A stretch of DNA of 64,000 nt from contig JAGGRA010000010.1 in the NCBI GenBank assembly GCA_018613035.1, positions 62,001 to 126,000 on the forward strand. The letters run 5' to 3'. Below the pieces are notes generated by a model. That model saw only the letters and a list, made by a program, of their open reading frames with translations. It was not told the DNA's origin and did no database searches. Made by a program: the position numbers and the translations under genes. Positions 1 to 64,000 of this stretch are shown here, piece by piece. How positions within the stretch are numbered: the first letter of the stretch is position 1; the number at the start of each line of letters is the position of its first letter. Source of the stretch: Pseudomonas sp. ISL-84 (lineage in GTDB: Bacteria; Bacillota; Bacilli; Bacillales; Cytobacillaceae).

Positions 1-1
1 G

Positions 2-817
2 CTATTTGCCGGTGTTATGCTTTTAGCCGTACAATACTTATTAAAAGACCGGTCACAAGTATTTGGTGTTTGGAAAAATAGAAGGGTTGCTTTTCAGCTG
101 GTGGTTTTTGGATTGCTCGGCATGCTGGCTGTTCAATACACATATATGGCATCCATCCACCATGGGAATGCGGCTGTTGCTACGCTTTTGCAATATTTGG
201 CTCCAGCTATGATTATTATTTACTTGGTGTTACGGAAGCAGACGGTATTTACACGGCGCGATTTCGTGACGGTTTCGCTTGCTTTAGCAGGATCCTTTTT
301 TCTGCTGACTAATGGTTCTGTTTCTCAGCTTTCAGTCCCTGCTCCAGCGATTGTATGGGGAGTTTTATCCGGAGCAGCCTTAGCATTTTATACGCTATAT
401 GCCGTTCCATTATTAAAGCAATACGATTCACTGGTGGTTGTCGGCTGGGCAATGGTGATCGGCGGATTCTCTTTAGGTTTTATCCATCCCCCTTGGAAAA
501 TGGACTTCTCCAGCTTAACGGCTGAAGCTTATCTTTATTTGGTGTTTGTCATTGTATTCGGAACCATGCTTGCTTTCTGGTTTTATATCGAAAGCTTGCA
601 GAGTCTTACACCAACCGAAACAAGCCTATTAAGCAGTATGGAACCTTTGGCTGCCGTATTTACAACCGTCATTTGGCTTAAAGAACCGTTTGGAAGCTTC
701 CAATGGGTTGGTACAGCGTGTATATTTGGTATGATCTTACTGTTGGCTTTAAATAAAAAATCTACCTCGAAAACGAAAGATCCTTTGGATCATGAAAAAT
801 CCCTCAGAGTCGGCTGA
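2..817 (+). CDS. EamA/DMT-family exporter, 5' end outside window
   Basis: This is a drug/metabolite transporter (EamA) protein, an inner-membrane exporter of uncertain substrate. The reading frame is open from base 2, and the usual family length of about 300 residues means roughly 35 N-terminal residues lie upstream of the window. About nine hydrophobic helices are visible. The C-terminal EamA repeat is clear ([14 protein letters not shown] followed by WLKEP and [14 protein letters not shown]). The last residues are charged ([15 protein letters not shown]). The stop codon sits inside the stem of the terminator that follows. The family is certain, but the substrate cannot be told from sequence. 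Confidence 0.85.
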
Positions 818-833
818 CTTTGAGGGGTTTTTT
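801..833 (+). terminator. Rho-independent terminator of the EamA gene
   Basis: The stem CCCTCA...TGAGGG (801-826) is followed by a T run. The stop codon of the upstream gene (815-817) lies in the loop. Confidence 0.8.
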
Positions 834-866
834 AGGTGTAAAATTGATTATGAAGTCAACTTGTCT

Positions 867-1334
867 TTAGGTTACCTCTACTTTATCCGTGTTCCCTTCC
901 TGCCATAGCTGGTAAATATAGAGGAGGACGGCCAGAATCGTCATGGCCAAGAGATTGGCCATTGGTGAAAAACTGCCATTTTCTCTTATATGAAGGCTAT
1001 TTAAAAATTTAGTGAAAACGAACCCGTAAAAAAGGTCAACGATTATATTTACAATAAAATATAACCAGAACTTACGGAATGTAAAATAGAATATCCAAAT
1101 GGTACCGGCTAGGAAAATACTATATACCGTAAACAATGGGGCTATTTTGTCCCAGCTGAATAGTGTTTCTTTAAATTCCCACCAATTGTATGTCCAAGCC
1201 AACTGAGCCACTATGGTATTCAGCACTGTAGCCAGAAGGGCAACAGGCATATATCTTCGTAAAACTGATTGGTTTAAAAAGAACAAAGAAACCCAGGGAA
1301 TAATAAATATAGACCAAACAACCAATTTTATCAT
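867..1334 (-). CDS. CBO0543-like small membrane protein (paralogue 1)
   Basis: This is a 155-residue integral membrane protein with about five hydrophobic helices and no recognisable catalytic motif. It resembles the CBO0543 family of Bacillaceae and Clostridia, whose function is unknown. The YNWW signature in the second helix matches the KRNWW of the paralogue at 53580-54065. Two further, more divergent members lie at 38063 and 46608. It is monocistronic on the minus strand and converges with the EamA gene. Family assignment is likely, and function is not inferable. Confidence 0.65.
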   Translation of the reverse strand: MIKLVVWSIFIIPWVSLFFLNQSVLRRYMPVALLATVLNTIVAQLAWTYNWWEFKETLFSWDKIAPLFTVYSIFLAGTIWIFYFTFRKFWLYFIVNIIVDLFYGFVFTKFLNSLHIRENGSFSPMANLLAMTILAVLLYIYQLWQEGNTDKVEVT

Positions 1335-1546
1335 TAGATGATTCCTTTCTTATAAAAGCAGTAACCTTACTCTAGATTGAACAACTTATAGTATGTTTAT
1401 TCATTTATGCAATCGACATAGTTGCTGTTTGGTCTGATGTAAAAATGCAAAGGTAAGGGAAAATAAAGACAAAGTAAGCATTATACTTTGTTTTATTTAT
1501 TTCGGTTGTTAAAATAAAATCAATTCTTTACGAAGGGGATAATCAA

Positions 1547-2548
1547 ATGACTAATAGACAAATACCTGTTTCGGTTTTAAACCTTGCCCCGATCCGGGAG
1601 GGGAAGGATAGCAAACAGGCGATTGAAGACCTTGTGGATCTTGCACAGGCAACGGAGGAAATGGGCTATAAGCGCTATTGGATTGCGGAGCATCATAATA
1701 CGCCGACGCTAGTCAGTTCCGCGACGTCTCTTTTAATTAAACATACATTGGAACATACGAATACAATCCGTGTGGGCTCAGGCGGAATCATGCTGCCGAA
1801 CCATGCTCCGCTGGTGGTTGCCGAGCAATTTGGCACGATGGCGACCATTTATCCGGATCGTGTGGATCTTGGTCTTGGAAGGGCACCTGGTACCGATATG
1901 ATGACGGCCAGTGCACTTCGCCGTTCGAAAAATGACTCGGTTTATACGTTTCCCGAGGATGTTCAGCAATTGCTTACATACTTTGGTCCATTAGAGGGTC
2001 AAAGCTATGTGAAAGCTTATCCAGGAGTGGAAACGAATATTCCGATTTATATTCTTGGGTCTTCTACAGATTCTGCTTATTTGGCAGCAGAGCTAGGACT
2101 TCCATATGTATTTGCTTCACACTTTGCACCAAGGTATATGGAAGATGCCATCCGGATTTACCGCGCACGATTCAAGCCGTCGCAGTATTTGGAAAAGCCA
2201 TATATGATGATTTGCCTGAATGTCATTGCAGCTGAGACCGATGAAGAAGCAGAATTTTTATCAACAACCATGAAACAGTTTTTCTTGAATGTCGTTAGGG
2301 GAACACAAATGAAGCTAAGCCCGCCGGTTAAAGACTTGGATTCTCTTTGGAATCCGATGGAAAAAGAAGCGGCCGAAGGGATGTCCAGTGTAACTCTAAT
2401 GGGAAGCAAGGAAACAGTAAAGGGGCAATTAGCGCAGTTCCAGGACATGTACAATGTCGATGAAATTATGGCTGTGTCCTATATTTATGACGAAGATAAA
2501 CAAAAGCGTTCCTATGAAATCTTTAAAGAAATTGCAGATGGAAAATAA
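1547..2548 (+). CDS. LLM-class flavin-dependent oxidoreductase (luciferase-like)
   Basis: This 333-residue protein has the bacterial-luciferase-like TIM-barrel pattern. An N-terminal strand is followed by the motif WIAEHHN (residues about 45-51). SGGIMLPNH and DLGLGRAPG follow, and the C-terminal segment has the usual GSKETV...L block. Such MsnO8/YceB-type proteins use FMN or F420 on unknown substrates in the cytosol. Start choice is supported by AAGGGGAT ahead of ATG 1547. It is transcribed alone, with a terminator immediately downstream. The real substrate is unknown. Confidence 0.85.
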
Positions 2549-2554
2549 GGAAGG

Positions 2555-2589
2555 AGAGCAGGGATGAGAGCAGTCCCCGCTCTTTTTTT
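2555..2589 (+). terminator. Terminator of the flavin oxidoreductase
   Basis: The interrupted stem AGAGC-GGGA / TCCC-GCTCT is followed by eight T residues. Confidence 0.7.
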
Positions 2590-2711
2590 GGTCCATCATT
2601 TCTCGGGAAAGCGCAGGATTAGACTTTTATTTCGCATTTATAGCAGAATTTGACGAACTCTGTAAAACTGACCGGAAAAAGCACCACCCCGGCTAGGAGC
2701 GGTGCATATTA

Positions 2712-3095
2712 TTAATTATTCTTTTCCATGACAGCAAAATAATTCTCCTCGCTGTCTGCAAAATTAAAGACTCTGCCACCAGGCATCTTAACAATATCGC
2801 CGACTGTGACATTTTGTTTTTTAAAGTTATGATAAAGTGTATCAAGGTCATCTGTGAAAAACATGAGGGAAGGTGTACCAAGGTTTAGTTCAGGCTCCAT
2901 CTTTGCAATGAGTTCCTTGTTGTGCAGAACGAAGGTGGTTTCTGCTTCCTTTGCAGGAGCAATTTCAATCCATCTCATTCCTTCGCCATTATCTTCTTCG
3001 GAAATAACAACAAAGCCCGCTTTTTCAGTCCAAAATCTTACTGCTTGATCCTGGTCATTAACGTATAACATGATTTGGCCGACGTTTTGAATCAT
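2712..3095 (-). CDS. VOC-family protein (glyoxalase/bleomycin-resistance fold)
   Basis: This is a 127-residue single VOC domain with paired beta-alpha-beta-beta-beta modules. The start pattern is MIQNVGQIMLYVND, with FWTEKAGF, RWIEIAP and the closing FADSEENYFAVME typical of PhnB/YraH-like proteins. Such proteins are metal-dependent lyases, dioxygenases or binding proteins. The start at 3095 is preferred over the longer frame at 3116 because GGAGTGAGG lies just upstream of it. The gene stands alone on the minus strand. Confidence 0.8.
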   Translation of the reverse strand: MIQNVGQIMLYVNDQDQAVRFWTEKAGFVVISEEDNGEGMRWIEIAPAKEAETTFVLHNKELIAKMEPELNLGTPSLMFFTDDLDTLYHNFKKQNVTVGDIVKMPGGRVFNFADSEENYFAVMEKNN

Positions 3096-3189
3096 TTTCC
3101 TCACTCCATTTTTCATTTAAAATTTTGTAAGTATGTATAATTCCTGCTGCCACAGTGATTATAACATTTTTTTCTGTAGAATTATTACA

Positions 3190-3930
3190 TTACTCTGATA
3201 TTTCTTCTTTAATAAACTCTTCTTTGTATAGAGCAGGGTTCGCATTGGTATTCATGCTCTGTGTCGAGGCCCAAAGATTCGCAAGGAATCGAGGCATCAT
3301 TTGCTGTGAAGGAAGAATGCTATATCTGGAAAAATAGATGAACAGCTTCAGGTAATTCCGGGCATTGTATGGCTGGTGAATCTCCTTTGCATAATACTCA
3401 TTTTCAGTAATCGTCGCAAAAGAGCGGGTTTCAAAGCCGGAAATAAACCGTGTGCATTCACCTTTATATTCGTTTTGGATATAGTGAATCTTTTTGATAA
3501 TGGTCGGATCGTCTGTACCATCATAGTTGGCAAGCCTGGCCTGACGGAATGCCGGAACGGAATCAAGTTCAGGCACCAGGGAGAGTACATGCCCATATGC
3601 TTTATCATGTCCCTCGTAAAATGGGGAAATATCCAAATCCTGCATCAAATCCACAAGCTGTAAATCCTCGTTTTTTAAATAAGACGGCCTGAATATTTGC
3701 CTTGAAAGCTTCAGCTCATCAAGCGAGTTGCAGACAAAGGATTTGAAAAAATACCACTGTCCCTGATCATCCAAGCTGATTTCATAGGACTTGTTATTTT
3801 TCTCGATCTGATAATCGGTGAACCGGTCTTCGCGGTCGAAGGTAAAGTCTGTTTCATTATTGTCAGTTGGCTGAAATCCATAGGGCGGTTTGATTGGAAC
3901 CGCTATTTCTGAGTAGTACTTGTTATACAT
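3190..3930 (-). CDS. Conserved-type hypothetical protein, 246 residues
   Basis: I do not recognise this protein. It is hydrophilic, acidic and rich in aromatic residues (FYF, WYFFKSF, YLKLFIYFSRYSILP). It has no signal peptide and no transmembrane segment apart from one moderately hydrophobic stretch around residues 190-205. Codon use matches its neighbours. It is monocistronic, divergent from the LysM amidase gene at 4152 and convergent with nothing. No function is proposed. Confidence 0.6.
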   Translation of the reverse strand: MYNKYYSEIAVPIKPPYGFQPTDNNETDFTFDREDRFTDYQIEKNNKSYEISLDDQGQWYFFKSFVCNSLDELKLSRQIFRPSYLKNEDLQLVDLMQDLDISPFYEGHDKAYGHVLSLVPELDSVPAFRQARLANYDGTDDPTIIKKIHYIQNEYKGECTRFISGFETRSFATITENEYYAKEIHQPYNARNYLKLFIYFSRYSILPSQQMMPRFLANLWASTQSMNTNANPALYKEEFIKEEISE

Positions 3931-4151
3931 AAACCCACACCTTTTAGCATTTTTAAGTTATTAATTCAGGGATACCCAATGGCAGGGGAAATCATGCATG
4001 ATAACCATCAGGTTCAGGGTAATGAAAATTTTTCGACTGAAAATTAACAATAAATAACGAGAATATTTTCCGTTCGTATTAAAAAAATAATAATGTTGAA
4101 ATATAAAGAAAATGAGTGCTAACTTTTGATGCTAATGAAAGGATTTGAAAA

Positions 4152-5156
4152 ATGAAGAGATTCCCGATTCTTTTATTTAGTTTGATGTTATTATTTCAAA
4201 TAAATTTGTCGCCTGTTCATGCACAAAATAATCCCCGGAATATTTACGAAGTAAAGGCAGGGGATTATTTATGGAAAATTGCTCATACCTATGGAACTAC
4301 GGCTAATGACCTTAAATTAATGAACGGGCTGCAGTCTGATTTTCTATTAGCAGGCCAGAAGTTAAGAGTTCCAATTATGTACCAGGTTGCTCCCGGGGAT
4401 ACACTTTGGAATCTTGCACAATCCTTTAGTTCTACTGTTCAGTTAATCAAATCAGCGAATACGCTGACATCAAATCAGTTGTATGTCGGTCAAAAATTAA
4501 AAATTCCACCGAAGAAGCTTGCGATGCAAGGCAAATATGTTCTTATGACAAGAGAGGAATTCAGAGATTGGATTTTTAATCAAAAATTCACGAGGAAAGT
4601 GGCAAAAATACAGCAGCACCATACGTATCAGCCATCATACAAGCAATTTAATGGTTCCAATCATTTTAACCTTATGAAGGGTATGGAAGAATATCATGTT
4701 GAAGGAATGGGCTGGAGTATGATCAGCCAGCAGTTAACCACGTTCCCAGATGGAAAAGTGGCAGTGGGAAGGCCTTTTAACATTGCTCCAGAAGGTTCGT
4801 TTGGTCTGCAAAATAAAGAGGCGATGCATAAAAATGAAGCCGATGCTTTATCTATAGAAAATCTTGGGAATTTTGATGAGAGCCATATGACGGCAGAACA
4901 AAGAGAAACCATTATTACGGTCACAGCTTTGCTTATGCTGAAGTATGGATTAACTCCTTCAGTTGATAGTATCACTTACCATCATTGGTGGGATATTAAT
5001 TCCGGTGAAAGAATATTGGACAACAGTCACGGACATGCTGTTAAAACTTGTCCTGGCACTGATTTTTTCGGTGGAAACTCTACTGCTAGCGCCAAGAGTA
5101 ACTTTTATCCATTAGTAAGACAAAAAATGCAGGAAATCAGAGCAACTATGCGTTAA
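4152..5156 (+). CDS. Secreted N-acetylmuramoyl-L-alanine amidase with two LysM domains
   Basis: This is a cell-wall hydrolase. Residues 1-24 form a signal peptide ending in VHA. LysM domains cover about 32-74 (VKAGDYLWKIA) and 77-118 (VAPGDTLWNLA) and bind peptidoglycan glycan. The C-terminal half is an Amidase_2/PGRP-type zinc domain, with candidate ligands in QHHTY (about 156) and HGHAVKTCPG (about 296-305) and a conserved YHHWWD. It should cleave the MurNAc-L-Ala bond. A GAAAGGA ribosome site precedes ATG 4152. It is monocistronic and ends at a bidirectional terminator. Confidence 0.88.
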   Translation: MKRFPILLFSLMLLFQINLSPVHAQNNPRNIYEVKAGDYLWKIAHTYGTTANDLKLMNGLQSDFLLAGQKLRVPIMYQVAPGDTLWNLAQSFSSTVQLIKSANTLTSNQLYVGQKLKIPPKKLAMQGKYVLMTREEFRDWIFNQKFTRKVAKIQQHHTYQPSYKQFNGSNHFNLMKGMEEYHVEGMGWSMISQQLTTFPDGKVAVGRPFNIAPEGSFGLQNKEAMHKNEADALSIENLGNFDESHMTAEQRETIITVTALLMLKYGLTPSVDSITYHHWWDINSGERILDNSHGHAVKTCPGTDFFGGNSTASAKSNFYPLVRQKMQEIRATMR

Positions 5157-5161
5157 AAAGC

Positions 5162-5189
5162 AAAACCCGCATGCATATGCGGGTTTTTT
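5162..5189. terminator. Bidirectional terminator
   Basis: The arms AAAACCCGCAT and ATGCGGGTTTT enclose a 4-base loop. It serves the LysM amidase (+) and the small KOW-like gene (-). Confidence 0.85.
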
Positions 5190-5191
5190 GC

Positions 5192-5410
5192 TTATCTCTT
5201 TTTCTTTTTGGAATTATCCAGTACCACTTTATTTTTATTAACGCTTTCCAATATCACTTGCACATGGACTTTATGATCATCTGTGGTTTTAACGCTTGTA
5301 ACTTTCCCTTTTCGTCCTTTAATTTTAACTTCTTCTCCTTCAGCTGGCACATTTTTCCGCAATTGATTTAATAAGATATTTTTGCCTTCTAAGTAATAAA
5401 CGATAAACAT
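5192..5410 (-). CDS. Small basic protein with KOW-like segment
   Basis: This 72-residue protein starts MFIVYYLEGKN. Its central segment (VKIKGRKGKVTSV) resembles a KOW/SH3-barrel turn, followed by HVQVILE and a lysine-rich tail (NSKKKKR). The pattern looks like a small Bacillaceae housekeeping protein, perhaps nucleic-acid binding, but I cannot name a family with confidence. It converges with the amidase gene and shares its terminator. Confidence 0.6.
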   Translation of the reverse strand: MFIVYYLEGKNILLNQLRKNVPAEGEEVKIKGRKGKVTSVKTTDDHKVHVQVILESVNKNKVVLDNSKKKKR

Positions 5411-5563
5411 ACTAATCTCACCTATTTCTTATAGAATAAGGAAAATGTATCCTTTCTATAAAATATAGGAAGGGGGTGAAAATTAGACCTATTGATAAAA
5501 CGAAAAAATGATATAGTTAAATTATCTATCTAATAATTCTCAAAGAAGACAGGTGCATACATA

Positions 5564-6652
5564 ATGACCAGTACAAAATTATTCATGTCCTTTAAGGAAA
5601 CAAACTATCAATTGGCCGGCCATGGAACACGTAATGTTGGAGTACTGAAAACCGCTTTTCGAGATATTGAAGAAAATTTGGAAAGTGATTTATATGGAGA
5701 AGGAAAAGTCATTGAAGAATTTCAAAAAAAGATGGCTGTTTTGCTTGGAAAGGAGTCGGCTGTTTTTTTCCCAAGCGGAACTATGGCCCAGCAGATTGCT
5801 TTGCGTATTTGGTGTGATGAAATGGGGGCAGCTAAAGTAGCGTATCATCCATTAAGTCATTTAGAAATTCACGAAGAAGATGGTTTGAAAAAATTACATA
5901 ACATTGAAACGATTTTGCTTGCTGACAAAACACGTGTGATTGAGCTGAAGGATGTAGAGGAAATGGGGGAAAACATCGCCTGCTTGCTGCTTGAATTGCC
6001 TCAGCGGGAAATCGGCGGACATTTGCCGAGCTTTGAAACGCTGGAACAAATTTCGAAGCTTTGCCGTGAAAAAGGAATCAAGCTGCATCTTGATGGAGCC
6101 CGTTTGCTGGAGGTACTGCCTTATTACCAGAAAACGGCAGCTGAAATCAGTGCTCTTTTTGACAGCGTCTATATGTCGTTTTATAAAGGGGTTGGGGGCA
6201 TTGCTGGTGCCATACTCGCTGGAAATAAAGATTTTATTGGCCAATCGAAAATCTGGAAAAGGCGGTATGGCGGTGATTTGATTAGCTTGTATCCGTACAT
6301 CCTTTCAGCAGATTACTATTATGAAAAACGCAAAAATAAAATGGGACAGTATTATGAAGCGGCTAAGGAGCTCGCCAAGCTCTACAATTCTTGCCATGAT
6401 ATCACTACATTACCGATGATACCTGTTTCTAACATGTTTCATGTTCATTTCCATCATCCGAAAGAGAAGGTGGAGGATGCCCTCATTCAAATTCATGAGA
6501 GAACGGGTGTTGGCATCTCAGGTTATTTAAGAGAAATTGATGAACATACATGTTATTTTGAAGTAAGCTTGGGTGATCTTTATGAAAATGTGCCAAAGGA
6601 AATGCTTAATACATTATTCCAGCAGCTTGATGAAGTGATGAAGCAATTGTAA
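5564..6652 (+). CDS. Threonine-aldolase/beta-eliminating-lyase family PLP enzyme
   Basis: This is a fold-type I PLP enzyme of the Beta_elim_lyase family, closest in pattern to low-specificity L-threonine aldolases. FFPSGTMAQQIALR is the cofactor phosphate region and LHLDGARLLEV carries the PLP-ring aspartate. SFYKGVGG contains the candidate Schiff-base lysine at residue 208. Length (362) is typical. It would cleave threonine or allo-threonine to glycine plus acetaldehyde, although related members act on other beta-hydroxy amino acids. It is followed closely by the hypothetical gene at 6687. Confidence 0.82.
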   Translation: MTSTKLFMSFKETNYQLAGHGTRNVGVLKTAFRDIEENLESDLYGEGKVIEEFQKKMAVLLGKESAVFFPSGTMAQQIALRIWCDEMGAAKVAYHPLSHLEIHEEDGLKKLHNIETILLADKTRVIELKDVEEMGENIACLLLELPQREIGGHLPSFETLEQISKLCREKGIKLHLDGARLLEVLPYYQKTAAEISALFDSVYMSFYKGVGGIAGAILAGNKDFIGQSKIWKRRYGGDLISLYPYILSADYYYEKRKNKMGQYYEAAKELAKLYNSCHDITTLPMIPVSNMFHVHFHHPKEKVEDALIQIHERTGVGISGYLREIDEHTCYFEVSLGDLYENVPKEMLNTLFQQLDEVMKQL

Positions 6653-6686
6653 ACCTGTGATCATTTCTAAAAAAGGAGTAACAAAA

Positions 6687-7133
6687 ATGAGTTTAGTCAA
6701 TTATTTGGGCTGCAATTTTAAATTGCCAATTAATGCAGAAAAAAATGATGATGACATCCAAATAGGGGACTTCTTTTCAGATAAAGAGATGAGAGATCTG
6801 GTAAAAAAACACTTTTCTACGAAGTATGTGTTTGAGGTAACCTCAAATAAATACGGAACCATATGGTTTAATCGATATTACAAAAAAGATTGCCCAAAGG
6901 GACATATTGAAGGTCAAGAAGCATTCCTGGCATTATGCGAATTCCTGGACCGTTATCTGACAGAAGAAGAATATTGCGAATTGTACACATGCTGGGTAGG
7001 GGAAGAATCAGAAGATAAAGAGCACGAACAAACCATCTTTATAAATAATTTTGATATAAATGAAGTGGAGATTAATGAAAAAACGATGCTTGTTATTAGA
7101 AAGGGCCTTTATAAAAGATTCTGTTCTGAATAG
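6687..7133 (+). CDS. Hypothetical acidic protein whose C-terminus lies in a repeat
   Basis: This is a 148-residue soluble acidic protein that I do not recognise. The start at 6687 is chosen because AAAAGGAG (6672-6678) lies 8 bases upstream, while the longer frame at 6657 lacks a ribosome site. Lys-Gly-Leu-Tyr and the remaining final residues, plus the TAG stop, are encoded by bases 7101-7133, which are the left end of dispersed repeat copy R1. The native C-terminus may therefore have been replaced when the element inserted. It may be co-transcribed with the lyase gene (34-base gap). Confidence 0.6.
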   Translation: MSLVNYLGCNFKLPINAEKNDDDIQIGDFFSDKEMRDLVKKHFSTKYVFEVTSNKYGTIWFNRYYKKDCPKGHIEGQEAFLALCEFLDRYLTEEEYCELYTCWVGEESEDKEHEQTIFINNFDINEVEINEKTMLVIRKGLYKRFCSE

Positions 7134-7334
7134 GGGTATAAGAGATAAACAAGGTTGGTTGATTGGAGCGGAAGGTGCGAGACTCCTGCGGGAGGAGTGG
7201 GACAGGTGAGACCCCACAGGCGCAGTGCGCCGAGGAGGCTCACCGCCCGCCCCGCGGAAAGCGAGCATCCTGGAGCGGAAATCAACCATACTCACTCCTA
7301 GTTTAAAAGCAAAAGACTATACGAAAACAGCCTT
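7101..7334 (+). repeat. Dispersed repeat R1 (MITE-like, type A)
   Basis: The left end AAGGGCCTTTATAAAAGA and the right end GAAAACAGCCTT match those of the other copies. The core from GGTTGATT (7157) to AATCAACC (7287) is inverted at its edges. It contains a GGTGAG/CTCACC stem and the apical hairpin GGCGCAGTGCGCC. It overlaps the 3' end of the preceding coding sequence. Confidence 0.85.
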
Positions 7335-7441
7335 CTTAAAAAATAGTTTTTTCATTGCCTAGTGCCATACCTTTAGTTGGATATAATGCTCTTTAAGCTA
7401 TTATTATACCCTTCTGATGAAAAGGGCTAAAAGGTTAATAT

Positions 7442-7567
7442 ATGAATAACCATTATTTATTTATAAAAAATAGCGGTTTTTATCATATCAAAGTGCAGGA
7501 AATACACAGTAAGACGTTAAAGACAAGAGCCTTTGACTTAGGATGTTTGAAGGGGAAAGGGAATTAA
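7442..7567 (+). CDS. Possible 41-residue upstream ORF
   Basis: A short frame starting MNNHYLFIKN is preceded by AAAAGGTTA, and its stop abuts the start of the acetyltransferase at 7569. The protein resembles nothing I know. It could be a translated leader ORF or chance, and the tight coupling to 7569 is the only argument for it. Confidence 0.25.
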   Translation: MNNHYLFIKNSGFYHIKVQEIHSKTLKTRAFDLGCLKGKGN

Positions 7568-7568
7568 A

Positions 7569-8114
7569 ATGATCATAAATGAAAAAGAATACTATATTCA
7601 TAATCTGCATTACAAGATAAGGTCTGCCACTCAGGAAGATGCCCAGAGTTTATCTGAAGTAAGGGTGCAAATCGATGGGGAAACGGAAAACATGGACAGA
7701 GAAGCAGGCGAGGCATACATAGATGAAGCAGGTTTTAAACAGATCATCAATGCTGATACAGAGAGTAATGTGAATCTATTTCTGGTTGCTGAAGCGGATG
7801 GAAGAATTGCAGGTTTTTCAAGATGTGAAGGGAGCAGGCTAAAAAGAAGTGCGCATAAAGTGGAATTTGGCGTTTGTGTATTAAAAGAATTCTGGGGTTA
7901 CGGGATTGGCAAGAACCTTTTAAAAGAATCTATTCATTGGGCAGACTCAAATGAAACGAAGAAGATGACTTTGAATGTTCTCGAAACAAATGATAAGGCT
8001 ATTAAGCTTTATAAAAAATTGGGTTTTGAGGTTGAAGGCATTTTAAAAAATGATAAGAAGCTTTCTGATGGAAATTATTATCATACGATTTTAATGGGAA
8101 GGTTGATTGAATAA
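7569..8114 (+). CDS. GNAT-family N-acetyltransferase
   Basis: This 181-residue GNAT (RimJ/RimL-like) protein should transfer acetyl from acetyl-CoA to an amine or protein N-terminus in the cytosol. YKIRSATQEDAQSL is strand 1 and VEFGVCVLKEFWGYGIGKNLL holds the acetyl-CoA pyrophosphate loop (GYGIGK). LNVLETNDKAIKLYKKLGFEVEG is the classical C-terminal motif. Substrate is not predictable. A strong terminator follows directly. Confidence 0.87.
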   Translation: MIINEKEYYIHNLHYKIRSATQEDAQSLSEVRVQIDGETENMDREAGEAYIDEAGFKQIINADTESNVNLFLVAEADGRIAGFSRCEGSRLKRSAHKVEFGVCVLKEFWGYGIGKNLLKESIHWADSNETKKMTLNVLETNDKAIKLYKKLGFEVEGILKNDKKLSDGNYYHTILMGRLIE

Positions 8115-8126
8115 TGAAAATCTAAG

Positions 8127-8148
8127 AGCTGCCATAAGCAGCTTTTTT
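8127..8148 (+). terminator. Terminator of the acetyltransferase
   Basis: The stem AGCTGC/GCAGCT has a 5-base loop and is followed by six T residues. Confidence 0.8.
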
Positions 8149-8317
8149 CATTGCATTTACTGGTATAATTCCTTTCATTTTTCCAAGGTTGGAACTCCCT
8201 CTATATGGATCAATATTATGACAGCGAATAACGATTGTGTTGATTATGGTTTTTCCGTTCGTATCGGCGCGTAACGGTCTTGAATATAATTTAACATACA
8301 AAACTAAGGAGTATGTT

Positions 8318-8908
8318 ATGGATAATCAAATACAAGAGATAGTTGGTTCCGTTATTGCTGCGATAGGCACAATCCTTTCAGCTATCGCAAGCACCCCAGC
8401 TCAGTCAGTAAGAATTGTGGACTTTTTTAAAGGGCTGGATATCGTTGGGAACACTCTGCAAGCCACAGGAAACGCACTTGAAGCAAGCGGGCAAGGTGAG
8501 CCATCTCTTGAGAAACTCGGCAATGAAATACAGGCTGCAGGAAATAGTACAGTGATTGCGGGATTAGTTTTGAATTTAGAGGATGAGAATGAAGAGAAGT
8601 TAGTCATTACGGGTAATTGGCTTCAAGCCCTGGGCGGGGCGGTTGCCCTGGGTGATGAGTTTGAAGATCCGACTGCTGCTGGGCAGCTCTATAATATATA
8701 TGGAAATTTACTTCAATCGATCGGAAATTCACTTCAAGCGATTGGCGGTACGATAAATCTCAGGGAAAAGCGGACTGACGATTCAGGAGGAAGCGCTGAT
8801 CAAGTGATTATTATCGGGAGCTGGATTCAGGCAGTCGGATCTGTTTTATCCGTCATTGGCCAGCTTAAGGAAGAAAGTCAAGAAAAGGATGCGCCATCAG
8901 TACCTTAG
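8318..8908 (+). CDS. Six-repeat glycine-rich protein A (DUF6944-like)
   Basis: This 196-residue protein is built of about six imperfect units of roughly 33 residues. Each carries a [IL]G[NS]xLQAxG core, for example VGNTLQATGNALEASG, YGNLLQSIGNSLQAIG and IGSWIQAVGSVLSVIG. The pattern gives amphipathic, glycine-studded helices able to pack closely or sit on a membrane. It has no signal peptide. The start at 8318 is set by AAGGAG 6 bases upstream, and the longer frame lacks one. It is followed 20 bases later by a paralogue with the same architecture. I recall similar proteins called DUF6944 repetitive proteins in Bacillaceae, with function unknown. Confidence 0.75.
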   Translation: MDNQIQEIVGSVIAAIGTILSAIASTPAQSVRIVDFFKGLDIVGNTLQATGNALEASGQGEPSLEKLGNEIQAAGNSTVIAGLVLNLEDENEEKLVITGNWLQALGGAVALGDEFEDPTAAGQLYNIYGNLLQSIGNSLQAIGGTINLREKRTDDSGGSADQVIIIGSWIQAVGSVLSVIGQLKEESQEKDAPSVP

Positions 8909-8928
8909 CCATATGAAAGGAGAGTTAC

Positions 8929-9513
8929 ATGGATTTTAAGGGAGAAGAATACCTTTCAATTGGCTCTTATTTTTTGGTTATAGGCACCCTCATATCAGCA
9001 CTAGGAGAAACGGTGCAAGGTTCTGATTTAAATGATTTCAATAAAAAGTTAATACGTGATGGGAATGCAGTGCAAGCACTGGGAAACAGCCTTCAAGGCT
9101 TTGGGAGAATAAAATTAACTGAGAATACAGAAGAGGAATCACATTTTTATGGTATCATTGGCTCTTTTATCCAAGCAGGCGGGAATACAATGAACAGTGC
9201 TGCAGTCAATTTAGAGATCGTTAACCCTTCTGCTTCGGCAACCAGAATTAATGCATTAGGGAGCTCTGTCCAATCAATCGGAGCAGCATTGGAGGCAGAG
9301 GGGGCAGCAAACAGGGAAGGCGATTATTTTAATAATCTTGAGGTGCTTGGAAGCAGTCTCATTTCGATTGCAACCATGCTTGATTCGGCGGGTATTCTTA
9401 TCAGAGATGAGATGAGCTTACACAAAAGGCTTTTCCTTGCGACCGGCGGCTGGTTAGAATTTATTGGGGCATCTATTGGGGCTTATGCCATAAACAAAAG
9501 AGATGCTGATTAA
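8929..9513 (+). CDS. Six-repeat glycine-rich protein B (paralogue of A)
   Basis: This 194-residue paralogue of the preceding protein also has six units with the same glycine/glutamine spacing. Examples are DGNAVQALGNSLQGFG, IGSFIQAGGNTMNSAA, LGSSVQSIGAALEAEG and TGGWLEFIGASIGAYA. AAAGGAGAG precedes the ATG. The 20-base gap to gene A implies one transcript and probably a two-component assembly. Function is unknown. Confidence 0.75.
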   Translation: MDFKGEEYLSIGSYFLVIGTLISALGETVQGSDLNDFNKKLIRDGNAVQALGNSLQGFGRIKLTENTEEESHFYGIIGSFIQAGGNTMNSAAVNLEIVNPSASATRINALGSSVQSIGAALEAEGAANREGDYFNNLEVLGSSLISIATMLDSAGILIRDEMSLHKRLFLATGGWLEFIGASIGAYAINKRDAD

Positions 9514-9665
9514 TTCAACCGATATGACTTTTTCAATTAGGCGTCATACTTATTCTGGAAGATGTTCATAATAAAACTTGAACGAACATGTGAATTAATA
9601 TTTCTGGATTCAAAGGCATTCAAATACCTCAACTGTTTCTATATAAAAAGCTGGAAGTGATTCTT

Positions 9666-10784
9666 TTGCGAATTGTTATAATTGGAGCCGGTTTTGGAGG
9701 GCTTAATGCAGCAGTGACGCTTCAAAAAAAGTTAAATCCTTCTCAACATGAAATCCTCATAATTTCTGACAACCCTCAATTTGTTTTTCGCCCATCCCTG
9801 ATATGGCTGCCATTTCATAAACACTCTATTGACAGGTTCACCTTCCCGCTCCGCCCAACGTTTGAAAAGATGGATATAACGTTTATAGAAAATCGTGTAC
9901 AAGCCATTAAGCCAAAAAAAAATTATATTTTATGTAAGAATGGCGAGATAATTCATTACGATTTCTTAATTCTTGCTTCAGGCGCTTCTCCTGATTGGAG
10001 GAGAATAAAAGGTTTAGAAGGCGAGAGTTCCTCTGTTTATACGATTTCATCTGCTCTTAAGACCAGAAAAAAGGTAGAAGAGCTTACAGAGAATGAACCC
10101 ATTGTTATAGGCATTGCGCAAGGGAACCCTAACCAAGGGATTGCCTATGAGTTTCTCTTTGAGTTAGATGCTTTTTTAAATAAGCAGGATATTAAATGCC
10201 CGATTACGTTTTTTACATATGAAAAGAAGTTATTTGAAGGAAAAGGCAAAAAGGGAACAGCAAGGATTGAAGAGTTGATGGCTAAAAAACAAATCAAGTG
10301 GTATTGCGATGTTTCTGTTAAGAAGATCAGAGGGGGCCACGTATATTTGAATAATGGGAAACATCTGCCTTATTCTTTTACTCACATACTTCCGCCCTAT
10401 AAAGGGAAAGAGTTCGTCTTTTCATCCAAAGGGTTCAAGCATGATCATGGAATTCTCCCTGTAAAGGAAACCCTTCAGTCCGTTCAATGGGACAATGTTT
10501 TTGTTGTAGGCGATGCAAATGATATAAAGGGTGCAAAAACTGGAAGGGCTGCTGAACAGCAAGGCATACTTGCTGCAGAAAATATTGTTAAACAATTAAA
10601 TCATGAACCATTGCTATCCTATCAGCATGAACAGCTCTTTTTAACAGAGCTTGGAAATGAAGGTGCTATGCTTATCTTAAATAAACTAAACGATAATGGG
10701 ATTTTAAAAGGAACCATAAGCGGTATTTTCCCGCATCTGTTGAAACGAGCGTTTGAAAAATACTATATGTTTAAGTATAGCTAA
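9666..10784 (+). CDS. NAD(P)/FAD-dependent oxidoreductase (NDH-2/SQR-like)
   Basis: This is a two-dinucleotide-binding-domain flavoprotein of the sulfide:quinone reductase / NDH-2 group. IIGAGFGGLNAA at the N-terminus binds FAD. FLILASGASPDWR is the second FAD contact, and VFVVGDANDIKGAKTGRAAEQQG is the C-terminal FAD motif. I see no conserved disulfide pair typical of true SQR. It probably reduces quinone at the membrane surface. The start is taken as TTG 9666 because GGAAGTGA is correctly spaced for it and overlaps the alternative GTG 9657. Expressed alone. Confidence 0.8.
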   Translation: MRIVIIGAGFGGLNAAVTLQKKLNPSQHEILIISDNPQFVFRPSLIWLPFHKHSIDRFTFPLRPTFEKMDITFIENRVQAIKPKKNYILCKNGEIIHYDFLILASGASPDWRRIKGLEGESSSVYTISSALKTRKKVEELTENEPIVIGIAQGNPNQGIAYEFLFELDAFLNKQDIKCPITFFTYEKKLFEGKGKKGTARIEELMAKKQIKWYCDVSVKKIRGGHVYLNNGKHLPYSFTHILPPYKGKEFVFSSKGFKHDHGILPVKETLQSVQWDNVFVVGDANDIKGAKTGRAAEQQGILAAENIVKQLNHEPLLSYQHEQLFLTELGNEGAMLILNKLNDNGILKGTISGIFPHLLKRAFEKYYMFKYS

Positions 10785-11182
10785 CGCCGGAGGATCGAAT
10801 GGTGCGATATAGGCAAGAATACGTGATATCTTGTTGATGGAGGATGATATCTGTCGAATAGCATAGTGCTAGCAGTTGCTAATATTGTGCTATTTTGTCT
10901 TAATGCGCACTTTAATGTGCAGAGAGTAAGCCTTTTGCTTAGAAAACAAAGCGCTAGTTAAAATTGAAAGCCTGCCGAGATTTATTCGCTAGTTTTTATG
11001 ATTTCTTCGCAAATTCCCGAATTTGTTCGCAAGTTTGAATGGTTTCTTCGTAAAGTTCACAATTTAATTAAATTATTCCATCTGCGAAAGCGGCCTGTTA
11101 ATCCAGTTTGAAGGCTGCTTTCAATATTATTTCCCCTTCAAACAATATAACAAGAGACAGGCCATTTTAATGACAAGATAAA
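10785..11182. other. Intergenic region with 20-21 bp degenerate tandem repeats (array A)
   Basis: No gene is visible. Four units lie at 10981-11062 (lengths 21, 20, 21, 20), each beginning TTTnTTCGCAA or a close variant. A weak stem-loop (ATAGCA...TGCTAT) near 10860-10895 may end the upstream transcript. Confidence 0.6.
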
Positions 11183-11233
11183 AACCAGGAAAAAAGCCAT
11201 AACGTTTTGACGTTAAAGCTTTTATTCCTGGTT
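11183..11233 (-). terminator. Terminator of the bioY-yhfT-yhfS operon
   Basis: A long, nearly complete stem (AACCAGGAA / TTCCTGGTT with inner TAACGT/ACGTTA) is followed on the minus strand by TTTTT. Confidence 0.8.
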
Positions 11234-11285
11234 AAATAGCTGTTACAGTTTTTTGAAAAGTGTCAGGTAATGTATTCGTTCGTGT

Positions 11286-12380
11286 TCAATCTGCCACTTC
11301 AAACAACAAAGCCACACCAATTCCGCCCCCGCTGCCAATTGCAGCAAGTACGTATTTTGCTGATTTTCTCCTTTGAATCTCATAGAACAATCTAGTGACC
11401 ATAATGGCACCTGAAGCCCCATAAGGATGGCCAATTGTTAAAGCGCCTCCGTTTACATTTAGCTTTTCATATGAAATTGAAAGCTCGCTTGAGCACGCAA
11501 CGATTTTTGATGCGAAGGCTTCGTTGATTTCGATCAAATCAATATCATCGATAGTTAAGTAATTTCTCTCTAAAATAGCTTGTATCGCAGGGACAGGTGC
11601 AGATCCCGGGTAATGGGGATGTACACCTGCGACTTCACTGTCTGCAAACCGTAAAATAGGTTTTAACCCATGTCTTCGTGCGGCTTCTTCCTCCATGACC
11701 AGAACAGCTGAGGCACCATCATGGATTCCACAGCTATTGGCGGCGGTAACTGTACCGTCTTTCTTGAAAATGGGCTTTGCTCTTTTTATCAGTGCTTCCA
11801 TCTTCCTTTTCTTGTAAAACTCCTCATCCAGGATGAAATTTTCTATAGGGCAGATCTCCTCGGCAAGCTGCCCTTGTTCAAAAGCATCCCAGCTCCGTTC
11901 ATAAGTTAAGAGTGCATATTCATCCTGAGATTCTCTGGAGGCTCTATATTTTTCTGCTACGTATTCTGCAGCCACACCCATGTCGGGATCACCGATTTGA
12001 TCAGGAGAAAAACGGGACCTGGAAGGATATGGGGAGGTGCTTGTGCTTTCAGTTCCGCCGGCGATGTAGCATGTACCGGCGCCTCCCTGTATGTAATAGC
12101 ACGCCATTCGGATGGCTTCAAGCCCTGCACTGCATTGGCGGTCCAATGTCAAACCGGGAACAGAAACCGGCAGTCCTGCCTGCAGCGCAGATAGTCTGGC
12201 AATATTTCCTCCCGGGCCGACTACGTTTCCTAAAATGACGTCATTTATTTTTTCTTCCAGCCCTTGTGCTAAATGTTTCAGAAGAGGTGCAGCCAGCTCA
12301 TGTGGCTGGCAGCCCTTGAATATACCGTTGATTTTTCCAATCGGCGTTCTTTTTGCTTTTACAATGACGGCTCTCTTAAT
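11286..12380 (-). CDS. yhfS: Thiolase-family protein with apparent ATT start
   Basis: This is an acetyl-CoA acyltransferase family protein of 364 residues, read from an ATT codon at 12380-12378. The N-terminus then reads as a normal thiolase (KRAVIVKAKRTPIG). AAGGTGA sits 6-7 bases upstream, overlapping the end of yhfT. No ATG, GTG or TTG exists before a late TTG that would remove the first fold elements. QCSAGLEAI holds the nucleophilic cysteine (about residue 88) and GHPYGASGA the catalytic histidine. The usual C-terminal CIGGGxG is GSGGGIG, so the second catalytic cysteine is missing. Gene order matches B. subtilis yhfU-yhfT-yhfS. Confidence 0.8.
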   Translation of the reverse strand: MKRAVIVKAKRTPIGKINGIFKGCQPHELAAPLLKHLAQGLEEKINDVILGNVVGPGGNIARLSALQAGLPVSVPGLTLDRQCSAGLEAIRMACYYIQGGAGTCYIAGGTESTSTSPYPSRSRFSPDQIGDPDMGVAAEYVAEKYRASRESQDEYALLTYERSWDAFEQGQLAEEICPIENFILDEEFYKKRKMEALIKRAKPIFKKDGTVTAANSCGIHDGASAVLVMEEEAARRHGLKPILRFADSEVAGVHPHYPGSAPVPAIQAILERNYLTIDDIDLIEINEAFASKIVACSSELSISYEKLNVNGGALTIGHPYGASGAIMVTRLFYEIQRRKSAKYVLAAIGSGGGIGVALLFEVAD

Positions 12381-13830
12381 GGGTAATCACCTTGCTTTCA
12401 ATCGAGTCCTTAAGCTTGGCTCGCGCAATTTTTCCGCTTGTTGTGTAGGGCATTTCATCCACGAAAAACCATTTGCGCGGGAGTTTATAGGCTGCTAAAT
12501 GGTTTTTGCATAACCTTTTTAACTCAAGAGTGGAAGCTTTCCCTTTTATAACAGCTGCTGGAATTTGTCCCCAGTAAGGGTCGAAGAGACCTATGACGGC
12601 CACTTCTTCAACAGAGGGGTGCTGTGCAAGTACTTTTTCTATTTCTTCCGGAAAAATATTAATGGCTCCGTACAAAATCATATTTTTTTCCCGGCCGCTA
12701 ATGTATAGATAGCCTTCTTCATCCAGATAACCCATATCATCAACCGTTGCCCAGCCCTCTTCATCCTGTATGGTTTGGGCCGTCTTTGTTTCCGGATGGA
12801 GATAACCGTCGAAAATCAGGTCACTTCTTACAAATATTTTGCCAATTTCATAGGGTTCCAGCTTTTCGCTTGCGCCTCTTATTTCAATTTCGACTCCGTG
12901 GCAGGGCTTGCCGACTGATTCAGCTTTATGATCGTCTGTTAAATAGGTTACATAACTGAGTTCGCTGGCACCGTAAAATTCAATCATCGTCAATTGATCG
13001 AAAACATTGCCGATGGCTTGCTTGGAATTTTTATCCCACTTCGCACCGGAGGAGATGATCTTAATTGGCTTTTCTATTACTCTATCTTCTTTTAAAATGG
13101 CGGCAATCATGGTAGGAACCACATAAAGTGCTGTGATTTCCCTCTCTTCAATCAGTAATAGTGTCTGTGCTGCATGGAATTTTTCAAGCAGATGAACAGT
13201 TCCGCCTGTACAAAGCGTGCTGATTGCTCCATACAGAAAGTGAGAGTGTATGAGAGAGCCTGGTATCAGGACGTGTTCCTCTTCGTTCATTTTAAAATCA
13301 TGCTGATTCACAAGGAAGCTGGCAGCCCAGGATTTATGGGAGCGGATAAACGCTTTTGGATCTCCCGTAGTTCCAGAAGTAAAGCCCATATAAAAAGGGG
13401 TGTTATCATCTTTTGGAGTATGCAAAGCAGGAGATTTTTTGCTGAGTTCCTCCAGGCAATCCTCCCAAATCAGGACAAACGGGTGCAGGTGTGCAACCTG
13501 ATGGTAAAAGTCCCTGGTTGTTACCACTATGGAAGGGCACGAAATCGCCAATCGTTTTTCCAGTTCTGCAGTCTTCCATTTAATATCGAAAGGCACCGCT
13601 GTCCAGCCAGCCATGGAAGCCCCGGCGAATAACTGCAAGAACGGAATCCCATTTGGCAAAAGAAAGCTGATTGTTTTCTTTGCAAAGGAAAAGGAGTAAA
13701 GCCAGTTAGCCGTTTTGGATACTAGCATATGCCAATCTCTATAGGTGAGTGTTTGGTTTTTCGTGTTGATCGCCGTTTTTTCCGGGAATTGCTGTGCAAA
13801 TTCTTTCATTGAAGATGTGATGTTTGCCAA
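12376..13830 (-). CDS. yhfT: AMP-forming acyl-CoA ligase
   Basis: This is an ANL-superfamily acyl-CoA synthetase of about 484 residues. The P-loop motif is YMGFTSGTTGDPKAF (A3), the ATP/adenine motif is EFYGASELSYVTYL, and GWATVDDMGYLDEEGYLYISGREKNMI is the hinge (A8) region. The C-terminal lysine motif TTSGKIARAKL is present. It should activate a carboxylic acid to an acyl-CoA for the adjacent thiolase. The start TTG 13830 is chosen because AAGGAGAGG precedes it. The longer frame from GTG 13863 starts inside a terminator hairpin. It overlaps the next gene by 5 bases. Confidence 0.85.
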   Translation of the reverse strand: MANITSSMKEFAQQFPEKTAINTKNQTLTYRDWHMLVSKTANWLYSFSFAKKTISFLLPNGIPFLQLFAGASMAGWTAVPFDIKWKTAELEKRLAISCPSIVVTTRDFYHQVAHLHPFVLIWEDCLEELSKKSPALHTPKDDNTPFYMGFTSGTTGDPKAFIRSHKSWAASFLVNQHDFKMNEEEHVLIPGSLIHSHFLYGAISTLCTGGTVHLLEKFHAAQTLLLIEEREITALYVVPTMIAAILKEDRVIEKPIKIISSGAKWDKNSKQAIGNVFDQLTMIEFYGASELSYVTYLTDDHKAESVGKPCHGVEIEIRGASEKLEPYEIGKIFVRSDLIFDGYLHPETKTAQTIQDEEGWATVDDMGYLDEEGYLYISGREKNMILYGAINIFPEEIEKVLAQHPSVEEVAVIGLFDPYWGQIPAAVIKGKASTLELKRLCKNHLAAYKLPRKWFFVDEMPYTTSGKIARAKLKDSIESKVITH

Positions 13831-13850
13831 AGATCTTTTCCTCTCCTTAT

Positions 13851-13876
13851 GAAAAAGAGACACTTATAGTGTCTCT
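13851..13876 (-). terminator. Intra-operon terminator/attenuator between bioY and yhfT
   Basis: The perfect 9-bp stem AGAGACACT/AGTGTCTCT with a 3-base loop contains the bioY stop and is followed on the minus strand by TTTTT. It would reduce expression of yhfT-yhfS relative to bioY. Confidence 0.75.
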
Positions 13877-14427
13877 AAAGATTTTGAAAATTGCTTGTTA
13901 ATGACTGGATGCTTTTGCAGTCTATACACTAGCAGGGATGCGAGTGTCGCTTTTAACACATCACCTGGAATGTAAACGAGGCTCAGTTTTACAGCATCAA
14001 GCACCGGAATATTCATCATGAATGCTTGTACAGGAATCCCAAAAACATAGATAAGGAAAATGCCGACAGTCAGGTTAACTAGCAACACATTCTTCAATTT
14101 TAACGTACGGAAGCGCGTCAGCAAATATCCTACACAGTATGCAGTTAGCGGATAGGCAATTAAATAGCCGGCACTTGGACCAAAGAAAACACCAATTCCA
14201 CCGCGGCCGCCTGATAACAGCGGAGCGCCAACAGCCACAAGCAGAAGAAAGACAGCCATGCTGATCCCGCCGAGTCTGGCGCCTAGAATACCTCCTGCCA
14301 AAAGCACGCCCAGTGTTTGCAATGTAATCGGAACGGGTGTGAATGATAGCATGATCGGCGGAACCAGACCAAGCGCTCCCATCACAGCTGCAAATAAAGC
14401 TACATATGTAATCTCTTTAACTTTCAT
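13864..14427 (-). CDS. bioY: Biotin transporter BioY (ECF S-component)
   Basis: This is the 187-residue substrate-binding membrane subunit of an ECF-type biotin uptake system. About six transmembrane helices are visible. Family motifs include FTPVPITLQTLGVLLAG and GARLGGISMAVFLLLVAVGAP, followed by FFGPSAGYLIAYP and a late YIPGDVLKA. It is first in a minus-strand operon with yhfT and yhfS. A BirA-type operator lies 27-53 bases upstream of the start, so expression should fall when biotin is plentiful. Confidence 0.93.
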   Translation of the reverse strand: MKVKEITYVALFAAVMGALGLVPPIMLSFTPVPITLQTLGVLLAGGILGARLGGISMAVFLLLVAVGAPLLSGGRGGIGVFFGPSAGYLIAYPLTAYCVGYLLTRFRTLKLKNVLLVNLTVGIFLIYVFGIPVQAFMMNIPVLDAVKLSLVYIPGDVLKATLASLLVYRLQKHPVINKQFSKSLETL

Positions 14428-14453
14428 AATACCTCTCCCATTCAGAATAGTAG

Positions 14454-14480
14454 GTTAACTGTTTTTATTTTATGGTTAAC
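14454..14480 (-). promoter_or_regulatory. BirA operator
   Basis: Two GTTAAC half sites (14454-14459 and 14475-14480) are separated by 15 bases. This is the spacing and core of Firmicute BirA operators, positioned just upstream of bioY. Confidence 0.85.
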
Positions 14481-14601
14481 ACAACTAATTGTCAACCTGA
14501 TAAAAAAATGAGTTTACTATAATCCAAAAGGTACAGGCGGTTAAAATTCTTTAAAAAATGATATAATTTAGTAAAATTTAGCGGGAGAAAGGAAAATAAA
14601 A

Positions 14602-14946
14602 ATGATCAATTACAATGGCCGAAAATTTGTTTCTATAGAAAATACAGCTAATGGAGAAGTATCTTCCAAGACTTTTTTTACTTATAAACAAGAAGGACAG
14701 ATTATCTCAGCAACTTATAGTGGGGGCGATATTATCCAAGGTACTTTGATTGGCATCGCAAAAGAGGATGGCTGCCTTGAGTTTAGATACAACCACGTGA
14801 ACAACAAGCATGAAATTAGAGGCGGAAAATGCATTTCTGCCCCTGAAGTTCTACCAGACGGGCGAATTAGACTGTACGAGAAGTGGCAATGGTTAGATGC
14901 TGACGCTGCTGAAGGAAGTTCCGTTATTGAAGAAACGGTCAATTAA
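14602..14946 (+). CDS. Small beta-rich protein (so-called N-acetylglutamate-synthase-like family)
   Basis: This 114-residue soluble protein is a predicted beta-sheet repeat. [18 protein letters not shown] is followed by [14 protein letters not shown], and it closes with [13 protein letters not shown]. Proteins of this shape are common in Firmicutes and are often labelled N-acetylglutamate synthase, a label with little support. The gene is 35 bases upstream of the CBS/HEPN-like gene, in the same orientation, so the two may be co-expressed. Function unknown. Confidence 0.65.
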
Positions 14947-14981
14947 AAGGGTCCAGCTTATAACAGAAAGGCAGGGGTAAG

Positions 14982-15794
14982 ATGAATAACCTATTTCAAG
15001 CAGCTCAATTCAGTTCATACAAAAGCTTAAAGGATCTATTTGAGACAAACATCACTGTAAGCAGCATTGCAGAATCTATACAGTTTTGTGAAGAGGAAGA
15101 TGATGCCATCTCCATTAAGGAAGAAATGTTCAGAACTCATTTTGATGTACTGGGTGTAAAAAGAGGCAATGAGATCGCCGGCTTTATTGAACGTGATACA
15201 TTGTCGGCCGGCCCTGTAAAGGAATATATGAAAAGCTTTACCTCAAAGGATCTGATTTCTGATTCTACGCCTCTCATTCATCTGCTTCATATATTAAAGA
15301 ACAGCAGACGTGTTTTCATCCTTGAGAAAGCCAGGGTAACCAAGCTTGTTACGTATTCTGATTTGCAAAAAGCGCCCGTAAGAATGATTATTTTTGGCTA
15401 TATTACTTTATTGGAAATGAAGCTTGGTGAAATCATTACTATTCACTATCCTGGTCAGAGCTGGAAAAAGCTTATAAGCCCGGGAAGATTGGAAAAAGCC
15501 GTGGAGCTTTATAAGAACAAAGTGGAGAAGAATGAGGACTTAAATTTGGTCGAATGTTTGCAGATTAGCGATAAGCTTGATTTAGTATTCGTGGAGGATG
15601 AGAAATTAAGAACCATTTTCTCTGTTCCATCCAAGACAGCCGGAAGAACGATTGCAAAAGAAATCCGCAGCTTGCGGGATGAACTCGCTCATGCAAATGA
15701 ATTGGGGAATGGACTAGCTTGGATAAAAATTATAGAGGTATTGAAAATAATTGAAGACTTTTTGGAAATCAGTGAAGCTGTATTTTATGAATAA
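14982..15794 (+). CDS. CBS-domain protein with C-terminal HEPN-like motif
   Basis: This is a 270-residue two-part protein. Residues about 45-130 resemble a CBS pair (LGVKRGNEIAGFIERDTL, then RVFILEKARVTKLVTYSDLQ), a module that commonly binds adenine nucleotides. The remainder is all-helical and carries RDELAH at residues 232-237, matching the Rx4H signature of HEPN ribonucleases, between helices IAKEIRSL and WIKIIEVLKIIEDFLE. No signal or transmembrane segment is present. A nucleotide-sensing RNase is possible, but the HEPN assignment rests on one motif and helix pattern. Confidence 0.6.
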   Translation: MNNLFQAAQFSSYKSLKDLFETNITVSSIAESIQFCEEEDDAISIKEEMFRTHFDVLGVKRGNEIAGFIERDTLSAGPVKEYMKSFTSKDLISDSTPLIHLLHILKNSRRVFILEKARVTKLVTYSDLQKAPVRMIIFGYITLLEMKLGEIITIHYPGQSWKKLISPGRLEKAVELYKNKVEKNEDLNLVECLQISDKLDLVFVEDEKLRTIFSVPSKTAGRTIAKEIRSLRDELAHANELGNGLAWIKIIEVLKIIEDFLEISEAVFYE

Positions 15795-15987
15795 ATAAGA
15801 TCAGATGGACACCGTATTTTAGAACAAAAGAGAAATATGGTGCTTTTATCATTGATAATCTGCAAAGAGCATTAACAAACAATGCCTTTCTATTGATTGT
15901 AAGCAATTGTTCCTTAGTAGTATAGGCAAGAAATCAAGGAATATTATGTTAAACCTTTTAATATGAAGGGATCGAAGGCGATTTGAA

Positions 15988-16017
15988 AACCTGTCCAGTT
16001 TAGGGCAGGTTTTTTTA
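15988..16017 (+). terminator. Rho-independent terminator
   Basis: AACCTGTCC and GGGCAGGTT form a stem with a 6-base loop and seven T residues. It lies about 190 bases past the CBS/HEPN-like gene. A weaker stem at 15805-15848 (CACCGTATTT/AAATATGGTG) may act first. Nothing else is visible between 15795 and 15987. Confidence 0.75.
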
Positions 16018-16019
16018 TG

Positions 16020-16251
16020 AAGGCTCTTTTCTAAAAGATTGTTGTTTTGAACAGGGGGATAAGAGATAACCAAGGTTGGTTGATTGGAGCGGAAGGTGCG
16101 AGACTCCAGCGGGAGGAGTGGGACAGGTGAGACCCCACAGGTGCTGCGCGCCGAGGAGACTCACCGCCCGCCCCGCGGAAAGCGAGCATCCTGGAGCGGA
16201 AATCAACCGTTAATCTCTTATTATAGCAACAAAGTTTGCGAAAACAGCCTT
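16020..16251 (+). repeat. Dispersed repeat R2 (MITE-like, type A)
   Basis: It runs from AAGGCTCTTTTCTAAAAGA to GAAAACAGCCTT, and its core is bounded by GGTTGATT and AATCAACC. The apical hairpin here is GGTGCTGCGCGCC, with a G-T pair replacing a G-C of R1. Its homology with R1 covers the whole element. Confidence 0.85.
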
Positions 16252-16330
16252 AATTTAATTCATGTTTATTTTTCAACAAAATAAATCAAAATAAGTGGGT
16301 AATAAAAAAACGATAGAGGGGGTTTTTTCC

Positions 16331-16471
16331 GTGTCAAAGAAAAATAATACACCATCAGGTCAAGTGGACCAGAAGAAATTAGTAGAAGACAAAGTGGAAG
16401 CTGCCAGAAAAAACAACTTTGAAGAGGATCATGTACGAAGAGTGACCTCTAATGGTGCACAAGGACAATAA
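16331..16471 (+). CDS. Small hydrophilic protein, 46 residues
   Basis: A GTG-started frame is preceded by GAGGGGG. The protein is short, very hydrophilic and charged (VDQKKLVEDKVEAARKNNF) and ends NGAQGQ. Composition resembles small acid-soluble spore proteins, but I cannot place it in a named Ssp family. It stands alone between repeat R2 and the esterase gene. Confidence 0.55.
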   Translation: MSKKNNTPSGQVDQKKLVEDKVEAARKNNFEEDHVRRVTSNGAQGQ

Positions 16472-16629
16472 CTCTTTAGGTAGTTAGCGAGCTCAATTCG
16501 TTTTTACCCTTTTGTATCGCCAAAGGAAGTGTTGGCGGTACAATTTTTTTAATATAAATACAAGTTGACAGGTCGGAATAGTAGGTAATATAATGTATCT
16601 AATAATTTTTTTGAGGGAGGAACAATGTG

Positions 16630-17388
16630 ATGAGAGAATTTTACCCAGTTATGGACGGTGCGGAGTCATTTTATTTAGAAGGCAATGAGGTCGGTCTCTT
16701 ACTCACACATGGTTTTCTTGGGACTCCCCAGAGTGTCCGTTATTTAGGAGAGTCATTTGCAAAGCTTGGGTATTCGGTTTTTGCCCCAAGGCTTAAAGGC
16801 CATGGCACCCATTATAAGGATATGGAAAAGACGACCCATCAGGAATGGTTTGCTGAAATGGAAAAGGGTTATCTATTTTTAAAAGAACGGTGTTCAGCTG
16901 TCTATGTAGCGGGACAATCGATGGGCGGTGCCCTTGCCCTTTGGCTGGCGAAAAAATATCCTGAAATAAAGGGCCTGGTATTAATAAATGCTGCCTTAAA
17001 AGTACCCTCCTATGACGATCTTATTGGAAAGACAAGTCCGCGATATCTAAATGAGGGAACACCTGATATTAAACGTGAAGGGGTAAAGGAAGTAACGTAC
17101 GGGAAAGTTTCCATTCGCTCGATTCATGAATTGCAGGAGATAATGGCAAAAACCTCCGCCATTTTGCCCGCTATTAAAAATCCGGTGCTTTGCTTTAAAT
17201 CCATTGAAGATCATGTGGTTCCTGCAGCATGTACGGATTACATTGCTGAGCATATTGGATCTGATCAGAAGGAAGTTGTACCGCTTCACAACTCCTATCA
17301 TGTTGCATCAATGGATTATGATAAGGAGAAAATTATTGAAAAGACGCACAAGTATATTCAGAAAATGCGAATAGAAGTTTTTACTTAA
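16630..17388 (+). CDS. Alpha/beta hydrolase, carboxylesterase Est30-like
   Basis: This is a cytosolic serine hydrolase of about 252 residues. LLLTHGFLGTPQSVR holds the oxyanion region and the nucleophile elbow is AGQSMGGALA. The acid lies in SIEDHVVPA and the catalytic histidine in NSYHVASMD, so the triad is complete. It is the size and pattern of thermostable carboxylesterases and monoacylglycerol lipases of Bacillaceae. GTG 16627 or ATG 16630 can serve as start after AGGGAGG. It is transcribed alone. Confidence 0.87.
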   Translation: MREFYPVMDGAESFYLEGNEVGLLLTHGFLGTPQSVRYLGESFAKLGYSVFAPRLKGHGTHYKDMEKTTHQEWFAEMEKGYLFLKERCSAVYVAGQSMGGALALWLAKKYPEIKGLVLINAALKVPSYDDLIGKTSPRYLNEGTPDIKREGVKEVTYGKVSIRSIHELQEIMAKTSAILPAIKNPVLCFKSIEDHVVPAACTDYIAEHIGSDQKEVVPLHNSYHVASMDYDKEKIIEKTHKYIQKMRIEVFT

Positions 17389-17396
17389 AGCAACCG

Positions 17397-17425
17397 GCTT
17401 GTCCTTTTTATGGCAGGCTTTTTTT
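17397..17425 (+). terminator. Terminator of the esterase
   Basis: GCTTGTC and GGCAGGC pair over 7 bp (with G-T pairs) and are followed by seven T residues. The region 17426-17699 otherwise holds only a startless minus-strand frame (17492-17581). Confidence 0.7.
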
Positions 17426-17699
17426 GTAGGTGAAAATTAATCGTACAGATGAACTTTATATAATATCGGTCACTGAGACGGATTTGCTTTTCTAAATATC
17501 CTCACCGCTCTGTTTGAATTTAATCAGCGTGTGAATAACCAGCTCGAGATGGGAGTTTGTTGAATATGGCGGATCTGGTATTCAGGGTAGCATTCATTCC
17601 TTTCTTAATTGTAAAATAATACTATATTGTTCCTGATAAAATCGGGCTGAAAATGGCAAGCTCCATTATTTATTTTTTTAACAGAGGGAGGGATGGCTT

Positions 17700-18272
17700 A
17701 TGAATGTATCTGAATCAAAGAGTCTGAGAATCAAGCAGATCCACTTTTTAAATGGATCCCTGCTGTTTTTCTTAACAATTGGTTACTTTGTAACGAGTTT
17801 CATAGATATCACATTCACCCAAATGTTTCTTTTCCTCGGAGTTATCATATTGATTCAAGCTATTGTGGGATGGGTAAAACGCAATTCCACTAAATCCTTC
17901 TTTTCAGTCGTTGAGCAGATTGCCATATACGAAAAAGAAAGAATGGGCAGTGAATGGGAAAAACAGCGGAAGTCTAGGAGTATTTGGAGTTTTATCATGA
18001 GTGTCTTACTATTTTTTAATGCATACGTTCTGAATCGAACAGGTGAATTTGTTAAATTTGATCTTACTTATCTATTTTTTCTTGCTGCAGGCATGCTGGT
18101 GGTCATGAACATAAGCTATATTCTGCATAGCCGGAAGGTGGATGATGCCCGAGCCAAATCTGATTTTAAGGGATATACCAGGAAAATGAATCTTAAGAGC
18201 ATTGTGATAGGCAGTTTATTTGGAATCATCCTATTTATATTTACCATAGTTTATGTCATGTCGGGGTATTAA
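17700..18272 (+). CDS. Hypothetical membrane protein, 190 residues
   Basis: This integral membrane protein has four evident transmembrane segments (about 18-38, 42-58, 98-115 with 122-142, and 163-187). A charged cytoplasmic stretch around residues 75-95 (VEQIAIYEKERMGSEWEKQ) looks helical. I do not recognise the family. GGAGGGA precedes the ATG, and a terminator follows. No partner gene is evident. Confidence 0.65.
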   Translation: MNVSESKSLRIKQIHFLNGSLLFFLTIGYFVTSFIDITFTQMFLFLGVIILIQAIVGWVKRNSTKSFFSVVEQIAIYEKERMGSEWEKQRKSRSIWSFIMSVLLFFNAYVLNRTGEFVKFDLTYLFFLAAGMLVVMNISYILHSRKVDDARAKSDFKGYTRKMNLKSIVIGSLFGIILFIFTIVYVMSGY

Positions 18273-18278
18273 TAATAG

Positions 18279-18307
18279 CTTGTCCTATTATAAGGGCATG
18301 TTTTTTT
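18279..18307 (+). terminator. Terminator after the four-helix membrane protein
   Basis: CTTGTCCT pairs with AGGGCATG (one mismatch) and seven T residues follow. Confidence 0.6.
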
Positions 18308-18503
18308 CTATAGAAAGATCAAAAGCACGGATAAATCCTTTTGGGGACGGATTTATAAGATAGATAAAGCTTTTTAAGCTGCCTAAATCCACTATCAAGG
18401 CTGGATTAGATTTGAAACTTAATACCCGTACCTTCGTATAAAGGAATAAATCACGTTTTTGCAGAATATAACACTCATCATTTACGGGGAATGAGATGAT
18501 CGG

Positions 18504-20120
18504 ATGAAAACGAAGAATAAATTGTCTCGCATGTATAAAGTGCTTTCTTTGGCATTCCGTATTTTTGTGCAAATTTATTGGTATAAGTGGACACGGAAGC
18601 CTGAGACACAATGGGAACAGCTGTGGTCCAGCATTGGGAAAAGAGTTCGGCATACGCTTTTCGAATTGGAAGGGCTGCTTATTAAGGTTGGCCAGTTCAT
18701 TAGTATTCGTTCTGACCTGCTTCCAGATGCATTTATTAAGGAAATTCAAGATCTGACAGATCAGGTGCCAGCTTCTGAATGGAGCAAGATCCACGGGATT
18801 TTGAACAATGAATGGGGATCAGAGCTTTCCAGGAAGGTGCTGGCCATCGAAAAAGATGCCATTGCATCAGCTTCGATTGGAGAGGTTTATAAAGGGGTTC
18901 TGCAGGATGGTTCAGCTGTAGCCATCAAGGTTCAGCGTCCGGAGATTCAATCAATCGTGCAGACAGACTTTCGGACTTTAAGCATACTGATTTGGTTTGC
19001 AGATCATTTTGTACCGATTCCAAAAGGGTTTATAAATCTGAAGATGCTGTTTCAGGAGTTAAAGCAGGTCATTGAGCGGGAGCTTGATTTTACAAAGGAA
19101 AAAGAAACGCTCCTTTATTTTAAGGAACGCTATAAAGACAGGGATATTGTAAGGATTCCTGCCGTTTATCCTGAATTATGCACGTCCAAAGTGCTTGTAA
19201 TGGAATGGGTGGAAGGAAAAAGGCTCATGGATCAACACGCAGTAGAACAGCTGGAGATATCACGGCAGGGTTTGGCACGCCGTCTCCTGGAAGTGTTTCT
19301 GCCGCAATGGCTTGAGCCCGGTATGTTTCATGCCGATCCACATCCAGGCAATGTCCTTGTATCAAGGGAGGGGCGCATTGTTCTCCTTGATTTTGGAATG
19401 GCAGGTGAAATCTCCAAAAAGGATGCTGCGGCTTTTCAAAGCTTGATCGAAAGCTTTCTCGCCAAGAACCATTCTAAAGCTGTCGAGTGCTTATCCCAAT
19501 TAGGATTCTTGCTGCCTGAAGCAAATACAGGAACGATTGAAAAACTTTTGGCTGAATGGACGGCATTTGATTCTGCCCAATTAAAAGAGATGGACTTAGT
19601 TGCACTAAAATTGGAACTAAATGATTTAATTGCTGCACTTCCGGTCCAAGTGCCAACCCGATTTGTTTTCCTCGGACGTTCTTTTATCACGATCGAAGGA
19701 ATTGTTCGAAATCTCGCACCGGAGGAAGAACTGCTTCATTCAGGGAAACCTGTCTTCATGGAATGGCTGAATACACAGGGAAACAAATGGTCCTTTATTT
19801 GGAGGGTTATTCAGTCGCAGCCACTATTTAAATTTTTTCACACTGCTGCAGAATTTTTAGACGCACCGCGAAAAATGGAGCAGCTGAAGGAAATCGAGCA
19901 GAGAAGAGCGTTTCAATTTACAATCTATGAAAATCGCAAGAAGCAGCTTTTTCAACTAATGATGCTGGGAGCAGCCGGAGCGGGTGCGGGCTACTATTTG
20001 ACAGACGGGCTGATATTGCAGCTTTCGTTGGGGGTAACGGTATTTGCTGCGGCTGGCTATGGGGTGTTCAGTTATAAGTTGGGAAAATGGCTTAAATATA
20101 TGCCGGAAAAACGGCGTTAA
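18504..20120 (+). CDS. ABC1/UbiB-family atypical kinase
   Basis: This is a 538-residue AarF/UbiB-type protein. The diagnostic KxGQ motif is in LLIKVGQFISIRSDLLP (about residue 60). The alanine-rich loop replacing the P-loop is ASASIGEVYKG, the invariant lysine is in VAIKVQRP, the catalytic loop is FHADPHPGNV and the metal motif is LLDFGMAGEI. Two hydrophobic helices at the C-terminus anchor it to the membrane. Relatives support isoprenoid-quinone or lipid metabolism through ATPase activity, and the specific role here is unknown. It is monocistronic. Confidence 0.88.
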   Translation: MKTKNKLSRMYKVLSLAFRIFVQIYWYKWTRKPETQWEQLWSSIGKRVRHTLFELEGLLIKVGQFISIRSDLLPDAFIKEIQDLTDQVPASEWSKIHGILNNEWGSELSRKVLAIEKDAIASASIGEVYKGVLQDGSAVAIKVQRPEIQSIVQTDFRTLSILIWFADHFVPIPKGFINLKMLFQELKQVIERELDFTKEKETLLYFKERYKDRDIVRIPAVYPELCTSKVLVMEWVEGKRLMDQHAVEQLEISRQGLARRLLEVFLPQWLEPGMFHADPHPGNVLVSREGRIVLLDFGMAGEISKKDAAAFQSLIESFLAKNHSKAVECLSQLGFLLPEANTGTIEKLLAEWTAFDSAQLKEMDLVALKLELNDLIAALPVQVPTRFVFLGRSFITIEGIVRNLAPEEELLHSGKPVFMEWLNTQGNKWSFIWRVIQSQPLFKFFHTAAEFLDAPRKMEQLKEIEQRRAFQFTIYENRKKQLFQLMMLGAAGAGAGYYLTDGLILQLSLGVTVFAAAGYGVFSYKLGKWLKYMPEKRR

Positions 20121-20131
20121 CAGCGGAATTT

Positions 20132-20161
20132 GCCAGAGTCAGGTATTCTGGCTCTTTTTTT
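20132..20161 (+). terminator. Terminator of the UbiB-like gene
   Basis: The stem GCCAGA/TCTGGC is followed by a long T run. Confidence 0.8.
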
Positions 20162-20255
20162 GCATGATGAATCCAGCTGTATATTATGGTAAAATAATTA
20201 GTTAAGTCATTAAACTTTTTTTATGGCATCGGCAGAGAAGAAGGGAGTCATCATC

Positions 20256-21221
20256 GTGCTATATAAATTAAATAAACAACTGGAAAAAATGATGCCGTTG
20301 ATCACTCCAACAAGTGTGTTTTTTGGTGTTTTGCTGGCTGGGTATCTTAAGGATTATTCCTATATCATTCCATGGGTTTTTGCTTTTATGACGTTTTCCG
20401 GCAGTCTAAACTCCAATTTCAGTTCACTAAAACAAATACTTCATCATCCGAAACCGCTCTTTCTCATCGTCTTTACGCTGCATATCCTGATGCCGCTTTT
20501 CGCATGGAGCACGGGTCACTTGGCCTTTGGAGATGATCCCTACACCATTACCGGCCTGGTGCTGGCAATGGCGATTCCAACAGGAATTTCGAGTTTCATT
20601 TGGGTGTCTATTTATAAAGGAAACATTCCGTTAACGTTATCTATCATATTAATAGATACTTTTTTATCTCCGTTTATTGTTCCGCTGACCCTATCGGTAT
20701 TTTTTCAGACCACAGTAAACATTGATGTGCTACCGATGATGACTGGACTTTTCTGGATGGTGGTGCTGCCTTCTTTCCTGGGTATGATTTTAAACCAGGT
20801 TACGAAAGGGAAGGGTGCTTTAATTTTAAGCAGCCGTCTCGCCCCATTTTCAAAACTGGGAATGGCCATTGTAGTCATGCTTAACGGAGCAGTCGTTGCC
20901 CCTAATTTAATAGAGGTTAACTTGAAATTAATCCTAATCGCCATCACTGTCTTTTTTGTTGCCTTCATGGGTTACTTACTATCCTTTATGATCGGTAATC
21001 TGTTAAAGTATGACCGTGAAACCACAGTGGCTGTCACATTTAATGGAGGAATGAGGAATATCAGCATAGGTGCAGTAGTGGCGGTCACATATTTTCCGCC
21101 GGCCGTTGCCGTTCCGGTCGTACTCGGCATGTTATTTCAGCAAGTACTGGCCTCTCTTTTTGGTGTGATCATCAAGCGGCATTTTAGCAGAGAACTGCTG
21201 CAGGAAGGGCATTCCGTTTAA
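20256..21221 (+). CDS. Bile acid:sodium symporter (BASS/SBF) family transporter
   Basis: This is a membrane transporter of about 321 residues with nine to ten helices. Helix 4 contains LVLAMAIPTGISSFIW, and the second repeat contains FNGGMRNISIGAVVAVTYFPP, the position of the crossover motifs of the BASS fold. Substrate is probably an organic anion taken up with sodium. The GTG at 20256, with AAGAAGGGAG upstream, is preferred to ATG 20223. It is monocistronic. Confidence 0.82.
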   Translation: MLYKLNKQLEKMMPLITPTSVFFGVLLAGYLKDYSYIIPWVFAFMTFSGSLNSNFSSLKQILHHPKPLFLIVFTLHILMPLFAWSTGHLAFGDDPYTITGLVLAMAIPTGISSFIWVSIYKGNIPLTLSIILIDTFLSPFIVPLTLSVFFQTTVNIDVLPMMTGLFWMVVLPSFLGMILNQVTKGKGALILSSRLAPFSKLGMAIVVMLNGAVVAPNLIEVNLKLILIAITVFFVAFMGYLLSFMIGNLLKYDRETTVAVTFNGGMRNISIGAVVAVTYFPPAVAVPVVLGMLFQQVLASLFGVIIKRHFSRELLQEGHSV

Positions 21222-21660
21222 TAAGCAATCATCTATCAATTTTCTATTAAGGGGCAGGGAAGGCGGGAAGGAGCCAGGCAAACTGGCTCTTGTTCCGTTC
21301 ACAGATGAGAAGTAAAATCGGCACAGAAAATTTGGTATTGGCCTCAAAAAAGTGCTATCCGCACATAAATTTTTTTATCCGCACATAAATCCTTGCTTTC
21401 CGCATAAAAAATTTTTTTATTTGTAATTAAATGGGAGCTTTCAGCACATAAATAACGATTTTTATCCAAAACAGCCATTTTGCATGCCAAAAAGAAGAAC
21501 AAATATGCTTTTTTTCGTTATTTTGAATAAAAATAGGGCGAAAATATGATTTATCTATAATTTAAGCGGGTAGAATATCGAGGAGATATGGAGTATTATT
21601 AAGCAAATAGGCTTATTTTCGGAATTTGAAATTATCTCGAAAAAAAGTTATAATAAGTCG
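21222..21660. other. Intergenic region with 20-21 bp degenerate repeats (array B)
   Basis: No gene is seen. Five to six units starting TATCCGCACATAAAT or variants run from 21356 to about 21467 with successive starts 20-21 bases apart (21356, 21376, 21397, 21418, 21439). A possible weak terminator (AGGAGCCAG...CTGGCTCTTG) lies near 21269-21292. Confidence 0.6.
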
Positions 21661-21688
21661 TTGTTAACATTACTGAGGGGGAAGTTTT

Positions 21689-22147
21689 TTGTCAATCGAA
21701 ATAGGCAGTAAAGTACAAGGAAAAGTAACAGGCATTACAAATTTTGGAGCTTTCGTTGAATTGCCTGGAGGTACAACAGGTCTTGTTCACATCAGTGAAG
21801 TAGCGGACAGCTATGTTAAAGATGTAAATGACCATTTGAAAGTAGGCGACGAGGTTACTGTAAAGGTGCTTAGTGAGAAGGAAGGGAAAATTGCCCTTTC
21901 CATCAAAAAAGCAGTAGACAGACCTGAAGGACAAACTTCATCTTATTCACAGCGCCCTCCGCGCCAGGGAAGAGATGATCGCCGCGGCGGCGGTTCCAGA
22001 GATTTCCGGTCAAAGGGAAACTTCAAACCGAAAGAAAGCTTTGAAGATAAGATGGCTAAGTTTTTAAAAGCGAGTGAAGAAAATATTTCTTCATTGAAGC
22101 GCAACACTGAATCAAAGCGGGGCGGCCGAGGCGGAAGACGCGGCTAG
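21689..22147 (+). CDS. yabR: S1-domain RNA-binding protein YabR
   Basis: This 152-residue protein has one S1/OB domain (residues about 5-75: GKVTGITNFGAFVELPGG, GLVHISEVAD, KIALSIKKA). An arginine/glycine-rich linker follows, and the tail KESFEDKMAKFLKASEENIS ends RGGRGGRRG, as in YabR. It probably binds RNA or ribosomes. It starts with TTG after GAGGGGGAAG. In B. subtilis yabR lies in the divIC-spoIIE region. Here it stands next to an RNase J gene, so it may be a second paralogue. Confidence 0.85.
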   Translation: MSIEIGSKVQGKVTGITNFGAFVELPGGTTGLVHISEVADSYVKDVNDHLKVGDEVTVKVLSEKEGKIALSIKKAVDRPEGQTSSYSQRPPRQGRDDRRGGGSRDFRSKGNFKPKESFEDKMAKFLKASEENISSLKRNTESKRGGRGGRRG

Positions 22148-22162
22148 TCAGCTCCCTTTAGA

Positions 22163-22196
22163 TAAAGGCAAGCCCGTTTACAGGCTTGCCTTCTTT
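22163..22196. terminator. Bidirectional terminator between yabR and the RNase J gene
   Basis: The perfect arms GGCAAGCC/GGCTTGCC have an 8-base loop, with T-rich flanks on both strands. Confidence 0.85.
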
Positions 22197-22201
22197 GTCG
22201 T

Positions 22202-23875
22202 TTAGATTTCTATGATGATAGGCAGGATCATGGGCTTCCGTTTTGTTTGGGTAAACAAATACTGGCCCAATGATTTTTTGATGCTTTGCTTGATGACATT
22301 CCACTGGCTTTTATCCTGTTCCGGCAGTTCGTTCACTGTTTTTTCGACAAGCCGGTTAATTTCTCTTAACAGGTCTTCTGATTCTCTTGCATACACGAAG
22401 CCGCGCGAAATGGTGTCAGGCCTCGAAATCATTTTCCGCTCACTTTTACTCATCGTTAACACAATGACAATCATGCCATCCTCGGAAAGCTGCTTGCGGT
22501 CGCGCAGCACAATGCTTCCAATATCTCCAACCCCCACACCATCTACATAGGTATCTCCTGCAGGGATCCTCCGGGTTTGCCGGGCAGCTCCGTTTACGAT
22601 ATCAACAACATCGCCATTTTTTATGATAAAAGTATGGCCTTTTTCCACGCCCACAGACTCCGCCAGCAAACGGTGGTGATGCAGCATTCTGTATTCCCCG
22701 TGAATGGGAATAAAATATTTTGGCATCATCAAGGTAAGCATCAGCTTTAAATCCTCCTGGTAGCCATGGCCTGAAACGTGCATGCCCGTAGAGCTTCCGG
22801 AACCGTAAATCACTCTTGCGCCAAGCTGGAAGAGGTTATCAATGATTTTCGAAACATCCCGCTCATTTCCTGGAATAGGAGATGCGGCTAAAATAACCGT
22901 ATCCTCAGGATGAATCTCTGCATCGCGGTAATTTCCAGTTGATAGACGCGATAACGCAGCCATCGGCTCTCCCTGGCTTCCTGTACAAAGAATACATACT
23001 TTTTCAGGGGGCAAATGCATGGCTGCTTTAGGGTCGACCAGCATTCCATCGGGAACATTTAAGTACCCGCGCTCAATGGCCACATCCACCACATTCACCA
23101 TACTGCGGCCAAGCAGCACCAGCTTGCGGTTTGTTTTAATCGCAGCTTCTACCACCTGCTGAACACGGCTCACATTGGAAGCGAAAGTAGAGATGATGAT
23201 TTTTCGGGGAGCTTTCATGAAGGCCTCTTCAATATTTTCCCCGACTATCTGTTCAGTTGGTGTCGATCCCGTCCGCTCCGCATTGGTGCTTTCAGATAAA
23301 AGAGCCAGGACGCCACTTCGGCCAATCTCCGCCATTTTATGAATATCCGAATGCTCCTGATTCACAGGAGTTAAATCAAATTTAAAGTCCCCGGTGTGCA
23401 CGACACTGCCTTCTGGTGTTTGAAAAACAATTCCGAGGCAATCGGGAATGCTATGGTTTACTTTAAAAAAGCTCACGCCGATTTCGCCAAAGGTGAGATT
23501 GGATTCTGAATCGATGCTGACAAGGTCTGAATCTCCAATCAGCCGGTGCTCTGTCAGCTTTAATTCAATCAAACCAAGCGTAAAACGGGTCGCATAAATC
23601 GGCATATTAATCTTTTTCAGCAAATAAGGAACCCCGCCGATATGATCTTCATGTCCGTGCGTAACGATCAAAGCGCGGATCTTGTCCCTGTTTTCCTCCA
23701 GATAGGTAATATCAGGGATAATTAAATCGATTCCCAGCAAGCTTTCATCCGGAAATTTTCCCCCGGCATCAATCACAATGATATCGTCGCCATATTCAAT
23801 CACATACATGTTCTTACCAATTTCATTAATGCCGCCAAGAGAAAATATGGATAATTGTTTTCCGTTTGACTTCAT
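22202..23875 (-). CDS. rnj: Ribonuclease J
   Basis: This is a 557-residue metallo-beta-lactamase/beta-CASP ribonuclease. The zinc-binding motif THGHEDHIGG is intact, with HSIPDCLGI and HTGDFKFD after it. The beta-CASP motifs SESTNAERTG, TGSQGEPMAAL and HVSGHGYQEDLKLML are present, and the C-terminal domain ends KRKPMILPIIIEI. It should have endo- and 5'-3' exonuclease activity in mRNA decay. The sequence fits neither B. subtilis RNase J1 nor J2 closely as I recall them, so it may be an extra paralogue. GGGAGGA precedes the ATG. Confidence 0.9.
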   Translation of the reverse strand: MKSNGKQLSIFSLGGINEIGKNMYVIEYGDDIIVIDAGGKFPDESLLGIDLIIPDITYLEENRDKIRALIVTHGHEDHIGGVPYLLKKINMPIYATRFTLGLIELKLTEHRLIGDSDLVSIDSESNLTFGEIGVSFFKVNHSIPDCLGIVFQTPEGSVVHTGDFKFDLTPVNQEHSDIHKMAEIGRSGVLALLSESTNAERTGSTPTEQIVGENIEEAFMKAPRKIIISTFASNVSRVQQVVEAAIKTNRKLVLLGRSMVNVVDVAIERGYLNVPDGMLVDPKAAMHLPPEKVCILCTGSQGEPMAALSRLSTGNYRDAEIHPEDTVILAASPIPGNERDVSKIIDNLFQLGARVIYGSGSSTGMHVSGHGYQEDLKLMLTLMMPKYFIPIHGEYRMLHHHRLLAESVGVEKGHTFIIKNGDVVDIVNGAARQTRRIPAGDTYVDGVGVGDIGSIVLRDRKQLSEDGMIVIVLTMSKSERKMISRPDTISRGFVYARESEDLLREINRLVEKTVNELPEQDKSQWNVIKQSIKKSLGQYLFTQTKRKPMILPIIIEI

Positions 23876-24041
23876 ATGCAGGTCCTCCCACTCGAATGAT
23901 TTTTCTTAGCATTCCCGATTAGGGGAGGTTTATAAGAAATTGATTAGATTGGGAGGTCTCTGCAACTATTATTACTTATATTCGCTAACCCTTTCACAAA
24001 ATATTAAAAAGATAACTTACGTTGAAGTGCTAAAGTTTTTA

Positions 24042-24070
24042 TTGACATAAAAGTCACCAGGATGCATAAT
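24042..24070 (+). promoter_or_regulatory. SigA promoter of proBA
   Basis: TTGACA (24042-24047), a 17-base spacer and CATAAT (24065-24070) lie just upstream of the T-box leader. Confidence 0.75.
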
Positions 24071-24084
24071 ATTTCTAATTATAT

Positions 24085-24346
24085 GGAACGCATGAATAAA
24101 GAAAAAGTCATGACAGGGAACCAGTAAGTAGAACTCAGGCAAGAAGAGAGCAGGATTCACCGGCTGAAAGATCCTGCAGCCTGCAAAACTATTGAACCTA
24201 CCCCTAGAGCTGCCTGGAAAACCTGGCCGTTCTCCTGCGTTAAAGGAGTTTTAAAGCGGGCACTCGTGTGTTAAGTGCCAATCAAGGTGGTACCGCGAAA
24301 GACAAAGCTCTTCCGTCCTTTTTACAGGGATAGGAGGGCTTTTTTA
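24085..24346 (+). ncRNA. T-box leader (proline) of proBA
   Basis: The AGTAGA S-turn lies at 24127-24132. The specifier region GAACCTACC carries CCT, a proline codon, at 24197-24199. The T-box sequence AAGGTGGTACCGCG is at 24284-24297. A terminator helix at 24304-24346 (AAAGCTCTTCC/GGAGGGCTTT, then T run) competes with the antiterminator. Uncharged tRNA-Pro should promote readthrough into proB. Confidence 0.95.
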
Positions 24347-24368
24347 TTTGATTGGGTGGTGGAAAAAG

Positions 24369-25490
24369 ATGAAAAAGAAAAGAATAGTGGTCAAAATAGG
24401 AAGCAGTTCACTGACGAATACGAATGGCGGTCTTTGCATTGAGAAGCTTCAGGAGCATGTGGCAGCACTTGCCCAGCTTAAGAAACTCGGGCATGAAGTG
24501 ATCTTAATTTCATCAGGAGCTGTTGCGGCAGGCTTTGCCGACCTTGGCTATCCGTCGCGCCCGGTAACCATTGCCGGAAAGCAGGCAGCAGCTGCAGTCG
24601 GTCAGGGACTTTTGCTGCAGGGTTATACAGAGGAATTTAAAAAACATGGCATTGTTGCCGCGCAATTATTGCTGACTAGACAGAATTTCCTTCATAAGGA
24701 GCAATATCAAAATGCCAATGCCACATTGTCTGAGCTTTTGAAGCGTCATGTCCTGCCGATTATCAATGAGAATGATTCTGTTTCAGTGGAAGAATTAGCG
24801 TTCGGGGACAATGATATGCTGTCGGCTTTGGTCAGCGGTCTGGTTCAGGCACAGCATTTAATGATCTTGACTGATGTGAATGGCATTTATGATTCAAATC
24901 CCCGCAATAACCCACAGGCCAAAAAATACAACTTTATCGCTGAAATTTCGGAGGATATGATGAAGGCTGCTTCGGGATCAGATTCAAAAGTGGGAACCGG
25001 CGGGATGGCGACGAAGCTTGAAGCAGCTCGTACAGCATTGGCTTTGGGTGTGCAGGTGTTTATCGGGGTAGGAAGCGGACCAGATAAGCTGGAAGAAATT
25101 CTTAATGGAAAAGGGGATGGAACCTATATCGGCAATCCTGCACAGGCGAGTGTAAAGACATCAAAGCAGTGGCTGGCGCTGCATTCAGTTCCAAGCGGAA
25201 AAATTGAAGTCGATCAGGGTGCTGCGCAAGCAATTTTAAGACAGGGAAAAAGCCTTCTGCCTGCCGGTGTCACGAACATTACTGGCCATTTTTTGGTTAA
25301 TGATGTGGTGGAGGTTGTTGGTCCGAAGGGAGATATCATCGGAAGAGGCCAGGTTAATTTTTCATCAGATGAATTAAGCGAGATTAAAGGGCTGCCGAGT
25401 GCTGAAGCCATGCAGATTGCCAATAGTCACCGCAGTGTGGTCATCCACCGCGACCAATGGGTAAGCCAACAAAGGAGGGAGACGAGATAA
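24369..25490 (+). CDS. proB: Glutamate 5-kinase
   Basis: ProB phosphorylates glutamate in the first step of proline synthesis. The 373-residue protein has the amino-acid-kinase N-terminus ([10 protein letters not shown]), [12 protein letters not shown] and [11 protein letters not shown], then [12 protein letters not shown], followed by a C-terminal PUA domain (about 280-360). The start at 24369 follows GGTGG. The longer frame begins in the terminator. It is controlled by the proline T-box and translationally coupled to proA through TAATG. Confidence 0.96.
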
Positions 25491-26719
25491 TGGAATTAAT
25501 TCAAAAAGGGGAAAAAGCACAGAAAGCAGCAGCTTTACTGGCGAAAATGACAACCTCGCAGAAAAATCATGCACTTAAGCTGATATCCAGCCAGCTGATG
25601 AAGGAGAAGGATTTTATTTTAGAGGAAAATGAAAAGGACCTTGCTGGTGGAAGAGCAAGCGGCATGAATGATTCCTTGCTCGATCGGCTGAGATTGGATG
25701 TAGCGAGATTGCAGGATATGGCTGATGCATTGATTCAATTGACAGAACTGAATGATCCCGTTGGAGAGGTTTTGACAGAGTGGGAGCGGCCGAATGGACT
25801 TTCGATTTCACAAGTCCGCGTTCCGCTTGGTGTCATCGGCATGATTTATGAAGCGCGTCCCAATGTAACGGTCGATGCATCAAGTTTATGTCTAAAAACC
25901 GGAAATGCTGTGATGCTGCGCGGCAGTTCAACGGCGATTCATTCTAATAAAGCCATTGTTAAGGTCATTCATCATGCATTAGAAAAAAGCGATCTCCCTG
26001 TTGATGCAGTCCAGCTGATTGAGGATACCAGCCGGGAAACAGCGTCCCAAATGTTCAAGCTGAATGAATATCTTGATGTGCTGATTCCGCGCGGCGGTGC
26101 AAAGCTGATTAAAACAGTCGTGGAAAACTCGACCGTGCCTGTTTTGGAAACAGGTGCAGGCAACTGCCATGTTTTTATTGATGAAAGTGCTGATAAGGAG
26201 ATGGCCATTAACATTGCGCTTAATGCGAAAACACAGCGTCCGTCAGTGTGCAATGCATGTGAGACGATTCTGGTTCAAAAAGAATGGGGAGCCTTGCCTG
26301 AGCTTGTGGCTGCCCTGCAGGAAAAAGGAGTATCCATTCATGGTGATGAGAGAGTTCAGGGAAAGCGGATCATTCCGGCCACCGAAGAAGACTGGGCGAC
26401 AGAATATCTTGGCTTGGAAGTCGCTTTAAAAGTGGTGAACAATGTAGATGAGGCCATTTCGCATATTAACCGGTACGGTACCAAGCACTCTGAAGCCATC
26501 GTGTCTTCTAACCTGGAGAATGTTGATAGATTCTTAAATGAAGTAGACGCTGCCGCCGTTTATCACAATGCCTCAACCCGCTTCACAGATGGATTCGAGT
26601 TCGGATTCGGCGCGGAAATCGGCATCAGTACCCAGAAGCTCCATGCCCGCGGACCAATGGGACTGCAGGCCTTAACATCGACCAAGTATATCATCAAGGG
26701 GAACGGGCAAGTGAAGTAA
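25490..26719 (+). CDS. proA: Gamma-glutamyl phosphate reductase
   Basis: ProA reduces gamma-glutamyl phosphate to glutamate semialdehyde with NADPH. The 409-residue protein carries [19 protein letters not shown], the [10 protein letters not shown] loop and the catalytic cysteine in [13 protein letters not shown]. Its start codon overlaps the proB stop by one base, and AAAGGAGGGAG lies upstream. The same T-box governs it. No clear terminator is seen in the first 100 bases after the stop. Confidence 0.96.
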
Positions 26720-26960
26720 ATGCCTTTTGCTTTTTAGAAAAAAGTATTGGCTGTGGCAAATAGAAGAGCTAGAGAGGTAGAATCATTATTAAAATTTTAT
26801 AATGCGGTTAAAATTTTTAATGCAGACATATAATTTCGCAGCTTGTAAGAAATGTTTCCAGGCTGGTAGTGAGGATATGGACATATATTTGCCTTTTAAC
26901 GGATTTTTTTTAACATTAGGTCTAGGGTCAAGATTGATTTCTCTTCTGGGCCTTTTCGTT

Positions 26961-27186
26961 TTGGCTCTTTTCGTAAAAAGTTTGTTGCTTTTCAACTGCT
27001 AACTAAGTTTAACCAACTGAGTTGATTGTAGCGTAGGGCGCTTGACTCCTGCGGGAAGTGAGGGAAGTGAGAGACCCCACAGGCGAAGCCGAGGAGGCTC
27101 TCATTCCTCCCCGCGGAAAGCAAGTGCCTGGAGCGGAAATCAACGGGCAAAGTTTGTAGTGAAACAAATCTATTAAAAACAGTCTT
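26961..27186 (+). repeat. Dispersed repeat R3 (type A, compensated stem)
   Basis: The left end is TTGGCTCTTTTCGTAAAAAG and the right end AAAAACAGTCTT. In this copy the long stem reads GTGAGAG/CTCTCAT in place of GGTGAG/CTCACC, and the apical hairpin is shortened to GGCGAAGCC. The rest of 26720-26960 shows no gene. Confidence 0.8.
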
Positions 27187-27388
27187 TCTAAAAGGTTGTA
27201 GATAGTTAATAAAGAAGTTGAATGGAACTGAAGGTGCTAATCCTGCGAAAATGCATTTGCATTTCCTTCGTGAGTTGATTATTTGAGGTTGATTATTAAA
27301 AGCCCTGCGGGAGCTGCGGGACAGGTGAGACCCCACAGGCGCTGAGCATCCTGCAGCGGAAATCAACAGGCCCATTTTACAGAGCCTT
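27181..27388 (+). repeat. Dispersed repeat R4 (type B, degenerate)
   Basis: It abuts R3, sharing AGTCTTTCTAAAAGG as its left end. It carries the type B insertion (AAAATGCATTTGCATTT and TTCCTTCGTG) and lacks the right half of the internal stem. It ends TTTTACAGAGCCTT. Confidence 0.7.
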
Positions 27389-27469
27389 GCAATAAAGCTT
27401 AAAGAAGTCTCTCCTATTTTTATTGGTGTGTCCTATAAATGAATGGTAAGATAAATTCAGGTGAATGTG

Positions 27470-29167
27470 ATGAAGATAAAAACGTTATTTATTGCTCCTT
27501 ATCCCGCTATGATTCCTTTAATAGAGGAATGCAGAGGAAAAGAAGATGATTTGGATATTAAAATTGAAATTGGAAATCTAAGAGATGCTCTTCCATATGT
27601 AAAAAATGCTGAGACAGATGGTACTGAAATGATTATCAGCCGCGGCGGTACAGCAAAACTTATTGAGCAGGAGACAAATATTCCTGTTATTGATGTCCAG
27701 TTATCCGGATATGATATGCTCCGCGTGTTAACGCTGGCCAATGATTTTCCAGGCAAAAAGGCCATTGTGGGGTTCTCAAACATTACGCTCGGTGCAAAAA
27801 CGATAACTGATATTCTGGAGATCGGAATTGAGGTCTTCACGGTAGCGAAGGAAGAGGAAGTTGAATCACTGGTCTTTGATCTGAAATCCAAGGGCTTTGA
27901 ACTAATTATGGGTGATGTGGTTACAGTAGAAGCCGCAGCTAAATTTGGGCTTGAGGGAATTCTTATTCAGTCAGGCAGAGAAGCTATTTTTGATGCGTTT
28001 TATAAAGTGGAGTCGGTATATCATTCTTTTAGAAAAAAGCAAATGGAAAACGAGCTACTTAAGACACTCCTTAAGGTAAACACAGAAAACATTTTAGTAA
28101 CAGACAGCCAGGGAGAAAAAGTATTTGAGCAATGGAATACTTTCTCCTCGCCTCCGATCCAAATCAGCCAGTTAGGAGCCTTGGTTCATCGGAGAGAGAG
28201 CCCTGACTCTGTTGTGACAATGAAGGGCACAAATGGAGAAGATCTAAAAATAAGGGTTTGTCATTTGAAAATAGGAGAGGATAGCTTTACTCAGTTCCTT
28301 ATTTCAGAGCTTGAAAGTGAGAAACAGGCTTCTTCTAACCTGAAGATCGAGGCGGTGCCGCAGCTGCCTATGATCATTCAAGAAAGTGAGGCCATGAAGG
28401 ATTGTCTGGCGTCAGTTTCTGCAGGCAGTTCCCGCAATTTTTGGGTTTTAATTGGATCCGCGGGTACAGGAAAAGGTTTAATAGCGCGGTATATTCATTA
28501 CTTAAGATACCAGGGAAACGGGTTATTCGCGTCCATCCATGCAGAGGAAAATGTGAAGATGCCTGTTGCATTTGATGAAGACACCCGAACCATTTTTATT
28601 GATGGCGCCGAAGAAATCTCACTCAAAGAACGGGCAGAATTGCTAAAGCAATGTAAACAATGGACTCAGGAGGGAAAAGATGTCATTCTTTCCCTTTATG
28701 GTGAAACTGAAGATTTTCATGCCATCATTTTTGATGACGAAGTGAATCGTGTCTATATCCCTTCATTAACCGAACGCAAGGAGGATATTAGACCAATGAC
28801 TGCTTATTTTATCGCAGGATTTCATCAGCAATTAGGAACATCTGCTATAAAGATTAAGGAAGAAGCCTTTGAACTTTTGGAACAATATCACTGGCCCGGG
28901 AACGCTGCAGAATTAAAAACCTTTCTGTATGACGTTGTAAAAGCTGAAAAGGAATATACGATTCGGAAGGATTCAGTTGCTAAGCAGCTGGAACGAAAGC
29001 AGCAGCGTCCAGCTCAATTTGAAGAAGGATTGTTATCGGGGACTCTTGATCAAATTGAAAAACGTATTATTGAAGCCGTGATGGAAGAGGAAAACCAAAA
29101 TCAAACAAAGGTGTCTAAACGGCTTGGCATCAACCGTTCTACATTATGGAGGAAGCTGAAACAATAA
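27470..29167 (+). CDS. PrpR-type AAA+ transcription regulator lacking GAFTGA
   Basis: This is a regulator of about 565 residues, probably of the downstream sugar-acid operon. Residues 1-190 form a PrpR N-terminal sensor (LFIAPYPAMIPLI; IISRGGTAKLIE). A linker follows, then a degenerate AAA+ domain with Walker A GSAGTGKG and Walker B TIFIDGAEE. The C-terminal Fis-type helix-turn-helix is KVSKRLGINRSTLWRKL. Only about 14 residues separate ASIHAEE from Walker B, so the sigma-54-contacting GAFTGA loop is absent. It probably does not act with sigma-54. The start ATG 27470 follows AGGTGA. Confidence 0.82.
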   Translation: MKIKTLFIAPYPAMIPLIEECRGKEDDLDIKIEIGNLRDALPYVKNAETDGTEMIISRGGTAKLIEQETNIPVIDVQLSGYDMLRVLTLANDFPGKKAIVGFSNITLGAKTITDILEIGIEVFTVAKEEEVESLVFDLKSKGFELIMGDVVTVEAAAKFGLEGILIQSGREAIFDAFYKVESVYHSFRKKQMENELLKTLLKVNTENILVTDSQGEKVFEQWNTFSSPPIQISQLGALVHRRESPDSVVTMKGTNGEDLKIRVCHLKIGEDSFTQFLISELESEKQASSNLKIEAVPQLPMIIQESEAMKDCLASVSAGSSRNFWVLIGSAGTGKGLIARYIHYLRYQGNGLFASIHAEENVKMPVAFDEDTRTIFIDGAEEISLKERAELLKQCKQWTQEGKDVILSLYGETEDFHAIIFDDEVNRVYIPSLTERKEDIRPMTAYFIAGFHQQLGTSAIKIKEEAFELLEQYHWPGNAAELKTFLYDVVKAEKEYTIRKDSVAKQLERKQQRPAQFEEGLLSGTLDQIEKRIIEAVMEEENQNQTKVSKRLGINRSTLWRKLKQ

Positions 29168-29184
29168 TGTTCAGCTTCTTTTTT
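29152..29184 (+). terminator. Terminator of the regulator gene
   Basis: GAAGCTGAA/TTCAGCTTC is a perfect 9-bp stem overlapping the gene end and followed by six T residues. Confidence 0.85.
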
Positions 29185-29254
29185 ATGGAGTTATAACTAA
29201 TGAATTAATGGAATTGTCCAGATATAATTGTTTTAAAATGCAACAATTTTAAGA

Positions 29255-29279
29255 GTGATAAAAAATACCAAACTATCAC
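29255..29279 (+). promoter_or_regulatory. Putative activator site upstream of the kdgT operon
   Basis: The inverted repeat GTGATA-N13-TATCAC is centred about 60 bases before the expected transcription start, a usual activator position. A second dyad TTGTT...AACAA lies at 29228-29246. Assignment to the neighbouring regulator is inference. Confidence 0.5.
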
Positions 29280-29292
29280 CCTGAAAAAAGTG

Positions 29293-29340
29293 TTGAATTT
29301 TGCATTGAAAGCGTTTAATATAAAACTGTAATCGTTTTCA
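29293..29340 (+). promoter_or_regulatory. SigA promoter with two cre (CcpA) sites
   Basis: TTGAAT (29293-29298), 17 bases, TAATAT (29316-29321). A cre-like TTGAAAGCGTTTAAT (29305-29319) overlaps the -10 region. A perfect cre TGTAATCGTTTTCA lies at 29327-29340, at or just past the start point. Strong glucose repression is expected. Confidence 0.75.
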
Positions 29341-29384
29341 GTAATGTTTAAAATTGAAACATAAATAAAGGGGATGTTAAAATT

Positions 29385-30377
29385 ATGAAGATCAAAGCAA
29401 CTCTTGAGCGAATTCCTGGCGGCATGATGGTTGTGCCGTTGCTAATTGCAGCAATACTAAATACCTTTGCTCCTAATTTACTTCGCATAGGTAACTTCAC
29501 TGAAGCACTGTTTGTAAACGGTGCCTCTACGTTAATTGCTTTATTCCTATTATGTACTGGTGCTCAAATTAACGTGAAATCTTTTGGGGTTTCAGTTGGA
29601 AAAGGGGCAACTCTTTTAGCCACTAAATGGGTAGTTGGTGCGGCCTTTGGTTTAATCGCTTACATGTTCGCAGGCGAGAATGGGTTATGGCTGGGATTGG
29701 CCCCGATTGCGATCATTGCCGCCATGACAAACAGTAATGGAGGCTTGTTCGTTGCACTTGTAGGACAGTACGGAAGCAAGGAAGACCGCGCAGCCTATTC
29801 ACTGCTTGCTCTAAATGACGGACCTTTCTTGACAATGGTAGCCCTATCGATCTTTGGTGCAATGGGCTTTGTTGATGGAATGTTCTCATTTCAATCATTT
29901 ATCGCTGTATTGCTTCCCATTTTAGTTGGGATGGTTTTAGGTAACTTGGATGAAGAAATGCGCGTGTTCCTTGATAAAGGAAGTTCCATGCTAATTCCTT
30001 TCTTCGCTTTTGCCCTGGGTATGGGAATTGACTTTGGTGCAATTGTTGAAGGCGGATTATCAGGTATTATTCTTGGTCTATTAACCGTATTCGTAACAGG
30101 TACTGCTGGATATCTAGTGTTCAAAGCGCTTAAGTGGAACCCAATCGTAGGTGCAGCTGAAGGGTCAACTGCCGGAAATGCTGTAGCAACACCAGCGGCC
30201 ATTGCGGCAGCAAGTGCAGGTTTTGCTCAGTATGCGGACCTGGCGACAGTCCAAGTAGCGGCATCCACTGTTACAACAGCGATCCTGCTTCCTCTATATA
30301 TAGCGTTCCTGGTTAAACGTCTAGAGAGAAAAGGCTACGAATTTAAAGAAGGTAACATAATGAAAGTTAATGGCTAA
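29385..30377 (+). CDS. kdgT: 2-keto-3-deoxygluconate permease family transporter
   Basis: This is a 330-residue KdgT-family proton symporter with about ten helices. Family blocks visible are IPGGMMVVPLLIAAILNTFAP, AAMTNSNGGLFVALVGQYG, LNDGPFLTMVALS and AEGSTAGNAVATPAAIAAAS. True KdgT imports 2-keto-3-deoxygluconate. Next to a DtnK-like kinase and PdxA2 it more likely imports a four-carbon sugar acid such as D-threonate or D-erythronate (inference). It heads a three-gene operon and overlaps the next frame. Confidence 0.85.
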   Translation: MKIKATLERIPGGMMVVPLLIAAILNTFAPNLLRIGNFTEALFVNGASTLIALFLLCTGAQINVKSFGVSVGKGATLLATKWVVGAAFGLIAYMFAGENGLWLGLAPIAIIAAMTNSNGGLFVALVGQYGSKEDRAAYSLLALNDGPFLTMVALSIFGAMGFVDGMFSFQSFIAVLLPILVGMVLGNLDEEMRVFLDKGSSMLIPFFAFALGMGIDFGAIVEGGLSGIILGLLTVFVTGTAGYLVFKALKWNPIVGAAEGSTAGNAVATPAAIAAASAGFAQYADLATVQVAASTVTTAILLPLYIAFLVKRLERKGYEFKEGNIMKVNG

Positions 30378-30390
30378 GGATGTGGTTCTT

Positions 30391-31698
30391 GTGTTGAAAA
30401 AATTTGGCATCATTGCGGATGATTTAACGGGTGCAAATGATTCAGGAGTACAGCTGGCGAAAAAAGGGCTGACTGCAACTGTGGTAATGGATATTACAGA
30501 GAAAAATATACAATCCAATCCTGACGTCTTAATTGTTGATACCGATAGCCGCGCTAAAACACAGGAAGAAGCATATGAAGCAGTGGAAAAAGCTGCTTCT
30601 CTTCTTTTTGAACAGGGCTATGGCCATGTTTATAAAAAGGTGGATTCAACATTGAGAGGAAATATTCCCGCAGAGCTTGCAGCGCTTGAAAAGGTATATC
30701 TTCCAGACATCATCGTGATTGCTCCGGCATTTCCAAAAATGAATCGAACGACGGTTTCAGGCCATCACTATGTAAATGGCGTACTGATCACTGACACAGA
30801 ATTTGGAAGAGATCCGAAGACACCTGTAACGGAAAGCTATTTGCCTGATATGTTAAAAAAACGTGCAGGAAAAGATTCAGCTTTGCTTGACCTTCAATTG
30901 CTTCGCGGTGAAAAAAACCTGATTTTAGAATTTATTGAAAAAGCCATTTCTGAGGGGAAAAAGTGGATTGTGTGCGACAGTGAAAGGGAAGAGGATCTGC
31001 AAGCAATCGCTGAGATTTTCTCAAGTTTGCAGAAAAAAATCATATGGACTGGATCTGGCGCTTTAGTTGAATATTTACCGGAAGCACTTGAACTAACTTC
31101 CCAGTGCGAAAGTGATCAGGTCGAAGTAACCGTTGAAAAAACTCTAACGATCTCTGGAAGTTTATCTCAGGTAACAAAAAAACAGCTTTCGCAAATAAAA
31201 GAACTTGAACAGTCCTATTTTGCAGAAATCGATCCTGTTCAATTGGTGAATAATACAATTGATATGAAAGAATTCATTGGCGGCATGAAACAGAACTTGG
31301 ATAAAGACCATTTTGTTGTCTATGTGGATTCATCTGATCGAAATCGCCAGGCAGCAAGGGCAGCCGGTGAAGCACTTTGTTTATCGGGAAAAGAGATAGG
31401 CGAAAGAATTGCCACAGGACTGGGGCAAATTGCAAACGAACTGGTAACTCGCTTCCCGGAAATGAACGGACTGATTTTAACAGGCGGAGATATAGCAAAA
31501 GCAGCTTGTCTGGAATTGGGTATACATGAAATGGAGCTTCATTCGGAAGTGGAACCGGGACTTCCTTTTGGACGATTGTGCAGTAAGGATAAAAATTATT
31601 GGGCAGTAACAAAAGCCGGCGGATTTGGAAACGAGCAATCCCTGGTGAACGCTATACATTACATGACAAGAAAGGTTGAGTACAATGAGTCAAACTAA
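30391..31698 (+). CDS. dtnK: Four-carbon acid sugar kinase (DtnK/OtnK family)
   Basis: This is a DUF1537-family kinase of about 435 residues. The N-terminal substrate domain has FGIIADDLTGANDSG and YKKVDSTLRGNIPAEL, and the C-terminal nucleotide domain has NGLILTGGDIAKAACLELG. Family members phosphorylate D-threonate, D-erythronate and related acids at O4. With PdxA2 downstream the pathway should end in dihydroxyacetone phosphate. GTG 30391 or TTG 30394 fits the site AAGGATGTGG, and an ATG at 30370 is also possible. It overlaps pdxA2 by 14 bases. Confidence 0.87.
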   Translation: MLKKFGIIADDLTGANDSGVQLAKKGLTATVVMDITEKNIQSNPDVLIVDTDSRAKTQEEAYEAVEKAASLLFEQGYGHVYKKVDSTLRGNIPAELAALEKVYLPDIIVIAPAFPKMNRTTVSGHHYVNGVLITDTEFGRDPKTPVTESYLPDMLKKRAGKDSALLDLQLLRGEKNLILEFIEKAISEGKKWIVCDSEREEDLQAIAEIFSSLQKKIIWTGSGALVEYLPEALELTSQCESDQVEVTVEKTLTISGSLSQVTKKQLSQIKELEQSYFAEIDPVQLVNNTIDMKEFIGGMKQNLDKDHFVVYVDSSDRNRQAARAAGEALCLSGKEIGERIATGLGQIANELVTRFPEMNGLILTGGDIAKAACLELGIHEMELHSEVEPGLPFGRLCSKDKNYWAVTKAGGFGNEQSLVNAIHYMTRKVEYNESN

Positions 31699-32689
31699 AC
31701 CAGTAGTAGGCATCACAATGGGGGACGCAGCAGGTGTCGGACCGGAAATTATTTTAAAAAGCCTTGCATACGCTGAAATGTATGAAATCAGCAACCCGCT
31801 TGTCATTGGTGATCGTAAAATTCTGGAGCGTGCTAAGTCTTTTGTTAACAGCGAGCTTCATATTGAAGCAGTAAAGGCAGAGCAGCTGGATGAGCTCTCC
31901 TATAAACATGGGGTTGTACATTGCCTTGATTTAAACCTTCTGCCTGCCGATCTTCCAATTGGCCAGGTATCTCCGGAAGCCGGACATGCTGCTTTTGAAT
32001 ACTTGGCAACAGCGATCGAAATGGCGAAGGAAAACCGTATCGATGCTATCTGTACAGCACCTTTAAACAAAGAAGCATTGCAAAAGGGCGGCCATATGTA
32101 TCCGGGCCATACAGAAATTTTAGCGGATTTGACCAATACAAAAGATTATTCCATGATGCTTTCTGCACCGAACTTAAGGGTCATCCATGTGACAACACAT
32201 GTTGGCATCCTTGATGCTGTTAAAATGATTAACCCTGAAAGAGTCTACCATGTCCTTAAGCTGGCACATGACACGCTGAAAAAAGCAGGGATCGAATCAC
32301 CTAAAATCGCTGTTTGCGGAATCAATCCTCATGCAGGTGAAAATGGCCTGTTTGGATATGGGGAAGAGGAAGAAAAAGTAGTACCTGGTGTGGAAAAAGC
32401 ACAGGCAGAAGGCATTCATGCAATCGGGCCGCTTCCAGCAGATACACTGTTTTTTAGAGCTGTCCGCGGAGACTTTGATATTGTTGTAGCGATGTACCAC
32501 GATCAAGGCCATGGACCTGTTAAAGTTTTAGGTTTGGATGCAGGTGTGAATATCACAGTTGGGCTGCCGATCATCCGTACAAGTGTGGACCACGGTACAG
32601 CCTTTGATATTGCTGGAAAAGGGATAGCAGACGAAAAAAGCTTAATGGAAGCGATGCGTCAGGCAGTAGAACTCGCTCCTAAGAAGTAA
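31685..32689 (+). CDS. pdxA2: PdxA2-type 4-phospho-sugar-acid dehydrogenase
   Basis: This 334-residue NAD-dependent dehydrogenase/decarboxylase is of the PdxA family. GITMGDAAGVGPEI is at the N-terminus, metal-binding histidines are in YPGHTEILAD and AMYHDQGHGP, and GLPIIRTSVDHGTAFDIAGKG is the C-terminal motif. In this setting it should oxidise and decarboxylate 4-phospho-D-threonate or 4-phospho-D-erythronate rather than make vitamin B6. ATG 31685 follows AAAGG. It is the last gene of the operon, with a strong terminator. Confidence 0.88.
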   Translation: MSQTKPVVGITMGDAAGVGPEIILKSLAYAEMYEISNPLVIGDRKILERAKSFVNSELHIEAVKAEQLDELSYKHGVVHCLDLNLLPADLPIGQVSPEAGHAAFEYLATAIEMAKENRIDAICTAPLNKEALQKGGHMYPGHTEILADLTNTKDYSMMLSAPNLRVIHVTTHVGILDAVKMINPERVYHVLKLAHDTLKKAGIESPKIAVCGINPHAGENGLFGYGEEEEKVVPGVEKAQAEGIHAIGPLPADTLFFRAVRGDFDIVVAMYHDQGHGPVKVLGLDAGVNITVGLPIIRTSVDHGTAFDIAGKGIADEKSLMEAMRQAVELAPKK

Positions 32690-32702
32690 TCGGATTTTAA
32701 AG

Positions 32703-32729
32703 AAACCCATCCATTTTGGATGGGTTTTT
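32703..32729 (+). terminator. Terminator of the kdgT-dtnK-pdxA2 operon
   Basis: The perfect 10-bp stem AAACCCATCC/GGATGGGTTT is followed by T residues. Confidence 0.9.
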
Positions 32730-32808
32730 CGTATACCTTTGGGAGTTGGCGCAATAGTTTGCGTAAGTGATATAATGGTATAAAAGTCTGTTTTTTACGG
32801 TGATAATA

Positions 32809-33897
32809 GTGTTTTATTTTTCTTTAATGGCTCTTTTTTGCCTATTGGCTGTTTTGTTTATCGTATCCAGAAAAATGTATATCAGTACCTCGACCATGGC
32901 AGCTGTAATGGCTCTAGGGATTGTGACCCAGGGTGTATTGCTGAATTTTTTTGGTGTCTCTTTCTTTTTGAGCGGATTTGGCAAACTGCTTAGCATGTTG
33001 GATTTGGCTTTGTGGATAGCCTTTCTATTTTCTTTTAGCATGACGATTATAAAAGGGGAATTTAAAAATATCCACTATGCCAATCCGATTAATCGATTTG
33101 GCATAGGAACCTGGGTGGGAGGGACCTCTATTTGCGGAATCATTGTTTTTAAGCAATTTGGGAGTAGTTTTTTGGTTGATACTCTTGCCTTTTTGAATGT
33201 TGGGTTATGGATGTATTATGTGGGAATCAGCATTAAAAGTATTTTTGAGATCTTAAGTTCTGGAATGATCAACCGCGTTCACGGAATCTTGCTTCTAACT
33301 ACAGTAAGCACACAATCTCTCGTTCTTCTATTTAATACTATTAACGATCATGTACCTGCATACATGAATGGCCTACTCATCATAGTTGGGTTTAGTTTTT
33401 ATATCATTAGTGCCTTGTGCTTGTTCAAGCGCTATTCAACAAGCCATTGGTCAGTGACTGAAGATTGGAATAATACGAATTGTATTCTTCATGGGGCATT
33501 ATCCATAACCGGGCTTGCCATGATTAAGTCCGGTCTGGTAAGCGGGCAAACGGCGGCGGGGTTCTGGATAGGTACTTTGATTGTTTTCCTATTTGTCGAA
33601 TCCATTGAAAGCATAAGGTTAATGAAACGGATCAGGCTCTATGGCTTAAAAAAAGGTGTCTTCACGTATGATGTCACCCAATGGAGCCGGATTTTTACTT
33701 TTGCCATGTTCTTTACCTTTACCTATTTTATCGAAAGCAACACTCTATTAAGTATGAAGGAAGCTGTTTTACATCTGGGAATTTGGATGATCCTTGCACT
33801 TTTCCTAATCGAGCTATTTCTGAGTTTACAAAACTTAAAGAAAAGCCCCAATCAAACTACTGGTCAAATCTCGAATGAAAGCAATTCATCTATGTGA
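32809..33897 (+). CDS. Hypothetical polytopic membrane protein
   Basis: This is a membrane protein of about 362 residues with ten hydrophobic helices. The arrangement loosely recalls TDT/SLAC-type anion channels (paired helices with a conserved aromatic pore), but I see no decisive motif. The start is uncertain. GTG 32809 follows GGTGAT with short spacing, GTG 32800 is in frame, and TATAAT at 32770-32775 puts the transcript start close to both. The tail is hydrophilic (PNQTTGQISNESNSSM). It stands alone. Confidence 0.6.
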   Translation: MFYFSLMALFCLLAVLFIVSRKMYISTSTMAAVMALGIVTQGVLLNFFGVSFFLSGFGKLLSMLDLALWIAFLFSFSMTIIKGEFKNIHYANPINRFGIGTWVGGTSICGIIVFKQFGSSFLVDTLAFLNVGLWMYYVGISIKSIFEILSSGMINRVHGILLLTTVSTQSLVLLFNTINDHVPAYMNGLLIIVGFSFYIISALCLFKRYSTSHWSVTEDWNNTNCILHGALSITGLAMIKSGLVSGQTAAGFWIGTLIVFLFVESIESIRLMKRIRLYGLKKGVFTYDVTQWSRIFTFAMFFTFTYFIESNTLLSMKEAVLHLGIWMILALFLIELFLSLQNLKKSPNQTTGQISNESNSSM

Positions 33898-33900
33898 AAA

Positions 33901-33938
33901 AGACCCTTCCCGCTATTTAACCGGGCAGGTTCTTTTTA
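33901..33938 (+). terminator. Terminator after the polytopic membrane protein
   Basis: The interrupted stem AGA-CCT-CCCG / CGGG-AGG-TCT is followed by TTTTT. Confidence 0.7.
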
Positions 33939-34020
33939 TTTGGAGGGGATTTTTTCAGAATTTATATTCTTCTAGGTGATTTGATGCTAATATAATAGGA
34001 AAATGATAAAAAAGGACTTA

Positions 34021-35280
34021 ATGAACTTTATGAGGAATCGAATGGGTCAAATTTTACTTGTGCTTATTTCTATATTGTTTACTTCCTATCAATCCATTTT
34101 TTCTGGTAAAGCATTTGTAACGATCGACTTTTTCATCTTCACCGTCATTGCCTGGTTTGTAGGATGGCAATTTGACAAAAGCAGATACTATGGGAAAAAA
34201 GCCAGAGAAAGTGAAAATAGCTATAAATTGTTATTGGAATCCATGCCGGTTGCCGTTCTTATACATAAGGATTTTAACATTTTATATGCAAATTCGGATG
34301 CCGTTTCTATGCTTGGAGTTGAAAAGAAGGACCAATTAATCGGAAGGCCGATTATGGACTTTATTGAACCTGATTATTTATCCCGCTTTCAGGAGAGATA
34401 CCGGCACATAAAAACAGAAAAAAACCTCCTGAACGATACAGAATATAGGATTAAGCGGTTAGATGGAAAAATGAGATATGTTGAGGTTTCTTCCTTATAT
34501 GTAGATTTTGAAGGGAACCAGGCTGTGCTATCCATAGGGACAGATATTTCTGATAAAAAAGAGCAAACAGAAAAGCTTCTTCAAAAATCAGAGAAAACTG
34601 CGCTACTGGGTCAAATGGCTGCTGGCATCGCACATGAAATCCGAAATCCGCTAACTTCGATTAAAGGCTTTGTACAGCTTTTTAAGTCCAGCAGCCAAAA
34701 AGAAGAATACTTTGATATTGTGCTATCAGAACTGGACCGGATAAATGAAATTGTTGGTGAATTTCTTGTATTGGCCAAACCGACGGCAGATATCTTTTCA
34801 GCCCAAAATATAAGAATACTAATCAGCGAAGTAATTACGCTGAGCAATACCCAATCAATCATGAACAATGTCCAAATCTTTGCTGAATATGATGAGGAAT
34901 TGCCATTGATCCTTTGTGAAAAAAACCAGCTAAAACAAGTCTTTCTTAACATCATTAAAAATGCGCTAGAAGCTATGCCTGCTGGCGGACAAATAGAAAT
35001 CAAAGTTAAGAAAAAAACAGACGGCACCGTTTCCATTCAATTTACTGATCAGGGCGTTGGCATTCCAGAAGACCGAATTTCAAGCCTTGGTGAACCTTTT
35101 TATACCACAAAAGAGAAGGGCACTGGGCTGGGTCTCATGATTTGCTATAAAATAATCGAAAACCATAATGGCCGCTTGACAATAGACAGCGAAGTGGGGA
35201 AAGGGACAAAAATTGAAATTGTTTTGCCTGGGGAGCAGCGGTCTTTCAATGATGGGAATGCGATACAAGTTCAAATTTAA
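34021..35280 (+). CDS. Orphan PAS-domain sensor histidine kinase
   Basis: This is a membrane sensor kinase of about 419 residues. Two transmembrane helices lie at the N-terminus with almost no extracellular loop. A PAS domain follows (LLLESMPVAVLIHKDFNILYANSDA ... GTDISDKKE). The H box is GIAHEIRNPLTSIKGFVQLF, with N box KNALEAMP and G boxes DQGVGIPE and GTGLGL. The H box is the sporulation-kinase type (KinA/B/E), and there is no adjacent response regulator, so input into Spo0F is plausible. ATG 34021 after AAAAAAGGAC is preferred to 34003. Confidence 0.85.
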   Translation: MNFMRNRMGQILLVLISILFTSYQSIFSGKAFVTIDFFIFTVIAWFVGWQFDKSRYYGKKARESENSYKLLLESMPVAVLIHKDFNILYANSDAVSMLGVEKKDQLIGRPIMDFIEPDYLSRFQERYRHIKTEKNLLNDTEYRIKRLDGKMRYVEVSSLYVDFEGNQAVLSIGTDISDKKEQTEKLLQKSEKTALLGQMAAGIAHEIRNPLTSIKGFVQLFKSSSQKEEYFDIVLSELDRINEIVGEFLVLAKPTADIFSAQNIRILISEVITLSNTQSIMNNVQIFAEYDEELPLILCEKNQLKQVFLNIIKNALEAMPAGGQIEIKVKKKTDGTVSIQFTDQGVGIPEDRISSLGEPFYTTKEKGTGLGLMICYKIIENHNGRLTIDSEVGKGTKIEIVLPGEQRSFNDGNAIQVQI

Positions 35281-35323
35281 CAAGATAGTAAATTTATAAA
35301 ATCGGTTAAGGAAATACAAAATC

Positions 35324-35378
35324 AAGCGTCTAATCCTGCTGTGGAGCTAGCAACACAGTTTGGGGCAGGCGCTTTATT
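35324..35378 (+). terminator. Probable terminator of the histidine kinase gene
   Basis: AAGCGTCT/AGGCGCTT encloses a second stem (TGTTGCTAGCT-type dyad with CTGTG/CACAG), followed by TTTATTTG. Confidence 0.5.
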
Positions 35379-35479
35379 TGTATATTCGTCATGTTCCAGA
35401 ATCTCTCTTTGTTACATATTTCCACTAAAATAGCAGAAGATAATAAAAAGTCAAAGAGAAACAATTGAGGAAGAACCTA

Positions 35480-36262
35480 ATGGATAATTTTCATTCGACC
35501 AATAAGGAACGCCGATTTAAGGCACATGTAAGTGCTTTTGGAACTACTCAGCTGCATTTGCGAAATCCTTATATTATTGCTTGGTGGTCAGCTGCATTTC
35601 CTGGATTTGGCCATCTCCTTTTATCGAAATATTTAAGAGGGTATGCACTTTTCCTCTGGGAAATTCTCGTTAATAGTATGGCTAAATTAAATCTCGCTAT
35701 GGTTTATTCTTTTACCGGGAAATTTGAGATGACCAAGGAGGTTCTGGAACCAAGATGGCTCCTATTGTACATTCCTGTGTATATTTTTGCGATCTGGGAC
35801 AGCTATCGAACTTCGGTTGATATGAACAAGGTATTCATGCTGGCTGAACGGGAAAATGCATCTTTTAATTCGTATGCAATCGGTGCATTTGAAATTAATT
35901 ACTTAGATAAACGAAGACCCATTATGGCTGTATTATGGTCACTTTTTACGCCAGGACTGGGTCAGCTTTATATTCACCGTGTATTGACTGCGATCTTCAC
36001 TATGGGCTTTATGGTGGTTTTTGTCTATTTTTCTAAAGTATTAGTCGCTATTCAGCTGCTTTTTTTAGGAGATGTTAGCCAAGCTACGAAGGTGATTGAC
36101 CCGCAATGGTTTATGTTTATCCCTTCACATTTTGGATTTTCCATATATGATTCTTACGTGAATACAGTAGAAAACAATAAACTATTCGAGGGAGAACAAA
36201 GAAAGTATCTTAGAGAACATTATCAGCAGTATCGTGTCAAAATCCCGGAAAACAGCCGTTGA
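35480..36262 (+). CDS. Membrane protein with two internally related halves
   Basis: This 260-residue membrane protein consists of two similar halves. WWSAAFPGFGHLLLSKYLRGYALF (about 37-60) and LWSLFTPGLGQLYIHRVLTAIF (about 155-177) share a PGxGxL turn resembling TM2-type hairpins. Each half later has PVYIFAIWDSYRT or SHFGFSIYDSYVN. I know no function. GAGGAAG precedes ATG 35480. The next gene starts 13 bases after the stop, so the two probably form an operon. Confidence 0.6.
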   Translation: MDNFHSTNKERRFKAHVSAFGTTQLHLRNPYIIAWWSAAFPGFGHLLLSKYLRGYALFLWEILVNSMAKLNLAMVYSFTGKFEMTKEVLEPRWLLLYIPVYIFAIWDSYRTSVDMNKVFMLAERENASFNSYAIGAFEINYLDKRRPIMAVLWSLFTPGLGQLYIHRVLTAIFTMGFMVVFVYFSKVLVAIQLLFLGDVSQATKVIDPQWFMFIPSHFGFSIYDSYVNTVENNKLFEGEQRKYLREHYQQYRVKIPENSR

Positions 36263-36274
36263 GGTGAAAAAAAC

Positions 36275-36736
36275 TTGCAGATCTTTTCCACTTTTGAGCA
36301 CTCAGGGTATCTGGAGTTAGCCATTACACATATAGAAAAAATAGGGATTACAAAGGAGAAGATTCTTGCAGTCCCACTGATTAATCGAGTCGAAGAAAGA
36401 AGGCTATTTGATACGCTTCATCGGGCAGATGGAATTAGTTTGTTTGATAAGGGTGCAGCTTTAGGAACTGCTTTTTCTGTAGTTGGTGCTAGTGTTGGTT
36501 TCATTTTGGACTGGGGTCCGGTTATTTGGGGTTTAATTGGAGCGGCAGCTGGCTTTATTCTTGGTTTTATCATCGATTATATTATTTTTAAAGTCGTACA
36601 TAAAAGAACTGGGGTTGTAAAAGGAAAAAGTTCAGAAGTCGTGTTAGTGATTGAGTGCCCAAATGAGCTAGCAGAAAAAGTAGAAGAAATATTGTGGCAG
36701 CATTTGGCCTTAGGAGTGGCAAGAGTAACAGGTTGA
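36275..36736 (+). CDS. Small glycine-rich two-helix membrane protein
   Basis: This 153-residue protein starts with TTG after GAGGTGA. The N-terminal 50 residues are a soluble alpha/beta segment. Two hydrophobic helices rich in Gly/Ala follow (SVVGASVGFILDW; GLIGAAAGFILGFIID), then a C-terminal cytoplasmic segment (VLVIECPNELAEKVEEIL). It has the general shape of small general-stress or DUF1269-like proteins, but I cannot assign it. Probably co-transcribed with the preceding two-half membrane protein. Confidence 0.6.
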   Translation: MQIFSTFEHSGYLELAITHIEKIGITKEKILAVPLINRVEERRLFDTLHRADGISLFDKGAALGTAFSVVGASVGFILDWGPVIWGLIGAAAGFILGFIIDYIIFKVVHKRTGVVKGKSSEVVLVIECPNELAEKVEEILWQHLALGVARVTG

Positions 36737-36796
36737 TCAGTGCCTTTAGGAGGAAGATCCAAAGTCCAAGAGCTGGGTATCGGAATTATGAAATTA

Positions 36797-36830
36797 AAAA
36801 AGGGCTTAGATTAAATTCTAAACCCTTTTC
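36797..36830 (+). terminator. Terminator of the two-gene membrane-protein operon
   Basis: AAAAGGG-TTAGA pairs with TCTAA-CCCTTTT, followed by T residues. Confidence 0.8.
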
Positions 36831-36974
36831 TAATTGTATTTAAATGCGTTCCCTTTTCATTAGGCTCTTTTCGTTTCCTATAGGCCTTTCGTACGGATTT
36901 CCAATTAGGAACTTTTCCTGAGTATAGGACAAGTTTGGTTCCGGGAAGGCTGAAGGTAAGGAGGCGATGTATAA

Positions 36975-37067
36975 ATGGGTACCTTTGAAGTGTTATCTCT
37001 GATGATCAGTTTCGGTATGTTTGTAATCGCCATGCTTCAATTTACAGATAGAGACAGGGATTCTTGA
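36975..37067 (+). CDS. Putative holin-like toxin peptide (type I toxin family), 30 residues
   Basis: A tiny frame starts after AAGGAGGCGAT. The peptide begins MGTFEVLSLMISFG, continues as a single hydrophobic helix (MFVIAMLQF), and ends with charged TDRDRDS. This is the pattern of Bacillus BsrE/TxpA/YhzE-type peptides (MSTxxxLxxMxxFG...). Such toxins insert in the membrane and are silenced by an antisense RNA. I cannot prove an antisense promoter here. A strong terminator abuts the stop. Confidence 0.65.
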   Translation: MGTFEVLSLMISFGMFVIAMLQFTDRDRDS

Positions 37068-37091
37068 ACACGCTGCCTAAGCGTGTTTTTT
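37068..37091. terminator. Terminator between the toxin-like peptide and the selenoprotein candidate
   Basis: ACACGCT/AGCGTGT with a 5-base loop and T run starts one base after the toxin-like stop. It may also serve the minus-strand gene ending at 37109. Confidence 0.8.
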
Positions 37092-37108
37092 CTTCTTCCG
37101 TGCCTTCA

Positions 37109-37621
37109 TTATTTTGAAAGCTCCTCGTATTCCTCTTTTATTTCTTTAGCGGTTTTGTCGATTTCTTCTCCCCAATGGTCATTGACCGTATTGAACACGA
37201 TGTTGCCTTTGGTATCCATTAAGGCGTATCCTCTGAAAGCGGTGTCGCCATTTTTCATATCCGTCCGTTCAATCAATTCCATATTAGGATCTGATACGAA
37301 TGGAAGACTGTGGCCCATTTCTTCTTCAAGCGCATTATATAGCTCAAGCTGCTGCTCGGGCTGATCATTGCTGACGATATACATGTTCACGTCCATGCCT
37401 TCTAATTTACCCATGTTCTGATGCAACTCGACCAGTTGCTGCTGGCAGAGTCCTCAGGTGTAGGTGGTGATAAAAAAGAAAAGAGCTGGCTTGTCCTGCG
37501 GAAAAGTCACTTCATTGCTGTTCTGATCCTTTAAGGTAATCGGATCTTCGGCCTGATCCTGGCCGCAGGCCGTCAGGACAAGAAGAACGATTGCCATTAA
37601 AAGCATAAGTTTTCTTCGCAT
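37109..37621 (-). CDS. Thioredoxin-like lipoprotein, candidate selenoprotein (UxxC)
   Basis: Read from ATG 37621 (GGAGAT upstream), the frame encodes 170 residues if the TGA at 37456-37454 is read through. Residues 1-20 are a lipoprotein signal with lipobox LTAC. FFFITTYT is the thioredoxin beta1 strand, followed by UGA-GLC, then QQQLVELHQNMG. The UGA therefore occupies the first position of a CxxC redox motif (residue 56, resolving Cys 59). Downstream, LPFVSDPNMELI and GYALMDTKGNIVF complete an AhpC/TSA-like fold. A hairpin with a GGUC loop lies at 37439-37423. The alternative is a nonsense mutation or base error. Confidence 0.75.
37423..37439 (-). promoter_or_regulatory. Candidate SECIS hairpin
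   Basis: On the minus strand GCAACT and AGTTGC form a perfect 6-bp stem with loop GGTCG. The loop GG begins 20 bases after the UGA, compared with 18 in E. coli fdhF as I recall it, which also has a GGUC apical loop. A lower TCTG/CAGA pairing extends the stem. Confidence 0.65.
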
Positions 37622-37761
37622 AATATCTCCATTTCCTTGTAAAGTTTTATGTAAATGCTCTTATCATTATGGCAATCTTTTTAACATTTCTCAACTAAGA
37701 TGCCTTTTACCTTAAGGGTAAAGAGGGTACTTGACTAGATATAAATAGAAGGTAATTTGTA

Positions 37762-38005
37762 AAGGCTCTTCTGGTTGTTATTAAATGGATTTTGCAAATA
37801 AAAAAATCGATGAATATATTTGGTTGATTGGAGCGCAAGGTGCGAGACTCCAGCGGCAGGAGTGGAACAGGTGAGACCCCACAGGCATTGTGCGCCGAGG
37901 ATGCTCACCGCCCGCCCCGCGGAAGCTTGAGCATCCTGGTGCGGAAATCAACCACTCCTCACTACTAATTTAAAAAGCAACAAAGATTGCGAAAACAGCC
38001 TTTGT
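37762..38005 (+). repeat. Dispersed repeat R5 (MITE-like, type A)
   Basis: Left end AAGGCTCTTCTGGTTGTT, right end GAAAACAGCCTT, core from GGTTGATT to AATCAACC. The apical hairpin is weakened (GGCATTGTGCGCC). TTTGTA occurs on both sides and may be a target duplication. Confidence 0.85.
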
Positions 38006-38062
38006 AATAGGTAATAGAAACTTGATCCAAAATTCCTCAAATTTAGTTCAATCGCAGAACCT

Positions 38063-38545
38063 TCACACTTTTTTCGCGAAGAGGATTAGCATGATTCTTG
38101 TGATAATTTTAACTAGAAATACAAGCAGAACAGAGTGAAACCATTTCCAGCTTTCTTGGAATTGCAGTGTATTCGTTTTCTTTTCAAGGAAGATTTCATA
38201 AAGTCCTTGAGGCAAGCTGAATAATATAAGTTTTTTCAGAATTTCTGGAAAGCTGGCTTTCAAGGTGGACTGGCAATACCAAATGGATAAATAGGGGCAG
38301 ACAAAAAAGTCATAGGCAATATTTATTTTTGTCAGACGAGGAAATAGCCTGATCGGATATTTCACTTTCCCTGTTCTGACAAGGACACTGTCGAAAAAAT
38401 AATTGACCAGGCAGCTGGCTAAAAATAATGGCAGCCACGTTTTAGCAGAAGGTTTTTTAAACAAGGTAGGAAAAGATAGGATTCCAAAAATAATGCCGGC
38501 TATCACGATTATACGTGCAGTCATAACAAACACACTCCTTATCAT
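38063..38545 (-). CDS. CBO0543-like membrane protein (paralogue 3)
   Basis: This is a 160-residue membrane protein with about four helices. It shares with the protein at 46608 the blocks KKPSAKTWLPLF / RKPPIKDWLLIF, VRTGKVKYPIRLF / VRKGYLKYPVNLF, and FLEKKT followed by an SWxxFxS segment. The two form one subgroup of the family represented four times in this window. Function is unknown. It is transcribed alone. Confidence 0.6.
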   Translation of the reverse strand: MIRSVFVMTARIIVIAGIIFGILSFPTLFKKPSAKTWLPLFLASCLVNYFFDSVLVRTGKVKYPIRLFPRLTKINIAYDFFVCPYLSIWYCQSTLKASFPEILKKLILFSLPQGLYEIFLEKKTNTLQFQESWKWFHSVLLVFLVKIITRIMLILFAKKV

Positions 38546-38603
38546 AAGAGTGTGCGTTTTTGGGCTTATTTATTACAATGGGTTATGTAAATGATGGGAT
38601 TCT

Positions 38604-38777
38604 CTAGAGGATGTATTTGCTTCGCTGTACTTTATAGATTAGCTGATCGAGCTTTTCACTGTACATGAGCGTTTCTGGATGTGACAATCCCTTTCTTTTT
38701 CCTACAGAAATCATCTTTTTGCGCAGATCATCGATTTCAATATGAAGTTTTTTAATAGTAGTCGAAGTCGTGGTCAT
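38604..38777 (-). CDS. Spo0E-family aspartyl-phosphate phosphatase
   Basis: This 57-residue protein has the Spo0E fold, a two-helix hairpin. The first helix is IKKLHIEIDDLRKKMISVG and the second contains the signature SEKLDQLIY (SxxxD). Spo0E-like proteins dephosphorylate Spo0A-P and delay sporulation. AGGAGCC lies 7 bases before the ATG. It stands alone. A second member is at 52209-52397. Confidence 0.82.
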   Translation of the reverse strand: MTTTSTTIKKLHIEIDDLRKKMISVGKRKGLSHPETLMYSEKLDQLIYKVQRSKYIL

Positions 38778-39045
38778 ATATTCGGCTCCTAATCCGGGAT
38801 TGATAAATTACTATATTCTATTATCGACAAATTAACCAGCAAATAAACGGATTCGACAAAACTTATAAAAACATTACATTTTTCAACAACAGAAGCCATT
38901 TGGTAAGGATGCACTAGGACCTTTTGTTTGTATTAATATTCTTGTAATCTATTATTCTTCCACATTTTACAATAAGTTATAACCGGCTTAACACTTCATC
39001 TCTATTCTTAATGTGTAGCAAATTAAGAGACGGGAGATGGGGAAT

Positions 39046-39900
39046 TTGAAGAAGAAAATGATTTCAGTAATTGGTACAGTTGTAATTGGGCTTAGTGCTA
39101 CTGTTGGGGGAGGAGCGGTGATGGCAAAAGATAAGTATAAAGAAATCGTGAATGTTTCGCACCGCGGGGCGTCTGCTTATGCACCAGAACATACATTGCC
39201 TTCCTACGAAATGGGTGAAAAAATGCATGGTAATTATATCGAAATTGACCTGCAAATGACGAAAGATGGACAGCTCATTGCGATGCATGATGTGAAGCTT
39301 GACCGCACTACAAATGGTACGGGGCTCGTAAAAGATTTTACCCTTGAAGAAATCCGGGAGCTGGATGCAGGCAGCTGGTTTAATGAAAAATATCCGTCAT
39401 TTGCTAAACCGGAATATGAAGGGTTAAAGGTGCCAACACTTGAGGAGGTTTTTCAGAAGTTCGGCAAAAATAAGAGCTATTACATAGAAACAAAGTCGCC
39501 GGATGTGTACCCAGGCATGGAAAAAGAGCTTATCCGCCTTGTCGACAAGTATGATATTAACAAAGAAAAACTTCTTGTTCAGTCATTCAGTGCTGAAAGC
39601 CTAAAAGTGACGCATGATTTAGATCCATCTATTAAACTTGTTCAATTAATCTCTTATAAAACGAATGCAGCGATTACCGACGCAGAAATTGAGGAAATAA
39701 AGCAATATGCAATGGGTGTTGGACCGAACCATACTTACCTGAATGAAGTATATGTACAAAAGGTCGTGAACAGCGGACTTGAATTGCACCCTTACACAGT
39801 CAATGAAAAGGAAAGAATGAAGCAGCTAATTGACTGGGGAGTAACGGGTATGTTTACAAACTATCCTGATTTGCTTCATGAAGTGAAGAAAGGGAAATAA
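39046..39900 (+). CDS. glpQ: Secreted glycerophosphodiester phosphodiesterase
   Basis: GlpQ hydrolyses glycerophosphodiesters to glycerol-3-phosphate and an alcohol. A signal peptide covers about residues 1-27 (ending VMA). VSHRGASAYAPEHTLPSYE holds the catalytic histidine. YIEIDLQMTKDGQLIAMHDVKLDRTTNGTG has the metal ligands and second histidine. Late blocks are YYIETKSPD and LHPYTVNEKERMKQLIDWGVTGMFTNYPD. Length is typical. TTG 39046 is preferred since GGAGATGGGG is spaced for it rather than for ATG 39037. It may release phosphate from teichoic acid or lipid. Confidence 0.92.
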   Translation: MKKKMISVIGTVVIGLSATVGGGAVMAKDKYKEIVNVSHRGASAYAPEHTLPSYEMGEKMHGNYIEIDLQMTKDGQLIAMHDVKLDRTTNGTGLVKDFTLEEIRELDAGSWFNEKYPSFAKPEYEGLKVPTLEEVFQKFGKNKSYYIETKSPDVYPGMEKELIRLVDKYDINKEKLLVQSFSAESLKVTHDLDPSIKLVQLISYKTNAAITDAEIEEIKQYAMGVGPNHTYLNEVYVQKVVNSGLELHPYTVNEKERMKQLIDWGVTGMFTNYPDLLHEVKKGK

Positions 39901-39908
39901 TAGAGAAT

Positions 39909-39936
39909 GGCCCCGGGGATTTTTCTCCGGGGTTAT
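39909..39936 (+). terminator. Terminator of glpQ
   Basis: CCCCGG/CCGGGG stem followed by TTATT. Confidence 0.65.
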
Positions 39937-40100
39937 TGGCACTTAAATAGTGCTTATGAGAAAGAGTTCCAGTCTTATAGGTCCAGGAAGTTGCAAATAA
40001 AATACACAGAATATAAGCTCCTTCGCGGTATAAAAGTATGAAACTCTTTTCCCAACACCATAATAGTGTAAAATTGATATAGCAAAGTTTTAAAAAGGGC

Positions 40101-40129
40101 TTGAACAAGTTTTTTTAAAGTGATATGAT
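40101..40129 (+). promoter_or_regulatory. SigA promoter of the OFA transporter leader
   Basis: TTGAAC, 17 bases, TATGAT. Transcription would start near 40136, giving a leader of about 290 bases. Confidence 0.7.
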
Positions 40130-40149
40130 TTTTTTGAAGTTAAGTTCAT

Positions 40150-40322
40150 AAATCTGTCACATTTTGATTTGAGATAGCGAACCTGTCGTCGGTTAAAGTG
40201 TCACAAGATATGAAAACGATTAACTGTTGGTCCTTAAGTAGCGAATCCTGCTTGATCCTAACCGTCAATCTTTCTTCTGCACACACAAAAGTGTGAATGC
40301 CGGAGAGATTGGCGGTTTTTTT
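40150..40322 (+). ncRNA. Riboswitch-like leader, copy A (two modules plus attenuator)
   Basis: Module 1 has GATAG-CGAAC-CTGTC (about 40173-40187). Module 2 has AGTAG-CGAATC-CTGCT inside an outer GGTC...GATC pairing and ends in CTAACC (40258-40263). The AACC is also the 5' arm of a terminator (AACCGTCAATCT / AGATTGGCGGTT, 40260-40317, T run). The core from GATTA to CTAACC recurs before the molybdoenzyme gene at 42237. No known riboswitch class is recognised. Confidence 0.65.
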
Positions 40323-40429
40323 ATTTCAAGAAACTTTTCCTGTAATCGTTTTACATACATAACCACAGGGATTGAGCTTCACAAGGTTCTTTTTAAAGGG
40401 GAGAGCCTATTTATTGAGGGGGAAGAGAA

Positions 40430-41692
40430 GTGAAAAAGACAAAAAATCGGTGGCTGATTGCCGCTTCCGCCGTGGGGATCCACATTTCAATCGGATCCGT
40501 CTACGCTTGGAGCAACTTCACCAATCCATTGATTGAGGAATTTGGCTGGACATCCAAGCAGGTACAATTAACATTTAGTTTGGCGATTTTATTTCTAGGC
40601 TTGTCTGCAGCCTTTCTGGGGCATTTCGTCGAAAAACATGGTCCAAGAAAAGCGGGACTGCTGGCAGCAGGATTTTTCGGAGCAGGTATGCTGGGCGCCG
40701 GTCTTGCAGTCAACCTTGGTTCCTTGCCATTTTTGTACATAACCTATGGCGTACTGGGTGGAATCGGTTTGGGAGTGGGCTATATTGCTCCAGTATCCAC
40801 ACTGGTAAAATGGTTCCCTGACCGCCGCGGATTTGCAACGGGCCTAGCGATTATGGGATTTGGTTTCGCCGCAGCGGTAGCAAGCCCAATTATGGACACA
40901 CTTATTAAATCTGTCGGTACGGCTAATACATTCTATATTCTAGGTGCCGCGTACCTAATCATCATGGCATTATCTTCTTTATACTTAGAACGGCCGCCTG
41001 CCGATTGGGCACCAGAGGGCATGAAGGAAAAAGCCAAAGCTGGAAAAATCAAAATCAAACAGGATTTGGCACAGTTAACAGCGAATGAAGCTGTCAAAAC
41101 ATCCCGCTTCTACTATTTATGGATTATGCTATTTATTAACGTAACTTGCGGGATTGCCATCTTATCAGCCGCGAAGCCTTTGGCACAGGAAAGCATTGGA
41201 TTAACAACAGCAGAAGCAGCAACACTTGTTGGTGTGCTGGGCATATTCAACGGATTGGGACGCCTGGCATGGGCATCCATCTCCGATTATATTGGCCGCC
41301 CGAACACGTATACGATTTTCTTCGTATCACAGATTGCTTTATTTCTGCTATTGCCTCACACAAAAGAAGCCATGCTGTTCCAAATTATGCTGGCCATTGT
41401 ATACACGATGTACGGTGGAGGGTTTTCGTCCATCCCGGCCTTCATCGGGGATGTTTTTGGAACGAAGCAGCTTGGCGCGATCCACGGATACATCCTTACA
41501 GCATGGGCTGCAGCCGGGTTGGCAGGTCCAATGTTCGCTGCATGGATGAAGGATTCAACAGGAAGCTATGCTTCAAGCTTAACAACCTTTGCTGGACTTT
41601 TTGTTGTAGCATTAGTCGTTTCCATTCTAATTCGATTTGATATTAAAAAATTGCGCAAGCAAAATGAAGCTAATGAGCGATTAGCAAGTTAA
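40430..41692 (+). CDS. OFA-family MFS transporter (oxalate/formate antiporter-like)
   Basis: This is a 420-residue, 12-helix major facilitator of the oxalate:formate antiporter family. VGIHISIGSVYAWSNFTNPL is the diagnostic helix 1. GVLGGIGLGVGYIAPVSTLVKWFPDRRGFATG is helix 4-5 with the signature, and GILSAAKPLAQESIG / GIFNGLGRLAWASISDYIGR mark the second half. The substrate is probably a small carboxylate such as formate or oxalate. GTG start after GAGGGGG. The long attenuator-type leader is shared with the molybdoenzyme gene downstream, which links the two in function. Confidence 0.87.
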   Translation: MKKTKNRWLIAASAVGIHISIGSVYAWSNFTNPLIEEFGWTSKQVQLTFSLAILFLGLSAAFLGHFVEKHGPRKAGLLAAGFFGAGMLGAGLAVNLGSLPFLYITYGVLGGIGLGVGYIAPVSTLVKWFPDRRGFATGLAIMGFGFAAAVASPIMDTLIKSVGTANTFYILGAAYLIIMALSSLYLERPPADWAPEGMKEKAKAGKIKIKQDLAQLTANEAVKTSRFYYLWIMLFINVTCGIAILSAAKPLAQESIGLTTAEAATLVGVLGIFNGLGRLAWASISDYIGRPNTYTIFFVSQIALFLLLPHTKEAMLFQIMLAIVYTMYGGGFSSIPAFIGDVFGTKQLGAIHGYILTAWAAAGLAGPMFAAWMKDSTGSYASSLTTFAGLFVVALVVSILIRFDIKKLRKQNEANERLAS

Positions 41693-41697
41693 TTTGC

Positions 41698-41992
41698 AAG
41701 GCTGTTTTCGCAAACTTTGTTGTATTTAATAAAAATAGAGTAGTGGTTGATTTCCGCTACAGGGCGCTCGCTTTCCGCGGGGCGGGCGGTGAGCCTCCTC
41801 GGCGCACGCGCCTGTGGGGTCTCACCTGTCCCGCTGCTCCCGCAGGACTTTGAATAAGCATCCTCGAATATTCACCGCACGAAGAAAATGCGAATGCATT
41901 TTCGAGGATCGAGCCCCTTCCGCTCCAATCACCCAACCTTGTTTATGTCTTATAAACTATTCAAAAACAACACTCTTTTAGAAAACAGCCTT
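41698..41992 (-). repeat. Dispersed repeat R6 (type B, complete, inverted)
   Basis: Both ends are intact: AAGGCTGTTTTC at 41698 and GAAAACAGCCTT ending at 41992, giving a 12-bp perfect terminal inverted repeat. The core is bounded by GGTTGATT. On the minus strand it contains a type B insertion with TCCTCGAA...TTCGAGGA arms around AAAATGCATTCGCATTTT. It lies directly between the OFA gene and leader copy B. Confidence 0.88.
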
Positions 41993-41996
41993 TTAT

Positions 41997-42100
41997 GATT
42001 ACACAACCAGGTCTGGCACTTGGCAGCGATCCTGCTAAAGACTAACCACCGAAGAATCCGCATCTCTTTTAGAGGCTGTTTCGCGGTGGTTTTTCTTTTT
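41997..42100 (+). ncRNA. Riboswitch-like leader, copy B
   Basis: GATTACAC starts the block. GGTCT...AGACT encloses GCAG-CGATC-CTGC and is followed by CTAACC (42042-42047). The AACCACCG part is the 5' arm of a terminator with CGGTGGTT (42084-42091) and a T run. It is homologous to module 2 of copy A, with paired changes in the outer stem. Confidence 0.65.
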
Positions 42101-42236
42101 AATCAGGGCAGATGGGTTATTTTTGCACTATTAGCCCATATACAATAGTAAAAAGCTAATTTAACCATCGAGAATTCAGAGAGAGTTTTCTCTATAAAAA
42201 TAGTAGGACTAGCATTAAATCTAAGGAGTGTTACGC

Positions 42237-44597
42237 GTGGGAAAGACGATACATCCAGGGCCACAGAAGAAAAAGGCTATGCCAGATCCAAAGCATTGGG
42301 TAAGCCCTGTGCCATTTGGGCTCGGTAAAATTAAGCCAAAGCATATGAGAGACACAGCAAAAATCCTTTGGGAAAACAAAGATAACCTCGGCTATGCCAC
42401 CAATATTTTAACAAAAGGTGTTTGCGACGGCTGTGCGCTTGGCGTTTCCGGACTTTATGATCAAACTTTGAAAGGGCCGCATGTTTGTACGACTAGATTG
42501 AACGTTCTTCGGTTGAATACAGCTGGTGCAATCAAACCTGAAATTCTGCATGCGGATATTGATGAGTTAAGAAAATATGACAGCACGGAACTTCGTAAAT
42601 TGGGGCGCATTCCGTATCCTATGATCCGCAGGAAAGGCGAGCGTAAATTCTCAAGAATTACGTGGGATGATGCGATGATTATGATCGCCGAAAAAATGAA
42701 GGTGCTTGATCCGAAGCAGTATGCATTTTACCTGACAAGCCGCGGAATCACGAATGAGTCGTATTATGTGGCCGGAAAAGTAGCTCGCTTCCTTGGCACT
42801 AACCATATAGATAACGCGAGCCGCATCTGCCATTCTCCTTCAAAAACGGCTTTGAAGCGTTCAATCGGGGTAGGAGCTTCAACAGCAAACTACCTGGACT
42901 GGATTGGAACGGACGTCCTCTTATTCTGGGGAAGCGTAGCATCCAACAGCTCGCCTGTTTCATCCAAGTACATGCTTGAGGCGAAGAAAAACGGCACTAA
43001 AATCATTGTCGTAAATCCCTATAAAGAGCCTGCGATGGATAAATACTGGATTCCTTCGAACCCGGAGTCCGCGTTATTCGGCACCAAAATTGCGGATGAC
43101 TTTTATCAGGTAAACATTGGCGGAGATATTGCGTTCATGCACGGGATCATGAAGCACTGGTTTGACATGGAAAGGCAGCAGTACGGCTCTGCGATTAATC
43201 ATACGTTTGTGAATGAGCATGTGAACGGCTATCAGGATTTAAAGCAGAAGGTGAAGGAACAATCATGGGATGACATTGTGGAATCATCCGGAGTAAGCAG
43301 AGAGCGCATTATTGAGCTTGCGGAGCTATTGGCAAATAGTAAAAATGCTGTTTATGCCTGGGCACTTGGCTTGACCATGCATTCTTTTGCAACAGATAAT
43401 ATTTCACAGGTTGCCAACCTTGCATTACTTCGCGGCCATCTTGGCAGAAAGCATAACGGATTAATGCCATTCCGTGGCCATTCATCTGTACAGGGCAGCG
43501 GAGAAATGGGTGCGGATCCGTTCGTTCTTCCTGGCGGAGACTTCTACGGAGACAATTTTACCCGCATCCAAAACCTTTGGGGCTTTGAGCTGCAAAAATG
43601 GCAGGGGGATATTGTTGGAGTAACATTGGAAAACATTATGCTGCCTGAAGATCATGAGCGCAAAATTAAGCTTTACTATCTTTCCGGCGGTAATTTCCTT
43701 GAAACGATGCCGGATCCGGACTTTATTGAAAAAGCATTGTCAGAACTGGATATCCGTGTCCACCAGGATATTATATTAAATACTTCCACTTTGGTTGACG
43801 CTAAGGAAGCCGTTATCGTTCTTCCTGCGAAAACCCGATATGAGCAAGAGGGCGGCGGTACTTCTACCTCGACAGAGCGAATGGTGTACTTTAGCCCTGA
43901 AATTGAGGGGAATAAGAACAAGGTGGAAGAAGCCCGTGAAGAGTGGAAGATTTATATTGATCTGGCAAAACGCGTAAAGCCTGAGACAGCCCATTTGGTT
44001 GATTTTAAAAATGCACAGGAAATCCGAGAAGAAATTGCGCTGGCCAATCCAAGCTATGATGGCATTCAGCATCTGAAGAAAGCGGGGGATGTCTTCCAAT
44101 GGGGCGGCGCCTGGTTATGTGAGGATGGGATATGCCCGACTCCGGATGGAAAAGGCCATTTGATTACGGTAGATATTCCTGACCTTGGCAAAAAAGAAGG
44201 CCAGTTCATCGTTACATCACGCCGCGGAAAGCAATTTAACTCTATGGTGTACAAAGAGGTAGACCCGCTGAATGGTGCCGGCCGCTATGACGTATTGATG
44301 AACGAGGAAGATGCACAGGATCTAAGCATCGCTGAAGGCGAAGGAATTGTGCTCTATAATGGCTTTGGCGTATTCCAGGGAAGAGCCAAGTTCGTCGACA
44401 TCGCCCGCGGCAACGTCGAAGTCCACTTCCCGGAAGGAAACTTCCTACTGCCAAGAGGACGCTACGAAAAGTTCGCCGGAATTCCAGACTACAATATCAC
44501 TGTAACCCTGGAAAAAGCAGACCGATACAATGCCCGGAAAGATGTTCAATATAATGAAAAACATATTGCTGATGACGACATTGATGCACCTGCATAA
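42237..44597 (+). CDS. FdhF/YdeP-family molybdopterin oxidoreductase (formate-dehydrogenase-like)
   Basis: This is a molybdopterin enzyme of about 786 residues. The N-terminal GVCDGCALGVSGLYD and HVCTTRLNVL pattern is that of the FdhF/YdeP group. WDDAMIMIAEKM, NASRICHSPSK (a Cys codon, TGC, at the usual Mo-ligand position), WGSVASNSSPVSSK and FRGHSSVQGSGEMG are cofactor-contacting blocks. The C-terminal cap begins FIVTSRRGKQFNSM. It could oxidise formate, but several YdeP-like enzymes have other or unknown substrates. No fdhD or electron-transfer subunit is adjacent. GTG 42237 follows AAGGAG. Confidence 0.87.
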   Translation: MGKTIHPGPQKKKAMPDPKHWVSPVPFGLGKIKPKHMRDTAKILWENKDNLGYATNILTKGVCDGCALGVSGLYDQTLKGPHVCTTRLNVLRLNTAGAIKPEILHADIDELRKYDSTELRKLGRIPYPMIRRKGERKFSRITWDDAMIMIAEKMKVLDPKQYAFYLTSRGITNESYYVAGKVARFLGTNHIDNASRICHSPSKTALKRSIGVGASTANYLDWIGTDVLLFWGSVASNSSPVSSKYMLEAKKNGTKIIVVNPYKEPAMDKYWIPSNPESALFGTKIADDFYQVNIGGDIAFMHGIMKHWFDMERQQYGSAINHTFVNEHVNGYQDLKQKVKEQSWDDIVESSGVSRERIIELAELLANSKNAVYAWALGLTMHSFATDNISQVANLALLRGHLGRKHNGLMPFRGHSSVQGSGEMGADPFVLPGGDFYGDNFTRIQNLWGFELQKWQGDIVGVTLENIMLPEDHERKIKLYYLSGGNFLETMPDPDFIEKALSELDIRVHQDIILNTSTLVDAKEAVIVLPAKTRYEQEGGGTSTSTERMVYFSPEIEGNKNKVEEAREEWKIYIDLAKRVKPETAHLVDFKNAQEIREEIALANPSYDGIQHLKKAGDVFQWGGAWLCEDGICPTPDGKGHLITVDIPDLGKKEGQFIVTSRRGKQFNSMVYKEVDPLNGAGRYDVLMNEEDAQDLSIAEGEGIVLYNGFGVFQGRAKFVDIARGNVEVHFPEGNFLLPRGRYEKFAGIPDYNITVTLEKADRYNARKDVQYNEKHIADDDIDAPA

Positions 44598-44603
44598 GTG
44601 AGG

Positions 44604-44632
44604 AGAGATGGCTTTGGGCCATCTCTTTTTTT
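44604..44632 (+). terminator. Terminator of the molybdoenzyme gene
   Basis: AGAGATGGC/GCCATCTCT stem followed by a long T run. Confidence 0.9.
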
Positions 44633-44669
44633 ATGGGATTTTATCTGCATTATATATTTTTAATCTGCT

Positions 44670-44846
44670 TTAGTGTGAATTCTCTAAATCGGTTTGTTTA
44701 TACGGTATTATCCAGTTATCCGAAAGAGCACGCATAAAAGTTTGCTCTTTTCCAGAATCCATATTGCAAATATCCAATTCAACGTATTTAGGCGTTAACC
44801 CAAAAATCCAACAATATCCAAAAATAGGCTTGTCCTTCTGCGACAT
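44670..44846 (-). CDS. Small hypothetical protein, 58 residues
   Basis: This minus-strand frame starts at ATG 44846 after AAGGGA. It encodes a protein-like sequence with aromatic residues (PIFGYCWIFGLTPKYVELD) and ends TDLENSH. It fills a gap between two plus-strand genes and has normal codon use for this genome. I do not recognise the family. Its small size makes it easy to overlook. Confidence 0.5.
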   Translation of the reverse strand: MSQKDKPIFGYCWIFGLTPKYVELDICNMDSGKEQTFMRALSDNWIIPYKQTDLENSH

Positions 44847-44885
44847 CGCATATTTCCCTTCGTCTATTGTAGTGAGGTGAAAATA

Positions 44886-45767
44886 ATGAAGAAAATCAAA
44901 CAGATTTTTTCAGCAGGTATTATTTCTCTGGCGGTTATTTTTTCAGGGGGAGCAGTTATGGCGGATCACAGCCCAGATAAAGAGATGGTTGTGGTTGAGA
45001 AAGGAGATACTCTTTATGCACTTGCAAGAAAGTATCATATGAGTGTAGCCCGTATTTTAGAGCTTAATCATCTTGATGGCACCACCATTTATCCGGGGCA
45101 GCGCCTGATTCTTTCAGAGGATGAGGATGTATACCATAAGATTATGGCTGGCTCTTTTAGTAAAAAAGAAAATGCAGTAAACCGGGTTTCTCAACTGCAG
45201 AAAAAAGAGCTCCCAGCAGGCTTAAGCACGATAGTCATAAAAGGCAAAACGCATTACCGCGTACAGGCAGGTGCTTTTAAGAATAAAAAGAATGCCGAGA
45301 AGCAATTAAAGGCAGTGAAGACAGCAGGCATTAAAGATGCTTACATTCTCGCTGAAAAGCCGCTTCAAATTTTTGGCTTAGCACCTGGTGATGCTTATGA
45401 AGACATAAAATTCAGAATGGGCGAGCCGAAAAAGACGGAAACTCATTTGAATATTGAAAGTTATTATTACCAAAATGATGGAGCCGGAGTCAGGGTGACC
45501 AAGAATATGAAGGATGGCACCATTGGCAGTCTGGCCGTTTATCCGGAATATCTAAGCGAACGGATGTTTCCGGCCATGCCATTTACGAAGGAACAGGTTA
45601 TAGAGGAATATGGCCAGGTAAACAAAACGGAGGCTGTCATTTGCTACGAATCAGCAAAGTGCGAGGAGTTAACCTACCAGCTTGATAATCATGAACTTAA
45701 AGTGCGAATAGATCGCGATGGCTCAACAGTTCAATTTTTGGAGTTAACCAATCTAATTTATCGCTAA
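44886..45767 (+). CDS. Secreted LysM and SPOR-domain protein
   Basis: This cell-wall-associated protein of about 293 residues has a signal peptide (1-27, ending VMA). A LysM domain lies at about 36-78 (VVVEKGDTLYALARKYHM ... YPGQRLIL). A SPOR-type repeat follows at about 85-155 (YHKIMAGSFSKKENAVNRV and YRVQAGAFKNKKNAEKQL). A C-terminal domain of about 130 residues (APGDAYEDIKFRMGEPKKTE) resembles SmpA/lipoprotein-type folds but is unassigned. ATG 44886 follows GAGGTGA. It is monocistronic with a clear terminator. Confidence 0.82.
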   Translation: MKKIKQIFSAGIISLAVIFSGGAVMADHSPDKEMVVVEKGDTLYALARKYHMSVARILELNHLDGTTIYPGQRLILSEDEDVYHKIMAGSFSKKENAVNRVSQLQKKELPAGLSTIVIKGKTHYRVQAGAFKNKKNAEKQLKAVKTAGIKDAYILAEKPLQIFGLAPGDAYEDIKFRMGEPKKTETHLNIESYYYQNDGAGVRVTKNMKDGTIGSLAVYPEYLSERMFPAMPFTKEQVIEEYGQVNKTEAVICYESAKCEELTYQLDNHELKVRIDRDGSTVQFLELTNLIYR

Positions 45768-45773
45768 TAGCCA

Positions 45774-45807
45774 GTCGGAGGTACCAGAGCCTCCGACTTT
45801 TCTTTTG
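45774..45807 (+). terminator. Terminator of the LysM/SPOR gene
   Basis: The perfect stem GTCGGAGG/CCTCCGAC is followed by TTTTCTTTT. Confidence 0.85.
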
Positions 45808-45883
45808 TAAAAAAAGGAATACGGCTCCTCCTTCAAGAATATTAATAAACTTAGGTCTTTTTTACTAATGGGAGGCATTTTAA

Positions 45884-46393
45884 ATGAAACCAAAAAAATG
45901 GACATCCAACAAGGAAGACGGGGGATTTGGCACTTTAATTTTGGGCGAAAAGCCGGAACAGCTTCCGGAGAAAACATTTATTTCCCTCACAAGAGGCGAG
46001 GGATTAAATTTTGTACAGCTAGCGATCAATAATATTTTAACGCTGATGGTGATGAACCAGATGAAAAAAGCGCCAGGGCTTCTTTATGCAGAGTTGATCG
46101 GGGAGCTGAAAAAAGGCAGAGGCACCGGCCAGACGATGACCGTTTGGGATGGAAAGTCTATGCCGCAATTCCGTAATAGGAATAACCACGGTTTTGCGAT
46201 GAAATTTTTCGGCTGGGTGATTCACCGGAAAAATACAAAAACCTATTACCTGACTTATTCAACAAACGGAACAATCCCCACAGTTTCGGAGGCAACAAAA
46301 ATTGTAAAAGAATACGGCAAGTTTTATGATGGAGGTGTGCTGGCTAGGAAGGCCACACCGCCAGCTTTCGGGAAAGATACGAAGACCTCATAG
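45884..46393 (+). CDS. Hypothetical soluble protein, 169 residues
   Basis: This soluble protein begins MKPKKWTSNKEDGGFGTL. It contains LLYAELIGELKKGRGTGQTMTVWDGKSMPQF split by turns, and AMKFFGWVIHRKNTKTYYLTYS. The beta-alpha pattern faintly recalls spheroidene-monooxygenase/ABM-type ferredoxin folds (heme or small-molecule handling), but I cannot confirm this. ATG 45884 follows GGGAGG. It is monocistronic. Confidence 0.6.
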   Translation: MKPKKWTSNKEDGGFGTLILGEKPEQLPEKTFISLTRGEGLNFVQLAINNILTLMVMNQMKKAPGLLYAELIGELKKGRGTGQTMTVWDGKSMPQFRNRNNHGFAMKFFGWVIHRKNTKTYYLTYSTNGTIPTVSEATKIVKEYGKFYDGGVLARKATPPAFGKDTKTS

Positions 46394-46573
46394 GGAAAAA
46401 GCATTTTTCTGAAACACACAATTTATTATTGGCTGCATATTCATATACACCATGAAATTGATTCTTTCCGGAGATATTGAACCCAAACCCTGCCGTTAAC
46501 AGATAAAGGAATTAAGCCCCTCGCTTCCGGCATCACCGGCAACGTGATTCTCATATATCTCTTCTTAACGGCC
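46394..46573. other. Gap with unassigned inverted repeats
   Basis: No gene is seen. GCCGTTAA (46494 region) is complementary to TTAACGGC (46565 region), and CCGG...CCGG lies between them. This suggests a folded 3' UTR or small RNA ahead of the terminator at 46574. Confidence 0.35.
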
Positions 46574-46609
46574 AAAGCTCCAGAAAACAAAGATCCTGGA
46601 GCTTTTTTT
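46574..46609. terminator. Bidirectional terminator
   Basis: AAAGCTCCAG/CTGGAGCTTT with T runs on both sides. It separates the convergent genes ending at 46393 and 46608. Confidence 0.85.
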
Positions 46610-47105
46610 ATTCTCTCATTTTGCTGCTGCTTTCTTTTTCAGAAGATTTCCGGATCAGCCCCATTATTCCACGCGTCATTAAGAATGTGGCTGCAATGGA
46701 TGTAAAGCTATAAAAGGAATTCCAAGATTTTTTGTATGTAATTAATTGTGTTTTTTTCTCAAGGAAGTGTTCTGCTATCGCAGACGGAGCACTGAAAAGC
46801 AGGCATTTTATCAAAATATCCTTGATGCCGGAATGTCGGGTTATCTGATTGAAATAAACACATGTTATAGGGAAAATTAGATAACTGAACAATACGCTGA
46901 CATCAAATGTTTTAAACAAATTGACCGGATATTTCAGATATCCTTTACGTACCAGTAGATTATCAAGAAATGTGGCGATATAGCTTTTTAAAAAGAAGAT
47001 TAGAAGCCAGTCCTTTATTGGGGGTTTTCTGATAAGGTTAAAAAACAATGCTATCCCAATAACGAGTAATGACCGCAAAACACTTCTTTCAAATTTCCTG
47101 CCCAA
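46608..47105 (-). CDS. CBO0543-like membrane protein (paralogue 4)
   Basis: This is a 165-residue membrane protein with about four helices, closely matching the arrangement of the protein at 38063 (WLLIF, VRKGYLKYPVNLF, HFLEKKT, SWNSFYSF). It is basic at the C-terminus (IRKSSEKESSSKM). Function unknown. It is transcribed leftward, away from the structured RNA candidate at 47250. Confidence 0.6.
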   Translation of the reverse strand: MGRKFERSVLRSLLVIGIALFFNLIRKPPIKDWLLIFFLKSYIATFLDNLLVRKGYLKYPVNLFKTFDVSVLFSYLIFPITCVYFNQITRHSGIKDILIKCLLFSAPSAIAEHFLEKKTQLITYKKSWNSFYSFTSIAATFLMTRGIMGLIRKSSEKESSSKMRE

Positions 47106-47249
47106 ATTAAATCCCCCTTATCTTATAAGGGTTATTCTGTCCCATTTTAAGGAGATTTTGTAGGAAATTTTTTAATTAGCTTAAGTGAAACAAATTCAGG
47201 AAATTATTACTATTGAATTAATGATAAAATTATTTTATTATAATAAAAC

Positions 47250-47485
47250 AAGCTGCATTGTACGTAATCATAATAAAGTTTTAACCTTTAAGCTGTAATA
47301 GGGAGTTTAACATCGAAACAGGAATGACAAGCCTCCGTCTATACGACAAGGAGGACAGGCAGGAATGTTTTTGCAAACACCCACTTTGAGAAGTGGTGGT
47401 TTAAAACTTTCTTATAACCAGTTACGGCAAGAGCGGCTACATACAATTGTTCTCAAACCAGTTTCCAATCGGGGGCTGGTTTTTT
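47250..47485 (+). ncRNA. Stand-alone multi-branched structured RNA candidate
   Basis: A TATAAT box at 47239-47244 precedes a segment whose ends pair over a long distance. AAAGTTTTAACC pairs with GGTTTAAAACTTT, and outside it ATAA/TTAT, GTAA/TTAC, TTG/CAA and GCTG/CGGC extend the stem. Inside are CCTCC...GGAGG, TGTTT-TTGC-AAACA and CCACTT-TGAG-AAGTGG hairpins. A strong terminator (AACCAGTTTCC / GGGGGCTGGTT, 47456-47481, T run) follows. No plus-strand gene lies within 700 bases. A 6S-type or another small RNA is possible. I recognise no class. Confidence 0.55.
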
Positions 47486-47571
47486 AGTATTTATCAATTG
47501 ATAATTGTTGAGATCATACTTCCCATTTCCATTCCTTTTCCTCTGTTCTGATTTAGAGAAGCAAACCTTGA

Positions 47572-47847
47572 TTAATTTCCTTTTACCCCATAGATGATGC
47601 AGCCGACTCCACCCAGCACCCACAATATTTTTGCAAGTGAAACTTTGTCAGCCATTCCGGTAAGCCCGATTACAGTCGTTAAAAGGAGAACAGGCGGACC
47701 AATCAGGGCAAGTGAGCTGTTCATGATTAAAGCTTTTTCTATATCATTTATTCTTAATATTAAAAGGGCAACAAAGATTTCAAGGCTTCCTGAAACCAGA
47801 CGCAAAAGCGCCATGGCCAGAATCGCCTTATCGAGAAAAATAAACAT
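47572..47847 (-). CDS. yqhV: YqhV-like small membrane protein (DUF2619)
   Basis: This 91-residue membrane protein has three helices. FLDKAILAMALLRLVSGSLEI, INDIEKALIMNSSLALIGP and the helix after DKVSLAKILW follow the pattern of B. subtilis YqhV. YqhV is encoded next to the spoIIIA operon in B. subtilis and has no assigned function. Here it stands alone between the RNA candidate and a methyltransferase gene, so this may be a second copy. Confidence 0.72.
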   Translation of the reverse strand: MFIFLDKAILAMALLRLVSGSLEIFVALLILRINDIEKALIMNSSLALIGPPVLLLTTVIGLTGMADKVSLAKILWVLGGVGCIIYGVKGN

Positions 47848-48206
47848 ATTTTTACCTCCTAGACCATCCTGTCAATCATTATATGTCCCACCACTCATTC
47901 AAAGGACAAGTTTCCGTAAAATCTTTGAAAAATTCCTTATATTTCAAACATGTTACAAATGTTACAAGGTGTAATTTGCAGGAAAGTCTAAAACAGCATG
48001 AGATGCTCCTGAAGACATTCTGAATCAAAGTGGAGCTATTCCTTTCGAAACTTTTTCAAACAAGAATTTTCCTGCTTGGATGATGTCTAGGAGGAAAATT
48101 TTAGTTATTTGGCGTCTGTTTTTTTCCAAAAATAACCTGCTTTTAACCTGGCTGTAATCAGTGGTTCTGCCGTTTTTAGTACAATAAAAGGCAAGGGGGT
48201 TACGCG
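47848..48206. other. Intergenic gap without recognisable feature
   Basis: No gene, clear promoter or strong dyad is seen in this stretch, apart from the ribosome site AAGGGGG at 48193-48199 serving the next gene. Confidence 0.4.
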
Positions 48207-48905
48207 ATGGAGAAAGATATTTTGAGTTATGATGATTTATTGGATATGCTGGATGATTTTTTAAGAGAGCCAAAGCCCTTTTGGGAGAGTTTTTATGAAG
48301 ATCGCAAGAGAGACATTCCTTTTTTCAAGGTGAAAGGGCCTGATGAGAACCTGGCTGAGTATGTGGAAAATGGACTGAAGCCGCAAAGAGTGCTGGAGTT
48401 AGGACGCGGGCCGGGCAGGAATGCTATCTTTATGGCCCAAAATGGAGCCAGGGTTGATGCCATTGATCTTTCGGCAAAAGCAATAGATTGGGCTCGAGAA
48501 AGGGCATTTGAGGCGGAAATTGATGTTAACTTTGTCTGCACCTCTTTGTTTGACTTCAAATATGAGCCTCATACATATGATTTTATTTATGACTGCGGAA
48601 TGTTTCATCATTTGCCGCCGCACCGCCGCCTGACGTATCGGGCAATCCTAAAAAGAGCACTGAAACCAGGTGGACAGTTTGGATTGGTTTGCTTTAACAC
48701 AGATGGGGCATTGGGTACTTCGGACTGGGATGTTTACCGGATCGGCAGCCTAAAGAGAGGCATTGGCTATTCAGAAGAGAGGCTCAAAGCTAATTTTATG
48801 GAGGAGTTTGATATCATGCAGTTTAGGCGGATGAAAAAAATCCAGCAGCCTAGTGAAGTGTTCGGTGAAGATTTCTTATGGGCCTGTTTGATGCGAATTA
48901 AATGA
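48207..48905 (+). CDS. Class I SAM-dependent methyltransferase
   Basis: This 232-residue Rossmann-fold methyltransferase has motif I VLELGRGPGRNAIFMA (a Cys-to-Arg variant of the usual ELGCGPG), motif II VDAIDLSAKAIDWAR and YDFIYDCGMFHHLPPHRR as the post-II block. Substrate is unknown. Similar proteins include tellurite-resistance (TehB-like) and small-molecule methyltransferases. It is convergent with nagP and shares its terminator. Confidence 0.85.
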   Translation: MEKDILSYDDLLDMLDDFLREPKPFWESFYEDRKRDIPFFKVKGPDENLAEYVENGLKPQRVLELGRGPGRNAIFMAQNGARVDAIDLSAKAIDWARERAFEAEIDVNFVCTSLFDFKYEPHTYDFIYDCGMFHHLPPHRRLTYRAILKRALKPGGQFGLVCFNTDGALGTSDWDVYRIGSLKRGIGYSEERLKANFMEEFDIMQFRRMKKIQQPSEVFGEDFLWACLMRIK

Positions 48906-48911
48906 GAACAT

Positions 48912-48944
48912 AAAAACAGTGTCCGGAAATGGACACTGTTTTTT
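48912..48944. terminator. Bidirectional terminator
   Basis: The perfect 13-bp stem AAAAACAGTGTCC/GGACACTGTTTTT lies between the convergent methyltransferase and nagP genes. Confidence 0.9.
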
Positions 48945-48955
48945 AATGAAAGCCT

Positions 48956-50332
48956 TTAGTCTTTTTTCCTCTTCATAGCATCGGCAACAAATTCAACTTC
49001 TGTTCCGACAATGATTTGTAAATTCGTTTTGCTAAGTTTCATTATGCCTTTTGCACCATGAGATTTCAGAGCATTTTCTTGAACTTTTTCCATGTCCTTA
49101 ATGTTCAGGCGCAAGCGAGTCGCACAGTTATCAATAGAAGTAATATTTTCATTTCCGCCAAGGTCATTAATAAAATGGGCTGCCATTCGTTCATATTTAT
49201 TACTTCCTTCAGGAGCGGCTGCTTCTGGAACCACTTCGTCCTCTGTTTCTTCTTCGCGGCCAGGTGTTTTCAGGTTAAGCGCTTTAATTAATCCATAGAA
49301 AATGACGAAATACAGGACCGCATAGATGGCACCGATTCCGAGCAGTAAAACAGGCTTTTCGGCAATATTAAAGTTCAAGGCAAAATCGATCGCTCCAGCC
49401 GAGAAGGTGAACCCATCGCGAATTCCCAATAACGTGGTAACCCACATGGATAATCCCGTTAACACGGCATGAACTCCATAAAGCAGGGGAGCTATAAACA
49501 TAAATGAAAATTCAATCGGTTCTGTGATCCCTGTAAGGAAAGAGGTTAAGGCCAGACCGATAAACATCCCGGAGACTGCTTTTCTTCTTTCCGGCTTTGC
49601 CGCAGCGATAATGGCAAAAGCAGCTGCCGGCAGTCCAAACATCATAACAGGGAAGAATCCAGTCATATAGGCACCCGCTGATGGGTCTCCAGCAAAGAAA
49701 CGGGCGATATCCCCATTAACCCCTTCAAATTCCCCAAATTGGAACCAAAACAGACTGTTTAATACATGGTGAAGGCCTAAAGGGATAAGCAGACGGTTTA
49801 AGAATCCGAAAAGTCCTGATCCTACAGCACCCAATCCAATAATCCAGTTCCCCAATGCATCAATGGCACCCTGGATAGGAGGCCAGGCAAAGCCGGCAAT
49901 GGCTGCCAGAAGAATCATCGTAACAGATGTGATAATCGGCACAAATCTTCGTCCGCTGAAGAATCCAAGCCATTCAGGAAGCTTAATATCGTGAAAGCGG
50001 TTGTATAATAATCCAGCAATAATACCAGCAATAATCCCGCCAAGCACACCCATATTGATATTTTCATCAATCGCAGCTGCACCTTCTGTTAAAACTAGAA
50101 AGCCGATCGCTCCAGATAGGGCGGCAGCGCCGTTATTGTCTTTTGCAAATCCCATTGCAACCCCTATTGCGAAAATTAATGCCAGATTGGCAAATATAGC
50201 ATTACCGGCATTAGCGATGAATTCTATGCCTAATAAATCTTCTTGTCCAAAACGAAGCAAAAGGCCAGCAGCAGGCAAAACAGCGATAGGTAGCATCAGT
50301 GCCTTACCAATTCGTTGCAAGAATCCTAACAT
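48956..50332 (-). CDS. nagP: PTS N-acetylglucosamine-specific EIICB component
   Basis: This 458-residue permease imports and phosphorylates GlcNAc. The EIIC domain begins LGFLQRIGKALMLPIAVLPAAGLLLRFG, and GLHHVLNSLFWFQFGEF and GITEPIEFSFMFIAPLLYG are the substrate-site blocks. After an acidic linker the EIIB domain carries the phosphorylated cysteine in TSIDNCATRLRL (about residue 402). No EIIA domain is attached, as in NagP. Two NagR-type operators and the divergent nagB gene lie upstream. Confidence 0.9.
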   Translation of the reverse strand: MLGFLQRIGKALMLPIAVLPAAGLLLRFGQEDLLGIEFIANAGNAIFANLALIFAIGVAMGFAKDNNGAAALSGAIGFLVLTEGAAAIDENINMGVLGGIIAGIIAGLLYNRFHDIKLPEWLGFFSGRRFVPIITSVTMILLAAIAGFAWPPIQGAIDALGNWIIGLGAVGSGLFGFLNRLLIPLGLHHVLNSLFWFQFGEFEGVNGDIARFFAGDPSAGAYMTGFFPVMMFGLPAAAFAIIAAAKPERRKAVSGMFIGLALTSFLTGITEPIEFSFMFIAPLLYGVHAVLTGLSMWVTTLLGIRDGFTFSAGAIDFALNFNIAEKPVLLLGIGAIYAVLYFVIFYGLIKALNLKTPGREEETEDEVVPEAAAPEGSNKYERMAAHFINDLGGNENITSIDNCATRLRLNIKDMEKVQENALKSHGAKGIMKLSKTNLQIIVGTEVEFVADAMKRKKD

Positions 50333-50410
50333 GTGTATCTCTCCTTTATTAAAAGTAAAATGAAGAAAGCGTTTTATCGAACTGTCGTTATCATACCAAA
50401 ATATTAATAT

Positions 50411-50426
50411 AGTTGTCTATACCAAT
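50411..50426 (-). promoter_or_regulatory. NagR (YvoA)-type dre operator for nagP
   Basis: The 16-base sequence AGTTGTCTATACCAAT is, on the minus strand, ATTGGTATAGACAACT, identical to the site at 50510. It lies about 80 bases before nagP. A weak cre-like AGAAAGCGTTTTAT is at about 50364-50377. Confidence 0.82.
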
Positions 50427-50509
50427 TCTAAAGAAATTATTTATTAAATTTAGAGAAAAATTTCATTAACATATAAAAACAGTTTGTCGGCTTTACTAAT
50501 AAACGCATT

Positions 50510-50525
50510 ATTGGTATAGACAACT
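50510..50525 (+). promoter_or_regulatory. NagR (YvoA)-type dre operator for nagB
   Basis: The sequence ATTGGTATAGACAACT is an exact copy of the nagP site in the other orientation and lies about 170 bases before nagB. The regulator gene itself is not in this window. Confidence 0.82.
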
Positions 50526-50695
50526 ATACTGAATGATGATACGATACATATCGTAAAAGGATGATATCTTTTTATCTTGTTTAAAAATATGGAGATATAT
50601 ACAAAAGCCAGAGTAATTTGAAAAGTTTTTAAAGGGATTAACCATACAACTTGGACAGAAGATAGTTTAAACAGGCTTAGCAAGGAGGAAAATGA

Positions 50696-51436
50696 ATGAT
50701 GAACATATTAAAAGTGAAAAACTATGAAGAAATGAGCAAAGCAGCAGCGGATCATATCATTAATAAAATCCGCCAAAATCCTGAAATTACGCTGGGCTTG
50801 GCAACCGGGGGAACCCCTGTTGGAACATATAAGAACCTGATACAAGACCACCTTCATAACGGTACATCCTACAAGAAGGTTACTACATTTAATTTGGATG
50901 AATATATCGGCCTGAGTGGTGAAAATCGCAACAGCTATCGCCATTTTATGAACTCGAATCTATTCGGCCATTTGGATATCCAAAAGCAAAAAACGAACAT
51001 TCCAAGCGGAATTGCCAAAGATATGGAAGAGGAATGCCTAAACTATGAAAAGCTGCTCGAAAGCCATGGCGGCATTGACTTTCAAATTTTGGGTATTGGA
51101 AGCAATGGCCATATCGGCTTTAACGAACCAGGAACACCGTTCTCCACTAAAACTCATATTGTTGATTTAGCTCCTTCCACAAGGGAAGCGAACGCAAGAT
51201 TTTTTTCAGATATAACCGAGGTACCAACCCAGGCGATTACAATGGGAATCTCAACAATTATGAAAAGCAGGGAGATCCTTCTGCTTGTATCCGGAGAATC
51301 AAAAAGTGAAGCAGTCCAGCAGCTTTTGTATGGAGATATAGATGAACAATTTCCGGCGTCTGTTCTTATGCTGCATCCCAATGTAAAATTGATCGCCGAT
51401 GAAGCCGCACTTTCTGCTTCTAGAGTGAAAGTGTAA
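50696..51436 (+). CDS. nagB: Glucosamine-6-phosphate deaminase
   Basis: NagB converts glucosamine-6-phosphate to fructose-6-phosphate and ammonia. LGLATGGTPVGTYK is the phosphate loop, FNLDEYIGL holds the catalytic aspartate and GIGSNGHIGFNEPG the active-site histidine. Length (246) matches the monomeric Bacillus type. CAAGGAGG precedes the start. It is divergent from nagP and 17 bases upstream of a SIS-domain gene, not a nagA gene. Confidence 0.95.
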   Translation: MMNILKVKNYEEMSKAAADHIINKIRQNPEITLGLATGGTPVGTYKNLIQDHLHNGTSYKKVTTFNLDEYIGLSGENRNSYRHFMNSNLFGHLDIQKQKTNIPSGIAKDMEEECLNYEKLLESHGGIDFQILGIGSNGHIGFNEPGTPFSTKTHIVDLAPSTREANARFFSDITEVPTQAITMGISTIMKSREILLLVSGESKSEAVQQLLYGDIDEQFPASVLMLHPNVKLIADEAALSASRVKV

Positions 51437-51453
51437 ACAGGGGGTTTTTGATT

Positions 51454-52191
51454 ATGCTTGAACAATATCTGAAGGAAATTAGAGGGCTATTGGATGTAAT
51501 TGAAATAGATGAAGAACAAAGCTTGAAGAAAGCTGCAAAGGCTATTGCGGAATGCATCCAAAACAATGGGATTGTCCATGTCTTTGGCTGCGGGCATTCC
51601 CATATGCTCGGGGAAGAGCTGTTTTACCGGGCAGGAGGTCTTGCTCCCATCAACCCTATTTTAATTGAGGATTTAATGCTTCATAAAGGCGCAGTCCGGT
51701 CCTCTACTCTGGAAAAACAGAATGATTTTGCCGAACATTTTATGCAAAATGTTGATATACAAGCCAATGATGTGATAATCGTTGCCTCTACATCAGGCAG
51801 AAATCCAGTTCCAATCGATGTGGCAGAACGATCAAAAGCGAAGGGAGCTTTTGTGATTACTGTAACCTCCCCGCGCTATGCTGAAACTCAAGCCTCTCGC
51901 CACAGCAGCGGAAAATACTTATATAATACGGCAGACCTTGTCATTGACAATCATATTGAAGCCGGAGATGCACTATTGAAGGATCCTTCCATGGGAACCC
52001 GATTTGGATCCGCTTCCTCGATTGCCGGCCTGGCAATTGTGAATAGCGTAATGGTGGAAGCGGTTGAGATTATGCTTAAAAATAATTTTGATCCACCTAT
52101 CTTCAAAAGCGGAAATGTCGATGGAGCGGAAGACCATAATCGGAAACTGGTTGAAAAGTATAAAAAGAGGATTCCAATTCTGGAAGGTTAA
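51454..52191 (+). CDS. SIS-domain sugar-phosphate protein (UPF0309-like)
   Basis: This 245-residue SIS protein is predicted to bind a phosphosugar. IVHVFGCGHSHMLGEELFYRAGGLAPI and VIIVASTSGRNPVPIDVAERSKAKGAFV are the two nucleotide-fold loops, with serines/threonines in STSGRN contacting phosphate. HIEAGDALLKDP and GSASSIAGLAIVNS follow. Such proteins are isomerases or etherases. Because it occupies the place of nagA beside nagB, an amino-sugar or MurNAc-6-phosphate role is likely. Start ATG 51454 after AGGGGG. It shares an operon with nagB and the Spo0E-like gene. Confidence 0.82.
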   Translation: MLEQYLKEIRGLLDVIEIDEEQSLKKAAKAIAECIQNNGIVHVFGCGHSHMLGEELFYRAGGLAPINPILIEDLMLHKGAVRSSTLEKQNDFAEHFMQNVDIQANDVIIVASTSGRNPVPIDVAERSKAKGAFVITVTSPRYAETQASRHSSGKYLYNTADLVIDNHIEAGDALLKDPSMGTRFGSASSIAGLAIVNSVMVEAVEIMLKNNFDPPIFKSGNVDGAEDHNRKLVEKYKKRIPILEG

Positions 52192-52208
52192 CTGTGGCTG
52201 GTGATTGG

Positions 52209-52397
52209 ATGATAACGAATATGAACATAATTCAAGCCATTGAAGAAGCCAGGCAAGCAATGATTGAGAGTATAAATTCTAATGGCATGGCAGATCGACA
52301 AACCTTGAAACTAAGCCAGAAGCTGGATGAGCTAATTTTTTATGCACAAAAAAATGCAACTCATAAGGAGAACACTCCATCTGCATTTCCAAAATAA
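52209..52397 (+). CDS. Spo0E-family aspartyl-phosphate phosphatase
   Basis: This is a protein of about 62 residues. Helix 1 is IIQAIEEARQAMIESIN and helix 2 carries the SxxxD signature in LSQKLDELIFYAQ. It should dephosphorylate Spo0A-P. ATG 52209 follows GGTGAT, and an in-frame GTG lies at 52194. Its position 17 bases after the SIS gene suggests that amino-sugar use and restraint of sporulation are co-expressed (inference). Confidence 0.78.
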   Translation: MITNMNIIQAIEEARQAMIESINSNGMADRQTLKLSQKLDELIFYAQKNATHKENTPSAFPK

Positions 52398-52700
52398 AAG
52401 GAGACGCATTACCTGTATAAACGGCATGCAGATGTTGCTGCCTTTGTGAACTTTACGAATAAACGGTAAAAACTTGCAAAAGAACTTGTGAAGTTTTGCG
52501 AATAAAAGTCTGAAGCTTACGAACAAAGTGAAGAAACTTACGAACAAATCAATGAAACGATCAAATCAGTGAAGATATTCCCAATATTTTAACCTGAAAA
52601 TGGTCTCAAACTTCAAGTTCGGGACCATTTTGTCATGTGCGGACCTTCCTCCAGGTGTGTTTCTAACGAACTGGTATACTAGTCGCCGCCCAATCAGCAA
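52398..52700. other. Intergenic region with 20-22 bp degenerate repeats (array C)
   Basis: Units start at 52446, 52466, 52488, 52509 and 52529 and share GTGAAnnTTnCGAAnAAA. The reverse complement resembles array A. A separate dyad (ATTTTAACC-TGAAAATGGTCTCAAA) follows. No gene is seen. Confidence 0.6.
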
Positions 52701-52760
52701 GGTGCTTAGAAGGTGTTTTTCTGCATATCTTTTCTAAAGATGTCTGAAAGGAGTGGTTGT

Positions 52761-53459
52761 ATGTCCTATCATGTTCATCCGCCAGCCGGGCCAATGAATT
52801 TATATAGTTATTTCATCAGCTCAAACCCCTCAACAGCATTTAATCCAAATCAGGTTTGGCCACGGATTTCCAAACGCTCTTACTTAAGTCCGTACAGCTA
52901 TGTGGCGGGTGATGTAACCATACAAAGAAATGTATTTGTTGCACCATTTGTCAGCATTCGCGCGGACGAAGGGAGTCCTTTTTACATTGGTGAAGGGACA
53001 AATCTTCAGGACGGTGTCATTGTCCATGGCTTGAAAAACCGATATGTAGAAAAAGACGCTAGTAAATATTCTATTTATATAGGAAAAAATGTGAGCTGTA
53101 CGCATGGCTCGTTAATACATGGTCCTTGTTTAATAGAGGATAACGTTTTTATCGGTTTTCAAGCAATCGTTTATTCCGCCGTTATAGGGGAAGGGTCATT
53201 TATCTCAACGAATGCTGTGGTGACGAATGGAGTCCAATTAAGGCCACATAGTTTCGTTCCGCCGGGAGCCACCATTGATACCCAAGTTAAGGCCGATTCT
53301 CTTTCAGGTGTTCCAAAAAATGATGCTGAATTCGCAAAAGAAGTGCAGAGAGTAAACCTGGAATTTCCGGCTGCTTATTCCCTTATGTTCGGTGAGATCC
53401 GTTGTTCTTGCGGATTGTCCTGCAGCCGTGGTCGCCTGGACAATTTGACAGACAGCTGA
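52761..53459 (+). CDS. Gamma-class carbonic anhydrase-like protein with Cys-rich tail
   Basis: This is a 232-residue left-handed beta-helix protein. VAGDVTIQRNVFVAPFVSIRADEGSPFYIGEG and LQDGVIVHGL hold the first histidine ligand. CTHGSLIHGPCLIEDNVFIGFQA supplies the other two, as in archaeal Cam. It should hydrate CO2 if metal is bound. The C-terminus adds IRCSCGLSCSRG, with four cysteines in ten residues, an unusual metal- or disulfide-forming tail. No signal peptide is present. AAAGGAGTGG precedes ATG 52761. It is monocistronic. Confidence 0.82.
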   Translation: MSYHVHPPAGPMNLYSYFISSNPSTAFNPNQVWPRISKRSYLSPYSYVAGDVTIQRNVFVAPFVSIRADEGSPFYIGEGTNLQDGVIVHGLKNRYVEKDASKYSIYIGKNVSCTHGSLIHGPCLIEDNVFIGFQAIVYSAVIGEGSFISTNAVVTNGVQLRPHSFVPPGATIDTQVKADSLSGVPKNDAEFAKEVQRVNLEFPAAYSLMFGEIRCSCGLSCSRGRLDNLTDS

Positions 53460-53472
53460 AAGCAAAATCAGC

Positions 53473-53502
53473 AGCAGCTGCCAAATAAGCAGCTGCTTTT
53501 TT
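53473..53502 (+). terminator. Terminator of the carbonic anhydrase-like gene
   Basis: AGCAGCTGC/GCAGCTGCT stem followed by six T residues. Confidence 0.88.
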
Positions 53503-53579
53503 CTATTAAAGCAAAATGACCAAAATGTATTCATATAATTTTTATAAATGGTGCATCCTACCAATTGGAGGTGCAACTT

Positions 53580-54065
53580 ATGAAGCCATTTTCACGGTCC
53601 ATATTAATCATTATGATGATTCTTCCTTGGCTGACCATGCCTTTTATTAAAAAAAGTGAATTTAGAAGGTTTCTACCGGCAGCTATCTTAATGAGCATTA
53701 TTACTAAGCTTTTGAACATAGTGGCATACAAACGGAACTGGTGGCAATTTTATACGAGCATTTTGCCTAAAGTAAAAGCTGAGACTGCTTTCATCGTTGG
53801 ACCGTATTTTTTGGCATCCTTTTGGGTTCTAAAATTGGCGTATGGCAAATTTAAAAAGTATATGATTATGAACGGTGTCTTACATATTTTATTTGCATTT
53901 CCCGGAATTGCATTTTTAAAATGGGCGGGGATAGGGACGTTAGCTCGAGTCAATAATATTCAGCTAACAGGTATTCTCTTGCTCAGAGCCGTTTTATTAT
54001 ATAGTTTCCAGCTTATGGTTGATGCTGTTCGGAAAAGGAAGTCTGTTCATAAAAGATTTTTTTAA
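53580..54065 (+). CDS. CBO0543-like membrane protein (paralogue 2)
   Basis: This is a membrane protein of about 161 residues with five helices, starting at ATG 53580 after GGAGGTG. ILPWLTMPFIKKSEFRRFLPAAI and the YKRNWW motif match the protein at 867-1334, with which it forms a subgroup. The tail is basic (RKRKSVHKRFF). Function unknown. Confidence 0.65.
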   Translation: MKPFSRSILIIMMILPWLTMPFIKKSEFRRFLPAAILMSIITKLLNIVAYKRNWWQFYTSILPKVKAETAFIVGPYFLASFWVLKLAYGKFKKYMIMNGVLHILFAFPGIAFLKWAGIGTLARVNNIQLTGILLLRAVLLYSFQLMVDAVRKRKSVHKRFF

Positions 54066-54213
54066 CCCTATCTGGAGTACCATGATTTGCAAATAGACAC
54101 TTAGATTTGCAAGTAAAATAAAAAAATTGTAAATATATTCCATAATCTGTAAATGAAGTATGAAATCTGCAATTATACTATTATGGACGGACCGCAAACG
54201 GGGTTCGGATACC
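54066..54213. other. Short gap with 20-bp degenerate repeats (array D)
   Basis: Units beginning ATTTGCAAnTA or ATCTGTAAAT start at 54085, 54105, 54126, 54145 and 54165. No gene is seen. Confidence 0.6.
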
Positions 54214-54254
54214 AAAAAAACCGCTCTGGACGCGGATCCATGAGCGGTTTTTTC
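54214..54254. terminator. Terminator of the BceAB-like genes
   Basis: AACCGCTC/GAGCGGTT stem, followed on the minus strand by seven T residues and on the plus strand by TTTTTT. Confidence 0.85.
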
Positions 54255-54257
54255 ATC

Positions 54258-56198
54258 TTACAATGCATCTTTGATTACTTTTTTCGAGTAAAGCACGGAT
54301 AGAATACCGAAAATCGAGTAAAGGACGGTGTAGAGCACCATGACTAAAATCATCGGCGTCCAAAGTTCACTTCCAAACATAAACCAGCCAGATTTAACTG
54401 CAAAAAAGCTGTGCATCAGTCCAATTACAAGAGGAATTCCGAAGTTAAAGGCTTGTTTGGCCTGAATGCCGCGCAGCAAATCGCCCTGCGTAAAACCAAG
54501 CTTGCGTAAAATGGTGTAGTTTGGCTTTTCATCTTCACTTTGGTCCATTTGTTTAAAGTAAAGAATACAGCCCGAAGTAACCAGGAATGTTAATCCAAGG
54601 AATCCGACGATGAACATCACTAATCCCATATTCATTTTTTGCCGGTTGCTCATTTCAAGCTGGGAATCTGCTCTTCCGATGAATTCTGTATTCTGGAAAA
54701 GCTCATTGGCTTTTTCGATCTTATCATTATCTATAAGATCGATGCCGATATAAAGCGAGTTTTCCAGCTGAATTTCTGGATTAAGGTCCTTTTTTAATTG
54801 CGAATATACCTCTTCATCCACGATCGCAACTGGCATACCGCCAGCTGTAAAATAATATGGAAGCACAAATTCATCATTTAATCCCAAATAGTTTTGCTCA
54901 ATTGTAACTGTTTTCCCTTTTAATTCAATGGCTCCTGTATCCTTAAATGTCATAAATTTTCCAAGGATATCATTCGTTCCCGTCAGCATCGCTTCCTCAG
55001 GATCCAGGTCAATGCCGGGGATTGATTGTTCACTTACAAATGGAAGATACATAGTGCTTGCCTTCATATTCATTTCTTCCATATTTACATCCAGTACATT
55101 CGCCATGTTTGCTTCTATCTGGAAGGTCTCTATTCGTTGTTCTTTATAATCCAAGCCCTCGTTTTTAAGGATCTTCTTAAACTTAGCTGCATCTTCATCA
55201 TCTGTCATTGTGAAGTGGGCAGGCAGGCCTTCCTGAGCTGATTTTTCAGCTGAATAATAGGATATATAAGTAAGTGACAATAACCCGATTGCCAAAGCAG
55301 ATACAGTTGTAATAATGGTTAATAACAGTGAGTTTGATTTCATACGGAACATGATTGATGACAAAGAAAGTACATCATTGACATTTAAGTAGCCGTCTTT
55401 CTTTTTGCGGATCATGTTTGCAATAAAGCTGACAGAACCTTTATAGAAAAGATAGGTTCCGATAATGACCGCAGCCAGTATAAATACCATTGCCATGAAT
55501 AGTTCATTCACGCTTGAAAGATCTCCGCCAAAGAGAAGGGTAGAGACGTAATAGCCGGCAAGGATCAATAGAATGCCTAGTACACCCATCAGCATTTCCC
55601 AAAAAGATATCTTTTTTGCTTTTCCTTCTGCTACTGAAACCACCCTGAAAAGGGAGAGAATTGTCTGCCTTTTTATAAAAGCAAAGTTCATCAGCATGAT
55701 AAACAAATAAATCACTGAAAAAACAACAATTGTCTGTAAAAGTGCCTCTTCAGAAAAGTGCAATCCAGCGACACCTTCCACTCCAGTCATTTTAAAGAGA
55801 ATCATAAGAATCAATTTTGAAACCGAAAATCCTATAAAGATTCCGATAACAAGAGAGCCGAAGTATAGCAGCAAATTTTCAAGGCTCAAAAGCTTAAATA
55901 TTTCATTCTTTGTCATCCCGATCAATTGAAAAAGTCCAATTTCCTTGCTTCGCCTTTTAATAAAAATATTGTTGGCATACAGAAGAAAGATCGAAACAAT
56001 CGCGACAAGCAGGATAGAGGCAGTCCTTAACGCGGCGGCGCCCTTGATAGAGCCTTTTGTTTCCGTCATCGCGGGATCGTACTGCAGTGTCACAAAAGCG
56101 AAATAGAGAGCCACACTAAAAACGAGTGCAAACACATAGAGATAGTAATTTTTAAGATTCTTTTTCAGATTGCGGAGGATGAGAGTATTAATGCTCAT
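54258..56198 (-). CDS. BceB-type ABC transporter permease
   Basis: This is an FtsX-superfamily permease of about 646 residues. It has ten transmembrane helices and a large extracellular domain of roughly 200 residues (about 310-510) between helices 7 and 8, the hallmark of peptide-antibiotic detoxification (BceB/YtsD/PsdB). With the ATPase it would strip lantibiotics or bacitracin-like drugs from lipid carriers and signal to the kinase. ATG 56198 follows GGCGGTG and overlaps the ATPase stop. Confidence 0.87.
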
Positions 56199-56949
56199 GC
56201 TGAACACCGCCCAATACGCCTTGCGTTTTCATAATATCTTTGAAGAAGGACTGTCTGGATTGATCGCCCTTGTTCAGCTGGGTATAAATCTGGCCATCTT
56301 TAATAAAAATAACACGGCTGCAGTAGCTGGCTGCAACTGGATCATGTGTCACCATGATGATGGTTGCGTTACGCATCTGATTTAAGTCGCTCAGTTTATT
56401 CAATAAATCGGAAGCTGATTTCGAATCGAGTGCCCCGGTTGGTTCATCTGCAAAAATGATGCTTGGTTCATGAATAAACGCACGTGCAGCTGAAGTCCGC
56501 TGCTTTTGTCCGCCTGAGATTTCATTCGGGTATTTGTCTTTCAGGTCGAATATGCCCAGCTCATTTGCAACATCTGCAAACTTTTCATCCGCTTCTCTTT
56601 TGGGCGTTTTGCTGATAGAAAGGGGAAGGAGGATATTTTCCTTTACAGTCAGTGTGTCCAGCAGATTATATTCCTGGAAAATGAACCCCAAATGCTGCTT
56701 GCGGAACTGGGCAAGCTGTTTATCCTTTAGACCAGTCATTTCTTTTCCTTCAATTTTTATTTCACCGGTGCTCACCCGGTCTATTGAGGAAAGAACATTA
56801 AGGAGAGTAGTTTTGCCCGATCCTGAAGCACCCATGATGCTGACAAACTCGCCTGCTTCAATCTGCAAATCGATGCCTTTCAAGACTTCCTGTTTATTAA
56901 ATTTATTGCCGTAGCTTTTATGAATTTTATTGGCTTCAAGAACTATCAT
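56188..56949 (-). CDS. BceA-type ABC transporter ATPase
   Basis: This is a 253-residue ABC ATPase with Walker [14 protein letters not shown]-loop [13 protein letters not shown], signature [14 protein letters not shown] and Walker [15 protein letters not shown]. The H-loop is MVTHDP. It powers the BceB-like permease. Start ATG 56949 follows AAGGATGG, and the longer frame from 57033 has no ribosome site. Expression is probably driven by the activator-dependent promoter between 57110 and 57200. Confidence 0.92.
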
Positions 56950-57119
56950 GTGTAACCATCCTTTTTTGAAATTTTTATAATAGGCTTTGTTAAAATTGTC
57001 CCGTTGATTTCTTTCAGACACGAGAACTGGCATGCGTTTTGGAAGCCTAACGGCGCTTCTACCGTATGAGTCTTGTTATTTCCTCTCTAATCAACGCGTG
57101 TGAGCATTAGCATAGCTTT

Positions 57120-57197
57120 ATTATAAAAGTCTCTATTATTCAGTTCCTTCGAATGAGCGAACAAATAAGAAGAGCATGTGACATTTTTGTCACATGC
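57120..57197 (-). promoter_or_regulatory. BceR-type operator and promoter of the transporter genes
   Basis: GCATGTGACA-N4-TGTCACATGC (57174-57197) is a perfect 10-bp inverted repeat containing TGACA-N4-TGTCA, like known BceR sites (TnACA-N4-TGTAA). It overlaps the kinase stop codon. TATAAT on the minus strand lies at 57120-57125 with a poor -35 (AGGAAC), as expected for an activated promoter. Confidence 0.75.
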
Positions 57198-58194
57198 CTG
57201 TTATGCTGACAAATTCGTTACGCTTCGGGAAGTGCAGTGTAAATGTCGCACCCTTTCCTGGCTGAGACTCCGCCAGTATATGGATCTTCAAAGGTTCTGC
57301 TGCTTTTTTCGCCAAATATAAGCCCATTCCAGTAGCAGCTTTGTCCTGATGGTTTACTGTTGAAGTAAAGCCTTTTTCAAATATACGCGGCAAATCCTTT
57401 GGATCTATGCCCCGGCCAAAATCCTGGACCTGGAGAACCGTTTGTCCGTTACGTTTAAAACTCGAAATCATGATTTCTGAGTGTTCACTGTATTTAACAG
57501 CGTTGGTCAAAATCTGCCGAATGACAAAACTGATCCATTTTGAATCGGTAAGAACTTCGGTTTCTTCTAATTCAACCTCGAATCCAACTCCTTTTTGCAT
57601 ACACCAGGATTGCAGAGATTTAATTTCGCTGAAAATGATTTCTTCTAAATTTATTTTTTCAATGTATAAATCATTCTCCATGAAAGGAATGCGTTTTCGA
57701 TGAAGCTGCTGATCGAGAAGGAGGTGGATGCGGAGCCATTCATAGGTTAATGCAGACTTTAGTGTCTGGTCCTCCAGCCGGTCAATCATAAGGTGCATTG
57801 CTGTCATCGGGGTTTTGACCTCATGGATCCAGGACAGCAAGTCATCTTTTTCCTGCTCAAGCATCGTGCGGTTTTGAGTAATTTCCTGCTTAAACCGTTC
57901 AGTTTGACTTAGTAAGCTGCTTTCAACAATCTCTTCAAAAGGGCTTCCAGCTTCAGGGATGCTCGTTACATCCAAATTATTTTCCCGATCCTCCATCGTT
58001 TTATAAAATTTCGTTTCTTTTTGATACCGTAAAAGAAAGAAGATGATAAAAATCAGCAGCGATAAAAAGCTGTAATAAAGAAAGGGACGCAATGAAATGG
58101 CAGCGTCAATATACACGATAAAAGCTCCAAGAACCTGCAAAAACAAAAAGAGAAGAATCCAGCTCAGCCGTTCTCTGACATATCTGCTATACAT
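57190..58194 (-). CDS. Intramembrane-sensing histidine kinase (BceS-like)
   Basis: This is a kinase of about 334 residues. Two transmembrane helices lie at the N-terminus with only a few extracellular residues between them, the intramembrane-sensing type that relies on the ABC transporter as sensor. The H box is SWIHEVKTPMTAMHLM, N box RQILTNAVKYS, and G boxes DFGRGIDP and GMGLYL. ATG 58194 overlaps the end of the regulator gene. It forms an operon with the response regulator upstream. Confidence 0.88.
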   Translation of the reverse strand: MYSRYVRERLSWILLFLFLQVLGAFIVYIDAAISLRPFLYYSFLSLLIFIIFFLLRYQKETKFYKTMEDRENNLDVTSIPEAGSPFEEIVESSLLSQTERFKQEITQNRTMLEQEKDDLLSWIHEVKTPMTAMHLMIDRLEDQTLKSALTYEWLRIHLLLDQQLHRKRIPFMENDLYIEKINLEEIIFSEIKSLQSWCMQKGVGFEVELEETEVLTDSKWISFVIRQILTNAVKYSEHSEIMISSFKRNGQTVLQVQDFGRGIDPKDLPRIFEKGFTSTVNHQDKAATGMGLYLAKKAAEPLKIHILAESQPGKGATFTLHFPKRNEFVSITGM

Positions 58195-58882
58195 GGGAGG
58201 TATCCTCTTCACCCGCCATATAGCCCTGTCCGACCTTCGTTTCGATCCTGCTGCCGAGTCCAATTTCATCAAGCTTTTTTCGCAGACGGTTCACATTTAC
58301 CGTTAGTGTATTATCACTGATAAATCGCTTGTCATCCCAGAGGCTAATAATGATTTCGTCCCGGCTGACAATCTGGTTTTTACGCTCAATCAGCAATTTC
58401 AATATGTAAGTTTCATTTTTAGTCAATTCAATGCTGCCGGCTTCGTTTGTAACGGTGTTTTGATCAAAATCAACAGTCGCACCGCACCATGTCTTTAGCT
58501 TCACCTGGACCGCACTGTAATTATAAACGCGGCGAAGGATAGCCTGGATTTTCGCAATTAAGACATCAAAGTGAAAAGGCTTTTGTACAAAATCGTCAGC
58601 GCCAAGCTGCATAGACATCACCTGATCTGTCGGGTGATCACGTGATGACAGGAAGATGATCGGGACATTTGAATGAGATCGAATCATCCGGCACCAATGA
58701 AAACCATCAAATTTTGGCAGCTGAATATCAATAATGACTAAATCAGGATTTACGTCTGCAAACTCCTGCATAACCTTGCTGAAATCCTCGATTCCATAAA
58801 CATCATAAGACCATTGCGACAGCCGGTCTTTAATCTCGTTAAAAAGGGAAGAATCATCCTCAATTAAAAGCAGTTTAAACAA
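58187..58882 (-). CDS. OmpR-family response regulator (BceR-like)
   Basis: This regulator of about 231 residues has receiver motifs LLLIEDDSSLF, LVIIDIQLPKFDG (phosphorylated Asp) and FLSSRD, with KPF supplying the lysine. The C-terminal winged helix includes LTKNETYILKLLIERKNQIVS split over the recognition region and NTLTVNVNRLRKKLDEIG. It should activate the dyad at 57174. TTG 58882 after GGTGAG is preferred to GTG 58894. Confidence 0.9.
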   Translation of the reverse strand: MFKLLLIEDDSSLFNEIKDRLSQWSYDVYGIEDFSKVMQEFADVNPDLVIIDIQLPKFDGFHWCRMIRSHSNVPIIFLSSRDHPTDQVMSMQLGADDFVQKPFHFDVLIAKIQAILRRVYNYSAVQVKLKTWCGATVDFDQNTVTNEAGSIELTKNETYILKLLIERKNQIVSRDEIIISLWDDKRFISDNTLTVNVNRLRKKLDEIGLGSRIETKVGQGYMAGEEDTSHV

Positions 58883-58988
58883 AAAACTCACCACACTTTT
58901 GTTTGTTTCTAGGAATATTGTAAAGGAAAAGTTTGTTAATCGCTATAGTAGTGAGGGATTTTGGAGAAATGGAATGGCAGCAATGGAC

Positions 58989-59106
58989 AGGTCCTTTTAA
59001 AATTGGCTATGTTAAATCGTTTTGTTGATTTTGGCAGCCTGTTGATTGGAGCTGAAGGAGAGAGATCCTCGGAAATGCATCCTTATTTCCTTCGTGCCGT
59101 GTTTTT
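58989..59106 (+). repeat. Dispersed repeat R7 (type B, left-end fragment)
   Basis: GTTGATTGGAGCTGAAGG followed by GATCCTCGGAAATGCATC and TTCCTTCGTGCCGTG matches the left half and insertion of type B copies R4 and R6. The right half is missing. Confidence 0.65.
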
Positions 59107-59272
59107 TCAAGGAGTTTTATACAATTCCGTATTAGAAGAGCACTTGCTTATGATCTTTACACAAAAAAACTCTATACAAATGATTGTCGCGAGACTTGGA
59201 ATTGAAGAAAAATCAGCTTCAAATTATTTGAAGCATTTAACCGAGGGTACTTCACTCCAAAATAGTACTTAA
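59107..59272 (+). pseudogene. Possible decayed gene remnant
   Basis: A frame continuing out of repeat R7 ends with a helix-turn-helix-like segment (NSIQMIVARLGIEEKSASNYL). Its 5' part is repeat sequence and it has no ribosome site, so it looks like the 3' remnant of a gene cut by the repeat. Family not recognised. Confidence 0.3.
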
Positions 59273-59825
59273 AGAGAAAATATTTTCTAGTATATAATTA
59301 CAGATATAATCATGGACAAATGGGAAATACCTAGAACCACCATATCTTTATTAAAAAAGGTATGTTAGTTCTGGGTATTTTTCGTTCCAGGGGAGTTACT
59401 GTTTTGGAAGAAAAGAAAGTTTTTATAAGCTTGAGAAATTTATCCATTGCCACGTTAATCGGAGAAGGAGAATTTGACCACATATCCAGTATTAATGTAT
59501 TGAGAATGCCATTTGAAAAAAAGTCATTATATTTAGCGGTATCATAAAGATAGCAATATTAATCCCTATATAAATATTGAATTAAAAAAGGGCAATTCAA
59601 TATTCACTCGCACGAAATACTAGATAGCTTGTATTCTCAGTGGTATTCGGTCAAAAGAAAGTCTTTAGTTTGGTACTAGATCCGAATTTACTTACTCATT
59701 CAAAAGATGGAGTGAAGTGGATGGGGAAATTTATGCCGAAGTGGATGGTTATTTTTTATTATTAGTAAGTTATCATTTAGTTAAATTAGTTAAAAACGAT
59801 CTATAAGTAAGTAGAGGTGTGCAGA
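59273..59825. other. Gene-poor gap with strong inverted repeats
   Basis: AATACCTAGAAC and GTTCTGGGTATT (about 59323-59380) and the perfect 11-bp pair AATATTGAATT/AATTCAATATT (59573-59604) are visible. The 61-residue frame at 59362 begins inside the first dyad and is unlikely to be real. Confidence 0.4.
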
Positions 59826-60017
59826 ATGAAAATTATGTTAGGTTTAGTGGGATTAATCTTAATTTTTGCTGTTGTTTCTACGTTGCTGCTGACTGGCAGA
59901 TCAGACGAGAACTACGGTAGTTCGACTAGGAGAAATACAGCAAATTTAACTTTAATATATGTGGTGATTATATTCATTGCTCTCACTTCACTTGGAATCT
60001 ATATTTGGCGGGCTTAA
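59826..60017 (+). CDS. Small two-helix membrane protein
   Basis: This 63-residue protein has one hydrophobic helix at each end (LGLVGLILIFAVVSTLLL; LIYVVIIFIALTSLGIYIW) joined by a polar loop (GRSDENYGSSTRRN). GAGGTG precedes the ATG. The YfmQ-like gene starts 34 bases later, so they are probably co-transcribed. Function unknown. Confidence 0.6.
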   Translation: MKIMLGLVGLILIFAVVSTLLLTGRSDENYGSSTRRNTANLTLIYVVIIFIALTSLGIYIWRA

Positions 60018-60051
60018 TAAAAAGACTAGAGTGTAAGGGAGATGATGAGAA

Positions 60052-60495
60052 GTGACATGGGCTGTTTTAATTCCAATAATACTCGTTAGTTTATTAAAAA
60101 TTGTTGTAACCTGTCTGCCAACGGGTACTGTCAATTGGTTACTCAGGAAATTTGAAACGCATTACAAGCTCAATGAGGAAAATGTTACGGTTACCTTTGG
60201 AGATAAGAAACTGGAAGGCGAAGAAAAAATAATGCTTATAAATCATTTTAACGATGGAATATTTATCAAGAAGCATTATATCCATCCTGGAAACGAGCAA
60301 AGCTACTTACACCCTGTGAACAGTGGAATTCCAATTGTAATTGACTATAAGAGGGGACGCCTGGATGTCATGCTATTCATCTACGCATACAATGACCGCA
60401 TTGATGTGGTCAAACAGTACAAGAAAAAAGTCATCGCGTATAGTCTAATGTCGGAAAAACTCCAAAACAGTTTCCTGGCAGTACAAGCGAGTTAA
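60052..60495 (+). CDS. yfmQ: YfmQ-like protein
   Basis: This 147-residue protein has one N-terminal transmembrane helix (TWAVLIPIILVSLLKIVVTCLP split at the end) and a soluble domain. LRKFETHYKL, HYIHPGNEQSYLHP, VIDYKRGRLDVMLFIY and DVVKQYKKKVIAY follow the pattern I recall for B. subtilis YfmQ, a conserved protein without assigned function. It starts at GTG 60052. Confidence 0.7.
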   Translation: MTWAVLIPIILVSLLKIVVTCLPTGTVNWLLRKFETHYKLNEENVTVTFGDKKLEGEEKIMLINHFNDGIFIKKHYIHPGNEQSYLHPVNSGIPIVIDYKRGRLDVMLFIYAYNDRIDVVKQYKKKVIAYSLMSEKLQNSFLAVQAS

Positions 60496-60512
60496 TGTCA
60501 TAGAAAAAATAG

Positions 60513-60543
60513 AAAAAGACAGTCTTTGAAAGGCTGTCTTTTT
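60513..60543. terminator. Bidirectional terminator
   Basis: AAAAAGACAG/CTGTCTTTTT stem between the convergent yfmQ and MocR-type genes. Confidence 0.8.
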
Positions 60544-60557
60544 CTGATGCAAAAAAT

Positions 60558-61994
60558 TTAATTCTGAGAAGCAGCAAGGGCATCGGCAAATCGTTTGATT
60601 CCTTCATGAATGTTTTCTTCTTTTTCCCTGGCATATGTAAAACGGACAAAACCTTTCTCAGTTCCCATTGTGGTGCCAGGAACGTAGATGACTCCTCTCT
60701 TAATCGATTCTTCGAGCAATTGAATTTCATTGTAATCCTTCTTGATTCTGCACCATAGATGTATGCCGCCTTGAGGCACGTTATATTCAACTTGATCATG
60801 AAGAAGGGTCTGCAGACTTGTATCAATCTGCTTGCTACGACGATCTAATTGCTTAACTAAATGTTGAATATGTGATTCAAATTCTCTAGATTCAATAAAA
60901 TCATTGGCAATCCATTGCGAATAGCTTCCATGTCCAAAATCGACCTGCTGCTTTGCATCCGACAATCTTTCAATGACAGATTTTGGCCCGATAATCCAGC
61001 CTATTCTTAGTCCTGAAGCAACGATTTTTGTCAGTGAGCTTATATATAAGACATTTCCATTTTGATCAAGGGATTTAAGGGTTTTCATTCTTTCACCTGC
61101 AAAAGAGGTTAAGCTATATGGATCATCCTCCACAATTGGAATGCCATATTCAGAAGACAATTCCAGTACTTTTCTTCGCTGGTTTTCCGGTAATAATGTA
61201 CCCGTTGGATTTTGGAATATGGGATTTAAAAAGATCATTTTAATTTGGTGTTTTTTATATAATGCAGTGATATCGTTCGGATCGATTCCATCCTTACCTG
61301 TTTTTAAGTAATAGGTTTTGATTCCGGCAGATTTAAAGATGGGGAGGCTGTAATGATAGGATGGATCCTCGATCGCTACAGCATCACCCGGTTTTAGGAG
61401 ACATTGAACCACAAGATGCAAGGCTTGCTGCGCACCGGAAGTAATCAAGATAGCAGAAGAGTCAATCTCAATGTCTCGAAATCTTTTTACATGGACAGCA
61501 AGAGTTTCTCTAAGAATTTCATTTCCTTGGGGATGGTCATATCCCAATGGGCCAATAAAGGTTCTGCTGGATGTTATTTCTCTTAGGGAAGATAAGGGAA
61601 AAAGATCTTGAGACAATTCCCCGCTGGCTAAATTAATCAGTTTGGTCGCGGCTAGTTCTTTATGGATTCTTTGTGTAACAGGCAAATTGGGCAAAAAGGA
61701 GCCCGCTTCAATATATCTGTTCCAACTCGGAATCCGTCTCTTTGCCAATCCCCAAATATCCTTGCTGATCGTTGTACCGCTTCCACGATTTCGTTCAATG
61801 ATCCCATTGGACTCCAGTTCATCATATGCCGCAACAACCGTGCTTCTATTGATGTCAAACTGTTTTGCCAATCCTCTTTCAGAAGGAAGCGGCTTGTCCG
61901 GTGGAAAAGTGCCATCTGCAATCCCATTTTCAATATACAAGGCAAGCTGCTTATAAAGTGGTGTTTTCGACTTTCTGTCAGGTATCCAGTCCAT
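60558..61994 (-). CDS. MocR/GabR-family PLP-dependent transcription regulator
   Basis: This is a regulator of about 478 residues. The N-terminal GntR-type winged helix (LPSERGLAKQFDINRSTVVAAYDEL) is fused to a class I aminotransferase domain. ILITSGAQQALHLVVQ and VEDDPYSLTSF are conserved, and the PLP lysine lies in SSLTKIVASGLRIGW. Such proteins sense an amine or PLP compound and control a nearby transporter or PLP-pathway gene, although none is obvious here. ATG 61994 follows AAAGGATTG. Confidence 0.88.
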   Translation of the reverse strand: MDWIPDRKSKTPLYKQLALYIENGIADGTFPPDKPLPSERGLAKQFDINRSTVVAAYDELESNGIIERNRGSGTTISKDIWGLAKRRIPSWNRYIEAGSFLPNLPVTQRIHKELAATKLINLASGELSQDLFPLSSLREITSSRTFIGPLGYDHPQGNEILRETLAVHVKRFRDIEIDSSAILITSGAQQALHLVVQCLLKPGDAVAIEDPSYHYSLPIFKSAGIKTYYLKTGKDGIDPNDITALYKKHQIKMIFLNPIFQNPTGTLLPENQRRKVLELSSEYGIPIVEDDPYSLTSFAGERMKTLKSLDQNGNVLYISSLTKIVASGLRIGWIIGPKSVIERLSDAKQQVDFGHGSYSQWIANDFIESREFESHIQHLVKQLDRRSKQIDTSLQTLLHDQVEYNVPQGGIHLWCRIKKDYNEIQLLEESIKRGVIYVPGTTMGTEKGFVRFTYAREKEENIHEGIKRFADALAASQN

Positions 61995-62096
61995 TTGAAA
62001 CAATCCTTTTGATAAAATAAATACCATTTTGGTTATTATATCATCCTTTCGTTAATCTATGGGACGAAGGGAGTTGTAGACTAGATATGATTGAAA

Positions 62097-62133
62097 AAAA
62101 GACTGCAGAGCTTTTTAAACTCTGCAGTCTTTT
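62097..62133 (-). terminator. Terminator of hxlAB
   Basis: AAAAGACTGCAGAG/CTCTGCAGTCTTTT forms a 14-bp perfect stem. Confidence 0.9.
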
Positions 62134-62149
62134 AAATATTGAATGATTC

Positions 62150-62707
62150 TTATTCGAGATTGGCATGCTTTCCATACATCTTAGTTGTATCCAACCCTTT
62201 TTTCTCCATGAATCTTAAGATAGTCGCATCATAAAAAAGGAGGAGGGTTTGCTCAAATAGTGAGCCCATAGGCTGTATCGTTTTATAATCGCCTTCCGAT
62301 TGATCTTTAGGGGATCCAGGCAATTTAACTTTGATATCGGCTAATTGTCCAATTGTGGACTCAGGGAAAATTGTTACAGCTGCGATTGTTCCTCCAATAT
62401 TTCTTGCTTTTTTCACCATGGAAATTAAGCTTTTCGTTTCACCTGAACCTGATCCGATAATTAATATGTCATCTTCCTCAAAGTTAGGTGTTACGGTTTC
62501 TCCTATTACATAGGCATCGATTCCCATATGCATCATTCGCATAGCAAATGATTTAGCCATAAATCCAGACCTGCCTGCGCCAGCAACAAAAACTTTCTTA
62601 GCTTCAAGAATTCCATTTACCAATTTTTCTGCTTCATCATCTGAAATGAAGTCAGCTGTCCGATTTAACTCTTTTAAGATCTCAGCTAAATACTTTTTCG
62701 TATTCAT
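62150..62707 (-). CDS. hxlB: 6-phospho-3-hexuloisomerase
   Basis: HxlB converts arabino-3-hexulose-6-phosphate to fructose-6-phosphate in the ribulose monophosphate pathway. The 185-residue SIS protein has VFVAGAGRSGFMAKSFAMR, DAYVIGETVTP and ILIIGSGSGETKSLISM, with MGSLFEQTLLLFYDA at the C-terminus. It follows hxlA by 8 bases. The pair detoxifies or assimilates formaldehyde. Confidence 0.93.
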   Translation of the reverse strand: MNTKKYLAEILKELNRTADFISDDEAEKLVNGILEAKKVFVAGAGRSGFMAKSFAMRMMHMGIDAYVIGETVTPNFEEDDILIIGSGSGETKSLISMVKKARNIGGTIAAVTIFPESTIGQLADIKVKLPGSPKDQSEGDYKTIQPMGSLFEQTLLLFYDATILRFMEKKGLDTTKMYGKHANLE

Positions 62708-62715
62708 TAAAGAAA

Positions 62716-63348
62716 TTACCCTTGCTTAATCATTTCTTGCATTGCGGCTACAGCGGCTTTTTTATCTGCTTGTCCAGTAATGCCTCCGCCCACAATGACA
62801 AGATCTGGCTGAACTTTCACCACTTCTGGCAATGTTTCTAATTTAATTCCTCCAGCAATGGCAGTTTTTGCATTTTTTACAACACTTTTAATGGTTTTCA
62901 GATCTTCAAAAGAATTTTGTCCCGCTGCTTGAAGGTCGTAGCCAGTGTGTACACAAATATAGTCTACACCCATCTCATCGACTTCTTTCGCACGTTCAGC
63001 AAGGTCTTTAACTGCAATCATATCAACAAGGATTTTTTTGCCTTGTTTTTTCGCTTCTTCCACAGCACCTTTGATAGACATGTCTTCTGCTGATCCAAGA
63101 ATGGTAATGATATCAGCACCTGCCTCGGCGGCTTTCATTACTTCATAGCCAGCAGCATCCATGATTTTAAGGTCTGCCAAAACTTTTAGGTTAGGGAAAG
63201 CTTCTTTTACTGCTTTCACAGCATGAAGACCTTCATTAATGACTACTGGAGTACCGATTTCGACTACATCGATATGCTCCTCAACTTCCTTTACAAGCTC
63301 AATGGCTTCTGGAATATTTACTAAATCTAAAGCTAATTGTAATTCCAT
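62716..63348 (-). CDS. hxlA: 3-hexulose-6-phosphate synthase
   Basis: HxlA condenses formaldehyde with ribulose-5-phosphate. The 210-residue TIM barrel of the orotidine-decarboxylase superfamily has LQLALDLVNIPEA, VLADLKIMDAAGYE (catalytic DxKxxD), GADIITILGSAE and VIVGGGITGQADK. CAGGAGTGA precedes the ATG. It is first in hxlAB, divergent from hxlR, which should activate it when formaldehyde is present. Confidence 0.95.
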   Translation of the reverse strand: MELQLALDLVNIPEAIELVKEVEEHIDVVEIGTPVVINEGLHAVKAVKEAFPNLKVLADLKIMDAAGYEVMKAAEAGADIITILGSAEDMSIKGAVEEAKKQGKKILVDMIAVKDLAERAKEVDEMGVDYICVHTGYDLQAAGQNSFEDLKTIKSVVKNAKTAIAGGIKLETLPEVVKVQPDLVIVGGGITGQADKKAAVAAMQEMIKQG

Positions 63349-63502
63349 CTATATTCACTCCTGTTAATTTTTTTTTGTATTCAGCAGTTTAAAACCTAAT
63401 ACGGCTAGATTTTTTATCCTAATTGGGTATTACTAGTATTACAGCTTGAATCAGGTGTTTGCTGCTGAACAATTGCTAGTATATTACGTATGACATTATA
63501 TT

Positions 63503-63518
63503 AAAAGTACGCACTTTT
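63503..63518. promoter_or_regulatory. Candidate HxlR-binding dyad
   Basis: AAAAGT-ACGC-ACTTTT lies between the divergent hxlA and hxlR genes. A palindrome AGTATACT follows at 63538-63545. The assignment is by position only. Confidence 0.4.
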
Positions 63519-63579
63519 ATTTTACATAGTGACTAAAAGTATACTATTGGTTATAATTAGGTCTGGAGGTGGTTTCAAT

Positions 63580-63945
63580 ATGTCACGAATGCAGGATAAA
63601 GTATTTAACTGTGAAAAAGAATTAACCCTTTCGGTTATCGGCGGTAAATGGAAAATGCTGATATTATGGCATTTAGGCAAAGAAGGAACAAAACGATTTG
63701 GTGAATTAAAAGCTCTAATGCCCGGGATTACGCAAAGGATGCTTGTTAACCAATTAAGAGAATTAGAAGAAGATTTAATTGTTAAACGAGAAGTCTATCC
63801 AGTCGTTCCTCCGAAAGTGGAATATTCTCTGACTGAACAAGGAAGAACTTTGATGCCTATCCTGGATGCCATGTATAAATGGGGTAAGGATTATATGGAG
63901 ACGGTCGTGGAAAGTTCTCCTGCAACGAATGAATCAATTAAATAA
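63580..63945 (+). CDS. hxlR: HxlR-family transcription regulator
   Basis: This is a 121-residue winged-helix protein of the DUF24/HxlR family. [44 protein letters not shown] and [23 protein letters not shown] are the signature blocks. The conserved redox/aldehyde-sensing cysteine is at position 10 (FNCEKEL). It should activate hxlAB in response to formaldehyde. ATG 63580 follows GGAGG, and the longer frame from 63529 lacks a ribosome site. Confidence 0.92.
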
Positions 63946-64000
63946 TAAATAAATGAAAAGACTTATATGGATCTGTTAAGCCAGGGTAAATACTTCTCCC

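Follow-up and report, generated by a model that had tools for sequence, protein, structure and literature searches.

Predicted bacterial selenoproteins of the peroxiredoxin type have been catalogued before, and tables in two reviews from 2022 and 2026 list both a 'Prx-like thiol:disulfide oxidoreductase' (PF00578, with a UxxC or UxxU motif) and a 'redoxin family protein' (UxxC) as selenoproteins by prediction (PMC9312934, PMC13188914). The difference between UxxC and the TxxU motif of selenoprotein peroxiredoxins is also drawn in a figure legend (PMC1914089). Under Bacillales, a census from 2006 gives 3 selenoproteins in 3 families (PMC1794560), and the main text of the 2026 review has no word beginning with 'bacill', 'Bacillota' or 'Firmicutes' (PMC13188914). 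Here we describe a gene from this part of the bacterial tree whose in-frame UGA codon is almost certainly read as selenocysteine.

The window, i.e. the whole stretch of 64,000 nucleotides analysed here, belongs to a genome of 5.1 Mb in 100 contigs and carries on its minus strand a frame that runs from an ATG (37621-37619) to a TAA (37111-37109), with one TGA as its sole internal stop, followed by GGA CTC TGC (Table 1). The initial annotation had described this frame as broken only once and as having a Cys codon three residues past the UGA, and both its coordinates and the Cys at residue 59 are confirmed. It had also expected that annotation without selenocysteine would shorten the gene, and indeed a mechanical ORF listing yields a 55-residue ORF and a 105-residue ORF beginning at a TTG. 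The UGA was thought to follow a first β-strand, FFFITTYT; its position after this segment is correct, while FFF forms the third strand (46-50) of our structural model and not the first. Promoter-like sites such as the one in Table 1 occur 6 times in the stretch against 2.4 expected.

Table 1: Features of the predicted selenoprotein gene in the window.
Feature	Coordinates	Strand	Basis and remarks
Predicted selenoprotein gene	37109..37621	minus	170 codons + TAA, one in-frame UGA; predicted Prx-fold lipoprotein
Recoded UGA codon, residue 56 (Sec56 of UxxC)	37454..37456	minus	same site in homologues
Cys59 codon, partner of Sec56	37445..37447	minus	sole Cys after the UGA in 129/129 full-length distinct homologues
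Predicted bacterial SECIS hairpin, 6-bp stem, 5-nt loop GGUCG	37423..37439	minus	conservation, covariation, folding
Lipoprotein signal peptide ending in lipobox LTAC	37565..37621	minus	sequence; the lipid would sit on Cys19
Arg130 (of RG)	37232..37234	minus	invariant in 22 aligned rows; aligned with peroxiredoxin Arg
Ribosome-binding-site-like AAGGA/GGAG upstream of ATG	37627..37638	minus	seen in sequence
Promoter-like TTGAGA-17-CATAAT, TG ahead of -10	37666..37694	minus	consensus match only

The protein is predicted to be a lipoprotein with a peroxiredoxin fold. It matches the Pfam families AhpC-TSA (PF00578, 48.7 bits, cut-off 26) and Redoxin (41.4 bits, cut-off 26.6), and an AlphaFold2 model based on a 22-row alignment, with Sec entered as Cys, has a mean pLDDT of 89.9. 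The PDB structures closest to this model are peroxiredoxins with AhpE in first place (E 4.1e-11), a profile search against PDB sequences found AhpC first (5y63, E 2.8e-7), and in NCBIfam no family scored above cut-off for the window protein or its homologue L063. Of the original designation as a thioredoxin-like lipoprotein, the second half is borne out by the lipobox LTAC, and the fold is better called peroxiredoxin-type (AhpC-TSA). Among 95 homologues with a matched N-terminus the lipobox pattern is found in 86, while 5 have Phe in place of Cys and 4 miss the simple pattern but have a Cys nearby. In the subgroup of L039, L041 and L060 the sequence reads SAFGQ with Phe replacing the lipobox Cys, so the anchor may be an uncleaved signal there and not a lipid.

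The peroxiredoxin motif is PxxxTxxC, and residues 52-59 of the window protein read T52-T-Y-T-U56-G-L-C59. The motif is thus absent: Thr52 stands seven residues ahead of Cys59 where the motif has Pro, and Sec56 three residues ahead of it where the motif has Thr. Cys59 lies on the peroxidatic Cys column in all three profile alignments shown, and in two of them Sec56 lies without a gap on the Ser of SxxC; the third alignment and both single-sequence alignments contain a one-residue gap that puts the peroxiredoxin Thr on Thr55. We take the aligned peroxiredoxin residues to act as peroxidatic Cys, catalytic Thr/Ser and Arg, respectively. A VND segment is kept as well.

In order to follow the UGA codon through related bacteria we searched genome sets of increasing breadth. 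In the genus set 29 of 36 genomes were matched with 32 rows, of which 30 have a single TGA; the remaining rows are a remnant in G005 and, in G034, the front piece of a copy with a frameshift. The family set gave matches in 102 of 193 genomes at E 1e-10 or better, with one TGA in 117 of 118 rows and the front piece from G034 as the only row without. In a set of 397 genomes drawn from the order, 78 genomes, including 12 that also belong to the family set, gave matches at E 1e-9 or better, and 79 of 86 rows have one TGA and 7 have none. A phylum-wide profile search of 398 genomes returned 2 matches, both in the family of the window and none outside the order, and a tblastn search of the PLSDB plasmids at E 1e-8 gave no match. 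When the homologous DNA was examined, 141 distinct stretches contained exactly one TGA, always within UxxC, in a scan that took in part of the match rows and had the G005 remnant (L040) under its threshold; of the 7 rows without a TGA in the same scan, five belong to distant redoxins with CPVC and two are fragments (G034, G331). No Cys orthologue of the lineage was found among the best 9 to 18 first-look candidates that were scored per genome in the profile searches, a procedure which a Cys form could in principle slip past, although a close one would be expected near the top.

In every examined homologue that spans the site the TGA lies at the same aligned residue, and it is therefore more than chance. 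The 23 loci from named relatives, including Cytobacillus, Neobacillus, Niallia, Salinibacillus, Sediminibacillus and Fictibacillus, each have the TGA, and as the same base is present in separate assemblies of many species a sequencing error is untenable. Three sequence groups can be distinguished, namely that of the window (UGLC, UTLC and similar), a UDYC/UDFC group (L135-L154) and a far group with YFTG (L220-L233), and all examined members of the three have the UGA; some genomes possess two of the genes of these further groups. Random disabling lesions in relatives had been named as a possible objection, and the frames are otherwise open apart from degenerate copies in three genomes, a frameshift (L038 in G034), a short remnant (L040 in G005) and a C-terminal remnant (L239 in G331). 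Purifying selection acts behind the UGA as it does ahead of it, the median dN/dS being 0.125 after and 0.138 before the UGA, as calculated from 334 and 387, respectively, of 1,176 possible pairs of 49 rows, the other pairs falling outside the usable dS range. These values are rough since the median dS is above 1.

No neighbouring gene was common to all groups when about 3 kb on each side were compared at 24 loci. The Cytobacillus-like loci have neighbours in common, as do three Fictibacillus loci among themselves, and a PAS-type sensor gene is common to L055 and nine Cytobacillus-like loci. One gene, which we presume to resemble a VOC/glyoxalase-type dioxygenase, recurs near the selenoprotein gene, no more than 3 kb away and in varying places, in L056, L058, L059 and L061, which represent three genera.

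The source genome encodes the complete machinery for selenocysteine, all four of the genes looked for being present: SelA (474 bits, C23:179258-180355), SelB (373 bits, above cut-off, C59:59303-61165), SelD (427 bits, above cut-off, C23:112135-113061) and tRNA-Sec (60.3 bits, above the Rfam cut-off, C12:44315-44407), the latter also called tRNA-SeC(tca) by ARAGORN. Three matches to Fdh-alpha are above cut-off in this genome, and one of them (L247, C23:49894-51915) contains a TGA followed by His-Ala-Pro; in selD (L102) a TGA opens the UGCK motif. Both are known selenocysteine sites, as UxxK and UHxP are listed as such in PMC13188914. Past these codons the predicted folds have a loop of GGUCU in fdhA, at 18 nt, and of GUU in selD, at 33 nt, and both hairpins have a G at the start of the loop. 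Inside the window itself there is a Fdh-like gene (42228-44597; 327 bits to Fdh-alpha, cut-off 666) without an internal TGA, and the transporter gene upstream of it (40430-41692) presumably resembles an MFS oxalate/formate antiporter.

Across the family tRNA-Sec is matched above cut-off in 172 of 193 genomes, which contradicts the initial assumption that selenocysteine is rare in Bacillaceae, at least in the family examined, even if the cut-off may overcall, giving matches in 5 of 14 named control genomes against 2 of 14 for the SelA family. All 102 family genomes with the gene, including the one with the frameshifted copy (G034), have a tRNA-Sec match, and the gene is present in 0 of the 21 genomes without such a match, 20 of which are listed by name (13 of these from one genus) and the last follows by elimination. 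This association over 193 genomes takes no account of relatedness. Within the genus 33 of 36 genomes have tRNA-Sec and 33 of 36 match SelA strongly (at E 1e-138 or better), a 34th SelA match (G035) reaching only 23 bits, and the gene is absent from all three genomes without tRNA-Sec. Conversely, no intact copy is present in 6 of the 33 genomes with tRNA-Sec: four gave no match and the other two are those with the remnant (G005) and the frameshift (G034). The genome with the remnant has retained both tRNA-Sec and SelA. Several genus genomes (G008, G015, G016, G023, G029) show two tRNA-Sec matches above cut-off.

The perfect 6-bp hairpin GCAACT-GGTCG-AGTTGC noticed earlier is confirmed, beginning 14 nt and having its loop 20 nt past the TGA. 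According to a model of bacterial SECIS elements these have a loop of 3-9 nt with a G in the first two positions, an upper stem of 4-16 bp, 16-37 nt between UGA and loop and a free energy at or below -7.5 kcal/mol (PMC13188914), and our hairpin agrees with it in loop (5 nt), stem (6 bp), loop G and spacing (20 nt) and is borderline in energy with -6.5 kcal/mol when folded alone, a value as good as which was seen in 0 of 200 shuffles. Among 116 homologous hairpins 46 are at or below -7.5 kcal/mol, with a median of -7.4 kcal/mol, and a 39-nt segment of the window constrained to hold the hairpin gives -8.7 kcal/mol. If segments of 39 or 51 nt of the window sequence are folded freely, a competing hairpin of -13.6 kcal/mol is predicted instead, the segments being only mildly more stable than shuffles (9 of 200 and 26 of 200 as good, respectively). 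We rejected this energetically favoured fold as it is not conserved, all of its pairs being kept in 3 of 116 sequences compared to 105 of 116 for the GCAACT-GGTCG-AGTTGC hairpin. A search of 37050-37700 against Rfam, which may hold no bacterial SECIS family, gave four weak matches, none of them relevant and none a SECIS element.

The hairpin is conserved and covaries across the homologues. All 116 distinct downstream sequences form its five inner pairs and 105 form the outer pair, which is G-C in 90, U-A in 13 and C-G in 2 and is broken in the other 11, and the second loop position is a G in all 12 loop types. At pair 18-28, A-U is found in 49, G-C in 60 and G-U in 7 of the 116 sequences, and A-C in none. 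This pair connects downstream codon 6 (CAA/CAG) and codon 10 (TTG/CTG), which switch together silently (Fisher 1.5e-25, relatedness ignored). In a tree built from 129 distinct full-length proteins by a quick method without a mixture model, codon 6 has changed 19 times and codon 10 17 times, and for 11 independent pairs codon 10 moved together with codon 6 in 9.3 on average, stayed the same in 1.7 and moved oppositely in 0 (median p 0.004). Moreover, the Leu at codon 10 is encoded by TTG or CTG in 141 of 141 cases, while at the other Leu positions of these genes the two codons account for 520 of 2273. Nucleotide conservation may partly reflect amino-acid constraint, as QLV[EQ]L is a motif at the protein level, too, and the silent covariation answers this objection for one pair.

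Could the UGA simply end translation, with the remaining sequence either decaying as a pseudogene or being restarted as a second gene at the TTG at 37426? The two frames of the ORF listing and the degenerate copies in G005, G034 and G331 would fit such a scenario, but we regard it as extremely improbable: the stop is the same UGA and never TAA or TAG in 141 distinct stretches, both sides of it are under purifying selection, the gene is associated with tRNA-Sec across 193 genomes, and a start at the TTG, which is residue 66, would remove the redox motif. Another form of read-through, by a near-cognate Trp or a general element, would leave the hairpin a merely stimulating role. A stem-loop just past a stop codon can stimulate read-through, one does sit just past the UGA here, and the residue at the UGA is a predicted one. 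Nevertheless, Cys occupies this position in the closest relatives without a TGA (CPVC, L234-L238), the gene occurs in the 193 family genomes only alongside a tRNA-Sec match, and loop G and spacing fit the bacterial SECIS model (PMC13188914), so that this explanation is also highly improbable, if slightly less so than the former. Selenocysteine insertion by SelB is the best reading as it accounts at once for the codon, for the covariation of the hairpin and for the association with tRNA-Sec, and the sel genes, the conserved TGA, the hairpin and the co-occurrence with tRNA-Sec all support the original proposal that the gene is translated with selenocysteine.

As a whole we thus consider it very likely that the gene encodes a 170-residue, lipid-anchored redox protein of the peroxiredoxin fold with selenocysteine inserted in a UxxC motif. 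SelB carrying Sec-tRNA-Sec would bind the hairpin, which begins 14 nt past the UGA, so that selenocysteine enters at residue 56, and the product would be exported and held by a lipid on Cys19 at the outer face of the membrane. Cys59 would take the position of the peroxidatic Cys and Sec56, three residues earlier, that of the catalytic Thr/Ser of peroxiredoxins or of the first Cys of CxxC redoxins. Most likely, Sec56 would attack an extracellular peroxide or disulfide and be resolved by Cys59 through an Se-S bond, after which a membrane or extracellular thiol reductant could recycle the protein. Within this best explanation, and not excluding it, the protein might specifically be a peroxidase and not a thiol:disulfide oxidoreductase, a possibility we would put at somewhat below even. 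Peroxiredoxins are the nearest solved structures in both the profile and the fold comparison, Arg130 and the VND segment are retained, and the Sec is on the U side as in the glutathione-peroxidase entry with UxxT (PMC9312934); on the other hand, the missing PxxxTxxC motif, the lone Sec-Cys pair, which fits disulfide exchange, and the name thiol:disulfide oxidoreductase for the family with the same motif (PMC9312934) argue against it.

The gene adds a widespread, apparently Sec-only and, by prediction, surface-anchored selenoprotein lineage to the relatives of Bacillus, and shows how gene finding that is blind to selenocysteine truncates such genes. The covarying SECIS elements of the lineage, with their coordinated silent codon changes, also form a natural series in which one can study how an RNA signal constrains the protein motif QLV[EQ]L. 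We tentatively suggest, with rather less than even confidence, that this is an obligately Sec-dependent redox family of the membrane surface without a Cys orthologue, in which Sec replaced the catalytic Thr of peroxiredoxins and forms an extracellular Se-S couple. These spore-formers are mostly aerobic, and if the suggestion is true such a family would be one reason why they retain the selenocysteine code and would escape annotation that ignores selenocysteine.

Our search of the open-access literature, a scope outside of which subscription papers and preprints lie, did not find this lineage described; it is not described in the accessible parts of PMC9312934, PMC13188914, PMC1794560, PMC5029168, PMC1914089 and PMC11944866, and those of PMC8659212 make no mention of it. 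We file it next to the Prx-like thiol:disulfide oxidoreductase (PF00578, UxxC; representative WP_010940744.1) as the nearest catalogued kind, matched by domain and motif. Both share the AhpC-TSA domain, the UxxC motif and the status of a bacterial selenoprotein by prediction, whereas a lipoprotein signal and a VNDHWG segment at the C-terminus set the lineage described here apart, and no Cys orthologue of it was found. The Cys redoxins with WCPVC (L234-L238) have CxxC in the UxxC columns but are very distant (E about 1e-10 to 1e-9) and without TGA; an 85-residue piece of L236, the only one of the five scanned, reached 43.6 bits to the NCBIfam family SelL_rel_redox (cut-off 120). The 2-Cys peroxiredoxins/AhpC and AhpE are alike in fold, in the peroxidatic Cys aligned with Cys59 and in the Arg aligned with Arg130, but differ from the lineage, which has a Sec three residues before Cys59, no later Cys and a predicted export signal. 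Finally, the selenoprotein peroxiredoxin belongs to the same Pfam family (PMC13188914) and has its Sec in the same four-residue motif, yet at the opposite end, as TxxU and not as the UxxC found here.
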